Positions 1 through 50,248 of a stretch of DNA of 50,248 nt are shown piece after piece (the stretch's first letter is position 1; every line of letters begins with the position of its first letter). Position numbers and translations under genes: made by a program. The notes under the pieces are model-generated. The model searched no databases, was not told where the DNA came from, and worked only from the letters and a program-made list of their open reading frames with translations. The stretch is taken from positions 1 to 50,248 of the IMG/VR virus record IMGVR_UViG_3300026320_000003; one strand, 5' to 3'. Origin of the DNA: a virus.

Positions 1-69
1 CGGGAATCGCGCCCACCGGTCGCTCAGGGGGCTCAACAAGTGAAGGAGCGACTCCTTCGCCGAGTCTAG
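1..69 (+). CDS. Small terminase, C-terminal end (partial copy)
   Basis: The last 22 codons and the TAG stop of the gene at 49456-50190, seen again because of the circular overlap. It has no independent start and is not a second gene. It ends in Leu-Leu-Arg-Arg-Val. Confidence 0.9.
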   Translation, partial: RESRPPVAQGAQQVKERLLRRV

Positions 70-127
70 GACAGGTTGCTGATGACTGATTATGGAAGAA
101 TTGGCTTGGTTCAACCATTTGATCTCC
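1..127. repeat. Terminal repeat, left copy (circular overlap)
   Basis: This stretch is identical, base for base, to 50122-50248. An exact 127-base end overlap is what an assembler leaves when it closes a circular or circularly permuted genome with a fixed word size. It contains the 3' end of the small-terminase gene and the start of the next gene, so it is not an isolated element. A genuine short terminal repeat cannot be excluded from sequence alone. Confidence 0.95.
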
Positions 128-139
128 GGCAACCTGTCC
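69..139. repeat. 11-bp perfect inverted repeat at the terS/terL junction
   Basis: GGACAGGTTGC at 69-79 is the exact reverse complement of GCAACCTGTCC at 129-139, with 49 bases between. It begins at the stop codon of the small-terminase gene and reaches into the zinc-ribbon gene. It continues a run of inverted repeats in the last 150 bases of the small-terminase gene. Position next to the terminase genes is where phage packaging sites often lie; that role is inference. Confidence 0.6.
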
Positions 140-252
140 GCCCGTGGTATAGATGGCTACTATGCCGATTCCACCAATGTGGAGGTAAAGTCGACCATGA
201 CGATGAATCAGTCTTCTGGCGATGCTCCACCTGTGGCAAGGTCATTCGTTGA
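82..252 (+). CDS. Small zinc-ribbon protein between the terminase subunits
   Basis: A 56-residue protein. Cysteines C28 and C33 (CRFHQCGG) and a second pair C48-x2-C51 (WRCSTCGK) look like a zinc ribbon; the first half is basic and aromatic. The ATG lies 13 bases after the small-terminase stop, and its TGA overlaps the large-terminase ATG as TGATG, so it is translated between the two subunits. A nucleic-acid or terminase-partner role is a guess from position. It is easily missed because a longer in-frame terminase reading (from 222) hides its end. Confidence 0.72.
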   Translation: MTDYGRIGLVQPFDLRQPVRPWYRWLLCRFHQCGGKVDHDDESVFWRCSTCGKVIR

Positions 253-1757
253 TGGACCCTAAACTTATCTCCTGGCTTGCCTCAGTCAAAGACGATCCCC
301 TGGCGTTCGTCCTAGGCGCATTCCCTTGGTCCGAAGAGGGTGCCTTAGTCAAGTTCGATGGGCCGTTGGTTTGGCAAAGAGAGATTCTGGAGAAGATTCG
401 TCTTGGCCTCCTCTCTACATCCGAGGCCATCCAACTCGCCACTGCCTCCGGCCATGGTATCGGCAAATCCGCCCTAGTCGCCATGATCACCCTCTGGGCC
501 TTCATGACCTACCCCGATACCCTCGGTGTCGTCACTGCTAATACCGAAACCCAGCTAAAGACCAAAACCTGGGCCGCTATGGGCAAGTGGTTCAACCTCT
601 GCTGGTTTGCCAAGGACCACTTCACCCTAACCGCCACGGCCCTACTCTCTAGGGACCCTTCCCGCGAACGCACTTGGCGAATCGACATGATCCCTTGGTC
701 TGAGAAGAACCCAGAGGCTTTCGCTGGGATGCATAACAAAGGCAAGCGCCTATTGCTGATAATGGACGAAGCTTCCGCCATCCACGACTTAATCTGGGAA
801 ACAGCCGAAGGTGCCCTGACTGACGACGAGACCCAAATCCTCTGGCTCGCGTTCGGCAACCCTACTCGTAACTCTGGTCGATTCAAAGAATGCTTCGCAG
901 GTGGCAAACATGCAGAATTCTGGAACACCCGCCAAATTGACTCCCGCACAGTCCCCATTACAAACAAAGCTAGATTTGACAAGTGGATCAAAGTCTACGG
1001 AGCCGATTCTGACTTTGTCCGTGTACGCGTCCTCGGGCAATTCCCTCGTGTCGGTGAAATGGAATTCTTCTCCGCAGCCGATATTGATGCGGCTATGTCA
1101 GCAGACCGAGAGGTCTATGTGGACCTTCATACACCACTTGCTATCGGAGTCGATGTTGCCCGGTTCGGGCAGAACAACTCCGTCATCTTCCCCAGGAAAG
1201 GCCGAGACGCTCGAACCATCCCCAGACAATCCTACAATGGCATCTCCACTGTTGAACTCGCTAATAAAGTCCACGAAACCTTCTTTGCCCTCCACCCTGA
1301 TGGAATCTTCATCGACGGAGGTGGAGTAGGCGGTGGCGTTGTGGACAACTGCCGGTCCCAGCGACTATTCGTCTATGAAATCCAATTCGGTGGTAAAGAC
1401 GATATTACCGGTGTTGTCTTTGACAATCAAGGCGAACGCTACGCCAACAAACGAGCGGCTATGTATGGAGCAGTACGCGCCTGGCTGAAAGGTGGAATGC
1501 TCCCTGCTGATCCAGACCTCCGCACCGCCATGCTCGCCATTCGCTATACCTTCAATAACAAAGATGAAATTCTCCTCGTCTCCAAAGAAGACTTAATGGA
1601 TGACAATCCATCCCTCGTCCTCGATGACCTCGACGCTCTCGTCCTCACCTTTGGTGGACCCCTAGCCGCCAATTCTCGAGCCGGCGGCGAGCATCCACAG
1701 AGGCCCTTGATCGAGTCTGAATGGGACCCGTATGCCAAGGAAAGAATGATCGCATGA
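252..1757 (+). CDS. terL: Large terminase subunit (packaging ATPase and nuclease)
   Basis: DNA packaging motor that pumps genomes into proheads and cuts the concatemer. From the ATG at 252 it has 501 residues, a usual length. Visible motifs are Walker A SGHGIGKS at residues 66-73, Walker B LLLIMDEAS, and RNase H-type nuclease strands GVDVARFG and DGIFIDGGGVGGG with a late acidic DDLDALVL. I prefer 252 to the ATG at 222 because 252 overlaps the stop of the zinc-ribbon gene (TGATG), and the longer form would run over that gene. It is followed by an ATGA overlap with the next gene. Confidence 0.96.
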   Translation: MDPKLISWLASVKDDPLAFVLGAFPWSEEGALVKFDGPLVWQREILEKIRLGLLSTSEAIQLATASGHGIGKSALVAMITLWAFMTYPDTLGVVTANTETQLKTKTWAAMGKWFNLCWFAKDHFTLTATALLSRDPSRERTWRIDMIPWSEKNPEAFAGMHNKGKRLLLIMDEASAIHDLIWETAEGALTDDETQILWLAFGNPTRNSGRFKECFAGGKHAEFWNTRQIDSRTVPITNKARFDKWIKVYGADSDFVRVRVLGQFPRVGEMEFFSAADIDAAMSADREVYVDLHTPLAIGVDVARFGQNNSVIFPRKGRDARTIPRQSYNGISTVELANKVHETFFALHPDGIFIDGGGVGGGVVDNCRSQRLFVYEIQFGGKDDITGVVFDNQGERYANKRAAMYGAVRAWLKGGMLPADPDLRTAMLAIRYTFNNKDEILLVSKEDLMDDNPSLVLDDLDALVLTFGGPLAANSRAGGEHPQRPLIESEWDPYAKERMIA

Positions 1758-1942
1758 GCTTCCTCAAGCCTGCCGCCCCAACCATCGCCCCTCCCATCGT
1801 CCCCGAGGCCATCCCGCCAGTTATGAACCCCCAGGGTACCAAGCCAGCACCTAAACGCCAACAGACCTCCTTTCTTGGTGCAGCCTCAGTGCCCCAGCAG
1901 CAATCCGGTGGGTCCACCGGTAAGACCCTTCTCGGCCAATGA
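1754..1942 (+). CDS. Small proline-rich protein after terL
   Basis: A 62-residue protein that starts MSFLKP and is rich in Pro, Ala and Gln (PTIAPPIVPEAIPP), ending in GKTLLGQ. No fold is recognisable; it looks disordered. It starts with the ATGA overlap at the terL stop and ends in an ATGA overlap with the next gene, so expression is coupled. Similar short proline-rich proteins often sit between terminase and portal in podoviruses; function unknown. Confidence 0.75.
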   Translation: MSFLKPAAPTIAPPIVPEAIPPVMNPQGTKPAPKRQQTSFLGAASVPQQQSGGSTGKTLLGQ

Positions 1943-2217
1943 TAGTCCCCTTCAATCAAAAGCCAACTACTAAGTCAGGCCAGCCAATGCCTGACACGCC
2001 TCCAGCCGTCTTCCTCGCCATGGCTGCGGCCCAGATGCATGAGCAGGGGAGGCTGTTTGAGCCAGAGTCCAAGGCGCCTGATTTATATGAAACGCGTCCA
2101 CAAGCTTCGTTAGGCGGACGTTCTATTGTGGAAACTAATAACCCTGAACTTGGTCCTACCGATGTAGAGTTAAGGGATAGAATGAATAGATTCGAACAGC
2201 AGAATCGAAATCGCTGA
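1939..2217 (+). CDS. Hypothetical protein upstream of portal
   Basis: A 92-residue hydrophilic protein with a short hydrophobic Ala-rich stretch (FLAMAAAQMHEQ) and a charged C-terminal end (RDRMNRFEQQNRNR). The start is fixed by the ATGA overlap with the preceding gene and the stop by a TGATG overlap with the portal gene. No family is recognised. Position suggests a minor head or packaging protein. Confidence 0.75.
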   Translation: MIVPFNQKPTTKSGQPMPDTPPAVFLAMAAAQMHEQGRLFEPESKAPDLYETRPQASLGGRSIVETNNPELGPTDVELRDRMNRFEQQNRNR

Positions 2218-3944
2218 TGCGCCAAATAAGTGAAGCCGACTACTCCTTCCGCCGATACTCCGAAGGTCGCCTAATCGGCCTTCGCGTCAATCGCTATTCC
2301 TGGTGGACCCACTGGCGAGAACTTGCTGATTACTTCCTTCCGAGGAGATACAAATGGATCGTGACTCCAAACCAAATGGCTCGCGGATCGCCGATCAATC
2401 AACATATCTTAGATTCATCGGGATGTATCTTTGCAAGAAACTTGGCATCAGGTTTAGTGAGTGGGAAATCCTCTCCAACACGGCCTTGGTTCAAGTTGAA
2501 GATTGGCAGACTAGACTCGACCCAGACCTCCCCTATCTCTCTTTGGTTAGCAGAATGCGAGAGGCTTCTATATCTGATTTTCGCTGAGTCCAACTTCTAC
2601 AACGCCATCGCCGTCTTCTATTTCGACCTTGTCATCTTTGGCACAGCCGTCCTCTTGATCTACGAAGACTTCGAAAACGTAATCAATTGCTTCAACCCCT
2701 GCGCCGGTGAATATTACGTCGACATCGACGGTAAATACCGCCCTTGCATCTTCTACCGTGAATTCACCATGACGATCTCAGCCGTCGTCAACGAATTCGG
2801 CATCGACAACGTCTCAGAGAATATCGCCAGACTCTACAAACAAACCGACGGCGCCAACCTCACTCGCGAAGTCATTGTAGCCCACTCTATCGAACCCAAC
2901 GACGATGGCAAGGTTGCAGAGTTCGGCTTCTCCAACAAGTTCACCTATCGAGAAGCCTATTGGGAATGGGGCGGGTCTGCCTCTCCACAAGGCGGCGCCT
3001 CCTCCCCTCCTGGCTTCCTCCGCAAGCGAGGCTACTTTGAACAACCCAACATCTGTACTCGCTGGGACCTTGTCTCCAATGATCCCTATGGGCGATCCCC
3101 AGCCATGGACGGCCTACCAGATCAAAAGCAACTCCAACTCGAATCGCGCCGCAAGGCCCAAGCGATCGACAAGATGGTAAACCCGCCCCTTGTCGCTGAT
3201 ATCCAACTAAAGAACCAACCTGCCTCACTCCTCCCAGGAGGAATCACCTATGTCTCTGGCTACGCCGCTTCAGGCAAACCTGGCTTCTCCAGCGTCTACG
3301 ATACCAAGTTCCCAGTCGGCGAAATCACCGAGGACCTTAACGAAGTTCGAGAACGACTCAAGAAGACTTTCTTCAACGATGTCCTCAATACCGCATCTCA
3401 GTATGAAACCCGTTCTAATGTCACAGCAGTTGAGTGGGACATGCGGAAAAGTGAGTCTTTGGTCATGCTCGGTCCAGCCCTCGAGCGAATCGACAACGAA
3501 GGTCTCAAGCCAATCATCGAACGAGTCTTCGCCATAGCTGCCCGGGCTGGCATCTTCCCTCCAGCCCCAGATGAAATCGCTGGCAAGAACCTGGACATTG
3601 AATTCGTCTCGATGCTTCAACAAGCCCAACAAGCCACCGCAGCCGCAGGGATCGAACGCATGTTCGCCATTGCTGGAAACATCGCCGGAATCGATCCAGC
3701 CGGTGTTGACAATATCGACTTCGATTATGGACTTGACAAAATGTCTTTCCTCCTGAATAATGATCCTAAGCTTATCCGTTCACCCGAAGCTTTGGCCTCT
3801 ATCCGTCAACGTCGAGAACAACAACAAATGCAAGCCGAACGTGCAGCCCAGGCGGAGCAACTTGCCAAGGCCGCCAAAGTCGCTAGCGAAACCCAAGTCG
3901 GTGGCGGCCAATCCGCTTTGCAAAGCATGGGAATTGGACAATGA
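2217..3944 (+). CDS. Portal / head-to-tail connector protein
   Basis: A 575-residue portal of the T7 gp8-like head-to-tail connecting family. It forms the ring at the capsid vertex through which DNA enters and to which the tail tube attaches. The N-terminal signature (SWWTHWRELADYFLPRR) and the length fit that family. A basic SRRKAQAIDKMVNPPLVA segment sits mid-protein, and the C-terminal part is Gln/Ala-rich coiled coil (RREQQQMQAERAAQAEQ). Start overlaps the previous stop as TGATG; the end overlaps the next gene as ATGA. Confidence 0.93.
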   Translation: MRQISEADYSFRRYSEGRLIGLRVNRYSWWTHWRELADYFLPRRYKWIVTPNQMARGSPINQHILDSSGCIFARNLASGLVSGKSSPTRPWFKLKIGRLDSTQTSPISLWLAECERLLYLIFAESNFYNAIAVFYFDLVIFGTAVLLIYEDFENVINCFNPCAGEYYVDIDGKYRPCIFYREFTMTISAVVNEFGIDNVSENIARLYKQTDGANLTREVIVAHSIEPNDDGKVAEFGFSNKFTYREAYWEWGGSASPQGGASSPPGFLRKRGYFEQPNICTRWDLVSNDPYGRSPAMDGLPDQKQLQLESRRKAQAIDKMVNPPLVADIQLKNQPASLLPGGITYVSGYAASGKPGFSSVYDTKFPVGEITEDLNEVRERLKKTFFNDVLNTASQYETRSNVTAVEWDMRKSESLVMLGPALERIDNEGLKPIIERVFAIAARAGIFPPAPDEIAGKNLDIEFVSMLQQAQQATAAAGIERMFAIAGNIAGIDPAGVDNIDFDYGLDKMSFLLNNDPKLIRSPEALASIRQRREQQQMQAERAAQAEQLAKAAKVASETQVGGGQSALQSMGIGQ

Positions 3945-4231
3945 GAGAAGAAGTTGAAAAGCTCTATCAACAAGGCGTTCCCTATAGGCAGATTGCCAAG
4001 CGCCTAGGAATCTCTGTAGGTAAGGTTGCAGGTATCATCCGTCGTCTAGGGATTGCCAAGAAAGAAGACACCTGTCGTTGCTTCAATGCCAGTAAGGACC
4101 GTGTGAAGATTATAGTATTCCAGCCAGAGCGTGACTTGAGTGAGCCAAAGACTATCGTCTCTCCTTACTCCTCACCTAAACAACGCGCTGCCTACGAAGA
4201 ACTCCGCAAGGCAGTAGAAAACACCCGATGA
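3941..4231 (+). CDS. Small helix-turn-helix protein
   Basis: A 96-residue protein whose first 40 residues form a clear helix-turn-helix (GVPYRQIAKRLGISVGKVAG), like resolvase-tail or HTH_38 DNA-binding domains. The rest is polar without a recognised domain. It is coupled to the portal gene by ATGA. It may be a DNA-binding regulator or a packaging accessory; position inside the virion operon does not settle which. Confidence 0.78.
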   Translation: MREEVEKLYQQGVPYRQIAKRLGISVGKVAGIIRRLGIAKKEDTCRCFNASKDRVKIIVFQPERDLSEPKTIVSPYSSPKQRAAYEELRKAVENTR

Positions 4232-4398
4232 CTTACTTCTGGATAGGGCTTGGTATTTATGCAATAGGATTTATACTTATGCTTATTCTTGAAGCAAATA
4301 TTGGTCCTGTGACGTTAAGTCTAGCTCTGCTCCGAGCTACTGTTTGGCCAATCTATATCGTCACCGGTTGGCCTCAAGGTGTAGCTGGAGGTTATTGA
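4228..4398 (+). CDS. Small membrane protein
   Basis: A 56-residue protein starting MTYFWIGLGIYAIGF. Residues about 3-22 form a strong hydrophobic helix and about 28-46 a second, weaker one. Start overlaps the previous TGA (ATGA) and its own TGA overlaps the ATG of the next gene (TGATG), so the chain of couplings supports it as a real gene. Function unknown; a membrane peptide between portal and scaffold genes is unusual. Confidence 0.68.
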   Translation: MTYFWIGLGIYAIGFILMLILEANIGPVTLSLALLRATVWPIYIVTGWPQGVAGGY

Positions 4399-4595
4399 TG
4401 ACCTACGAAGCAAAGCCAAGATTCGGTTCATCGGTTGCAGATTGGCATAGCAAGTTTGCTTGGTTACCAATAAATACATACGACCGTGGCTGGAAATGGC
4501 TTTGCTTCGTTGAACGCCGTAGAATACAAAAGCATTATTATCTAGATGGCGGTGGAGCAGACTTCTGGTGGCAATATAGGGCGCGTCTTCGATGA
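4398..4595 (+). CDS. Hypothetical protein, aromatic-rich
   Basis: A 65-residue protein starting MTYEAKPRF and rich in Trp and Tyr (WHSKFAWLP, GWKWLCF, DFWWQYRARLR). I choose 4398 over the longer in-frame ATG at 4344 because 4398 overlaps the TGA of the membrane-protein gene, and the stop overlaps the next gene by ATGA. No family recognised. Confidence 0.68.
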   Translation: MTYEAKPRFGSSVADWHSKFAWLPINTYDRGWKWLCFVERRRIQKHYYLDGGGADFWWQYRARLR

Positions 4596-5005
4596 CCTAC
4601 GACGCTAGCGATCGTAAATCCATCCGGCGGGCCGAGAAGGCCTCTCGTCTAGCCGATCGTGCTCGTCAGGAAGTCATTACCAATCTCATGTCCACCACCT
4701 TCGGTCGAGCTTGGCTTTGGGATATCCTTACCTCCTGCCACGTCTTCGCCCAGACCTTCTCCCCCGATCCACTCATGACTGCATTCGGCGAGGGCCGTCG
4801 AGCCGTGGGCCTAGCCCTCCTTGCCGATGTAATGTCCGCCTGCCCCGATCAATACATAACCGCTGCGAGAGAAGCCAATGTCAGACACAACAGTGACGAC
4901 CGAAGCTCCGCTACCGAACAGTCCGGAAGCCCGGACCCCGACGGGGGAGTTGAAGGACGTGGCGCAGACGACGACTACGACCCCTATAGAGGAGAAGTCA
5001 CTTGA
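4592..5005 (+). CDS. Bbp19-like protein
   Basis: A 137-residue protein resembling the Bbp19 family of Bordetella phage BPP-1 relatives, usually found between portal and capsid genes. The conserved region is the N-terminal 95 residues (for example MSTTFGRAWLWDILTSCHVF and TFSPDP). The last 43 residues are polar and acidic, and are read from DNA that also encodes the scaffold N-terminus in another frame (4878-5005). The family's function is not established; probably capsid assembly. Starts with an ATGA overlap. Confidence 0.82.
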   Translation: MTYDASDRKSIRRAEKASRLADRARQEVITNLMSTTFGRAWLWDILTSCHVFAQTFSPDPLMTAFGEGRRAVGLALLADVMSACPDQYITAAREANVRHNSDDRSSATEQSGSPDPDGGVEGRGADDDYDPYRGEVT

Positions 5006-5573
5006 ACCGAAGGCCGAGCCCGAAAAAGATGGTAACACTCTTCTTACAGAAAAGAAGGAATCGCCTACTGGTGCGCCAGAGAAGTACGAAGACTTCAAGC
5101 TCCCAGAAGGCGTCAAACTCGAAGGCGAAACCCTAAAGTCCGCCACTGAACTCTTCAAAGAACTCGGTCTCCCACAAGCCAACGCCCAGAAGCTAGTCGA
5201 CTTCCACCTTTCCCAAATCAAAGCCGCCACTGAGGCCTCCTCTAAGGCCTACGACGATATGCGAGCCGCTTGGCAGACCGCTGCCAAAGCCGACGCCGAA
5301 ATCGGCCCCCACATGGCGAAGATCAAAGAAAACGTCGGTCGCCTGTACGATGCAATCGGCGATGCCAAACTGGTTGCCGATTTCAAATCCATCATGGACC
5401 TTACCGGTGCAGGTGACAATCCCGCCTTCATCAAGGTCCTCAACAAAATCTCTTCCTTCGTGACCGAAGGTAAGCACGTATCTGGTGCTCAACCATCCAA
5501 ATTCGGTCAATCCGCACCCGGTACATCCGAGCGACCCTCAGCGGCTCACGCTCTGTACCCTAACAATCCGTAA
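4878..5573 (+). CDS. Capsid scaffold protein
   Basis: A 231-residue acidic, Ala/Glu/Lys-rich protein directly before the major capsid gene, the usual place for a scaffold. The first 45 residues are low complexity with a Thr run (AQTTTTTP). A helical core follows (ETLKSATELFKELGLPQANA). The ATG at 4878 lies inside the Bbp19-like gene, giving a 128-base overlap in a different frame; a weak GAGAGAA ribosome site precedes it. Scaffold assignment rests on position, composition and length. Confidence 0.82.
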   Translation: MSDTTVTTEAPLPNSPEARTPTGELKDVAQTTTTTPIEEKSLEPKAEPEKDGNTLLTEKKESPTGAPEKYEDFKLPEGVKLEGETLKSATELFKELGLPQANAQKLVDFHLSQIKAATEASSKAYDDMRAAWQTAAKADAEIGPHMAKIKENVGRLYDAIGDAKLVADFKSIMDLTGAGDNPAFIKVLNKISSFVTEGKHVSGAQPSKFGQSAPGTSERPSAAHALYPNNP

Positions 5574-5659
5574 CCCAACCGCATGGCGGTCGAACAGCAA
5601 AGCTCAGATGGGATACTGATAACCACCAGTCCTTAACCCCTTAATGGAGAATACAACCC

Positions 5660-6703
5660 ATGGCTGCGATTGGCAATACTGCCTTAACGTATGCTGACTG
5701 GGCAAAACGTATGGATGACGGTTATCGTGTAGCGTCCATCATCGAATTGCTCTCTCAGACCAACGAAATCCTAGATGACATGCTCGTCGTCGAAGGTAAC
5801 CTCCCCACCGGACACAAAACCACCGTCCGAACCGGTCTCCCACAGGCCACTTGGCGGCTGCTCAACAACGGCGTCCCCAACGCGAAATCTACCACCGCGC
5901 AGATCACCGATACCTGTGGAAACCTCGAAACCTACGCGGTAATTGACAAGGACATCGCCGATCTCAACGGCAATACCGCTGAGTTTAGGCTGTCTGAAGT
6001 CAAGGCCTTCCTTGAAGGCATGTCCCAACAGGTTGCCTCCACCGTGATCTACGGCAATCAGCATATCAACCCGGAACGCTTCACCGGCCTCGCTCCTCGG
6101 TACTCCACTAAGAACACTGCCAACTCCCAAACTGCCAACAATGTCCTCGACGGTGGTGGAACCTCCAATACCAATACCAGCATGTGGATCGTCACTTGGG
6201 GTTCTGACACTTGGCATGCAACCTTCCCGAAAGGCAAGATCACCGGCCTTCAACACCGCGATATGGGTGAATGGCCAGTAACTGACGCCAATGGTAACAC
6301 CTACCAAGCCTACCGTGACCATTTCAAGTGGGAAATTGGCATGGTCGGCCGTGATTGGCGATACGCAGTTCGCATTGCCAATATCGACGTGACTCAACTC
6401 ACCGGTGTCTCCGCTGCGAACCTGATCAACCTGATCGTCAGGGGTTTGTATAGGATGCCTACCGCTCCATCCATGGCAACTGCGATCCAAACCTCGGATA
6501 CTCCCGAAGTCCGGGCCAATATGGGCCGGGTCGTCATCTACTGCAACCGCGTGATCCGCACCTACCTTGATCTCCAAGCGATGAACAAAACCAACGTTTT
6601 GCTTCGCCTCGAAGAGTTCAACGGCAAGGTCGTGACCACCTTCCGTGGCATCCCAGCTCGCACCTGTGATGCGATCCTCAACAACGAGGCCCAAGTGGTC
6701 TAA
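5660..6703 (+). CDS. Major capsid protein
   Basis: A 347-residue protein of the type seen in BPP-1-like phages (Bbp17 group), which build HK97-related shells. Features include the N-terminal helix LSQTNEILDDMLVVEGN, the segment RTGLPQATWRLLNNGVP and the C-terminal region with RTYLDLQAMNKTNVLLRLEE. It begins after the only real gap in the head module (5574-5659), with TGGAG 10 bases before the ATG, consistent with separate high-level translation. Confidence 0.92.
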   Translation: MAAIGNTALTYADWAKRMDDGYRVASIIELLSQTNEILDDMLVVEGNLPTGHKTTVRTGLPQATWRLLNNGVPNAKSTTAQITDTCGNLETYAVIDKDIADLNGNTAEFRLSEVKAFLEGMSQQVASTVIYGNQHINPERFTGLAPRYSTKNTANSQTANNVLDGGGTSNTNTSMWIVTWGSDTWHATFPKGKITGLQHRDMGEWPVTDANGNTYQAYRDHFKWEIGMVGRDWRYAVRIANIDVTQLTGVSAANLINLIVRGLYRMPTAPSMATAIQTSDTPEVRANMGRVVIYCNRVIRTYLDLQAMNKTNVLLRLEEFNGKVVTTFRGIPARTCDAILNNEAQVV

Positions 6704-6717
6704 AAGGAGCTACCGCT

Positions 6718-7254
6718 ATGATCCTCGACGCCCTACTTCAATTCGACAACGCTGTGTCCCTTGCAATCGCAGTTGGTTCACAAGTATCCACCAATGTCAT
6801 CGACCTCGGAATCACCTCTGGTATTCCCACTTCCGCCTCAGGCGGTGGAGCCAGAGACATCGGCATCGGTGACGATCCGGCAATGAAGCTCTTGGTCCAG
6901 GTCTCTACGACCTTTACCTCTGGCGGTGCAGCTACTTTGGCTGTCGCCCTTCAAGGCGCAGTCGACAACGGCGCTGGTGCCCCTGCCGCCTTCTCTACCT
7001 GGTGGACCTCACCAGCCTACGCCCTTGCTACCCTTGTGGCGGGAGCCCGACTCTACGATATGGATATGCCTAGGCCACCCGATGGCATCGCCATTCCTCG
7101 GTTCCTTCGACTCAACTACACCATAGGTGGCGCTACAGTCACTGCTGGCAACGTCTCATCCTACATCGTCCTCGATCGAGACGACCAGCCCTACCAAGGC
7201 ACTGATAATTCCGTCATGGGTGGATACCCTGCCGGGATCAACGTCGCGAACTGA
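6718..7254 (+). CDS. Capsid cement protein, Bbp16-like
   Basis: A 178-residue protein that starts MILDALLQFDNA and has the Bbp16-family pattern: NVIDLG near the N-terminus, ARDIGIGDDP, a long beta-rich middle, and IPRFLRLNYTIGGATVTAG near the end. In BPP-1 this protein decorates and staples the shell. It lies 14 bases after the capsid gene with AAGGAG before its ATG, so the two should be made together. Confidence 0.88.
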   Translation: MILDALLQFDNAVSLAIAVGSQVSTNVIDLGITSGIPTSASGGGARDIGIGDDPAMKLLVQVSTTFTSGGAATLAVALQGAVDNGAGAPAAFSTWWTSPAYALATLVAGARLYDMDMPRPPDGIAIPRFLRLNYTIGGATVTAGNVSSYIVLDRDDQPYQGTDNSVMGGYPAGINVAN

Positions 7255-7263
7255 GGCCCAGTC

Positions 7264-7731
7264 ATGAAAAGACTTCTCAAATACATAGGGGTGGCAGCCT
7301 TCGCTGGGCTTGCCACCCTAGCAGTGGCCCAACCTGTTATCTCAACCCAGGTCAATTCCAACACAGTCGTCCGAGCCGCACAAGGTCCTGGTGGCTCGGA
7401 CAGTTGGCTTGGCGTCGATACTATTAGCAACCGCGCTCGATTTACCTCTACCACAGGGCAAACCGGAGCCGCTACTTCCACCGCCTCAGGCGGCACTCTC
7501 TATTGGATCGGCACGGCTCCAACAACTTGGGCCGTAACGCTTCCGCTTAACCCCACCGCCGGTGAATTGGTAACCCTTGTCACCGATACAACTCTCACTA
7601 CCATGGTAACTGTTACAGCCAACACTGGTGATACCCTTCACGCCACCTACACCTCACAGACCCTTACCGCCCTTACCCCTGTAACCTTTCAGTATCAACT
7701 CTCCTCACGTACATGGTTCAGGTTAATGTAA
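7264..7731 (+). CDS. Exported structural protein with Sec-type signal
   Basis: A 155-residue protein with a clear Sec signal (MKRLLKYIGVAAFAG..., likely cut after AVA at residue 22). The rest is Thr/Ser/Gly-rich beta sequence ending in a module (WAVTLPLNPTAGELVTLV) like the C-terminal domains of phage tail fibres. First of a run of genes with export signals lying between the cement and tail genes. Either it reaches the periplasm or cell surface, or the signal-like helix is used in the virion; sequence cannot decide. Confidence 0.75.
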   Translation: MKRLLKYIGVAAFAGLATLAVAQPVISTQVNSNTVVRAAQGPGGSDSWLGVDTISNRARFTSTTGQTGAATSTASGGTLYWIGTAPTTWAVTLPLNPTAGELVTLVTDTTLTTMVTVTANTGDTLHATYTSQTLTALTPVTFQYQLSSRTWFRLM

Positions 7732-8576
7732 TGTCGCGTATCTCTCGTAGACACCTACTTCGTGGCGGTGGCGCTCTTGCTGCCACGAAGCTACTTACGC
7801 CTGCAAGTGCTGGTTTTATATTAGGCAAAGCTGGTGGTGGGGGAGGCTATCACGCTTTGGCGGTGCATTTTGACGGTAGCACATCACTATTATGTAACAG
7901 TCTAAGCTGCACCGACAGTCGGTATGTTCTCTATGTGGTGTGGACTAAGCTTCCGCTGCCTTTATCCAGCAATAGAGGTTCCACGTTACTGTGTTCAGAC
8001 CCCGATACCGAAGTGAACAATTTATTTAATATCTCAGTCAACAATAGCGGTAATTCCCTAATTGTGTTTGAGACTGGCGCGATTCCATTCAGCAGTGGAA
8101 ATACAAACTATGTAGCTGTCCAGAACCCATGGAATGAGGGGTGGTTAAATCTCATTTATGTCATTGATTCATTACACGCTGCTGGTGTGAAGCCAAAGGC
8201 AGTCTATATCAATGATGTTCTAGTCCCCGATACCAATACAGATACGAGTGGCCCCTACGTTGCCCAGTTCAACGGTCTCAAGACAACTATCGGGACGGAT
8301 AATTTCGACCTCGTACTCGGCGACATCGCCGATATGCAGCTTTACCTCTTGTCAAATGACCCGTTTGTCGCTGGGGCGCTTCCAGAGGCAACTCGTCGCC
8401 TGTTTATTGGCGCCAATGGCAAGCCGGTAAACCCGGCGACTGCGATGGCAACGCTTGGAACTCCGGTGTTGATATTCAGCGGTGATGCGATAACCTTCCC
8501 CACCAACCAAGGTACTGGTGGTGCATTCAGCCTTACCGGCACCCTGACCAACGCCACCACAAGCCCGAGTGATTAA
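7731..8576 (+). CDS. Tat-signal protein with lectin-like domain
   Basis: A 281-residue protein with a twin-arginine signal: MSRISRRHLLRGGGALAA, then a hydrophobic stretch and ASAG. The remainder looks like a concanavalin/LamG-type beta sandwich (YHALAVHFDGSTSLLC, WLNLIYVIDSLHAAG, GLKTTIGTDNFDL, GDIADMQLYL). The start at 7731 overlaps the previous stop as TAATG. Wobble positions are less C-rich than in adjoining genes, which hints at separate acquisition. Surface glycan binding is inferred from fold resemblance only. Confidence 0.72.
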   Translation: MSRISRRHLLRGGGALAATKLLTPASAGFILGKAGGGGGYHALAVHFDGSTSLLCNSLSCTDSRYVLYVVWTKLPLPLSSNRGSTLLCSDPDTEVNNLFNISVNNSGNSLIVFETGAIPFSSGNTNYVAVQNPWNEGWLNLIYVIDSLHAAGVKPKAVYINDVLVPDTNTDTSGPYVAQFNGLKTTIGTDNFDLVLGDIADMQLYLLSNDPFVAGALPEATRRLFIGANGKPVNPATAMATLGTPVLIFSGDAITFPTNQGTGGAFSLTGTLTNATTSPSD

Positions 8577-8603
8577 ACCGTGAAACCCAATGGAGATATC
8601 TAC

Positions 8604-9047
8604 ATGCGCAAATACATCATTCCTTCTTTGCTTATTCTAGCTCTGGGTCTCGGTCTTGCCGTTGCCCAGAACATCACCAAGGCCCTCCAACTATCTCAAG
8701 ACGCAACTGGCGCCTTTGGCGTTGATACCAGCAACGGTGTCTACTTCCCTGGCCACATCCTATCCACAGGCAAACCGGCTCCGGCACTAACTGCCTGTGT
8801 CACTGGAGGCACTCCCACCTTGGTCGGTACTGACTTCTCTGGCGTTATCACAGCAGGAACTACTGCCTCCACTTCTTGCGTTGTAACCTTCGGCACAGCC
8901 TATGTAACAGCGCCAAACTGCGTTGTCTCTTGGCAATCTGGGCCATTGGCTGCAATGTCTTGGGCTACCTCAACTACGGCCCTCACTATTACCCAAACCT
9001 CCAATGCGAGTTCTAAAATCGCATACATCTGTACGAGTGCATCATGA
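8604..9047 (+). CDS. Exported structural protein with Sec-type signal
   Basis: A 147-residue protein. A signal peptide spans residues 1-21 (MRKYIIPSLLILALGLGLAV, cut after AVA). The mature part is Thr/Ser-rich beta sequence with three Cys that could form disulphides. I use the ATG at 8604 (GGAG 8 bases upstream) instead of the GTG at 8580, because that places the signal at the very N-terminus. It is joined to the next gene by ATGA. Function unknown; probably tail-fibre or surface associated. Confidence 0.72.
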   Translation: MRKYIIPSLLILALGLGLAVAQNITKALQLSQDATGAFGVDTSNGVYFPGHILSTGKPAPALTACVTGGTPTLVGTDFSGVITAGTTASTSCVVTFGTAYVTAPNCVVSWQSGPLAAMSWATSTTALTITQTSNASSKIAYICTSAS

Positions 9048-9850
9048 GAAAGCTTAGCGCTGGACTTCTACTCCTTCTTGGGCTAGCCAGTCCGGCGTTA
9101 GCCCAGACTAAGTTTACCCTACCTCCTCCATCTGGGGTCTTCCTTGGTGGGTATCAAGTTGTCACCACCTGCGGAGCAGCCTCAGGCCTAGCTGCAGGAA
9201 ACCTCGCCTTCGGTGCAATGGATACCACAGGGGCAATTTGTACCTCGGCCACAGGTGGTGGAGGAGGTGGTGCTGCCACCATCGCCAACGGAGCCGATGT
9301 AGCTGAAGGCTCTACTACCGATGCTGCCTCTACCGCTGGCGGCACTGGTACCCTCTCTGCCAAGCTTCGCTTGATGACAACTCAGCTTGGTACTATCAAT
9401 ACCACCCTCGGTTCTCCCTTCCAAGCTGGGGCCTCAATCGCCAATACCACCTTTGGTGCAACCCAAGCTACTGCGGCCAATCTTAATGCTACCGTAGTTG
9501 GCACCGGTACCTTCGCTGTTCAAGCAACTACTCAAGGCGCTGTCAATATCACCCTGACCGACTGCTCCGGAACCATCGCCGCTGGTGGCGCGGCCCAAAA
9601 CGCTTTCACTGCTGCCTCTACCCGTCACGGCTTCACCATCGCCAACATAGATACTACCGAAGTCCTTTGGATGTCCTTTACCACAACTGCCGCCGCCTCT
9701 GGCACAGGTTCCTATCCTTTGGCTTCAGCTACAGCTGTCACCTTTACTGGGCTCTCTTCTTTTACCAGCCCTCCAGGTATGGGGATCAACACTGCCCTTT
9801 CTGTAATCGCTGCCACCACTGCACATAAGTTCTCCTGTACGGTTTGGTAA
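9044..9850 (+). CDS. Exported Gly/Thr/Ala-rich fibre-like protein
   Basis: A 268-residue protein with a textbook Sec signal (MRKLSAGLLLLLGLASPALA, cut before QTK). The mature part is low-complexity Ala/Thr/Gly with beta-helix-like stretches (QAGASIANTTFGATQATAAN) and a polyglycine run, typical of fibres or adhesins. Two Cys near the C-terminus (TDCSGT, KFSCTVW) may pair. No catalytic motif is visible. Confidence 0.73.
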   Translation: MRKLSAGLLLLLGLASPALAQTKFTLPPPSGVFLGGYQVVTTCGAASGLAAGNLAFGAMDTTGAICTSATGGGGGGAATIANGADVAEGSTTDAASTAGGTGTLSAKLRLMTTQLGTINTTLGSPFQAGASIANTTFGATQATAANLNATVVGTGTFAVQATTQGAVNITLTDCSGTIAAGGAAQNAFTAASTRHGFTIANIDTTEVLWMSFTTTAAASGTGSYPLASATAVTFTGLSSFTSPPGMGINTALSVIAATTAHKFSCTVW

Positions 9851-9851
9851 C

Positions 9852-10646
9852 ATGAAGCGCTTAGCCTCCTTTGCAATAGTCTTCTTCTTCTTCCTCGTCG
9901 TGCCCACTGATGCTCAATTCCAGCGTGAATGCCGATATGGCTTTTGTAACTCATCTACGACACTCGTATTTGACCCATTTTGGACCAGCGTCAAATTATT
10001 GATGGGTTTCAACGGCTCTAACGGGTCCACTGGCGCCCCAGGTATGACTGACGAGAGTAGTGCCGCACATGGTACAGCTACCGTCGCCGGGGGACCGCAG
10101 ATAAGCACGGCGCAGTCAGTATTTGGAGGGTCGTCCATATTATTTAGTGCAAATGGAAATATTACCTTCCCCGATAGTGCTGACTTTGATTTATCAAACC
10201 AGTCCTTTACACTTGAAATGCGTTTTCGTCCGGCGTCGATAAGTGGAGGTATCTCCTTCTTAATTGATCAGTGGACTAGTCCTAATAATGGCTGGGCGCT
10301 TTATCAGAACAATGCCACCCTTAATTTTGATGGCAGTACGACCGGCTCAAATGATGTTGTCATAATAAGTGTCGCCAGCGCCTTAACCTTGAACACATGG
10401 ATCGCTCTTTGCGTTGATTTCGATGGCACTAAATATCGAATGTACAAAGATGGCGTAATGATTGGTTCTTCGACTTCAACGATGACCTTCTTCAACTCGG
10501 CCAGTGTATTGGATATTGGTAACAATCCAGGGGCTGCTTTTTTTCTCAACGGCAACATCGATGAATTACGATACACCAAAGGCGTCGCACGTTACGCCAG
10601 CGATGGCGGATATACCGTGGCGACAGCGCAATTTCCGCGACAATGA
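9852..10646 (+). CDS. Exported LamG/concanavalin-like protein
   Basis: A 264-residue protein with a Sec signal (MKRLASFAIVFFFFLVVPTD, cut before Q), then AQFQRECRYGFC. It is followed by a LamG-like jelly roll: FGGSSILFSANGNITFPDSA, NQSFTLEMRFRP, TWIALCVDFDGTKYRMYKDG, GNIDELRYTKGVARY. LamG domains bind glycans or protein surfaces. The motif AQF-x(2-4)-C-x3-FC straight after the signal is shared with the next gene. Codon choice is more mixed than in capsid genes. Confidence 0.78.
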   Translation: MKRLASFAIVFFFFLVVPTDAQFQRECRYGFCNSSTTLVFDPFWTSVKLLMGFNGSNGSTGAPGMTDESSAAHGTATVAGGPQISTAQSVFGGSSILFSANGNITFPDSADFDLSNQSFTLEMRFRPASISGGISFLIDQWTSPNNGWALYQNNATLNFDGSTTGSNDVVIISVASALTLNTWIALCVDFDGTKYRMYKDGVMIGSSTSTMTFFNSASVLDIGNNPGAAFFLNGNIDELRYTKGVARYASDGGYTVATAQFPRQ

Positions 10647-10665
10647 TCAGGTAGAGGCTGTAACC

Positions 10666-11517
10666 GTGCATCGTGGATTAGTAACTAGACGAGGACTTCT
10701 TCGAGCTGCCGGCTTTGCTGCGCCAGCAATACTACTATCGCATAGCGCCCCGGCACAATTCACCGGTTGCCTGCCAGCATTTTGCTCACGTCCTTCTTTC
10801 ACCCCAGCGATCTCCGGCATAGTTGGCATGTGGGACGCAAGTAATTTCCCAAGCCTTACTCTTAGCGGAGCAGATATCCTCAGCGTCGCTGATGGAAGTG
10901 GTGGCGGTAATACTATGACTCCGGCCGGTAGTGGTCATAAACCACAATACAACGCAACTGGATTTAATTCACGTCCAGCTATGGTCTTTACTGCTACCGA
11001 TCTAGGCGCATTTGAAGCTGCATCGTTCCCTATTGGAACTGGCAATACGCTTACAGTATGGTATGTTGGAACCTTAGCCAATAATGCTTCCCAACCTTTC
11101 GGCCGTTTTATGTCGTATACTAAACCGGCTGCCGCCGCCGACTTCAACAACGTCGGTTCATTTGGGATGACGACAAACTCCGGTTCGCAGACACTAGTAC
11201 AAGTAGCTAATAACAGTGTTTTCGTCACTAATAGCGGCCTAGCCGCCCCTCCCGCAGGACACCGGATAATTGTTACAAAGGACTCCAGTGGAGTTATAAC
11301 AATTTATGTAGACGGTGTTGCGGGTACTCCCGCTACATCTGTCGGTAATTGGGTCAGCGCTGGTTTTGCAAACATTGGTATGCAACATGCTAGCATTGCA
11401 TCTGGAGTTGATTTTATATCAGCAGCAGTAGGCGAATGCGGTATAGCCACAAGCTTTAACAATTCAGCTGCTGTTGCAGCTATCGATGTAGGTCTGAAAA
11501 ACAAATGGGGACTATAA
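10666..11517 (+). CDS. Tat-signal protein with lectin-like domain
   Basis: A 283-residue protein from a GTG start at 10666 with AGAGG 9 bases upstream. The N-terminus carries a twin-arginine motif (TRRGLLRAAGFAAPAILL) and APA before QF, then AQFTGCLPAFC, matching the Cys motif of the previous gene. The rest is a concanavalin-like sandwich (GIVGMWDASNFPSLTL, NSRPAMVFTATDLGAF, RIIVTKDSSGVITIYVDG). An in-frame ATG at 10504 would lie inside the previous gene and bury the signal, so I reject it. Confidence 0.74.
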   Translation: MHRGLVTRRGLLRAAGFAAPAILLSHSAPAQFTGCLPAFCSRPSFTPAISGIVGMWDASNFPSLTLSGADILSVADGSGGGNTMTPAGSGHKPQYNATGFNSRPAMVFTATDLGAFEAASFPIGTGNTLTVWYVGTLANNASQPFGRFMSYTKPAAAADFNNVGSFGMTTNSGSQTLVQVANNSVFVTNSGLAAPPAGHRIIVTKDSSGVITIYVDGVAGTPATSVGNWVSAGFANIGMQHASIASGVDFISAAVGECGIATSFNNSAAVAAIDVGLKNKWGL

Positions 11518-11539
11518 CTCTAACCAAAAGGAAAATCCT

Positions 11540-12055
11540 ATGGCACGATGGAGACTGATCACCGGACACTATCTCAATGTTCTTCTCGACGGCCAATCAG
11601 CCGAATGGGAATACAAAGAGATTGACCGCAACACCGGCAAGCAGGCGAGGAAAATCTTCCCTGTCCCAATGCTTATGGACCCGAACGATCCTGCTGATTG
11701 CAACTACCCAGGCGAAATCATCGTCTGTCATGAAGGCAAAGGCGAACGCCGGGATATCGTCTTCGTCGGCAATCCCACCCCAGATATGGAACCTTATGAC
11801 GAAGAAGCTGAGGCCATCTCTGCCTCCCTTCGCCAGAAGTGGGAGCACCCAATCGAATCTCTTCCAACAACCATGTCTGATGGCGAATCTGCCTTCATGG
11901 CGAAGCTGATGGAGGCAATGGGTCAGGCGAAGCCAGCCGCCAACGCTTCGGTCTCTATTGAACAATACAACGAACTTAAATCCCTCGTCGAAGACCTCAA
12001 GGCCCAACTTGCTACGTCCAAACCCTCTTCCCCTGTCACCGAACGTAGAGTATAA
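11540..12055 (+). CDS. Hypothetical virion-operon protein
   Basis: A 171-residue protein starting MARWRLITGHYLNV. It has a conserved-looking beta-rich N-terminal half (GEWEYKE-like AEWEYKEIDRNTGKQ, VGNPTPDMEPYDEEAEAISA) and a helical C-terminal part with a short coiled coil (SIEQYNELKSLVEDLKAQL). Proteins of this appearance recur in podovirus virion operons, but no function is known to me. AAGG about 11 bases before the ATG. Ends in Glu-Arg-Arg-Val. Confidence 0.74.
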   Translation: MARWRLITGHYLNVLLDGQSAEWEYKEIDRNTGKQARKIFPVPMLMDPNDPADCNYPGEIIVCHEGKGERRDIVFVGNPTPDMEPYDEEAEAISASLRQKWEHPIESLPTTMSDGESAFMAKLMEAMGQAKPAANASVSIEQYNELKSLVEDLKAQLATSKPSSPVTERRV

Positions 12056-12058
12056 CTC

Positions 12059-12448
12059 ATGACAGTCCTCGGAGGCGTAGGTGCATCTCTTGTCTTCTCC
12101 TCGGCCAGTGGAGGTAAAGTCTATGGGTACAACAACGTCTCCGAGTTTGCTACTATAGTCGTAGCCCAAGCCAACCCTTCTCGCCAGTCTATCACCTTCC
12201 ATAATCCTGGCGCGAAGGATATCTTCATTGGCCCAGTAAATATACAGAATGTTCTTGGTACAGCTCCTACTACACCATCGAATGTTCCCTTGGCTCTCAG
12301 CAATGTTGCACTTGGTGGCTGCTTCCGGGTCTACGGCAATGGTGGGGCTTTAGTAATCTCTGGTGAGTGCCAGGGCGCTTGGCAAGCATTTGCCACGAGT
12401 GCTGCGGGGGCTACCAATCCGTTAACGGTTATGGAGTCTAACGTCTGA
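12059..12448 (+). CDS. Hypothetical beta-rich protein before the tail fibre
   Basis: A 129-residue protein with beta-strand character (RQSITFHNPGAKDIFIGPVN, GGALVISGECQGAWQAFAT) and no signal peptide. It resembles small capping or fibre-associated modules by composition only. Start follows the previous stop by three bases; its TGA overlaps the fibre ATG as TGATG, so it is coupled to the fibre gene and could be a fibre chaperone or base part. Confidence 0.68.
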   Translation: MTVLGGVGASLVFSSASGGKVYGYNNVSEFATIVVAQANPSRQSITFHNPGAKDIFIGPVNIQNVLGTAPTTPSNVPLALSNVALGGCFRVYGNGGALVISGECQGAWQAFATSAAGATNPLTVMESNV

Positions 12449-14055
12449 TGAAACGTGTCCTCCTAGCCTTAGCCCTTCTCTCCACCCTCGCCCTTGGCTC
12501 ATCTGAGGCCCAGAATACTACCTGCTCAGACCGGCCTGCTGGCGATTCCTCTAATGCCTGTGCCAATACTCGGTTCGTTCTAAACAATGGAGGCGGTGGT
12601 GGGGGAACTCCAGGAGGCCTAAACCTCCAAGTCCAATACAACAACGCTGGCGCCTTTGGTGGCCTAACCGATGCGCAGCTAACTGGTAAGATCATAGCCT
12701 TCACCTCTTCCCTCTCTGGAGCAGCTCCAGCCTCAGGCGGTGGTATCTTCAACTTCCTCCGAGCCGATGGCACCTGGGCCTCGCCCGGTAGCGGCTCAAC
12801 TATCGTAGGCACCATAATCCCTTGGGCTGGTGCATCAGTCCCGCCGAAGTATCTCTTAGCCTATGGCCAAGCAGTCAGTCGAGCAACCTATCCTGACCTA
12901 TTAACAACTATAACATTCCAGCCAAGCATAACCTGCACTTCCGGCTCGCCTACCTTTACTGTAGCAACAGCCACCAGCGACCGCGTCCCAATCGGCGCAG
13001 CAGTAGAGGCCTCAGCCTGCTTCACTGCTGGAAAGACAGTGATATCAAAAGCCTCTGGCTCTCTAACCCTAAGTGGCAACGCGATCGCTAGCACCACTAC
13101 CTCTGCTCGCATCTTCCCTTGGGGCAATGGTGACGGATCGACCACCTTTAACCTTCCTGATTTACAAGGCAGAACCCCAGCAGGCCGGGATAATATGAGT
13201 TCTGCTGCTGCTGGGCGATTAACAACTACCTTCTTTGGAGCAAACCCAGACGCCATCGCTGCTGGTGGCGGTAATCAATCTACCACCTTAGCACAAGCCA
13301 ACCTACCCAATATAATCCTAGCCACTAACATCATCGACCCAGGCCACGCGCATAATATAACTGGTTCTACGTCCAATGCTGGTAATGCCGGTATATTAGG
13401 CTCCTTCATATCGCAGATAGGTTCAGGTGGCTCCGGAGTTCTACTTGGGTCCGACGTACCAAATACCACTGGTATCATTGCGAACACCCCACTCGGCGGT
13501 ACCAACACCCCAGCTTCCCGAGTTCAACCAGCTATAACCGTTGACTATATCATTAAAGTCCTTGCTGATGATATCTCCGTTGGTGGTGGTATCACAGTTG
13601 GTTCGACTGTTGTAAACAACGGCTCGACCACCAATGTCCTCTACAATAACGCTGGAGTCCTTGGTGAATATGCCCTCGCCACCCTACCCGACATGTATGC
13701 AGGCACCGCCAACAATAAGCTTGTCACCCCAAGCGTCATTTGGCCAACCGAGACCACTACCACGTTTGGCTCTACCACCACCTTCGACTTCTCCACCTTT
13801 CGAGACACCAAAGTCACTCTCACTGGCAACATCACCACAATGACGGTCTCTAACGTCGTAGTCGGCAAAGCTGGCTCAATTGCTTTCATCCAAGATGGTA
13901 CTGGTAGCCGAACCACCGTTTGGAGTTCAACCTTCAAGTTCGCAGGTGGAACTACCCCAACCCTTACCACTACCGCAGGTGCTGTAGACATCCTATCTTA
14001 TTCCTGCCGAACCTCTACCTTCTGTTACGCTGCAATGATGAATGATGTCAAATAA
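12448..14055 (+). CDS. Tail fibre with tail-collar domain and signal peptide
   Basis: A 535-residue protein. Residues 1-21 are a Sec-type signal (MKRVLLALALLSTLALG, then SEA before Q). A glycine-rich linker and a phage tail-collar domain follow (VGTIIPWAGASVPPKYLLAY, FNLPDLQGRTPAGRDNM, HAHNITGST). The C-terminus is a beta module seen on many fibres (FRDTKVTLTGNITTMTVS). Collar proteins normally act in receptor binding. A signal on a fibre is odd, but shared with its upstream neighbours. Confidence 0.85.
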   Translation: MKRVLLALALLSTLALGSSEAQNTTCSDRPAGDSSNACANTRFVLNNGGGGGGTPGGLNLQVQYNNAGAFGGLTDAQLTGKIIAFTSSLSGAAPASGGGIFNFLRADGTWASPGSGSTIVGTIIPWAGASVPPKYLLAYGQAVSRATYPDLLTTITFQPSITCTSGSPTFTVATATSDRVPIGAAVEASACFTAGKTVISKASGSLTLSGNAIASTTTSARIFPWGNGDGSTTFNLPDLQGRTPAGRDNMSSAAAGRLTTTFFGANPDAIAAGGGNQSTTLAQANLPNIILATNIIDPGHAHNITGSTSNAGNAGILGSFISQIGSGGSGVLLGSDVPNTTGIIANTPLGGTNTPASRVQPAITVDYIIKVLADDISVGGGITVGSTVVNNGSTTNVLYNNAGVLGEYALATLPDMYAGTANNKLVTPSVIWPTETTTTFGSTTTFDFSTFRDTKVTLTGNITTMTVSNVVVGKAGSIAFIQDGTGSRTTVWSSTFKFAGGTTPTLTTTAGAVDILSYSCRTSTFCYAAMMNDVK

Positions 14056-14066
14056 GGAGAATCCAA

Positions 14067-14222
14067 ATGCCAAGCAAATCCCCAAAGCAAGCTCGAACAA
14101 TGGCAGCCGCCGCCCATAACCCTGCATTCGCCAAGAAGGTTGGTATTCCAACCAAGGTCGCCAAAGAATTCAATCGAGCCGACACTGGCAAGGGCATAAT
14201 CAAGCCCAAGAAGGGCAAGTAA
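14067..14222 (+). CDS. Small basic protein
   Basis: A 51-residue lysine-rich protein (MPSKSPKQARTMAAAAH ... IIKPKKGK). AAGGAG precedes its ATG, and its stop overlaps the next start as TAATG. Composition suggests nucleic-acid contact, as in small basic virion proteins carried with many phage tail modules. No domain recognised. Confidence 0.75.
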   Translation: MPSKSPKQARTMAAAAHNPAFAKKVGIPTKVAKEFNRADTGKGIIKPKKGK

Positions 14223-14593
14223 TGGCCGAACGCTATCCACCTGAGGTATATCTAGAGCGTATATCGCAGGATATAAAGGTTATTCGTGAGTTAGTCTCTT
14301 CTGCTGTCTTCGCTCTTCGAGAAGCCGAAAGCGAAATCCCAGAGAAGATGCGTAGGTTCATTATGTACATGCACGATGTTCATGATATCGTCAATCTCTA
14401 CCACGAAGGAGGACAACAGGTACCTCGTCATGTAATGGCAGAAATGGAACGTTGTGACGATCGCTATCGGCAATTGCTTGAATTAATGCATAGCGATGGC
14501 GGCACCTTCGAAAAGGTCCGACGTGAGATGGCAGATGATCCACTGAACCGCTGGGATCATACTAGACTGCTAACAAAGGAGAAAGGTAAATGA
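14222..14593 (+). CDS. Hypothetical helical protein
   Basis: A 123-residue mostly helical, charged protein (MAERYPPEVYLERISQDIKV, EIPEKMRRFIMYMHDVHDIV). Start fixed by the TAATG overlap, end by an ATGA overlap. No motif beyond amphipathic helices. Part of a run of five small genes between the collar fibre and the tail tube. Confidence 0.74.
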   Translation: MAERYPPEVYLERISQDIKVIRELVSSAVFALREAESEIPEKMRRFIMYMHDVHDIVNLYHEGGQQVPRHVMAEMERCDDRYRQLLELMHSDGGTFEKVRREMADDPLNRWDHTRLLTKEKGK

Positions 14594-14793
14594 AACAAGG
14601 ATCAGGACACTCTACCGATTCAGGGCAAAAGCGAGAGCCCATTCCCCATGCCATCCACCCTGGTGGTGCTGCACAGCTTGGCGTGGCTGTGATTAAGAAT
14701 CCAACGCCGTTAGAGGCTGGTCGGGGCTTCTCTGCTCCAAAGCCAGTTGCAACAACCATCCACCATTGTGGATCACAAGGAGAACATAAATGA
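14590..14793 (+). CDS. Small hypothetical protein with C-terminal HC-G motif
   Basis: A 67-residue polar protein rich in Gly, His and Pro, ending IHHCGSQGEHK. The ending resembles that of the gene at 14954-15151 (NHGCCGTQGRH), so the two may be distant relatives or share a binding site. ATGA overlaps at both ends. Function unknown. Confidence 0.7.
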   Translation: MKQGSGHSTDSGQKREPIPHAIHPGGAAQLGVAVIKNPTPLEAGRGFSAPKPVATTIHHCGSQGEHK

Positions 14794-14957
14794 GTGAAGG
14801 ATTGGACTTCAGTCACATAGCGACCTTATTGATGGTTGCTGAGAAGACCTTAGGCTTCCCAAAGCTTAGGCCAATTCATGATGCGGCTGTGGCTGAGCTT
14901 GAAGCCATGATTGTTGGGGAGCCTGTCGAAGAAGCTGTTGAGGAGGAAGTTGAATGA
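14790..14957 (+). CDS. Small acidic protein
   Basis: A 55-residue protein (MSEGLDFSHIATLLMVAEKT) with an acidic tail (PVEEAVEEEVE). Couplings by ATGA on both sides define start and stop. No family recognised; predicted helical. Confidence 0.68.
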   Translation: MSEGLDFSHIATLLMVAEKTLGFPKLRPIHDAAVAELEAMIVGEPVEEAVEEEVE

Positions 14958-15151
14958 GTAAGGACACCCTAGACGAGTATGGCTCCGACTCCTACGTCGG
15001 TCAGGCTCCACGTGCTACCAACGGTGGCCACTGTGAGCCAAAGCCAATCCCGTACTCCCCACCTAAGGGCCCAACCAACATTGGCGATCCCAAATCGCCC
15101 GGCCTCCATGGAACCAACCACGGCTGCTGCGGAACCCAAGGGAGACATTAA
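14954..15151 (+). CDS. Small hypothetical protein with C-terminal CCG motif
   Basis: A 65-residue polar protein rich in Pro and Gly with a His/Cys ending (GLHGTNHGCCGTQGRH). Related in its last dozen residues to the 14590-14793 product. Starts by ATGA overlap and stops one base before the Tad2-like gene. Metal binding is possible from the Cys/His content but not shown. Confidence 0.7.
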   Translation: MSKDTLDEYGSDSYVGQAPRATNGGHCEPKPIPYSPPKGPTNIGDPKSPGLHGTNHGCCGTQGRH

Positions 15152-15152
15152 G

Positions 15153-15446
15153 ATGCAAGGAATCGGTTGGGCTGTTAAACAGATGCAAGATGGGCATGCT
15201 GTTAGACGTAGTGGTTGGAACGGCAAAGGTATGTTTATATGCCTAATGCCCGAACTGCAATTGCCGCCATTCAATACACAGGATACAAATCGAAAGGTAA
15301 ATGATCGTACAGCTAAATGGATTGGTGAAGATCAATCCTTGAATTGTCGCCCGTACATTGCAATGTACAATGCACAAAAGGAATGGCAACCTGGATGGTT
15401 ATGCTCCCAAGCTGATCTTTTAGCTACTGATTGGGAACTTGTGTAA
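15153..15446 (+). CDS. Tad2-like anti-defence protein (DUF2829)
   Basis: A 97-residue protein matching the DUF2829 pattern: GWAVKQMQDGHAVRRSGWNG, GKGMFICLMP, a variable middle, RPYIAMYNAQ, and a C-terminal SQADLLATDWELV. Characterised members (Tad2) are oligomeric sponges that bind gcADPR signals and so block Thoeris immunity. GGGAG lies 8 bases before the ATG, and the stop overlaps the tail-tube gene as TAATG. I reject the in-frame ATG at 14979 because it lies within the previous gene. Family match is strong; activity here is inferred. Confidence 0.86.
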   Translation: MQGIGWAVKQMQDGHAVRRSGWNGKGMFICLMPELQLPPFNTQDTNRKVNDRTAKWIGEDQSLNCRPYIAMYNAQKEWQPGWLCSQADLLATDWELV

Positions 15447-16534
15447 TGACCACCAAAACCGACATCGTTAACCTTGCCTTGCAAGCCTTTGGCTCACGCA
15501 CAACGGTGACCGATGCGGAACTTCTTGCCAACTCCACTAACGAAGCGATACAGGCTAACCTGACCTATAACAACACTCGGGATAGCCTGCTTCGCCTTGC
15601 ACCCTGGGATTGCGGCTTGGCCACTGCTAATCTTGCCTACATCACCTCCATCGCTGGTACTCCAGAGAATACCTCCCCAGCCACCAATCTCTGGCAACCT
15701 GGTCAGCCTCCCCCACCTTGGGCCTATGAATATCAATATCCCAACGACTGCCTCCGTGCCTGTTGGGTTATCCCAGCCCAGAACACTGGCTTTGCAGGCG
15801 GGGTCCCCATCACCACCGCTGTAACCGGTGGGGCGCCTTCGTCTATGCTTGGAGCCCCAGCTCGCTTCAAGGTCCAAGTCGACAAGTTCGTCCCAGTAAC
15901 TGCCGCTGCGGTAGTCTCTGGTGGAGTAGGTTATGCTATTGGTGATATTATTACACTTGCTTCAGGGCCGACAGATTCTCCTCCTTTGGGTGCTCCTGCT
16001 CAGCTTCTCGTTGGGAGTGTGGCTGCTGGTGTTATCACTTCTGTTTCGGTGGTTTCTCAAGTAATCGATGCGAACCCGCCACTTGGTGGCTCCTACTTCG
16101 TTCCGCAAACCAACCCCGTAGCTCAAGGCTCAACTACTGGCTCGGGCTCCGGCGCTACCTTCAATCTAACCTTCGGCCCTCAAGCCTCCCAACGTGTCAT
16201 CCTCTGCAATCAAGAATTCGCCACCCTCGCCTACGTTCGCCAAATAACCGACCCCAACATCTGGGACCCGATGTTTCAAGATGCCATGGCGAATAAGCTC
16301 GGCGCTGATATCGTCATGGGCCTTACTGGCGACAAGCCTCTCGCTAATATGCTTATCCAACTCGCCAATCTATCCATCACCGAAGCCCGTAAGGTTGATG
16401 GTAATGAAGGCCTTACCGTCAACGACGCCACGCCAGATTGGATTCGCGTTCGAGGCATCTGGTGGACGGATGGTTTCCAATCTGGACCCTATAACGCATT
16501 CGATTGGGGAGGCCTACTCCCGACTTTCTTTTAA
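15446..16534 (+). CDS. Tail tubular protein A-like (T7 gp11 type)
   Basis: A 362-residue adaptor expected to sit between portal and nozzle. The N-terminal third is typical (MTTKTDIVNLALQAFGSR, then RDSLLRLAPWDCGLATANLA). Residues about 150-245 hold an inserted beta module (SGGVGYAIGDIITLA ... GSGATFNLTFG) that is also present in the next protein. The C-terminal helical part resumes the family pattern (VILCNQEFATLAYVRQI). Starts by TAATG overlap with the Tad2-like gene. Confidence 0.88.
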   Translation: MTTKTDIVNLALQAFGSRTTVTDAELLANSTNEAIQANLTYNNTRDSLLRLAPWDCGLATANLAYITSIAGTPENTSPATNLWQPGQPPPPWAYEYQYPNDCLRACWVIPAQNTGFAGGVPITTAVTGGAPSSMLGAPARFKVQVDKFVPVTAAAVVSGGVGYAIGDIITLASGPTDSPPLGAPAQLLVGSVAAGVITSVSVVSQVIDANPPLGGSYFVPQTNPVAQGSTTGSGSGATFNLTFGPQASQRVILCNQEFATLAYVRQITDPNIWDPMFQDAMANKLGADIVMGLTGDKPLANMLIQLANLSITEARKVDGNEGLTVNDATPDWIRVRGIWWTDGFQSGPYNAFDWGGLLPTFF

Positions 16535-16543
16535 GGATCACCT

Positions 16544-19345
16544 GTGGCTCAGCCAGTAATGCAATTCTCCTTCAACTCTGGCGAATGGGCACCAGCTCTA
16601 AACGCTCGCGTCGACATCGCCAAGTACCATTCCGGTGCTGCCCTCCTTCGAAACTTCTTCGTCGACTATCGAGGCGGAGCCACTGCTCGCCCTGGAACAA
16701 AGTATATTCTCCGGACCAGATTTACCACCACTACTAGATTAATCCCCTTTCAGGCTTCATTGACTGTATCCTATGTACTTGAGTTCGGCGAAGGTTATAT
16801 TCGATTCTTCAACAATGGCTCGCCAGTTTTAGAAGCAGGCGTAGCTATAACTGGAATCACCAATACCGCTGGCGAGGCTACTCTATCCGTAATTAACACC
16901 TATTCGGTAGGCGATTGGATATTCATCAATGGTGTTGTCGGGGCTACACAATTAAACAATAATTACTATATCATTTCAGCCGTCAGTGGCACTCAAATTA
17001 GACTAACCGATCTATTTGGCAATGCAATCCTATTCGCCTCGCTCTCGCCATATATCTCTGGTGGTATCGTAGCCAGGATATACACCCTGGCTACTCAATA
17101 CACAGCCAACGAATTATCTCTACTTAAGTTTGCACAAAACGTCAATACGATGATTTTATGCCATCCTAACCATCCACCTGCTATTTTGACTCTGATATCA
17201 GCTAATAACTGGAGTATTGTCTTTATCGCCTTTGGGACAACTATAGGAACGCCATCAGGATTGGTGACTACTACGACCTTAGCTGCTGGTGCTGTATATT
17301 ATGCTTATATCGTCACCACCGTTGATGGTGATGGTCAAGAGAGTGCACAATCTGTATATGCAACTCTTGGTCCTATAACAGATATTCGATCTGTAGCAGG
17401 AACCAATACCATCTCTTGGACTCCAGTGGCTGGTGCAGTTAGCTATAACGTATACCGAGCCGAACCTAGCTATGCTGGACCTATTCCGGCAGGTGCTACA
17501 TTTGGCTTTATCGGTAATGTACTTGGAACTTCGATAATTGATTCAAATATCGGGCCTGACTTTTCCTCGGGCCCACCAATAATCCAGAATCCATTCTTTG
17601 CTGCTGATGGCGTTGCTACGGTTTATGTAACAGCAACAGGTGTCTACACAGCCGTTCCAACTGTAACGTTTTCAGCATCGCCAGGGGTCACAGCTACCGG
17701 CACCGCTGTGTTACAATGTAATGCAGCAGCTATAAGCGCCGCAGGGATTAACTACGTAGTCGGCGATACCTTAGTTCTACCATCTGGCGTTGTTTTACAG
17801 GTGACTGCCATTGGTGGTGGTGGAGCAATCACTGGAGCAACGATAATCAATCATGGCTCCGTATCCGTAGGGGCTGTGCCAGCGAATCCTGCCGCTCAAA
17901 CCTCGACCAGCGGAATAGGTACTGGTGCCACCTTCAACCTAACTTGGGGACTTAGCCGAGTAAACATAGTCACTCCTGGATCAGGTTATACAGTCCCTCC
18001 ATCCCTAGCATTCTCAGGCGGTGCGGGTGGCGCTGCCATATCGGCACTTGGTTCGGCATCAATAGGCAATCCCACAGTCCCAGGCTTCTTTCAACAGAGA
18101 TTGGTTCTAGCTGGACCTGTAAGCTCCCCACAACAGTTTAATATGTCACAACCAGGGGCTTATTTTAATTTCAATACGAGCAATCCAGTAGAGCCAGACA
18201 ATGCCATCTCTGGAGTTCTAACTTCTGGTCAATTAAATACAATTCAGTCCATGATTATTCAGCCGCAAGGGCTGATTGTTTTTTCAGACAAGCAAGCTTG
18301 GCTAATCAACGGAGGCTCGCCTGGGGCGCCAGTATCTGCAACGCAAATCGTCGCCAACTCTCAAGCCTACAATGGCGCCAGCTTCCCGCCGCCGATCGTC
18401 GCCAATGATAACGTTCTCTATGTTCAATCTAAAAGCTCCATCGTTCGAGACCTTGTATTCAACTTCTATACTCAAGTCTACACCGGAACTGATATTTCTG
18501 TTCTTTCCTCCCATCTATTCTACGGCTTCTCCATCCTTGAGTGGGCTTGGGCCGAGGAGCCGTATAAGCTCGTTTGGGCAGTACGTGATGATGGCACCAT
18601 GCTTACCTTGACCTTCTTGAAGGAGCAAGACTTAATCGCTTGGACACACAGTGATACCAATGGTGCATTCAAGTCCGTTGCTTCCGTTGTTGAAGCCGTC
18701 CCAGCTGGGCAGGTTGATGCAGTTTATACAGTCGTTCAACGAATAATCAACGGAGTTACTGTTCAATATATCGAACGATTCGCAGAACTTTTCTACCCTG
18801 GTGGCATCGCTGATGCTTGGTGTGTGGATGCTGGGCTTCGTTATAATGGGGCTCCGGTCACGACCTTTTCTGGAGCCCAGCATCTAGCTGGGGCAATAGT
18901 GACTGGTTTAGCCGACGGCCAAGTTATTACTCCATTTGTTATGCCAGTAAGCGGTACTTTCGTCCTAGCCACTCCAGCTTCTAAGGTTGTAATTGGCCTT
19001 GCCTATACTCCTCAACTCCAAACCCTCCAACTCGACACTGGCGAGCCGACTATTCAAGGCAAAGAAAAGAAAATCAGTGCGGTGACAGTCAGGGTGAATC
19101 AAACTCTTGGCCTCTCTATTGGGCATACTATCAATACCATGGTACCCATGAAGGACCTAGTCCGGGGCAACGTCGGCTCGGCCACCAACCAAGTCGCTAC
19201 CGATCTTGTCACCGGTGATGCTATGACCATCATCGACCCCCGTTGGACTATCCCAGGTCAATACTTTATTCAACAATCCAATCCATTCCCAGCGTCCATC
19301 CTTGGAGTTATCCCGCAACTAACTGTAGGAAACACCGCCAAATGA
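16544..19345 (+). CDS. Tail tubular protein B-like nozzle (T7 gp12 type)
   Basis: A 933-residue tail nozzle protein from a GTG start with AAGGA before it. The start (QFSFNSGEWAPALNARVDIA, then GGATARPGTKYI) is the family signature. Mid-protein there is a fibronectin-like stretch (SGLVTTTTLAAGAVYYAYIV ... AVSYNVYRAEP). A copy of the GD-x3-L beta module is next (INYVVGDTLVLPSG ... GTGATFNLTWG). Core segments follow (QQRLVLAGPVSSPQQFNMSQ). It is longer than T7 gp12 (794 aa) because of these insertions. Confidence 0.9.
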   Translation: MAQPVMQFSFNSGEWAPALNARVDIAKYHSGAALLRNFFVDYRGGATARPGTKYILRTRFTTTTRLIPFQASLTVSYVLEFGEGYIRFFNNGSPVLEAGVAITGITNTAGEATLSVINTYSVGDWIFINGVVGATQLNNNYYIISAVSGTQIRLTDLFGNAILFASLSPYISGGIVARIYTLATQYTANELSLLKFAQNVNTMILCHPNHPPAILTLISANNWSIVFIAFGTTIGTPSGLVTTTTLAAGAVYYAYIVTTVDGDGQESAQSVYATLGPITDIRSVAGTNTISWTPVAGAVSYNVYRAEPSYAGPIPAGATFGFIGNVLGTSIIDSNIGPDFSSGPPIIQNPFFAADGVATVYVTATGVYTAVPTVTFSASPGVTATGTAVLQCNAAAISAAGINYVVGDTLVLPSGVVLQVTAIGGGGAITGATIINHGSVSVGAVPANPAAQTSTSGIGTGATFNLTWGLSRVNIVTPGSGYTVPPSLAFSGGAGGAAISALGSASIGNPTVPGFFQQRLVLAGPVSSPQQFNMSQPGAYFNFNTSNPVEPDNAISGVLTSGQLNTIQSMIIQPQGLIVFSDKQAWLINGGSPGAPVSATQIVANSQAYNGASFPPPIVANDNVLYVQSKSSIVRDLVFNFYTQVYTGTDISVLSSHLFYGFSILEWAWAEEPYKLVWAVRDDGTMLTLTFLKEQDLIAWTHSDTNGAFKSVASVVEAVPAGQVDAVYTVVQRIINGVTVQYIERFAELFYPGGIADAWCVDAGLRYNGAPVTTFSGAQHLAGAIVTGLADGQVITPFVMPVSGTFVLATPASKVVIGLAYTPQLQTLQLDTGEPTIQGKEKKISAVTVRVNQTLGLSIGHTINTMVPMKDLVRGNVGSATNQVATDLVTGDAMTIIDPRWTIPGQYFIQQSNPFPASILGVIPQLTVGNTAK

Positions 19346-19782
19346 CAGCACTTATCGAACTCGCCGACAAGGCCAAGACAAGACAGTTGATTTTTGAAGC
19401 TAAGGAGGGAATACTAAGCCCAGAAGAGATGGAAATCTTGGATCAATACCTTACCTTCTCGGCGAAGCTCTATATCGGTTCTGTGGATGGAAAGATGTGC
19501 TGTGCCTGGGGAGTAGTCCCACCAAGCTTGATGTCGGATAGAGCCTACCTCTGGTTGTTCTCGACTGATGTTGTAGAGCAATACAAGTTCCTCTTCGTGA
19601 GGAATTCTCAAAGGGCTATTCAAGAGATACTCGAAGAATGGCCTATCCTCACTGGCTATTGCGAAATGCATTCAAACCGCAGCACCCGCTGGCTCAAGTG
19701 GCTTGGGGCCAAGTTTGGTGAACCGTGTAAAGGCCACTCGGCTTGGTATAGGCCTTTTGAGATAAGGAAAGCAGATGGCTGA
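19342..19782 (+). CDS. Internal protein resembling T7 gp13 (acetyltransferase-like)
   Basis: A 146-residue protein starting MTALIELADKAK. It has a GNAT-like pattern (DGKMCCAWGVVPPS, AYLWLFSTDVVEQYKFLFVR, STRWLKWLGAKFG) known from podovirus proteins in this position, the T7 gp13/DUF2833 group. In T7 the protein is involved in virion maturation. The ATG at 19342 overlaps the nozzle stop (ATGA), so I prefer it to the upstream in-frame start at 19243. Confidence 0.8.
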   Translation: MTALIELADKAKTRQLIFEAKEGILSPEEMEILDQYLTFSAKLYIGSVDGKMCCAWGVVPPSLMSDRAYLWLFSTDVVEQYKFLFVRNSQRAIQEILEEWPILTGYCEMHSNRSTRWLKWLGAKFGEPCKGHSAWYRPFEIRKADG

Positions 19783-20329
19783 TCCATTTACCTGGGCTGC
19801 AATTGGAGCTGGGAGTTCTATCCTAGGTGGTGGGGTACAAGCCTATGGGGCCTTGCAGAAGGGCTCCGCAGATCAGGCGATGTATAACTACCAAGCCGGT
19901 GTCGCCAAGCTTAATCAGAAGATTGCTCTACAGAATGCCTCCTATGCCCAAGAAGCCGGTGGCTCCGCAGCCTACCAATCTGGGCTTAAGACCGCAGCTA
20001 CTGTAGCACAACAGAAAGTAGATCAATCTGCGTCTGGATTTGATGTCGCTGGAGGATCAGCAGCTGGGGTCAGACAATCTACCACTGCACTCGGCGTCTA
20101 TGACCAGAACCTAATCCGTACCAACTTCGCCAAGAAGGCTTATGGGTTCGAAGTCGAAGCGGCTACTAAAGGCGCCGAAGCTGGGGCGGATGTGATCGCT
20201 GGGGCTCAGGCGAAGAAGGCGGGAGATATCTCTGCTGTGGCTTCCATCCTTGGCACGGCTGGGTCGGTATCTTCTAAGTGGCTTCAAGCTTCATCAAGCT
20301 TCGGCAAGAACGCTTTAGCGGAGACCTAG
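19775..20329 (+). CDS. Internal virion protein, T7 gp14-like
   Basis: A 184-residue Ala/Gly-rich protein with a hydrophobic N-terminal segment (MADPFTWAAIGAGSSILGGG) followed by long helices (YNYQAGVAKLNQKIALQNAS). In T7-like phages the protein in this place is ejected and forms the outer-membrane pore of the DNA-translocation channel. Assignment is by position, size and composition. Overlaps the previous gene by 8 bases. Confidence 0.82.
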   Translation: MADPFTWAAIGAGSSILGGGVQAYGALQKGSADQAMYNYQAGVAKLNQKIALQNASYAQEAGGSAAYQSGLKTAATVAQQKVDQSASGFDVAGGSAAGVRQSTTALGVYDQNLIRTNFAKKAYGFEVEAATKGAEAGADVIAGAQAKKAGDISAVASILGTAGSVSSKWLQASSSFGKNALAET

Positions 20330-22087
20330 TTGGCCCAAGTCCCCTATACTGGTGTTCCATCCCAAACTCTACAGGACATCCCCACTCCTGAGATGCAGCC
20401 GCGTGTTCCTTCGGCTGCCTTCGGCGGTGAGGTAGCACAAGCTATCTCTGGATTAGGTCATACAGTAGCTGGTGCTGGCGATGAAATCTTTGCTAGGGCT
20501 GTCGCCTTACAGAATCTCCAAAACGAAGCTGAGGCTACTGAGGCTGACGCTAAGTACATGCAGGCTGCTGGTGATCTTCATGCCGAATTCAATGCCAAGC
20601 AAGGGAAGGAACGGGTTGATGCGTATCCTAAGTACAAACAGGATTTAGATACAGCTAGGCAAAGTATTCGTGGTGGCCTATCTTCGCCTATGTCCCAGAA
20701 GATGTTCGATCGATCATCTCTATCCACTATGGGCCGATCGATCTTCAATGGTGCCGGTGTAGCTGCCGAAGGTCAACGACAGTATGTTATTCAATCGGCT
20801 GTATCTCAATCAAAGCTAGATGCCAACACCGTCTCTGAAAACCCAGATGATCCAAATACCTTCCAAGATAAGCTTCAACAAGCAAGAAAGAATGCCATCA
20901 CTATATCAGCAGCCAAGGGCAATCCAGAAGGCAGTCCGCAAGAACAATTGGAGATCAAGAATGCTGTAAGCAATCTCTATTATAGTAAAATCGATGGTAA
21001 GGCCAACAAGGATCCCTACACTGCTAGCAAATGGCTAACGAAGTATAGAACCGAACTAAACGATGAGGACTTGCCTAAGCTTGAGCTTAAGGTTAGAAAC
21101 CAAGCTCGGGCTATTGACGCCCAGAATATCGCCAATGAAATTTACAATGAAGGCAAGGCTGGGCCAGGCAAGCCTGGAAAGTCTGCTGTTGAGATGGAAG
21201 AAGCAGCAAACGCTAGGGCCAAAGAGCATGATCCTGATGATCCAGTCTTAGCTCAACATACTCGTGCTGCGGTGCAGAATTTAGTTAGCCGGAACAGGTA
21301 CAATGAAGCTCAGGAGGATCACGCCAATACTTCAATCATCAATCGAAAGATCGTTGGCGGGGTGGCGAGTGAGCAAGAACTCAGGGCCGATCCTGTAGCT
21401 GCTAAGGCTGCGGATGACTTGATCGCCAGTGGTAAGAAGCTCAATCTTGGTGCTGAGATTAACAACTATAACACCGCTCGTGATCGCAAAGACAATATGG
21501 AGCGTTTCAATACCATTATGGGTTCGGCTAATAATGATGTTGAAAGCTTCCTTAATTACAATCCTCGTGCCGACCAGAAGCTTAGTCAGAGCCAAATTAA
21601 CTCCGTGATCGCCAAGCAGGAGCAGTTCAAGAAACAAATCGCTCAAGACCCAAGGGTCGATCGCGCCATGAGCTGGCTTCGCACTGGCAAGTCAGCTGAA
21701 ATGGGGGAGAGTGGCCTTAATCTTATGCATCGAAAAGGCCACGAAGATGACTACGACCGTTTGACTGGAGCAGTTCAATCTTCTCTGGATATTTGGATAG
21801 AGAATCATAATAAACCGCCTAGCAATAAGGAGTTCCTCGAACAGATCGCTCCGCAGCTACTTCAAGAACATGCTGCGCCAGGAACCTTTGGTTATCTCTT
21901 TGGTGGCACTAAAGAACCATTCTTCAAACCGGATACTAGCACTAAGGATTATATAAACTTCGCCAAGAGTGAAAAGCAGAAGGCTTTGGATAGCAGCCGT
22001 GCAGAACCAACTGACGCACAACTTGACCGGGCCTATACTCGTGTTCAACTACTTAGACTCTATCCCGGAAAGGCTACTGGGAAATGA
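20330..22087 (+). CDS. Internal virion protein, T7 gp15-like
   Basis: A 585-residue helical core protein. It begins at a TTG immediately after the previous stop (MAQVPYTGVPSQTLQDIP), with helices such as DEIFARAVALQNLQNEAEAT and no transmembrane segments. In T7-like systems the second ejected protein lines the periplasmic tunnel. The TTG start is used because it gives no gap and restores the family-like N-terminus. Ends in an ATGA overlap with the giant core protein. Confidence 0.82.
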   Translation: MAQVPYTGVPSQTLQDIPTPEMQPRVPSAAFGGEVAQAISGLGHTVAGAGDEIFARAVALQNLQNEAEATEADAKYMQAAGDLHAEFNAKQGKERVDAYPKYKQDLDTARQSIRGGLSSPMSQKMFDRSSLSTMGRSIFNGAGVAAEGQRQYVIQSAVSQSKLDANTVSENPDDPNTFQDKLQQARKNAITISAAKGNPEGSPQEQLEIKNAVSNLYYSKIDGKANKDPYTASKWLTKYRTELNDEDLPKLELKVRNQARAIDAQNIANEIYNEGKAGPGKPGKSAVEMEEAANARAKEHDPDDPVLAQHTRAAVQNLVSRNRYNEAQEDHANTSIINRKIVGGVASEQELRADPVAAKAADDLIASGKKLNLGAEINNYNTARDRKDNMERFNTIMGSANNDVESFLNYNPRADQKLSQSQINSVIAKQEQFKKQIAQDPRVDRAMSWLRTGKSAEMGESGLNLMHRKGHEDDYDRLTGAVQSSLDIWIENHNKPPSNKEFLEQIAPQLLQEHAAPGTFGYLFGGTKEPFFKPDTSTKDYINFAKSEKQKALDSSRAEPTDAQLDRAYTRVQLLRLYPGKATGK

Positions 22088-25000
22088 GTAACACCGACTT
22101 CGACGAGGACTTTGATCCAACTAGCTATATAGCTCGACAGCAACAAGCTTCGAGAATGTATGCACTTGGATCGCTGGCTGACGATCCAGAAAAGGCTGCT
22201 AGGGCAGTAGAATTAGGTGATGCTACTGGCGATAAGCCTGCGTTGATTTATGGAAATTTAGAGAATTACGAAGAACAACACAAGGCTGCGTTGACTGCAT
22301 CTCTACTTAATTCAAACAAGTATCTCCGTGAGTACGTCGATGCTGATCCTATGCATGCCAAAATCTCTAACGATGACTACGGCAACCTCGATTCGCTTAG
22401 CGAATCTGTCCAAAAGCTATCTCTATCCCGTCCTGGCTATGCACCAGATGCTATAAGTGGAGCCCTTGCAGTTTTCAGTAGCTCTATTGCTGGAGGGGCC
22501 ATTACCGGCTTCAAGCGTGGATGGGCTAATGTCACCGACCCAAAGCATGTAACTGATGAAGACCTTAAGAACTATCCGCTCTTTACAGCCTTGATGCAAT
22601 CGGCTAGGTTCCCAGTCGATGTCGGTGGGGCATTACTTGAAGCAGGCATTGAAGCTATACATGCTGGAGCTAAGACTGGATACAAGCAGATCACTGGCGA
22701 TGAGATGGGGGCTGAAAGGTTCTCTCGTGATATCGCTGGTATGGCTGAGACAGTTCTTACCAATACCTCAGGCTATCATGGCATCCATGCACCTTCGCCT
22801 GCCCAGTTAGAAAAGGTCCATGGCATCCTCGACAAGGCCAAACCTTGGCTCGACGACTCCAAAGAACCCCCTCGTGGACTTGATCCTGAGATTGACAAAC
22901 TCAAGTTCGAACAAAACAAACTCGACCTGGACAATCTCGATGAAGCCCTTAAAGCTGCCCAAAGCTCTGCTACTCGTGAACGGTCGCCGGAGATTTTTGC
23001 TTCTTTCATTCGCCAGCATACTGATGCTAGTATTGGCATTTCTGGTGATGCTGTGGCTAAGCTTTATGGAGACAAGGTCCCCGAGGCCGGGGATAATATT
23101 CTTGGATGGTCCCCCAGGATTGCTGAGGAAATTCGAACCGCTGTAGCGACTGGTGGGGATGTACAAATTCCGTTGGCCGACTGGCTGGCGAAGGTTGATC
23201 CAGAGGTGGAGAAAGCGCTTCATGATGATATCCGGGTTAGGCCGGGAGGGATTACTAAGAATGAGCAAGAAATTGCAAAGGACTATATCGAAGGTGGGTA
23301 TAAGCCGGCCGAGATCATTCCTGAACCTGCCGACTTAGATGCACGTATAGACGCATTGTCAGAAGAACGCAATTCGCTTAATACTGAGGAATATCAAGGT
23401 GTTCCTAATACAAAGGTTGCTAAGGAGAATGTAGAATTAGCTAGGGCTTTAGAAACAGCACGTGCTGTTGGATTTAATCATGAACAAGCTATGGAATCTG
23501 CTAAATGGGCACTTGAAAATGGCCGTCCTGATATTGCACAAGTCCTAGTTGATCGTGCAGCCAAGCGAGCAGGAAAGCCTGCTAATGTTCCTGGCTTACC
23601 AGAAGGACATCCTAGATACGAGCAGGCTAAGGCACGCATTGCGGAATTAAAGGCAGAAGAACAAACTCAACTTAGTGAGATTAAGGCTGCTACTAAATTA
23701 GAATCTACTGAGGGTGCTATTCCTAAGCCCCCCGAAATCATCCCCGAACCTCTCCCCTCCGTTCGAGGCGCCAGTGGCCTTGAGCCGATGTTCTCCCAAG
23801 GCGATCGGAAGTTGACGCTGGAGAAACGGCCGCCAAGAGAGAAGGCACATGGCTTTTCCTTAGGCCCTGATGCATCGATTCCAGCCGATGAATTTAAGTT
23901 AATTGACGAAAACGGCAAGAACGCTGGCTGGCTAGAAGTAGTTCCATTCGATGGTGGTAAACGTCTATATGTAGACAACGTCGGTGGGTATGAGTCTAAG
24001 GGTTATGGCCCCAATGCCTTCGGTCCAGCCCTCACTCGGGATATCGCCCGCCAACTTAAGGAAGCCTATCCAGAAGCTACCCATATCGGCGGCTTCCGTA
24101 TCTCTGGAGCTAGAGAAAAGGCCGGGACGACTAGGGAGATTTGGATTAAGTTTGACGAGCTTGAAGGATCCAAGGGTGGGCTTTCACGAGGTTGGCTTCA
24201 TGAGATATTGAATCCTACTCAAACCTTTGATATAGGCAAAGCAGGCATCCTTCACTACAGTCCTGAGTTTGCACCGCATCAGGCCGAGGCTGATAAGATA
24301 ATCCGAGCTACCTTAGCCAGGATCGCTCCTGATGCACAGGTCTTTACCCCTAGTCATATTGAAGTCCCAGGTAAGCCCTTCGCTGTTCGTGGCGGCTTTA
24401 TGCTGCCAATGCTTAAGCAGAATCCTTGGATCGTTGTTGCACTAGATGCTGCTGATGCCCTCGGTGTAGCTCGTCATGAGGCAGTTCATTATCTTAAGCA
24501 GTTTGGGTTCTTCTCAGAGAAGGAATGGTTTAATCTAACTCGAGCAGCAAGGGATAATGACTGGATTAAGAAGTTTAGAATTGATGAGCGATACCCCGAC
24601 CTCGATATGCCAAGCAAGCTCGAAGAGGCGATCGCCGAGGGCTATCGAAATTGGGCTCGTGGTGAGGAAGTCCCATCACATCTCCACCCGATCTTCGAAC
24701 GATTGAAAGAACTCTTTGAATCCCTCAAATCTCAGCTTAAAGAACTCCTTGGCCGTGAGCCTACTTGGGAAGAACTCTTCCAGAAGATGGACACTGGCGA
24801 AGTTGGAGCGAGGAAGCCTAGGGGACATGAAGGTGGGGCGTTCCTTGAACCCAAGATGATGGAGGAACCAGAAAAGATAGTAGGTGCAACATTTACTATT
24901 GAAGGTCGTACTTTCACTGGAGCTAACCATGTCGAAGCAATGGAAAAGGCTAATAAAGAACTTGGAAGTGATGTGGTTGCCAACACATTCAGTAAATTGA

Positions 25001-28000
25001 TTTCTGCTGGTACACGGCGTGATGCAGATGGCTTTATGACTTCTACCGGCCGTGTAGTATCTCGCGATGAGGCAACAAAGATTAGTGAAGCGGCCGAGCA
25101 AGGAACTGCTGCACATCCGTCAGGGACATTAAAGGCCGAGGATATTGAGCCAAAGTTCTCCGTCGAAGACAAGCCCATGTTCGACAAGGCCGCTGCGGTT
25201 GGTATGACAGCGGATCAGTTCAAACGCTATATGAAGCTCATCGATCAACGCCACACCGAAGACCTAGCAGCAGCCCAGGCTCGAGCCGAAGCCGAACAGG
25301 GCAAGCGTCTCACCAAAGAATGGAAAGACAACGAGAAGCAAGTCCGTCAAGACGTTTCAGAGTCCATCCGCAATCGCCCAGACGTGGCTGCCGATCTCTT
25401 CTTTGGTGCTGGGGAACTCTATGGAAGTAAAATCGATGGTCGATTCAAGATTGGTGAGAAGTACCTGTCTCCAGAACAAAAGGCCAAGTTGCCTAGAAGC
25501 TACGTTTCTAAATCAGGCATTAACCCTGATGACTTTGCTGGTGAGTTCGGTTATAGTTCCGGCGACGCTATGATAGACCGGCTTGGCGAATATAATGAGG
25601 CCAAGCTCCAAGCTGGCATGTCTACCAAGGATTATGTCAAACGAGTCACCGATCTTGAAGTCGATCGCCAAATGCAAATCAAATACGGCTCGCTTGAGAA
25701 GTCCGTTCTCGAAGAAGCTCAGGACCAAGCAACCTCTGAAACCCAGGTCAATATCCTTCATGAGGAGACCTTAGCGCTAGCCTTGAGAAACAATGCCGAA
25801 GGTAGCATTTCCAAAGACGAGATCAGGTCTTGGGTCAAGCAAGAGTTCGCCAATAAGCCGATTGGCTCCATCTCCTTCGATTCCTACATGACCGCCATGG
25901 GCAAAGCTGGCCGGGCAGCCGAAGATGCTTTACTTAAAGGGGACTTCGCTGAGGCCTTCCGAGCGAAGCAACAGCAGTACGTCGGTATGCTCTATGCTCG
26001 CGAAGCCAAGCAGCTAGAGAAGGCCCGAACCCAATTCGACAAGTTCGCCAAACGCTACAACGTCCGTACGATAAAAGACCAGCCAGCCGAACGTCAAGCT
26101 TGGACTGATGCGATCCATGGTATCTTGCAACAGGTTGAGTTACCAACTGGTGGAAGGGATAGCGCCGAAGTTCTTGGGTCCCTATCAAAAGCTGGCTACA
26201 AGGACATAGCCAGCTTTATCCAAGCCAAGGAATTTCCCCAAGGCCTTGAAGGTCAGAGGCAGGCTATAATCCCCGTCGCCAATTTCCTCCTTGATGGCTC
26301 ATTCAAGAAGCCTTTGGATCAAGTCACCGCAGCTGAGTTTAAGGCTATTCACGATTCGGTTAAGACCTTAGATCACCAAGCCAAAGCAGAGTCCAAAGTA
26401 ATCAAGGGTGGCGAGAAGGCCGATCGTGAAGAGACGATGGATCAGTTGGTGAACCAAATCGAACAGCGGGCACCATCTAAAGAACTTCGAGTAGACCTGC
26501 TTCCGTCGAAGAATTACATGAAGCATTACCTTGCTTCTAGTATAAACCTAGAAACCATCTTCGATACCATTGACCGAAATAACCCAAGGGGATTGATGAA
26601 CCAAACCATCGTTCGCACCTTCACCGAACCGGCCAACGAAGAACGAGCCTTGTGGAATAAATTCGGTGATCGAATCAACGCTCTACCTAAAATCAAAAGC
26701 GCCAACAAACTCGTAGACAATCCCTTCTTCAAGGACCCCCGCACTGGCGAGTTAATGATATTCTCTCGACGGAATGTTCTCACCGTTCTACAGAATATGG
26801 GTAATCCAGGAAACTTCTACGGCCTGCTTCGTGGGTATGGCATCAAGGACGCAATGGCCCCGGCAGTGAAGGATTGGGTTTGGCGGAATGTAGACAAGGA
26901 AGATGTCCAACGTGCTAAGATGCTTGGTAGTATACTTGAGGATTCCAAACACGACCATGCCGACCCTATGTATCGCTATATGACTGGGATCGAACCGCCA
27001 GAGATAGACCTCTGGACGGTCGATGCGCCAGCAACTCATGGTGGCCCTATCGAAGGTTGGTACCATCCCATTATCTACGACCTAAACATGCCGCAAAAGA
27101 GTGCAAAGCTCGCTGGGCAGAATGTTATCGAGCAGCCTTATTACGTCAAGCGCACTCCAACCTCTGGATACACTCAGGTTCGTACTGGCTATACCGGCCC
27201 CTACTCCTTACAACTGGATGGAGTTCAGACTCGTCTTGGTCAAGTCATCCACGATGCCGTTTGGCGACCAGCGTTGGATCAACTGACCAAGATTTTCATG
27301 GACCAAAGATTTCAAACCGCTATGCAAAAGCATTGGGGGAAGGAATACGCAGATCAACTTGAACCATTTCTTCGATCCATCGCCGGGACCGGCGAGTTCA
27401 CTAGTGAATCCCAAGCTGTGGTTTTACATGCTATTCAATTCGTCAGGACTAATATGCTTAGCCACTTGGTTGGATTGAATCCTTCAACCTTCGCCAAGCA
27501 TACATTTACAGCTGCTGTTAATAGTATCACCCAAGTCGGCCTTAGAAACTATGCTGATGCTCAAGCAGCTATGTTCGCGCGTAATCCGGCGACCGGTGAG
27601 ACTAATTGGACATGGCACATTAACGATAGTGAAGAACTTCAAGGTAGACATCGGCACTTTATCGACACCGTTCGTGGAAGCTTCGAAGCCACCTATGGTC
27701 ATCTTGCGGCGGCTAATGATATGAAAAGCTTCTTAGATAACTTCGAAGGGCGGTCATTGAAGGAAGGTGTCCGGGCCGCTGCTTCTGATGTTAAAGCCAA
27801 GTATCTATCGATCCGTGAAGCTCTGATGTACATCGAATCTGCACCCTTAGCCTACGGTGATCTATTCACTGCTGTGCCTACTCGGTACGCAGCATACGAA
27901 AAGGCTATAGCCGAAGGAGCCGATCGAGGCCAAGCCAAGTTCGAAGCCGATCGTGCTGTGCGTATGGCGCATGGGTCTACGGCTTTAACAAACCGACCAC

Positions 28001-35129: not shown

Positions 35130-35615
35130 TTATTCCTCAACCGGGGCAGTCTTTGCTAATTCAGCAAATATGCTCTGTCCATCACTACTCGGGACATGGC
35201 GAATGTAAGCCATGACCTGAGAGTTCGGCGTCTCGTCAATTGCTGCGTTGATTGACTTTCCCTCAAGATCAATTCCACAGTGTTCAAGGAAGTCAATCAA
35301 CCGATAAAGGGCTTCTTCGGTTTTGTAATAGGTAGCTCTAATTGTCGCGTCAGTCATTGCCCGACTTGATCCGTCAGGCTTAGACATCCATTCCTTAAGG
35401 TCATCTTCGTCTACGTCCTCGCCAGCAGATTGAACCGCAAGGGTGAATTCAACAAATGGCGTCTGCTTCTTAGAAGATACATCATGTCGAGGGAGGCCCT
35501 TGACGACGCAGAAGTAGGTCCCAACCGGTAACGGCTTAGGCCGTTCAACTTCGGAGGCAGGACGGTCGAGGATGTCGATGAATGCTTTGGGTTGGGTTTG
35601 TGCTTGTTTTGCCAT
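35130..35615 (-). CDS. Probable single-stranded DNA-binding or recombination accessory protein
   Basis: A 161-residue acidic protein. It opens MAKQAQTQPKAFIDILDRPA and has a beta-rich middle (LPVGTYFCVVKGLPRHDVSS, TPFVEFTLAVQSAGEDVDED, TIRATYYKTEEALYRLIDFL). The same layout is common in phage modules with RecA-like ATPase and PolA genes, where it is often taken as an SSB-like protein. That role is inferred; I recognise no certified OB-fold motif. AAAGGA lies 11 bases before the ATG. Confidence 0.7.
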   Translation of the reverse strand: MAKQAQTQPKAFIDILDRPASEVERPKPLPVGTYFCVVKGLPRHDVSSKKQTPFVEFTLAVQSAGEDVDEDDLKEWMSKPDGSSRAMTDATIRATYYKTEEALYRLIDFLEHCGIDLEGKSINAAIDETPNSQVMAYIRHVPSSDGQSIFAELAKTAPVEE

Positions 35616-35630
35616 GTGGATTGGATTCCT

Positions 35631-35837
35631 TTAGAATGGGGTTTCGTCATCGTTGTGGACTTTGGTTGGTGGCTTCTCTGCAATGTATGCCTTGGTATTT
35701 TCTTTCTCCTGTGTGCTAATTGCATCTTTGAGAAGGTCTCTGACCCGCTCAAATTCATTCTCAACACCTTGCACTCTGGCCAAAGCCCCAAGTGCAATAG
35801 ATAAATCCTTAATCATAGAGGTTTGATATGCCATCAT
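35631..35837 (-). CDS. Small helical protein
   Basis: A 68-residue protein (MMAYQTSMIKDLSIALGALA) with one amphipathic helix, possibly coiled coil (ENEFERVRDLLKDAISTQEK), and a polar tail. The start is coupled to the upstream ATPase stop as ATATGATG, where the ribosome site is inside the last codons of the ATPase gene. No family recognised; likely works with its neighbours in recombination. Confidence 0.65.
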   Translation of the reverse strand: MMAYQTSMIKDLSIALGALARVQGVENEFERVRDLLKDAISTQEKENTKAYIAEKPPTKVHNDDETPF

Positions 35838-36682
35838 ATCCTCTGTAGTTTGAGTGATTTAGGCTTAACCGGCGTCGGCCGTAGCACTTCAAAGAACTGA
35901 GCCAAGCCGGTTTCGATTGAATAGCTCGGCTGCATCAGGAATGGTGCAGGGTTTGCTAGGTCCATCATTGGGGTAGAATTCGTCTGGATCGTTCGCTTTC
36001 CTCCTTTGCTGGTGAAGAGAACTACAGATGGGAAATACTGTGGGATTTTAGGAGACAGCTTCTGACCGACTCCCTGAGGGAAGCCTTTGGTAGTCCCATC
36101 GGGCTGTTCTTGATAGGTGACGTGGGCAATGACGATAACGTTAACCTTGTATGTGTCGGAGGTAAGCATTGCTATGAACTTCTCGACATCGTTTTGAGCA
36201 TTACCATACACCGCACGAGCGTCGTATAGTCCACCTTTGCCAAGGGGAATAATACTTTCATGGAAATCATAAGCTGCGTCACACAGTCGAGATAGAGAGT
36301 CAATAACAAGGATGCAATCGGGTCCCCAGTTGGCTGGTGGTCCAAAGTCGATTCCATTTTTTTGATCATCTTCGTATTTCCAGTTGTCCATCATCTTGAG
36401 GGAGTTGATCCAAGCAGTAGGTTTACCAGCTAGGACTGAACCGGTTGGTGAGGCCTTTCGCTTATCGCGGAGGGTACGGTATTCAACATTCTCTATCAGG
36501 TCCAGACAATCCCTCTTGATGTATTGCTTGAGGACATCGAGGAGGTTGTCTAAGTCCAAGATGCGGAGCTTGTATCCAGCCTTGACAAGGGAGACTAGGG
36601 CCCCAGTCTTGCCAGATTTGGAATCTCCTATAGCGAGGAGCTTAATAAAGTCATTGGATTGGTGATTCGCTAGGCTTGGCAT
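35834..36682 (-). CDS. RecA-like AAA ATPase (AAA_24 / Sak4-like)
   Basis: A 282-residue P-loop ATPase: Walker A GDSKSGKTGAL at about residues 19-29, Walker B CILVIDSLSRLCD. A RecA-like core follows, with a conserved VIAHVTYQEQPDGTTKGFPQ. This matches the phage AAA_24/Sak4 group, single-strand annealing or recombination ATPases. It lacks RecA's C-terminal domain. The start lies within the end of the previous gene (32-base overlap); no other in-frame ATG precedes the P-loop. Confidence 0.82.
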   Translation of the reverse strand: MPSLANHQSNDFIKLLAIGDSKSGKTGALVSLVKAGYKLRILDLDNLLDVLKQYIKRDCLDLIENVEYRTLRDKRKASPTGSVLAGKPTAWINSLKMMDNWKYEDDQKNGIDFGPPANWGPDCILVIDSLSRLCDAAYDFHESIIPLGKGGLYDARAVYGNAQNDVEKFIAMLTSDTYKVNVIVIAHVTYQEQPDGTTKGFPQGVGQKLSPKIPQYFPSVVLFTSKGGKRTIQTNSTPMMDLANPAPFLMQPSYSIETGLAQFFEVLRPTPVKPKSLKLQRI

Positions 36683-36875
36683 TGGCTAATAAAACCTCCG
36701 TATAAAGGGTTAACAGATCGCCGTCTCGTAGGTCGTAGTGCTTGGTATCGCAAGAGATTCGAATGTTGGTTGGAGAGCCATACTCGGAACCAAAGCCGAT
36801 AGTGAAGTGGCTATCGCTCCGATCGACTATTCTGGCTTTGAGGAGTGGGAGAATGGCTCGGAGTTGTTTGGTCAT
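36651..36875 (-). CDS. Small hypothetical protein
   Basis: A 74-residue protein (MTKQLRAILPLLKARIVDRS) with a beta-rich end (TIGFGSEYGSPTNIRISCDT). The start at 36875 overlaps the previous stop (ATGA) and has GAGAAG upstream. The longer in-frame start at 36944 lies within the previous gene and is less likely. Function unknown. Confidence 0.66.
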   Translation of the reverse strand: MTKQLRAILPLLKARIVDRSDSHFTIGFGSEYGSPTNIRISCDTKHYDLRDGDLLTLYTEVLLANAKPSESPIQ

Positions 36876-37051
36876 GGTATAATCTTCTCTGCATACTCCC
36901 GTGCTAGGGCAAGAGTCATTTCTCCTTTCTTTGTCCTCTCCCATGCCTCCATCATCAGCATGTGGGGAATGCTGCCCCTATCAGCCTGTGGTTTTATAAG
37001 CCTAAGATAGAAGTCTTCTAGTGTCATCGGTGCGCGGAGTTGGTTAGTCAT
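36872..37051 (-). CDS. Small helical protein
   Basis: A 59-residue charged protein (MTNQLRAPMTLEDFYLRLIK ... LALAREYAEKIIP). The start ATG is embedded in the stop region of the preceding 57-residue gene (TATGACTAA), an arrangement that supports both. No motif recognised. Confidence 0.65.
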   Translation of the reverse strand: MTNQLRAPMTLEDFYLRLIKPQADRGSIPHMLMMEAWERTKKGEMTLALAREYAEKIIP

Positions 37052-37217
37052 AGACAAACACCATTGGTCGAAACGCACCGTCAACTAATTCAAACAACTG
37101 TCTTTCAGTAGCTAGGATTAGTCTGCCTTTGTGTTCGATGATACTTACAATTCTGAATGGTGCTGTTATCTTACCATTCCTTATTGCTTCATCTAACGTG
37201 GCGACAAGGGATTCCAT
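37044..37217 (-). CDS. Small hypothetical protein
   Basis: A 57-residue protein (MESLVATLDEAIRNGKITAP, RLILATERQLFELVDGAF) that looks like a compact beta fold. It has an excellent ribosome site (AGAGGAGAAGGACCG before ATG) located within the last codons of the nuclease gene, overlapping that gene by 25 bases, and its end overlaps the next start. Function unknown. Confidence 0.66.
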   Translation of the reverse strand: MESLVATLDEAIRNGKITAPFRIVSIIEHKGRLILATERQLFELVDGAFRPMVFVYD

Positions 37218-38194
37218 CGGTCCTTCTCCTCTAGTTTAACAAAATCAGCCTTGAGAAATGTCTCCCTAACCCTTGGGGATTTGCTACATATCTCCCTGAA
37301 CTTACACCCGCCGAACTTGTCGCAGGCGGTATCGTTCTGCGGCCAATAGCCCATCTCTGCGTAATGCTCAGCAAGTTGGAGTGTATAATGTAGGTCCCCA
37401 ACCCATTCGTCGAGTTGGTCTTGGGTCCGGTAGGTGAATCCTCGAATGAAACGGTTAGGTTTATCGAGGAGGATTTGTGCCGCCTCGATAATGACGCCCT
37501 TGATAGGAGAATCGATAACGATCTGTCCAGCAAGGGTATAGAGAGTCATTTGGTTATTCGGCTCGAATTGGTTGAAGAAGTACGGGCCTGGAGTGCTGGT
37601 GGTGGTTTTATGGTCAAGGACGAAGAGGGAGTCGTTGAAAGAGACCACACGGTCGAGATGGCCGCAGAGGAGGTAGGGTTGACCATAAATCTTTCCGTGT
37701 TCCTCTAAGCTTTCGTGCAGATCATTTATAAATGAAGCCCTCGGCCCCCAGTCCATCTCAAACTTGAAACTCAACTCAACAGCAGGTCTGCCGTTTTCTA
37801 AGATGAAGGTCTCCGCTGGGTCGTCTTTGAAGTAATCGAAATAGTCAACACAGAGTTGGAGGAGGGTACTGCGATTCTTATAGTTTCCAGCTTTAGTGTT
37901 AACATCCACCTGCCAATCTGCTGTGCGGATAAGTAAGGCACGGATGGTAGATCGGATGGCGTCTTCGTGGTCGATTCCGTTTGCCCGCTCAATATCGTAC
38001 TCCTGTATCGCTTGGTGATATTCGCTCCCGAACCGCAGATGAACACTCTCGTCCTTTGGTGACCAGCCATCAATTATGGTGTATTGGTATAGCCTAGGGC
38101 ATTGCTTGATTAGCCCTAGGCAGGTGCTATCCCAAGCGAACTGCACATTTGTACCCTGTAAAAAAGGCGATTGGACATTGGCTTGAGCGTCCAT
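37193..38194 (-). CDS. PD-(D/E)XK nuclease (RecB/Cas4-like)
   Basis: A 333-residue nuclease. The catalytic core is GHLDRVVSFNDSLFVLDHKT, with Asp of GHLD and the D-x-K of VLDHKT. It is preceded by an RFGSEYHQAIQEY helix. A C-terminal Cys cluster (CDKFGGCKFREIC) plus an early Cys (CPRLYQY) resembles the iron-sulphur site of AddB/Cas4 nucleases. Probably processes DNA ends for recombination with the RecA-like ATPase. The start ATG overlaps the previous TGA and has AGGAGG upstream. Confidence 0.87.
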   Translation of the reverse strand: MDAQANVQSPFLQGTNVQFAWDSTCLGLIKQCPRLYQYTIIDGWSPKDESVHLRFGSEYHQAIQEYDIERANGIDHEDAIRSTIRALLIRTADWQVDVNTKAGNYKNRSTLLQLCVDYFDYFKDDPAETFILENGRPAVELSFKFEMDWGPRASFINDLHESLEEHGKIYGQPYLLCGHLDRVVSFNDSLFVLDHKTTTSTPGPYFFNQFEPNNQMTLYTLAGQIVIDSPIKGVIIEAAQILLDKPNRFIRGFTYRTQDQLDEWVGDLHYTLQLAEHYAEMGYWPQNDTACDKFGGCKFREICSKSPRVRETFLKADFVKLEEKDRWNPLSPR

Positions 38195-38415
38195 CAAATC
38201 CTCCTCTTAATCGTCGACCCTGCGACCTTCTTGGGGATCAAGCCAAGTGCAGCTAGGTCCAGCTTGGCCTTTGGCGTTCCGGTGTCTCCCTTCTTCACCT
38301 TGACTCCAGCTTCGCGGAGGGCCCGATTCTTTCGCTGATAGGCAATGATCTCGTCGATGTTTTGGGTGGAAAGTTCAAGTGGGTCTATGGACATTAGTTC
38401 GTCTAGGTCAGTCAT
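38194..38415 (-). CDS. Small conserved-looking helical protein
   Basis: A 73-residue protein (MTDLDELMSIDPLELSTQNI, DEIIAYQRKNRALREAGVKV) ending in a basic tail (STIKRRI). Its final codons AAG AGG AGG ATT double as the ribosome site of the nuclease gene. ATGA overlap at the start. Similar short proteins occur in phage recombination modules; role unknown. Confidence 0.7.
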   Translation of the reverse strand: MTDLDELMSIDPLELSTQNIDEIIAYQRKNRALREAGVKVKKGDTGTPKAKLDLAALGLIPKKVAGSTIKRRI

Positions 38416-38597
38416 TCCAAATCTCCCAATGTCTTTCTTAGCTTGTGGAAACTCGTAGCGGTTGTTATATGGTGGTGAACCACCTGCCTGACCTGCTCTG
38501 ACCATCCTCGGCCGTAGTAGGCCTCTAGGGCGGCCACATCGGCTTCGTAGAGGTTGAGGGTGACCTTTTGTAAGGGGTCGTCAGATTTAGCTGGCAT
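38412..38597 (-). CDS. Ribbon-helix-helix-like protein
   Basis: A 61-residue protein. KVTLNLYEADVAALEAYYG, then GWSEQVRQVVHHHI is the strand-helix-helix pattern of MetJ/Arc-type DNA-binding proteins. I choose the ATG at 38597 because it overlaps the stop of the 35-codon gene upstream (TAATG); a TTG at 38648 is possible. It is a good candidate for the phage's own transcriptional regulator. Confidence 0.66.
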   Translation of the reverse strand: MPAKSDDPLQKVTLNLYEADVAALEAYYGRGWSEQVRQVVHHHITTATSFHKLRKTLGDLE

Positions 38598-38704
38598 TAG
38601 CGTAACCTTACCCATAACCTGATCTTTAAGTGTGTATTTGCATTCCAAGGCTCATAAAGAAATAGATGCCATAATTGTCCAGTAACTAAACCGTTGAAAG
38701 TCAT
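38597..38704 (-). CDS. Very small protein, 35 residues
   Basis: A 35-residue frame (MTFNGLVTGQLWHLFLYEPW, ending RLWVRLR), aromatic and basic. Support is only its neat packing: the ATG overlaps the upstream TGA (ACATGA) and its TAA overlaps the downstream ATG. It may be a real peptide or a translational bridge between its neighbours. Confidence 0.42.
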   Translation of the reverse strand: MTFNGLVTGQLWHLFLYEPWNANTHLKIRLWVRLR

Positions 38705-38934
38705 GTCTCCAACTCTACAGCCTTCCTTGCGATGTAGATCAAATCCTCAGCAGGTTGGAAAAGCATTAGCTCCTGCAAGGCCGGGTTGAGGGATTGCTTT
38801 CGAGCCTCGTAGAGAGCATTGACTAGAAGGATTCTAGTGGCCTTAGTGGTGAGGATATGTATCCCGATCTCTTCGTCAAGGGCGCGTAGCCAAAGGGGAA
38901 GGTAGGTAGACGCAGGGAGTTTTGATCCGGCCAT
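38701..38934 (-). CDS. Small helical hypothetical protein
   Basis: A 77-residue helical protein (MAGSKLPASTYLPLWLRALD, KATRILLVNALYEARKQSLN). The ATG at 38934 overlaps the upstream TAA (TAATG), so I reject the longer reading from 38961. No family recognised. Confidence 0.68.
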   Translation of the reverse strand: MAGSKLPASTYLPLWLRALDEEIGIHILTTKATRILLVNALYEARKQSLNPALQELMLFQPAEDLIYIARKAVELET

Positions 38935-39131
38935 TAGTTGTAACTCTCTGTTGCAAACCATGTATTGCTTGGATTACGGCTATCCCAGAGCTTGTGGGTT
39001 GTTGGGCTCATGCGCTCGCGCATTACAAAGTCAGAGCAGTTTAAGCATGAACCAAATCGAAGATTATCTTCACTACCACACACTTTGCATTTGCCGATTT
39101 GCGCGATAGAAACATAGTTATCTTTTATCAT
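38934..39131 (-). CDS. Small zinc-ribbon protein
   Basis: A 65-residue protein with C-x2-C (CKVCGSEDN) and C-x2-C (GSCLNCSDF), a four-Cys zinc site, followed by a polar C-terminus. The ATG follows the upstream TAG directly. Probably a nucleic-acid or protein-binding accessory of the replication genes. Confidence 0.7.
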   Translation of the reverse strand: MIKDNYVSIAQIGKCKVCGSEDNLRFGSCLNCSDFVMRERMSPTTHKLWDSRNPSNTWFATESYN

Positions 39132-39458
39132 CTATCCCTCCAATCCGCTAAGAAGTTCCACCGTTCCTGGGTCTAGCTCGGTCTTCTCGGCGTAGACCCA
39201 GAACTTACCGTCCTCGTCTTCCCTGATCCGAAAGACGAGTTTATCGTACATCGAGGCGTCATAGAGCGGATCACCAGCTGAATATATCAACCGATTATCC
39301 TTTCGGTTAATCTGTCTTGCGGTGTGACAACGCATGCGGAAGAATGTCGCGTTGTCACGGATGCCAAAGATTATCCTCGCACCTTTATCATCCTCCATGG
39401 CCTTGTCCATGAATTCGATACAGTCCTGATAGGACAGTCGACTCGTACTGATGCTCAT
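39132..39458 (-). CDS. Hypothetical protein
   Basis: A 108-residue acidic protein (MSISTSRLSYQDCIEFMDKA, IIFGIRDNATFFRMRCHTAR, YDKLVFRIREDEDGKFWVYA) with mixed alpha/beta character. The start at 39458 overlaps the TGA of the 51-residue zinc protein (ATGA) with AGGA upstream; the longer in-frame start lies within that gene. No family recognised. Confidence 0.68.
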   Translation of the reverse strand: MSISTSRLSYQDCIEFMDKAMEDDKGARIIFGIRDNATFFRMRCHTARQINRKDNRLIYSAGDPLYDASMYDKLVFRIREDEDGKFWVYAEKTELDPGTVELLSGLEG

Positions 39459-39610
39459 TTTGTTTTCCTGTATAGTACCTCTATCGTTTTCCATTTCCAA
39501 CGACAGGCTTTACATTTACGTGTTCGAATTATGGTGACATGGTTGTGATCGTTGAGGTAGCGTGTAAGTACAACGCCTGATTTTCCACTACAATACTTGC
39601 AGGTCACCAT
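39455..39610 (-). CDS. NrdR-like zinc ribbon, 51 residues
   Basis: The pattern C4-x2-C7 ... IIRTRKC-KAC (C33, C36) then WKWKTIEVLY closely resembles the N-terminal zinc ribbon of the ribonucleotide-reductase repressor NrdR. The ATP cone is missing. The ATG overlaps the helicase stop (ATGGTGA) and the TGA overlaps the next ATG. A stand-alone ribbon could bind DNA or act as a decoy; neither is shown. Confidence 0.62.
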   Translation of the reverse strand: MVTCKYCSGKSGVVLTRYLNDHNHVTIIRTRKCKACRWKWKTIEVLYRKTK

Positions 39611-41022
39611 TGGATATCCGCCGAAGCTATCTCGGTTAACTTGTTCTTGGAGCGAGTAGAGATGACGTAGGATAGATTCTTATCCTGGTCTGAATGGCCA
39701 ATCAGCTGTGGATCAAGATGGATGACTTCATCAAACTCTAGGCCCTTGGCCTTGTGGCCGGTGAGAAGTCGAATTGATCCATCCTGCTTGAAGAGATGCT
39801 CAGCGTAAGCGATAGCGGTGCCTAGGCTTCCCTTACCTGCGGTAGCGAAGATGCGCATACACTCCGCCATGTCTTCGCAGTTCTTGGCTTCGCGGGAGAG
39901 TTTTTCCTCTAGCCAGTTGTTGATCACCGAGATAGTCTGGCCATAGCTTAACTCCTCCGGCCCAAGCTTCCTCATAACCCCTATAAGCTTAGGACCAAGA
40001 TCGCTCCCAATAACACTAACACTATGGCCAGCACCCAACAGGCGGAAGGCCAAAGCGAACAATGGGGCATTATTCCGACAGATAATAGTAACATTATCGC
40101 CAATACTGCTAGCAACCATTCGACTCGGTGCATGGACTTCGCCTCCGAGATTGAGGGCGCGGAAGTGTGGAACTCTCCAATGGACATGTTCGACTATCGC
40201 CGAAGGGCAGCGGAAGGAAATTGAAAGCGGAAGAGGTTGCATAGAGTAAGCGGCTGTTGCTGTACTCATTCCTCCTGCTTTGGCTCCTCTGAATCCATAG
40301 ATGTTCTGATATGGATCACCGACTCCGATAAGTCTATGCTTAACAAGTCGTTCGAGCATGGCATGATTAACTGGGGATAGGTCTTGATATTCGTCAACAA
40401 GGACCAGGGGAAATCTAGGGAATGTTCCGCCGAACAATGCGGGCATGTATATTTGATCATTATAGTCGATAAGTCCGTCATAAGCGAGCTTGATACTTCG
40501 GCTAAGAACTGCGTCAATGAGATCACTCGTGAGGTCATCGGGGCGCTCGTCGAGAAGAGAGTGGAAACGGGATTGGGTGAGGAGTCGTTTGGCGTTGGGG
40601 TATTTACCCTCAGGGACGTAGCCTAGGGCCTTCGCCAGGCCTACTCCGGCGACGACTTCGTGGTAGGAGTCCCAGAGTTCACCTTGGGATCGGGAAGGGG
40701 ATTCTTTGATAAGTTCACGAAGGATGTCACCGGTCTTTTTAGTATTAAGACGGAGATTTTTTGATTGGGATGCTGCCCATATGCGATGACCAAGTGAATT
40801 AAATGTACGTACGGTAGTGGTAGATAGCATACGGTCTGTGGCTTCATCAGCGTTCTTCTTGTTAAAGACGAGGTAAAGGATTGGCTGCTTGGGGCGGATT
40901 GCGCGTTCGATTAGTTCAAGAGTGGATGTCTTGCCGGTTCCTGCGAGGGCGTTCAGCATCAGGTTGTCTTTGGTCAACGTGGCTGCGGAGAGGATATCAA
41001 GTTGTTCGTCGGTGTGGGACAT
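39604..41022 (-). CDS. UvrD/RecB-like superfamily 1A helicase
   Basis: A 472-residue DNA helicase: motif I NALAGTGKTST, motif II LVDEYQDLSPV, motif III GVGDPYQNIYGFRGA, motif IV SISFRCPSAI, motif V TGHKAKGLEFDEVIHLD and motif VI LSYVISTRSKNKL. It is shorter than cellular UvrD (about 720 aa), as phage forms often are. It probably unwinds recombination or replication intermediates together with the nuclease and RecA-like ATPase. The ATG overlaps the upstream TAA (TAATG). Confidence 0.9.
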   Translation of the reverse strand: MSHTDEQLDILSAATLTKDNLMLNALAGTGKTSTLELIERAIRPKQPILYLVFNKKNADEATDRMLSTTTVRTFNSLGHRIWAASQSKNLRLNTKKTGDILRELIKESPSRSQGELWDSYHEVVAGVGLAKALGYVPEGKYPNAKRLLTQSRFHSLLDERPDDLTSDLIDAVLSRSIKLAYDGLIDYNDQIYMPALFGGTFPRFPLVLVDEYQDLSPVNHAMLERLVKHRLIGVGDPYQNIYGFRGAKAGGMSTATAAYSMQPLPLSISFRCPSAIVEHVHWRVPHFRALNLGGEVHAPSRMVASSIGDNVTIICRNNAPLFALAFRLLGAGHSVSVIGSDLGPKLIGVMRKLGPEELSYGQTISVINNWLEEKLSREAKNCEDMAECMRIFATAGKGSLGTAIAYAEHLFKQDGSIRLLTGHKAKGLEFDEVIHLDPQLIGHSDQDKNLSYVISTRSKNKLTEIASADIQW

Positions 41023-41228
41023 TAATTAACTCCGAATCTGCAACCGCAATTAGGGCAGTCAACGGTGTATTCAGGAGAACCCTCGTTGCCAACTTTGGCT
41101 GCATGATCGTCACAATAGCAGGCGGGTATTGGATGTCCAATATTTGCTCGACAGTGTCCACAAGCAATTGTGGTAGCTGGCTTGTTGCAGTTTTCGTACT
41201 GACAAGTCCCGGTAATCTCTACTATCAT
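41022..41228 (-). CDS. Cys/His-rich zinc-binding protein
   Basis: A 68-residue protein with eight or nine Cys and several His (GTCQYENC, IACGHC, ACYCDDHAA, DCPNCGCRF), enough for two zinc sites. I start at 41228 because the promoter at 41251-41279 lies just upstream and would cut off the longer reading from 41306. It is the first gene of the internal transcript that carries the helicase. Confidence 0.72.
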   Translation of the reverse strand: MIVEITGTCQYENCNKPATTIACGHCRANIGHPIPACYCDDHAAKVGNEGSPEYTVDCPNCGCRFGVN

Positions 41229-41250
41229 CGCATCATTCCTTATATTCCTT

Positions 41251-41279
41251 ATTATAACATAGTTGGCTGGCGAAATCAA
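41251..41279 (-). promoter_or_regulatory. Leftward sigma70-type promoter
   Basis: Read leftward: TTGATT (41279-41274), 17-base spacer, TATAAT (41256-41251), with TG one base before the -10 (TGTTATAAT). It sits in a 64-base gap and should start a transcript for the zinc protein, helicase and everything downstream. Confidence 0.85.
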
Positions 41280-41292
41280 GGAGTTTGTTAGG

Positions 41293-41493
41293 CTACGCTG
41301 TATCATACAAGAATCTTACAACGTCGTAGTAGATTTGGAAACCATAGTCCCATCCATAGTCCTTAACAAAGTGTAGTGCAAAGTTAGGATCATCAGCATG
41401 TTTCATGATGAAACGGACATGTTCCCTTGCTTCCTCTATTGAACAATTTAGGCGCGTACTGAATGCTGCTGCAAGATCGCTGTTAATAGTCAT
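41293..41493 (-). CDS. Small hypothetical protein
   Basis: A 66-residue helical protein (MTINSDLAAAFSTRLNCSIE, HFVKDYGWDYGFQIYYDVVR). ATGA overlap with the upstream gene. Last gene before an internal promoter. No family recognised. Confidence 0.66.
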   Translation of the reverse strand: MTINSDLAAAFSTRLNCSIEEAREHVRFIMKHADDPNFALHFVKDYGWDYGFQIYYDVVRFLYDTA

Positions 41494-41720
41494 GACAAAA
41501 GCTTCCCCATGGCAAGTTGAGTCACTTGATGTTGCATTCGCTTGAAAAGTTCACTCATGCCTAGCCAGCCGTGGGCCAAGGTTTCGTCGACTTTGGTATC
41601 TTCGGTGTTGTGGAGATGGGCCATGACTGCACAGAGTTCTTGGCATTCGATTAGATGATGGAGGAGCTTGGTGTAGGTCTCGGATCGGGTGGCCATGCCA
41701 CCTATGGTGGGGATGGTCAT
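41490..41720 (-). CDS. Small helical hypothetical protein
   Basis: A 76-residue helical protein (SETYTKLLHHLIECQELCAV, GMSELFKRMQHQVTQLAMGK). ATGA overlaps at both ends set its limits. No recognised family. Confidence 0.66.
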   Translation of the reverse strand: MTIPTIGGMATRSETYTKLLHHLIECQELCAVMAHLHNTEDTKVDETLAHGWLGMSELFKRMQHQVTQLAMGKLLS

Positions 41721-42016
41721 CGATATGCCTTTTGCATCTCAGGGATTAGTGCGGTCTTGATCCGGTCCGACTCAAGTCGCATTCGTTCGTTGGTACCTCC
41801 AAGTAGTTCGTTAAAGTATGGGCGTTGTTCGGTCCAGGAAGTCTTTTGGGACATGTTGAAGATCAATTGATCCATCTCCCTGATCTGGCTCATAAGCCTA
41901 AGTTCTGATGCTTCGAGCTTGTTGATTTGATTTTGTTGATTTTTGGCGATGGCTGTGACAGTAAAGACCTGCTGGTATAGCTCAGCGATGCGTTTGCGCC
42001 CGAATAGGTCTATCAT
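41717..42016 (-). CDS. Coiled-coil hypothetical protein
   Basis: A 99-residue protein with a long helix (NQQNQINKLEASELRLMSQI) likely to form a coiled coil. The start at MIDLFGRKR has GAGGAAG 8 bases upstream; the longer frame from 42058 would read over the previous gene. Function unknown. Confidence 0.67.
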   Translation of the reverse strand: MIDLFGRKRIAELYQQVFTVTAIAKNQQNQINKLEASELRLMSQIREMDQLIFNMSQKTSWTEQRPYFNELLGGTNERMRLESDRIKTALIPEMQKAYR

Positions 42017-42201
42017 TTCGATTTCTTCCTCATGTTGTAGGTCGGATCGTCTCGCCAAAAAGGCTCTCGGCTGGTCGCTAATCGCATCTTAGCAACCTCT
42101 TCCTGCAGGTAGTAATCTATGGCGCGGCCTGATTTACCATAGACCGGCAGGTTCGGGTCTCGCCAGTCTGGGCGGGTGTCAGGCTTGGGCTTACGCTTCA
42201 T
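42013..42201 (-). CDS. Small basic protein
   Basis: A 62-residue protein, strongly basic at both ends (MKRKPKPDTRPDWRDPN ... TYNMRKKSK). The ATG overlaps the upstream stop (ATATGA), and its ribosome site is inside the preceding gene's last codons. Possibly nucleic-acid binding by charge alone. Confidence 0.66.
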   Translation of the reverse strand: MKRKPKPDTRPDWRDPNLPVYGKSGRAIDYYLQEEVAKMRLATSREPFWRDDPTYNMRKKSK

Positions 42202-42485
42202 ATCCGTCTCTCTATAGGTTTCACCAACCCAAGGGCTACAAGTAGGCTTCGCCCGGCGATCTTGTTCTCTTCCGTCGGTCGTTCTAGCTCTCGCAGGTTC
42301 GCTTGGAGTTCGGTGGTGGACATTATCAAGGGTTCTATTTCGGCCATTGTGCCGATGAATACCAAAGGCATCCCTTCGGTGTTGGTCCAAGGGAGGAACA
42401 GAGCGTAGGCGCCGGAGGACAGGCGAATGATATTACACCCGTGGTATTTGTAGGAAAGGGCTTCGGCTTCGTCTGGATCAGGCAT
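42198..42485 (-). CDS. Hypothetical protein
   Basis: A 95-residue protein, beta-rich first half (GCNIIRLSSGAYALFLPW, MPLVFIGTMAEIEPLIM) and helical second half, ending KPIERRI. The ending is the translated ribosome site for the next gene. No family recognised. Confidence 0.66.
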   Translation of the reverse strand: MPDPDEAEALSYKYHGCNIIRLSSGAYALFLPWTNTEGMPLVFIGTMAEIEPLIMSTTELQANLRELERPTEENKIAGRSLLVALGLVKPIERRI

Positions 42486-42702
42486 TGAGGTTCGCCTTCC
42501 AGTTTCGATCGAAATTCACTTGGAAATCTGAGCAGTAGGCTTTAAGCATGGCTTCCGTGGAGGTTACATCGTCTTTGCAGCTTAGCCATAGCATAACATG
42601 GAGCATTAGGACGATTTGTGCCCCGTCTTCAGGACCTTCAGTTTCCTCTTTAAGGAAGGAATAGATGTATTTGGCGAGTGGAAGAAGTTCTTTAGCTGTC
42701 AT
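42478..42702 (-). CDS. Hypothetical helical protein
   Basis: A 74-residue protein (MTAKELLPLAKYIYSFLKEE, QIVLMLHVMLWLSCKDDV) with one hydrophobic helix that could be buried in a fold rather than membrane. TAATG overlap with the upstream gene. Function unknown. Confidence 0.66.
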   Translation of the reverse strand: MTAKELLPLAKYIYSFLKEETEGPEDGAQIVLMLHVMLWLSCKDDVTSTEAMLKAYCSDFQVNFDRNWKANLNA

Positions 42703-42998
42703 TAGGTGATCCCCAATTTCTTCAGGACTTCCCTGGCCCGTTCTCTCTGCGCCTCACTGAAATCGCCCTTGGGCTTGTAGCCTTCGACAACCCCCGGGCG
42801 GGTGTAGACTTCACCAGAGTATTCTTTGGTTCTAGCGAAGAGGAGTTCGAGGATTTTGGCCAAACCAATGGCATCACGAGGATAGACAGTGATGTACGGG
42901 CCATATTGGCCAGAGAGTTCGGCGTAGATAGATCGATCATCGGCCCAGATGGAGATGGCGTTAGCCGGGCGACCGGTGGCGGCGACGGTGTCGGTCAT
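42702..42998 (-). CDS. Hypothetical protein
   Basis: A 98-residue alpha/beta protein (NAISIWADDRSIYAELSGQY, ITVYPRDAIGLAKILELLFA) with a basic helical end (SEAQRERAREVLKKLGIT). The start at 42998 overlaps the upstream TGA by ATGA. No family recognised. Confidence 0.66.
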   Translation of the reverse strand: MTDTVAATGRPANAISIWADDRSIYAELSGQYGPYITVYPRDAIGLAKILELLFARTKEYSGEVYTRPGVVEGYKPKGDFSEAQRERAREVLKKLGIT

Positions 42999-43177
42999 GA
43001 GGGCAGCCTCCGCATGATTGAGGAGAAGCCTAAATCGCCCTCGATCCAATATTTAATAGACAGGTTCATGCTGTCATTGAATAGTTGAATTCTAATTCTG
43101 TTATCACTCTCTTGAATTAGCCACCATTCACCTTCGGTTGCGCATAATGGTAAACATCTTACTGGTTTGTCGGTCAT
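42995..43177 (-). CDS. Small hypothetical protein
   Basis: A 60-residue protein (MTDKPVRCLPLCATEGEWWL, IRIQLFNDSMNLSIKYWIEG) with beta character. ATGA overlaps at both ends. The upstream gene's final codons carry its GGAGGCGGAT ribosome site. Confidence 0.64.
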   Translation of the reverse strand: MTDKPVRCLPLCATEGEWWLIQESDNRIRIQLFNDSMNLSIKYWIEGDLGFSSIMRRLPS

Positions 43178-43617
43178 ATCCGCCTCCGGAGGGTAGGTTC
43201 GGGTGAGGTAGGAGCAGGCTTGGAAGTCTCTTCAATCATAGGAATATCATCTATTATTTCGTTGGGTGATAATATTGCTGTGATGGCAGGTTCACTCACC
43301 ACGCCAGCTTGGTAAAATGCTAGTTGTTCTTCATCATGATGGTGAGATTGTTCGTGATGTAGCTTGTATTCGATCTGTGCAGGTTCATTCGTCACCCACC
43401 CCTGTCGATCGTAGTCGTAGAAGTAGAAGGAGTTCACTGCGCCCTTGGCGATGAAGCGAGGAAGCATGTGGCGATGGCGGCAAGAGGGGCGATGGCCTGC
43501 GGGGCATTCGCATTCATCGACGGTACAGAGGTAGGAGGACTCAACATTCCCAAGGGAGTCGAACTTTGTTATTCGGTATTGATCGCCATCTGTATGACAA
43601 TTATACAACGTCGTCAT
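43174..43617 (-). CDS. SWIM-type zinc-finger protein
   Basis: A 147-residue protein. CECPAGHRPSCRHRH matches the SWIM zinc finger (C-x-C-xn-C-x-H), usually a DNA- or protein-contact domain. Around it are a beta N-terminus (GDQYRITKFDSLGNVESSYL) and a His-rich linker (HHEQSHHHDEE). The start at 43617 lies within the end of the first gene of this operon. A role in handling phage or host DNA is possible. Confidence 0.74.
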   Translation of the reverse strand: MTTLYNCHTDGDQYRITKFDSLGNVESSYLCTVDECECPAGHRPSCRHRHMLPRFIAKGAVNSFYFYDYDRQGWVTNEPAQIEYKLHHEQSHHHDEEQLAFYQAGVVSEPAITAILSPNEIIDDIPMIEETSKPAPTSPEPTLRRRI

Positions 43618-43822
43618 AAGCCCATCCTTCCCATTGTTCGGTTTCGATATCGAAATCATAGATATCGCTTAGCTTTATCTGCTCTAGCCAATATGGTGGA
43701 ATGCCTCTATCCGGATCACGTGTGGCGTGGTGGAGATAATAATCAATCACATGCAGGTTGCCGATGTCGATTTTCATCGGGACTGTCTCACAATAGTATT
43801 GAAAACCCTCTTCATTGGTCAT
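43601..43822 (-). CDS. First gene of an early leftward operon
   Basis: A 73-residue acidic protein (MTNEEGFQYYCETVPMKIDI, HHATRDPDRGIPPYWLEQIK). GGAG lies before the ATG, and the strong promoter at 43871-43899 is about 50 bases upstream, so it should be among the better expressed early products. No family recognised. Confidence 0.7.
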   Translation of the reverse strand: MTNEEGFQYYCETVPMKIDIGNLHVIDYYLHHATRDPDRGIPPYWLEQIKLSDIYDFDIETEQWEGWAYDDVV

Positions 43823-43859
43823 GGACTATTCTCCAGTGGTAGAGTTGGCGGATCTCCTG

Positions 43860-43899
43860 ATTATACTACCATTATACCACATCCAGTCCGAAAAGTCAA
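43860..43899 (-). promoter_or_regulatory. Strong leftward sigma70-type promoter
   Basis: Read leftward: TTGACT (43899-43894), 17-base spacer, TATAAT (43876-43871) with extended TGG before it. A second TATAAT follows eleven bases on (43865-43860), so the region reads TATAATGGTAGTATAAT. It lies between a terminator and the first gene of the operon. The tandem -10 boxes may give two start points or pausing. Confidence 0.88.
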
Positions 43900-43920
43900 G
43901 TTCTTATTTGGCTTATAGGC

Positions 43921-43954
43921 AAATAAAAAGGGCCAGCGGATTAGGCTGGCCCTT
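43921..43954 (-). terminator. Leftward rho-independent terminator
   Basis: AAGGGCCAGC (43928-43937) pairs perfectly with GCTGGCCCTT (43945-43954) over a seven-base loop; leftward it is followed by TTTTATTT. It ends the transcript of the two tiny membrane genes, just before the next promoter, insulating the two units. Confidence 0.9.
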
Positions 43955-43967
43955 GGGTAGGCTTGAC

Positions 43968-44045
43968 TTAACCTAGAAGCATCTGCATTACAGCAAAACC
44001 TATGATGCCGCCTATGAAAGCTAGTAAGATATCAGCTATTTCCAT
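43968..44045 (-). CDS. 25-residue hydrophobic peptide
   Basis: MEIADILLAFIGGIIGFAVM followed by QMLLG: a single membrane-spanning peptide. The ATG overlaps the last codons of the upstream gene (TCATGGAAATAG), and a terminator follows directly. It resembles phage or bacterial small membrane regulators in size only. Confidence 0.58.
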   Translation of the reverse strand: MEIADILLAFIGGIIGFAVMQMLLG

Positions 44046-44227
44046 GACTTCTTCTCCATCTTGGCTAATGCTACCTCAGCGTCGATATCCTGACCTCTTA
44101 GGCCTAGGATATGAAGGCTTGCCCGATAGGTGGCTTCGCCTAGGGAGCCTTCGATAAACCAAAAGCGGACTGAATGGGCCTTAGCATAGAGGATATCGCG
44201 ATCTTTGGGCTCAGAGATTGTGGGCAT
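44036..44227 (-). CDS. Small hypothetical protein
   Basis: A 63-residue protein (MPTISEPKDRDILYAKAHSV, ASLHILGLRGQDIDAEVALA), helical and charged. The start at 44227 has GGAG seven bases upstream and follows the 26-residue peptide gene by four bases. It lies between two peptide genes with membrane helices. Confidence 0.66.
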   Translation of the reverse strand: MPTISEPKDRDILYAKAHSVRFWFIEGSLGEATYRASLHILGLRGQDIDAEVALAKMEKKSWK

Positions 44228-44231
44228 TGGC

Positions 44232-44312
44232 TCACTCCAGAATGAGGAATAGGTAAACACCAGCGATTACTGCAACGTAGACAGCGCAGAGGATTGGCAA
44301 ATAGGCATACAT
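44232..44312 (-). CDS. 26-residue hydrophobic peptide
   Basis: MYAYLPILCAVYVAVIAGVY followed by LFLILE: one membrane span with no charged flank on the N-side. It has a good ribosome site (ATAGGAGCAAGCC before ATG) directly after a terminator. With the 25-residue peptide it makes a pair around one soluble gene. Confidence 0.58.
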   Translation of the reverse strand: MYAYLPILCAVYVAVIAGVYLFLILE

Positions 44313-44326
44313 TGGCTTGCTCCTAT

Positions 44327-44364
44327 AAAAATGCCCCAAGGGAGGCTTGAGTTCCCTTGGGGCA
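44327..44364 (-). terminator. Leftward rho-independent terminator
   Basis: TGCCCCAAGGGA (44332-44343) pairs with TCCCTTGGGGCA (44353-44364), 12 perfect pairs, loop of nine, followed leftward by TTTTTATA. It ends the coiled-coil gene transcript; read-through would be needed to express the small membrane genes. Confidence 0.92.
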
Positions 44365-44372
44365 GAATGGGA

Positions 44373-45119
44373 TTAGAAACCAGAGGCTCGTTCATTCTTT
44401 CGATTATACCACTGGTACCATTCGTGAGACCAGCGGAGTTCAGGCTCGGGTTCGACATCGGCTTGGGTAGGCTCAGAGGGGGCAGATGGAGTATCCACGC
44501 TTTCGGCAGTAGAAGCAACGGGAGACGTAGAGGCCTCTGATGATATTGCAGGAGGAGGGCTTTCACTCTGACCCTGTGGTGCATCGGCAGGCTCGAAGTT
44601 ATCAGGATTATTGAAGTCCCCTGTGGCTGTATCCTGCTGATAGATTACAGGATTAACCTGCTCTGGCTCAGAGGGAATAGCCTGTGGTAGCTCAGGCACC
44701 GGCTCAATAGCCTTAGGATACCAAGCATCAGTAGCAAAGTCATAGTCAAGCCCTTCTCGATTAGGCTCCGGCGCCTTAACCGGTTCAGGCTTGGATGGAT
44801 TAAGCAAGGACATAGCAGCAGCAGCCGCTACCTCAGCCTGCTTAATGAAAGACAAAGCCGTGTGGGCCAAATCCTCACTCTCCAAAACACGAAAGCTTGC
44901 TTCATCACGCTCTACCTCCAGAGAGCGGACCGTGGCTTGAAGGTCGTCAATCTGTTTCTTGTAGGAGATAATATTGATCTCAAGATAGGCGTTATGATCT
45001 TGAGTTGCGCCGAGTTGGGTCTTAAGAGCCTCGATCTGATCTTGCAAGACCGGGTTCTCTTCCATGGCTTTCGCCATTGCCACGAGATCGTGGACAAAGT
45101 TCGCAACGTGGGGTGACAT
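44373..45119 (-). CDS. Coiled-coil protein with acidic Pro/Glu-rich tail
   Basis: A 248-residue protein. Residues 1-110 are long helices with heptads (LQDQIEALKTQLGATQDHNA, DDLQATVRSLEVERDEASFR). Residues 110-235 are low-complexity Pro, Glu, Ser and Ala (SEPEQVNPV, TPSAPSEPTQADVEPEPE). The end is aromatic and basic (WSHEWYQWYNRKNERAS). CGGAG precedes the ATG. It has its own terminator and a long structured leader, so it may be strongly or conditionally expressed. No function recognised. Confidence 0.74.
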   Translation of the reverse strand: MSPHVANFVHDLVAMAKAMEENPVLQDQIEALKTQLGATQDHNAYLEINIISYKKQIDDLQATVRSLEVERDEASFRVLESEDLAHTALSFIKQAEVAAAAAMSLLNPSKPEPVKAPEPNREGLDYDFATDAWYPKAIEPVPELPQAIPSEPEQVNPVIYQQDTATGDFNNPDNFEPADAPQGQSESPPPAISSEASTSPVASTAESVDTPSAPSEPTQADVEPEPELRWSHEWYQWYNRKNERASGF

Positions 45120-45448
45120 TGAACTACTCCGTTCTAGTGAAGGCTTATTCCTTCACTCTGTGAAAAGAGGCGAGGATATCGGGGACATTTGTTGCTGTTT
45201 ACAGCGATTGGCTATAAGCTGCTACAGGCTCATGCGTCCTGTTACGCACTTACGGCTATAGCCGTCCTTTGCTACCCTCGTTTGGGTCTACTGGACCCGG
45301 AGACTTGGACCTAGTGTATCCTGAGATTGTGTGGGGAAGATCGGGCTGCCGCCCATGTTATGGGCAACGCACTTACGGCCTTCTTCGTTCCCGTTCTCAT
45401 TGCTACACTAGGGTAGAGGTATTGGTAGGGGCCAAGAGGCCCTCAACC
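45120..45448 (-). other. 329-base non-coding, hairpin-rich leader
   Basis: No supportable gene. Short perfect inverted repeats follow one another: 45137-45156 (GTGAAGG/CCTTCAC), 45194-45205, 45224-45242, 45252-45265 (ACGGCTATAGCCGT), 45284-45298, 45343-45354, 45352-45364 (CCCAT/ATGGG) and 45429-45442 (GGGCC/GGCCC). The 13-mer ACGCACTTACGGC occurs twice (45244-45256, 45367-45379). This is the leader of the coiled-coil gene; a structured RNA or processing region is likely. No promoter of good quality and no tRNA seen. Confidence 0.55.
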
Positions 45449-46069
45449 TTAGTGAGCCGTGGCGGACACTCCCGCCTTTGGCTTCGCTCGCGGTGCGACC
45501 TTCCCCGCCTGAGTCTTAGACAGGGTGGACTTCTTCTTAGCATTGGCTTCGGCTGCTTTCGCAACCAGCTTCGGGCTTTCCTTAATCAAGGACTTGATAA
45601 GGTCAACCTTTACAGGCACCTTAGCACGTTCCTCAAGGTTAGCCTTGGCTTGTTCGACAATGCTTGGATCTTGCGCAAGCATTTCATTAGCCGCAGCGGT
45701 GATTTCCTTAGGCTCGACATGGGATATCTTCATCCCTGCCGCCTTGATCCCGTCTTTAACGAGGTTCTTGGCAAGCCGTCGGGCTTCGGTCATGACCGCA
45801 GCACTTTCGCCTGTCTTGGCCTTTTTGGCGAGGAAACGGATTTTCCCCGTCATAATTGCTTCGACATTCTTCTCAGCTTGAGCCATCGCTAGGGATGCAA
45901 GTTCTTCCGCATCCTTCGTGCTGGCTTTGGTAATCTTGCTCATACCACGATTAGCAAGTTCTTTAAGGCCGAGAAGCAAGGCCTCAGCGTAAACTTCCTC
46001 TGGAAGGTCATCGGTTTGAAACTTAACCGTGTCCTTACCTTTCGTGATAGGAACCGTGAGTTCAGCCAT
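45449..46069 (-). CDS. Ala/Lys-rich hypothetical protein
   Basis: A 206-residue helical protein. The N-terminus is beta-like (MAELTVPITKGKDTVKFQ), the middle is helical (EEVYAEALLLGLKELANRGM), and the end is very basic (AKKKSTLSKTQAGKVAPRAK), suggesting nucleic-acid binding. The start at 46069 has AAAGGTG six bases upstream, preferred to 46078. No family recognised. Confidence 0.74.
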   Translation of the reverse strand: MAELTVPITKGKDTVKFQTDDLPEEVYAEALLLGLKELANRGMSKITKASTKDAEELASLAMAQAEKNVEAIMTGKIRFLAKKAKTGESAAVMTEARRLAKNLVKDGIKAAGMKISHVEPKEITAAANEMLAQDPSIVEQAKANLEERAKVPVKVDLIKSLIKESPKLVAKAAEANAKKKSTLSKTQAGKVAPRAKPKAGVSATAH

Positions 46070-46282
46070 TAGTTTCACCTTTCGCTGTACTCTTATTAAC
46101 CGGATAGGCGCAAGGTGAGTTAGCGATAGTCATAGGGGAATGAGGGAGTCTTTATGTCCGCGTTGGGCTACCTAGAGGTAGCGCTTCGCTTACAATACTC
46201 GATCAGATAACTCCTCGTATCCTCGCCTTCTGGCTTTGGTCCGGGTGTGCAGGGATTGCACAGGTGAGAGGGCGGGTTGGAG
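46070..46282 (-). other. Non-coding gap with hairpins
   Basis: Perfect small hairpins at 46167-46182 (GCTACC/GGTAGC), 46180-46190 (AGCG/CGCT) and 46246-46262 (TGTGCA/TGCACA). A 23-codon frame ends at the next start but has no ribosome site, so I do not call it. No promoter or tRNA found. Confidence 0.5.
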
Positions 46283-46600
46283 TTAGTTTAGTTCCTTTGT
46301 CTTTTGTTGCTCTATCACTTCAGCAACATGCATCAAAATGCTGTATACATCCTCGTTAGATATTCCAGTATTTGATTTGAATTGATGAAACATCTCAACT
46401 AGCTGCTCAGCCATATCTTCTTTAACCTTGGCTATATAGCCACTGATCCAGGCTATGGCTTCGTTTTCTGATGTGGTGTGGTGAACAATTTCACCACTAA
46501 ACGAAACAGTCCATTTACTGTCTTGACCTTCAACGCGGTAACTCTGTTTAATCATTGGCTTGCCCTCCTTATTGCCGATAAGGTCTAAGTGTATTCGCAT
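46283..46600 (-). CDS. Small early protein with two possible starts
   Basis: A 105-residue protein (MRIHLDLIGNKEGKPMIKQS, KWTVSFSGEIVHHTTSENEA, EMFHQFKSNTGISNEDVYSI). Both the ATG at 46600 (AGGAGCCAAGCT before it) and the in-frame ATG at 46555 (AAGGAGGGCAAGCCA) have excellent ribosome sites, so two forms may be made, 105 and 90 residues. No family recognised. Confidence 0.7.
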   Translation of the reverse strand: MRIHLDLIGNKEGKPMIKQSYRVEGQDSKWTVSFSGEIVHHTTSENEAIAWISGYIAKVKEDMAEQLVEMFHQFKSNTGISNEDVYSILMHVAEVIEQQKTKELN

Positions 46601-46653
46601 AGCTTGGCTCCTATGCCCTCTCGCCGATGCAATCCCTAATCATCTGCTCGTTA

Positions 46654-46678
46654 GGACATACCAAGGCTTGGTATGTCC
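46654..46678. repeat. 25-base near-perfect palindrome
   Basis: GGACATACCAAG (46654-46665) and CTTGGTATGTCC (46667-46678) are exact reverse complements around one base. The neighbouring sequence 46638-46660 matches, inverted, 47125-47150, and 46671-46690 matches 47180-47207 directly, so it belongs to a small family of intergenic elements. There is no U-run on either strand, so it is not a standard terminator. Confidence 0.75.
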
Positions 46679-46694
46679 CTTTGGTTACGGCCTG

Positions 46695-46871
46695 TTAAAA
46701 CTTCGCCGGGTATCCCTCAGCATATGGCACAATACTCATTACCACGCTTGTGCAATTAGGATACTGTTCAAGAATACGCGACATAGCTGCGTCAAGACTA
46801 GCTTCTTTGGGGAGATTGTAATCATACTCAGCTTGATCAGAGTTAACTGAGACCCAAATAGCATATTTCAT
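46695..46871 (-). CDS. Small early protein
   Basis: A 58-residue protein (MKYAIWVSVNSDQAEYDYNL, MSRILEQYPNCTSVVMSIVP), compact alpha/beta. AAAGGAGAAGGGA precedes the ATG at 46871, a near-ideal ribosome site, so I reject the upstream start at 46910. Function unknown. Confidence 0.7.
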   Translation of the reverse strand: MKYAIWVSVNSDQAEYDYNLPKEASLDAAMSRILEQYPNCTSVVMSIVPYAEGYPAKF

Positions 46872-46888
46872 TCCCTTCTCCTTTGAGT

Positions 46889-47104
46889 TTATACGCTGTG
46901 TATGTTCCATTCCCTTGCCACACTTGCAGCAGCGTCATAAGCATCTTTTAATGCCTTAGCTGCAAAGTTAAAGGCTTGATCTTCGCTTGGGAATGTCACG
47001 TTGGGCCAGTACTTACAATCAGCCCCACAACGTATAGCCGGATGATATGGACCTAAGCCATAACTTGAGGCAATGGTCCTAAACTCAATCCTGATTTCAT
47101 CCAT
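46889..47104 (-). CDS. Small early protein
   Basis: A 71-residue protein (MDEIRIEFRTIASSYGLGPY, AIRCGADCKYWPNVTFPSED, FAAKALKDAYDAAASVAREW). The start at 47104 has GGGGAAGG upstream and lies just past a GGGC/GCCC hairpin. No family recognised. Confidence 0.69.
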   Translation of the reverse strand: MDEIRIEFRTIASSYGLGPYHPAIRCGADCKYWPNVTFPSEDQAFNFAAKALKDAYDAAASVAREWNIHSV

Positions 47105-47421
47105 AGTCCTTCCCCTTAGGGCGATATGCCCTAATGAGCAGATGATCGGACTAGCTTTCACTGGGACATATCATTGCTGATATGTCCCTTTAGGCTTACG
47201 TCGGCCTAAGTGCTATAAAATCATACGGTGTAAGTCGTTTTCATGCTTTTCTCCATTAGGGCGATATGCCCCAGTGAAGGCTGGTCCTAGACGCGGCTAA
47301 TCTGCCTTACGCCTTGTAGTATGTAGAGTGTTGATTACTAAGCATGACCCTGGCCATGCAACCGCCACTCATTGTCAAACAGCCCGGGTATGGTCCCGTC
47401 ACCTAGGGATGATATTGGTCC
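47105..47421 (-). other. 317-base non-coding region with related palindromic elements
   Basis: Contains TTAGGGCGATATGCCC twice (47116-47131, 47256-47271), GGGACATATCA/TGATATGTCCC (47163-47188), TAGGC/GGCCTA (47191-47208) and TAGGGA/TCCCTA (47404-47424). A seven-codon frame (MKTTYTV, 47221-47244) has a good GGAGAAAAGC ribosome site and could be a leader peptide. No convincing promoter, tRNA or longer gene. Confidence 0.6.
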
Positions 47422-47583
47422 CTAACCATGTTTGGCAATACGCTTATCGTGCCATTCCTGTTCACTCACCTGCTTATGCTCGTCCTTATCTGACACTCTA
47501 GGCCAGTGAGGATTGCAAATCCCGATATGCTCGACAAGATGGCGCTTTAGACTAAACTTATGTCCACACTTACAGTAGAACAT
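47422..47583 (-). CDS. Small zinc-finger-like protein
   Basis: A 53-residue protein whose first third, CKCGHKFSLKRHLVEHIGIC, has Cys-x-Cys, two His four apart and a later Cys, resembling a compact C2H2 finger. The rest is charged (RVSDKDEHKQVSEQEWHDKR). AAAGGCGAAGG precedes the ATG at 47583. Possibly a small DNA-binding early protein. Confidence 0.66.
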   Translation of the reverse strand: MFYCKCGHKFSLKRHLVEHIGICNPHWPRVSDKDEHKQVSEQEWHDKRIAKHG

Positions 47584-47631
47584 AGCCTTCGCCTTTCGTA
47601 AGGTTAGCTTGGCGTGTTGCAAGCCTAACCA

Positions 47632-47799
47632 TTAGTTATGAATAGCATATTCCCTAAGGCGATGGTGTAACGCCTCAAGCCTGCGATAGTAAGCTGTAGC
47701 CTCTGGGAAGCTATTCCCTTCCAGATCGACACAGAGTTCATTCTGTGCATCGATGATCGCTTGGGTTAGGTCTAATACCTCTTGGATAGTGAAGTCCAT
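47632..47799 (-). CDS. Small early protein, 55 residues
   Basis: MDFTIQEVLDLTQAIIDAQN, then YYRRLEALHHRLREYAIHN: two helices, acidic then basic. CTGGAGATAGGCT precedes the ATG. It lies just downstream of an extended -10 box and a cluster of palindromic operator-like boxes, so it may be tightly controlled. No family recognised. Confidence 0.68.
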   Translation of the reverse strand: MDFTIQEVLDLTQAIIDAQNELCVDLEGNSFPEATAYYRRLEALHHRLREYAIHN

Positions 47800-47830
47800 A
47801 GCCTATCTCCAGCATTTCGCATCATGGCCA

Positions 47831-47894
47831 ATTATACCACGAACAAATCGCGAACGCGATCACGATATTGTGAATTCCGTTCACGAATTCGTGA
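47831..47894 (-). promoter_or_regulatory. Leftward extended -10 promoter with operator-like boxes
   Basis: TGGTATAAT ends at 47831. The -35 position (about 47854-47859) has no consensus but lies inside a perfect palindrome ATCGCG-AA-CGCGAT (47847-47860). Next are TCACGATATTGTGA (47860-47873) and the perfect TCACGAATTCGTGA (47881-47894), centres 21 bases apart, two DNA turns. This looks like a promoter controlled by a dimeric protein; repression or activation cannot be told from sequence. Confidence 0.68.
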
Positions 47895-47910
47895 TGCGCT
47901 GTGATAATCC

Positions 47911-48150
47911 CTACTGCCTAATCAGCTTATCTATCAAGCTAATCTTCGGCGTTGCCATCTCTTGCCATCTTGGCTCAATATCATCAAGCTTATGCTGACA
48001 ATCCTGACACATATACAACCTCGTCTCCCATTGCCTGTCGCTCCCACGCTTTGCCTCGAACTGGGGCTTACATAGCAATACCCAAACATTCCCTGACTGT
48101 ATCAATGCATGCCAGTGCAATTTGTTATTCTTACTCCGGCCTACTATCAT
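47911..48150 (-). CDS. First leftward early protein, possible zinc site
   Basis: A 79-residue protein (MIVGRSKNNKLHWHALIQSG, RLYMCQDCQHKLDDIEPRWQ, KISLIDKLIRQ). The CQDC pair with an upstream Cys and His could bind zinc, and the basic start suggests nucleic-acid contact. GAGAGGTAGG precedes the ATG, 28 bases downstream of a strong promoter, so it should be the first product from this arm. Confidence 0.7.
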   Translation of the reverse strand: MIVGRSKNNKLHWHALIQSGNVWVLLCKPQFEAKRGSDRQWETRLYMCQDCQHKLDDIEPRWQEMATPKISLIDKLIRQ

Positions 48151-48177
48151 GGTCCTACCTCTCTCAATTCTATCCCT

Positions 48178-48206
48178 ATTATAGCACAATCCGCTGGTGA
48201 TATCAA
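48178..48206 (-). promoter_or_regulatory. First leftward sigma70-type promoter
   Basis: Read leftward: TTGATA (48206-48201), 17-base spacer, TATAAT (48183-48178) with TGC before it (extended -10). It faces away from the origin-like region and starts the leftward arm. Confidence 0.87.
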
Positions 48207-48219
48207 CAACGTTTTCCAA

Positions 48220-48500
48220 CTATCTTCGGTCTTCACCCCGTTCCCTTATCCTCCTCCTTATCCCTATCCCTATCCCCCCCTTATAGCCTTATTCCGGATC
48301 ATATGGCGTCTGTGTCCCTCCCTACCCCTTCCTGTCCTATTGGTGATATATATATAGATGGTATAGGAAGGGAAGGCAACAGGGTGGCAGGTACAGGAAG
48401 GGACTCGGAATGAGGTGGGCAGCCAGACACGGCTTATGTTTGAAGATAAGGCTATAAGAGGAATATAAGGATAGGGATAAGGTAGAGGATTAGAGAATTG
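48220..48500. other. Candidate replication origin: nested inverted repeats
   Basis: No gene. The outer arms 48256-48290 and 48448-48482 match as an inverted repeat at 30 of 35 positions. The inner arms 48327-48340 and 48363-48376 match at 12 of 14 and flank ATATATATATA (48346-48356). On the + strand the left half is almost all pyrimidine with TATCCC repeats and the right half is purine-rich. It lies between the divergent arms. Such asymmetry, repeats and an AT core are typical of origins; the function is inferred. Confidence 0.55.
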
Positions 48501-48520
48501 TTGGCGACCGGACATTATCA

Positions 48521-48534
48521 TCACGATTTTGTGA
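48521..48534. promoter_or_regulatory. Operator-like palindrome
   Basis: TCACGATTTTGTGA, same pattern as the two boxes at 47860-47873 and 47881-47894. It lies about 80 bases before the rightward gene at 48612, so the same regulator may act on both sides of the origin-like region. No good promoter is recognisable beside it. Confidence 0.58.
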
Positions 48535-48611
48535 TTTGCGTTGATGGTCGAGATGTGAGACCTTGGCGATGTGGCCAGCGCATTCCGCGCAAATGGCCCA
48601 AAGGAGCGAAG

Positions 48612-48866
48612 ATGAACGAAGTAATCTCCCTCAAGGACTTACAAGCCCAGATCGTCAAGCTGCAAGCCGACAACGCTGCCCTTCGCCAGGCCTCTGAGCG
48701 GAAGATCACCTGCAAGGTCACCGAGAAGGGCGGCGTCAGCGTCTACGGCCTCGGCCGCTTCCCTGTTACCCTCTACGGCAGCCAATGGGATAAACTCTCT
48801 GCCAACATGACCGCCATCATGGCCTTCGTCAACGCCAACCGCAGCCTACTCTCTACCAAGGACTAG
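48612..48866 (+). CDS. Small conserved phage protein
   Basis: An 84-residue protein with a coiled-coil start (MNEVISLKDLQAQIVKLQAD) and a compact motif GGVSVYGLGRFPVTLYGSQW that I have seen in hypothetical proteins of many phages. Role unknown. AAAGGAGCGAAG precedes the ATG at 48612, so I reject the start at 48498. It lies alone between the origin-like region and a terminator, the only rightward gene of this part. Confidence 0.78.
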   Translation: MNEVISLKDLQAQIVKLQADNAALRQASERKITCKVTEKGGVSVYGLGRFPVTLYGSQWDKLSANMTAIMAFVNANRSLLSTKD

Positions 48867-48897
48867 CCTTCCCTACCACACTGCCTTACCTACAACA

Positions 48898-48931
48898 GGC
48901 CCCGGGATCGACCCCCCGGGGCCAAAATTTT
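48898..48931 (+). terminator. Rightward terminator after the 84-residue gene
   Basis: GGCCCCGGG (48898-48906) pairs with CCCGGGGCC (48915-48923) over eight bases, followed by AAAATTTTGT. The stem is very strong; the T-run is short. Placed 31 bases past the stop codon. The sequence could also act leftward because AAAATTTT is symmetrical. Confidence 0.75.
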
Positions 48932-49011
48932 GTCTTCCCGCGGGGAGGCAGAGGACCTTGTTAAATTTTATCGTGTTTTTCAATAGCCCATACTTTGCGA
49001 AATCTTTCCGC

Positions 49012-49040
49012 TTGACAAATGGGAAATTGTTTAGTAGACT
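49012..49040 (+). promoter_or_regulatory. Rightward late-operon promoter
   Basis: TTGACA (49012-49017), 17-base spacer, TAGACT (49035-49040). The -35 is perfect; the -10 is weaker than the leftward TGNTATAAT boxes and lacks the extension. It would begin transcription near 49047 and is the only good promoter seen before the packaging, virion and lysis genes. Confidence 0.82.
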
Positions 49041-49051
49041 GGTGAGGAAAG

Positions 49052-49453
49052 GTGGGAAGTGATTTGATTGTGGAAGGATTCTTTGAGGTATCGTCGATCC
49101 TGCGGAGTGGGGTGTATGTCCTCGTTCATAAGGGAGTTGTCATCTATGTTGGGAAGAGCAAGGGAATGCTTTCACGAATCTATGCGCATAAATCCATGTG
49201 GGGTCAGAAGGCACGGGGCAAGGTTCCTGATTGGCTACCGATCAAAGGCATCCTCTTTGACGAGGTCTTTGTTAGGCCTTGTCCGGTCGATCTTCTCGAC
49301 GAACTCGAACTGGAAATGATCAATCTCTACAAGCCAAAGTTCAACACCAGACTTAAGTCCCCAGGGGCCACCGATCGGCCCTTTAGCGTTGTGGTAAACG
49401 GAGTAACCTTGGCCTTTAATGCTAAGCCAGCCCCAATCGAAAGGCGAATCTAA
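49052..49453 (+). CDS. GIY-YIG endonuclease
   Basis: A 133-residue protein with a GIY-YIG nuclease core: GVY at residues 20-22, YVG at 32-34, Arg42 in LSRIYAHK, and a C-terminal Glu-rich helix (LDELELEMINLYKPKFNTRL) with the metal-binding acid. No DNA-binding domain is attached, so it is not a typical homing enzyme. The GTG at 49052 is within five bases of the predicted transcript start; in-frame TTG 49064 or GTG 49070 are alternative starts. It may trim packaging or replication intermediates. Confidence 0.85.
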   Translation: MGSDLIVEGFFEVSSILRSGVYVLVHKGVVIYVGKSKGMLSRIYAHKSMWGQKARGKVPDWLPIKGILFDEVFVRPCPVDLLDELELEMINLYKPKFNTRLKSPGATDRPFSVVVNGVTLAFNAKPAPIERRI

Positions 49454-49455
49454 CC

Positions 49456-50190
49456 GTGCCCCTCCATCGAGGTAAAATCTCTACCAAGCCTGAGATTCTC
49501 AAAGTGAGACCGCTCACTAGGGAAGACTTGGCATTGGTCTTAGATAAGCGAGCCGATGGTGAGGGCCGACCAGTTGTAGGTGCTGTTCGTCGATTCCGTG
49601 ACCCTCACCATCGCGTCGCTCGCCTGTTCGCCTCTGGCTTGAGATTGTCTGAGGTTGTCGAACGCTGTGGTTATTCCTACCAGCGTGTCCACACCCTCTC
49701 AACCGACCCTACCTTTCAACAACTAGTTACCAAGTATCGCGAGAAGGTCGATGCGGCCTTCGTCGCCAATGCCGATGAATTCTACGACCTTGCCACTTCC
49801 AACATGCGCAAGGCTGAAACCATGATCGCCGAGCGGCTCGAAAAGGCTGAAGAGGAAGAGATCGACCTTCCACTCAAGACCCTAGTCGACATCTCTGGCG
49901 ATCGCATGGATCGATTCGGCTATGGCAAGCGCCAGACTAATCTCAACGTCAATGCCGACTTTGCCTCCCTACTCGAAAAGGCCATCGTCCGTTCCGGTAA
50001 AACCATTGAGGCGACGGCTATTCCTTCTCCTCGCCTCACTCCTCCGAGGGATCGCCTGCCGCTAGCCTCGGAGGAGTTCTCTATTGAGGCCGAACGCACC
50101 CCCGGTCCTCAATCCCCTGAGCGGGAATCGCGCCCACCGGTCGCTCAGGGGGCTCAACAAGTGAAGGAGCGACTCCTTCGCCGAGTCTAG
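49456..50190 (+). CDS. Probable small terminase subunit
   Basis: A 244-residue protein from a GTG start, two bases after the nuclease stop. It has a helix-turn-helix (ASGLRLSEVVERCGYSYQRV), a helical middle (VDAAFVANADEFYDLATSNM, MIAERLEKAEEEEIDLPLKT) and a Pro-rich basic tail. Position before terL, HTH, oligomerisation-type helices and length fit a small terminase that recognises the packaging site. Its 3' end holds several perfect inverted repeats and crosses the circular join. Confidence 0.8.
   Translation: MPLHRGKISTKPEILKVRPLTREDLALVLDKRADGEGRPVVGAVRRFRDPHHRVARLFASGLRLSEVVERCGYSYQRVHTLSTDPTFQQLVTKYREKVDAAFVANADEFYDLATSNMRKAETMIAERLEKAEEEEIDLPLKTLVDISGDRMDRFGYGKRQTNLNVNADFASLLEKAIVRSGKTIEATAIPSPRLTPPRDRLPLASEEFSIEAERTPGPQSPERESRPPVAQGAQQVKERLLRRV
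50038..50179. repeat. Cluster of perfect inverted repeats in the 3' end of terS
   Basis: Three in a row: ACTCCTCCGAGG (50038-50049) with CCTCGGAGGAGT (50066-50077); CCCCTGAGCG (50114-50123) with CGCTCAGGGG (50142-50151); GAAGGAG (50163-50169) with CTCCTTC (50173-50179). Across the join a fourth follows at 69-139. Phage packaging sites are often in or near the small-terminase gene; this cluster is a candidate, though codon choice alone could leave some of them. Confidence 0.6.
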
Positions 50191-50248
50191 GACAGGTTGC
50201 TGATGACTGATTATGGAAGAATTGGCTTGGTTCAACCATTTGATCTCC
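50122..50248. repeat. Terminal repeat, right copy
   Basis: Exact copy of bases 1-127; see the left copy. One of the two should be removed when the genome is closed to 50,121 bp. Confidence 0.95.
50203..50248 (+). CDS. Zinc-ribbon protein, N-terminal end (partial copy)
   Basis: The first 15 codons of the gene at 82-252, repeated through the circular overlap and cut by the window end. Not a separate gene. Confidence 0.85.
   Translation, partial: MTDYGRIGLVQPFDL

Follow-up and report, generated by a model that had tools for sequence, protein, structure and literature searches.

Predicted Sec- and Tat-exported fibre and spike proteins within the virion operon of a BPP-1/epsilon15-like podovirus

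Introduction

The assembly of tailed phages is presented in textbooks as a cytoplasmic process. In filamentous phages (Inoviridae) the coat proteins use the Sec pathway, pIII has periplasmic disulfides, and the particles are extruded through the membrane with no lysis. In the open-access literature no report was found of a tailed phage whose tail fibres are exported, and no documented precedent for a late docking step was found for tailed phages.

The window analysed here, i.e. the whole stretch of 50,248 nucleotides, is a complete IMG/VR record (IMGVR_UViG_3300026320_000003) of a BPP-1/epsilon15-like podovirus. It resembles BPP-1 (Rauchvirus) and epsilon15-type phages in the order and families of the terminase, portal, Bbp19, protease/scaffold and major capsid proteins, and the likeness continues through Bbp16 and the Bbp14- and Bbp13-like tail proteins. 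The Bbp17-type major capsid, Bbp16 cement, Bbp21-type portal and Bbp14/13-type tail genes are ordered accordingly, with supporting profile matches (phrog_212, PF21190, phrog_332, phrog_394 and phrog_376), and the major capsid protein shares 47% identity with that of BPP-1. However, in BPP-1, BcepC6B and other relatives Bbp16 leads almost directly to Bbp14, whereas in the window a block of genes for putatively exported proteins is placed between them. This block is absent from the outgroups BPP-1, BcepC6B and Acetobacteraceae prophages. Among the open reading frames of the window that were scanned, a diversity-generating retroelement with an Mtd tropism protein did not come up.

Results

Layout of the block and its occurrence in the clade

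The seven open reading frames of the cassette and the collar fibre lie where the preliminary description placed them, flanked as it had said by Bbp16 (6718, PF21190) on one side and by tail genes (phrog_394 and phrog_376) on the other. The features are listed below; export, signals and mature Cys counts are predictions.

6718..7254, + strand: Bbp16-like cement protein, signal-less, upstream border of the cassette (Pfam PF21190, E 4.9e-15)
7264..7731, + strand: exported spike-like protein; Sec signal 7264-7329 (MKRLLKYIGVAAFAGLATLAVA, followed by Q); mature Cys 0
7731..8576, + strand: exported protein; probable Tat signal 7731-7811 (MSRISRRHLLRGGGALAATKLLTPASA, followed by G); mature Cys 3
8604..9047, + strand: exported lectin/tailspike-tip-like protein; Sec signal 8604-8666; mature Cys 4
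9044..9850, + strand: exported protein; Sec signal 9044-9103; mature Cys 4
9852..10646, + strand: exported LamG/concanavalin-like protein; Sec signal 9852-9914 (PF13385, E 2.2e-18)
10666..11517, + strand: exported LamG-like protein (weak); Tat signal 10666-10755 (TRRGLLRAAG...APA, followed by Q) (PF13385, E 0.008)
11540..12055, + strand: conserved signal-less protein closing the variable block (0/47 homologues with a signal)
12059..12448, + strand: small signal-less protein in adaptor position, type A (0/25 homologues with a signal)
12448..14055, + strand: exported collar-domain tail fibre; Sec signal 12448-12510 (MKRVLLALALLSTLALGSSEA, followed by Q); mature Cys 6

The genes of the cassette proteins are interleaved in a single tightly spaced operon, in which the start of 9044 and the preceding stop overlap by 4 bases. 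The tiling of the open reading frames was simple, and a good ribosome site is missing at some of the starts.

A clade survey of 80 relatives, collected by their major capsid protein, revealed that the block extending from Bbp16 to the tail genes is made up of variable genes with predicted cleavable export signals at their start. Such signals were found in 190 of 383 block genes versus 2 of 345 core virion genes, and 64 of the 69 loci have at least one signal-bearing block gene. None of the 66 homologues of the bordering Bbp16 has a signal. The bodies of the 190 signal-bearing proteins fall into 43 clusters, which represents a high turnover.

Export signals

Signals were detected with a Sec scorer of our own, whose pass threshold (2.7) was set after the window had been seen. 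The Sec signals previously proposed for 7264 (3.07), 8604 (3.62), 9044 (3.38), 9852 (3.66) and 12448 (3.47) all lie above this value, and these five proteins, which have no Tat motif, show the n-, h- and c-regions and the AxA site that are also seen across the clade, with predicted hydrophobic cores of 11-13 residues. None of the core virion genes of the window that were scored carries a signal. Twin-arginine signals had been proposed for two further proteins. That of 10666 (Sec score 2.82, plus the Tat motif) passes a strict Tat scan together with its counterparts in the relatives L004 and L082, all of them with an S/T-R-R-x-F/L motif, a mildly hydrophobic core and AxA, and the same scan gave 0/345 among core genes. 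In contrast, 7731 (Sec score 2.17) fails the strict scan and its match to the Pfam TAT_signal family (E 0.0048) falls short of the curated cut-off. Its SRRHLL...ASA pattern is clear by eye, and this N-terminus is probably a Tat signal.

Mis-called starts, or chance hydrophobic N-termini of beta-rich phage proteins, could produce signals of this kind, in particular with a simple scorer, simple tiling and some starts that have no good ribosome site. However, only 28 of 1149 residue-shuffled cassette N-termini reach the threshold of 2.7, core genes hardly ever do (see above), and the cysteine parity described below does not depend on the scorer, all of which makes an artefact barely credible. It was rejected for the whole set on the core, shuffle and parity controls; single genes, e.g. 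7731, are uncertain.

Cysteine parity and predicted cleavage

A bias of exported proteins towards even cysteine numbers has been described (PMC7678975). In the clade, the mature part of 153 of 165 exported proteins has an even Cys count, as do 38 of 44 proteins in a non-redundant set (<25% identity; p 5e-7), whereas the controls (signal-less block genes, core genes and other genes) are distributed about 50:50. When the signal itself contains an odd number of cysteines, the mature count is yet even in 32 of 33 proteins; therefore, even parity is reached only after the predicted cleavage. Cysteines are moreover gained or lost jointly as pairs. Thus, of the mature cysteines of 8604 (C65, C92, C106 and C143), C106 and C143 are invariant in the family and C65 and C92 disappear together, and one pair behaves in this way in the 7264 family. 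Unlike the rest, the mature parts of the three lectin-like window proteins have an odd number (3 each). Parity is evidence for export that is independent of the scorer, and together with the clade-wide signals and the swapping of Sec and Tat (see below) these sequence features strongly support the export of the cassette proteins.

The preliminary description had also considered that the signals anchor fibres during exit. Hydrophobic cores of this length could indeed span or dip into the membrane, and the N-termini would then be uncleaved anchors or tethers by which the fibres stay attached to the inner membrane up to their exit. The clear AxA sites preceding Q, the oxidising compartment implied by the pairing of cysteines and a parity that emerges only once the signal is removed leave this reading very little room. 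It is disfavoured because the parity data indicate cleavage.

Bodies of the putatively exported proteins

The first protein of the cassette, 7264, belongs to a family (A1) with 23 of 26 homologues scoring above the signal threshold. Its AF2 model (pLDDT 80.6) matched the Pa223 capsid spike, CBA120 TSP4 and T4-type gp10 in Foldseek; the modelled fold is similar to that of capsid spikes and of domains from tailspikes or gp10. A signal is present in 16/16 homologues of 8604, for which Foldseek gave weak matches to an H-type lectin and to the Pam1/Sf6 tailspikes. The family of 9044, with 48 members, is the most frequent exported family of the clade. No GenBank phage relatives were found for the bodies of 7264, 8604 and 9044, and a PHROG search gave no match for the 7264 and 8604 families and a weak one, of unknown function, for that of 9044. 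Many of the fold matches of the exported proteins in BFVD are phage proteins.

Of the three LamG-like bodies initially described, that of 9852 is firm (67.3 bits), that of 10666 is weak (16.8 bits against a PF13385 cut-off of 27.6), and that of 7731 is unsupported, with no LamG match in Pfam or PHROG. The term lectin-like consequently suits some members, several others being spike or fibre-tip domains. LamG homologues in Rhizobium, Microcystis and Tetraselmis-associated phages have no signal, so LamG alone does not imply export.

The motif AQF-x(2-3)-C-x3-FC is, as reported before, common to two proteins, being placed after the cleavage site in 9852 (AQF-QRE-C-RYG-FC) and also carried by 10666 (AQF-TG-C-LPA-FC), and AQF-C-x4-C versions recur in the relatives L004, L006, L078 and L082. 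The AQF-CLP-FC body follows a Tat signal in 10666, L004, L006 and L082 and a Sec signal in 9852 and L078; the A4 family, to which 10666 belongs, likewise has Tat or Sec signals. Since the same body occurs with either, selection acts on the function of the signal and not on its sequence. A search with the body of 10666 found a near-identical contig as sole match.

The different wobble use attributed to the lectin-like genes holds for 10666 (GC3 0.35), whereas 7731 (0.50) and 9852 (0.48) are on a level with the rest of the cassette; the tail gene 16544 has a GC3 of 0.41. A foreign origin of all the lectin-like genes is unsupported by GC3 except for 10666.

These deviations raise the question of a mixed set, in which the collar fibre and 7264-type spikes dock late while the odd-Cys LamG/Tat proteins act at the host surface. 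The three cysteines of each of the latter, their patchy distribution and the GC3 of 10666 fit such a division. Their genes are nevertheless interleaved with the others in one tight operon, and LamG modules are frequent in virion proteins of other phages; we regard a mixed set as improbable.

Adaptor and collar fibre

The small signal-less protein 12059 is located directly upstream of the exported fibre and overlaps its start by 1 base. The fibre, 12448, contains the collar domain PF07484 (54.2 bits against a cut-off of 24, E 1.4e-14), and it carries TTC-SDRPAGDSSNA-C at its predicted new N-terminus. A separate small signal-less adaptor followed by a signal-bearing, Cys-rich fibre was seen in 29 of 33 cases (21 of 22 for type A adaptors). 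Adaptor and fibre are fused in six relatives, and in five of these the fibre is signal-less, counts that take in near-identical contigs and concern only the type B adaptor, that of the window being of type A. The Cys content is 1.76% in separate fibres versus 0.30% in fused ones.

This arrangement bears on whether the exported proteins are virion parts at all. As free lectins or adhesins that cover the infected cell or are released from it, they could serve superinfection exclusion by blocking receptors, masking, cell aggregation or as decoys, for which Sec/Tat is the usual route of periplasmic or surface factors, LamG and H-type-lectin-like bodies fit glycan binding, and the high turnover of the bodies would be suitable. 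However, the genes sit within the virion operon, 7264 matches spike/gp10-type folds, and the genome has otherwise no recognised receptor-binding protein, no further fibre-like gene being found among the other virion-side open reading frames searched. A role in the virion is more likely than one at the host surface because in relatives the exported collar domain is also found signal-less and adaptor-fused at the same operon place, and we consider free lectins a rather unlikely explanation.

Discussion

Signals, conservation, cysteine parity and adaptor fusion or fission constitute evidence at the level of sequence, from which we infer translocation, docking, their timing and benefit. The reading that we find reasonably probable is that the virion is built in two compartments. 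The head, portal, tail and small fibre adaptor (the 12059 position) would be made and assembled in the cytoplasm, while fibres, spikes and lectin-like modules (7264-11517 and 12448) would reach the periplasm through cleavable Sec, rarely Tat, signals, be processed after AxA (usually before Q) and then acquire disulfide bonds. At lysis the holin would open the inner membrane, and fibres and spikes, mature by then, would dock onto the preformed virions at the adaptor and at other exposed sites. Likely benefits are oxidative folding, adhesins that are stable under soil conditions, and the separation of sticky adhesins from cytoplasmic glycan precursors.

With somewhat less assurance, although still leaning in its favour, we extend this proposal to soil tailed phages, both podophages and siphophages, whose adhesins would be exported by Sec or Tat, oxidised in the periplasm and joined to virions at lysis. 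In some phages the route may have arisen when a fibre made in the cytoplasm was divided into an adaptor that stayed there and a distal portion that is exported, and in others it may have been lost by adaptor-fibre fusion. If true, this would depart from the picture of whole-particle cytoplasmic assembly, and the export and Dsb systems of the host would be part of phage host range. In uncultured soil phages, receptor-binding proteins could then be easily predicted (a signal and even cysteines after Bbp16), and fibres that E. coli produces in its cytoplasm, free of disulfides, may fold wrongly, a concern when they are used as tools.

Among known systems, 12448 shares the collar domain and fibre-type ends with phage tail collar fibres (PF07484) and differs from ordinary ones in its predicted cleavable Sec signal, its paired cysteines and its separation from the adaptor. 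T4 Spackle (gp61.3) and other periplasmic phage proteins are likewise phage-encoded and exported to the periplasm; they are non-virion immunity factors, whereas the window proteins are fibre/spike modules from a virion operon. A closer parallel is the Bradyrhizobium siphophage ppUSDA122Bd-1 (OP596612), where two fibre-region proteins, a collar-domain protein and a tail fibre, with the accessions WAX24263.1 and WAX24264.1, have predicted Sec signals and even mature Cys counts (6 and 18); the mature fibre is predicted to begin with AEQSSYV. This phage forms particles, and the Bradyrhizobium strain, B. diazoefficiens USDA 122, releases phage spontaneously; the term 'signal peptide' is absent from the paper (PMC10127595). 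It differs in being a temperate siphophage with an 865-aa fibre body of unrelated sequence. No signals were found in the virion-side genes checked of the Bradyrhizobium podophage ppBjS10J-1, so the export trait is not universal in Bradyrhizobium phages. With the Inoviridae the window phage would share the use of Sec, but it is a tailed podovirus that has holin-, endolysin- and spanin-like genes.

Genome context

The window is an entire virus record from IMG/VR (50,248 bases), and its virion operon carries the set typical of BPP-1/epsilon15-type podoviruses:

terminase
portal, phrog_332
Bbp19, PF25181
protease/scaffold
major capsid protein, phrog_212
Bbp16, PF21190
tail proteins, phrog_394 and phrog_376

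The capsid protein is 26–56% identical to those of the named phages listed (47% for BPP-1). Replication genes (DNA polymerase A, UDG-exonuclease, helicase and PD-(D/E)XK nuclease) occupy the opposite strand, and no integrase was found among the window proteins scanned. The nearest genome matches are contigs in MAGs of Terriglobia (L083) and Telmatospirillum (L084), possibly binning errors. Three further features were observed:

14979–15446, + strand, Tad2-like domain (PF11195, E 3e-22) within the virion operon; likely a Thoeris anti-defence protein, judging from this match
22084–28716, + strand, large polyvalent protein of 2210 aa with an LPD22 domain
33547–34665 and 32024–33550, - strand, UDG and DNA polymerase exonuclease domains in a single ORF; the ORF that follows and overlaps it carries the polymerase domain

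Export signals in the window and its relatives

The seven ORFs that the preliminary description had considered exported were all found at the given positions, and that observation proved real and clade-wide, well beyond what had been seen in the window. With a purpose-written Sec scorer, whose threshold was fixed after the window had been inspected, strong scores were obtained for the ORFs starting at 7264, 8604, 9044, 9852 and 12448, and no signals in the core virion genes tested. The Tat signal of 10666 combines a good Sec score with a Tat motif and was accepted by a strict Tat scan, which was also positive for two relatives and for none of 345 core genes. The one proposed for 7731 is less certain, with a marginal score, no pass in the strict scan and a Pfam TAT_signal match below the cut-off. 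Among the three bodies described as lectin-like, only that of 9852 is firm in Pfam, and the deviating wobble use ascribed to these genes is confined to 10666.

Relatives were collected by a capsid protein search of IMG/VR, taking the best 80 of 555 encoding stretches (87–100% identity). The block from the capsid gene up to the first tail gene, or to the end of the contig, contains 383 non-core ORFs 100 aa or longer, of which 190 (50%) passed the signal threshold, as did 2/345 core virion genes, 18/229 other non-core genes and 28/1149 shuffled N-termini; these raw counts are inflated by near-identical contigs among the loci, and the safest figure is the non-redundant cysteine parity test below. 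One or more signals were detected in 64 of the 69 loci, and part of the remainder are clear signals that escaped the scorer, such as MFNIITILAGLLISPAQA followed by QNITC in locus L015. Clustering of the exported bodies gave 43 groups, which indicates that the signal is retained while the body turns over. The exported block is absent from the remoter relatives examined (BPP-1, BcepC6B, Caulobacter RapA, Limnohabitans DC33, Acetobacteraceae and other prophages).

Members of a single body family, with the motif AQF-GxCLPxxC, differ in their signal: it is Tat-type in 10666 and in loci L004, L006 and L082, whereas 9852 and L078 have a Sec signal. This exchange of predicted signal type argues that export as such is under selection.

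Cysteine parity of the mature proteins

Even Cys counts are favoured in exported proteins of Gram-negative bacteria, presumably because fewer non-native disulfides form in an oxidising compartment (PMC7678975). Counting the mature part of complete proteins with any Cys, 153 of 165 exported proteins are even, and 38 of 44 after reduction to <25% identity (p 5e-7). No bias appears in signal-less block genes (57/137 even), core genes (102/211) or other genes (98/197). Paired behaviour is also seen within families: in that of 8604, C65 and C92 are both present or both absent, with C106 and C143 invariant, and in that of 7264 the Cys of TLCW and of RLCTDTT vary jointly. In the window, mature 8604 and 9044 have four Cys each, 12448 six and 7264 none. 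Contrary to this even-count rule, each lectin-like or Tat-associated protein (7731–8576, 9852–10646 and 10666–11517) has three.

Predicted folds and the fibre with its adaptor

The AlphaFold model of 7264 (pLDDT 80.6) gave matches to the capsid spike of Pa223 (E 6e-4), the CBA120 tailspike TSP4 (8e-4) and T4-type gp10, with 121 viral models matched at E <1e-3. The model of 8604 gave weak matches to H-type lectins and to the Pam1 and Sf6 tailspikes (E 0.04–0.2).

The 12448 product contains a tail collar domain. In mature form it begins with QNTTCSDRPAGDSSNACANTRFV; the homologue in locus L046 starts similarly, with QYATTAPTRPTGDNSNAIATTAFV, but has neither Cys there. The small upstream adaptor, 12059 (type A), showed a signal in none of 25 homologues; another group of relatives has in its place an unrelated protein of 141–143 aa (type B). 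Where the adaptor, of either type, is a separate protein, a signal-bearing fibre follows it in 29 of 33 cases. Five loci (L033, L036, L051, L057 and L072) instead have a long signal-less fibre with the type B domain (31–39% identity, 20 invariant columns) fused at its N-terminus; L073 is a marginal sixth fusion with a positive signal score. Cys content is 1.76% in separate exported fibres versus 0.30% in fused ones, and the fused fibres of L051 and L057 have sequence in common with 12448 (38–61% identity over parts). The best explanation of this contrast in signal and Cys is that the exported fibre forms the distal portion of a virion fibre, the adaptor remaining in the cytoplasm.

Other arrangements were noted in these loci. 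L077 has two collar-type fibres (7640–8782 and 9863–11515), one without and the other with a signal peptide. In L014 a signal-less ORF, HNH endonuclease-like by eye, lies between adaptor and exported fibre (6919–7395), and an ORF of similar look lies downstream of the adaptor in L059 (9058–9495).

Occurrence outside the clade

A collar search turned up the Bradyrhizobium siphophage OP596612, in which both the 482-aa collar protein and the 865-aa tail fibre bear Sec signals, with 6 and 18 mature Cys, respectively. Among the 19 IMG/VR homologues of this tail fibre examined, 13 have signals, all 13 with even mature Cys (12 are complete ORFs). Spontaneous release of siphophage particles has been described for the host strain (PMC10127595); in podophage ppBjS10J-1, from that study, the genes checked bore no signals. 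A 'putative tail protein' of Rhizobium phage RHph_Y5A (L118, 467–3148) has a signal-like N-terminus, MKLVFWFFVALLTLTETALA followed by D.

Proposed maturation route

Sequence comparison establishes the predicted signals and their conservation, the cleavage-dependent Cys parity, the fission and fusion of the adaptor and the spike- and fibre-type domains. Export and disulfide maturation are highly probable; the proteins would be translocated by Sec or Tat and oxidised by the host Dsb system. Once the holin opens the membrane, they could dock on virions. Candidate lysis genes are present:

28725, endolysin
29270, holin-like (weak Pfam match)
29575, lipoprotein-like

A virion role with late docking is the reading we lean towards, with less assurance than export itself. 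In P22, tailspikes attach late, joining finished particles in vitro, and by this analogy late docking on finished virions is plausible.
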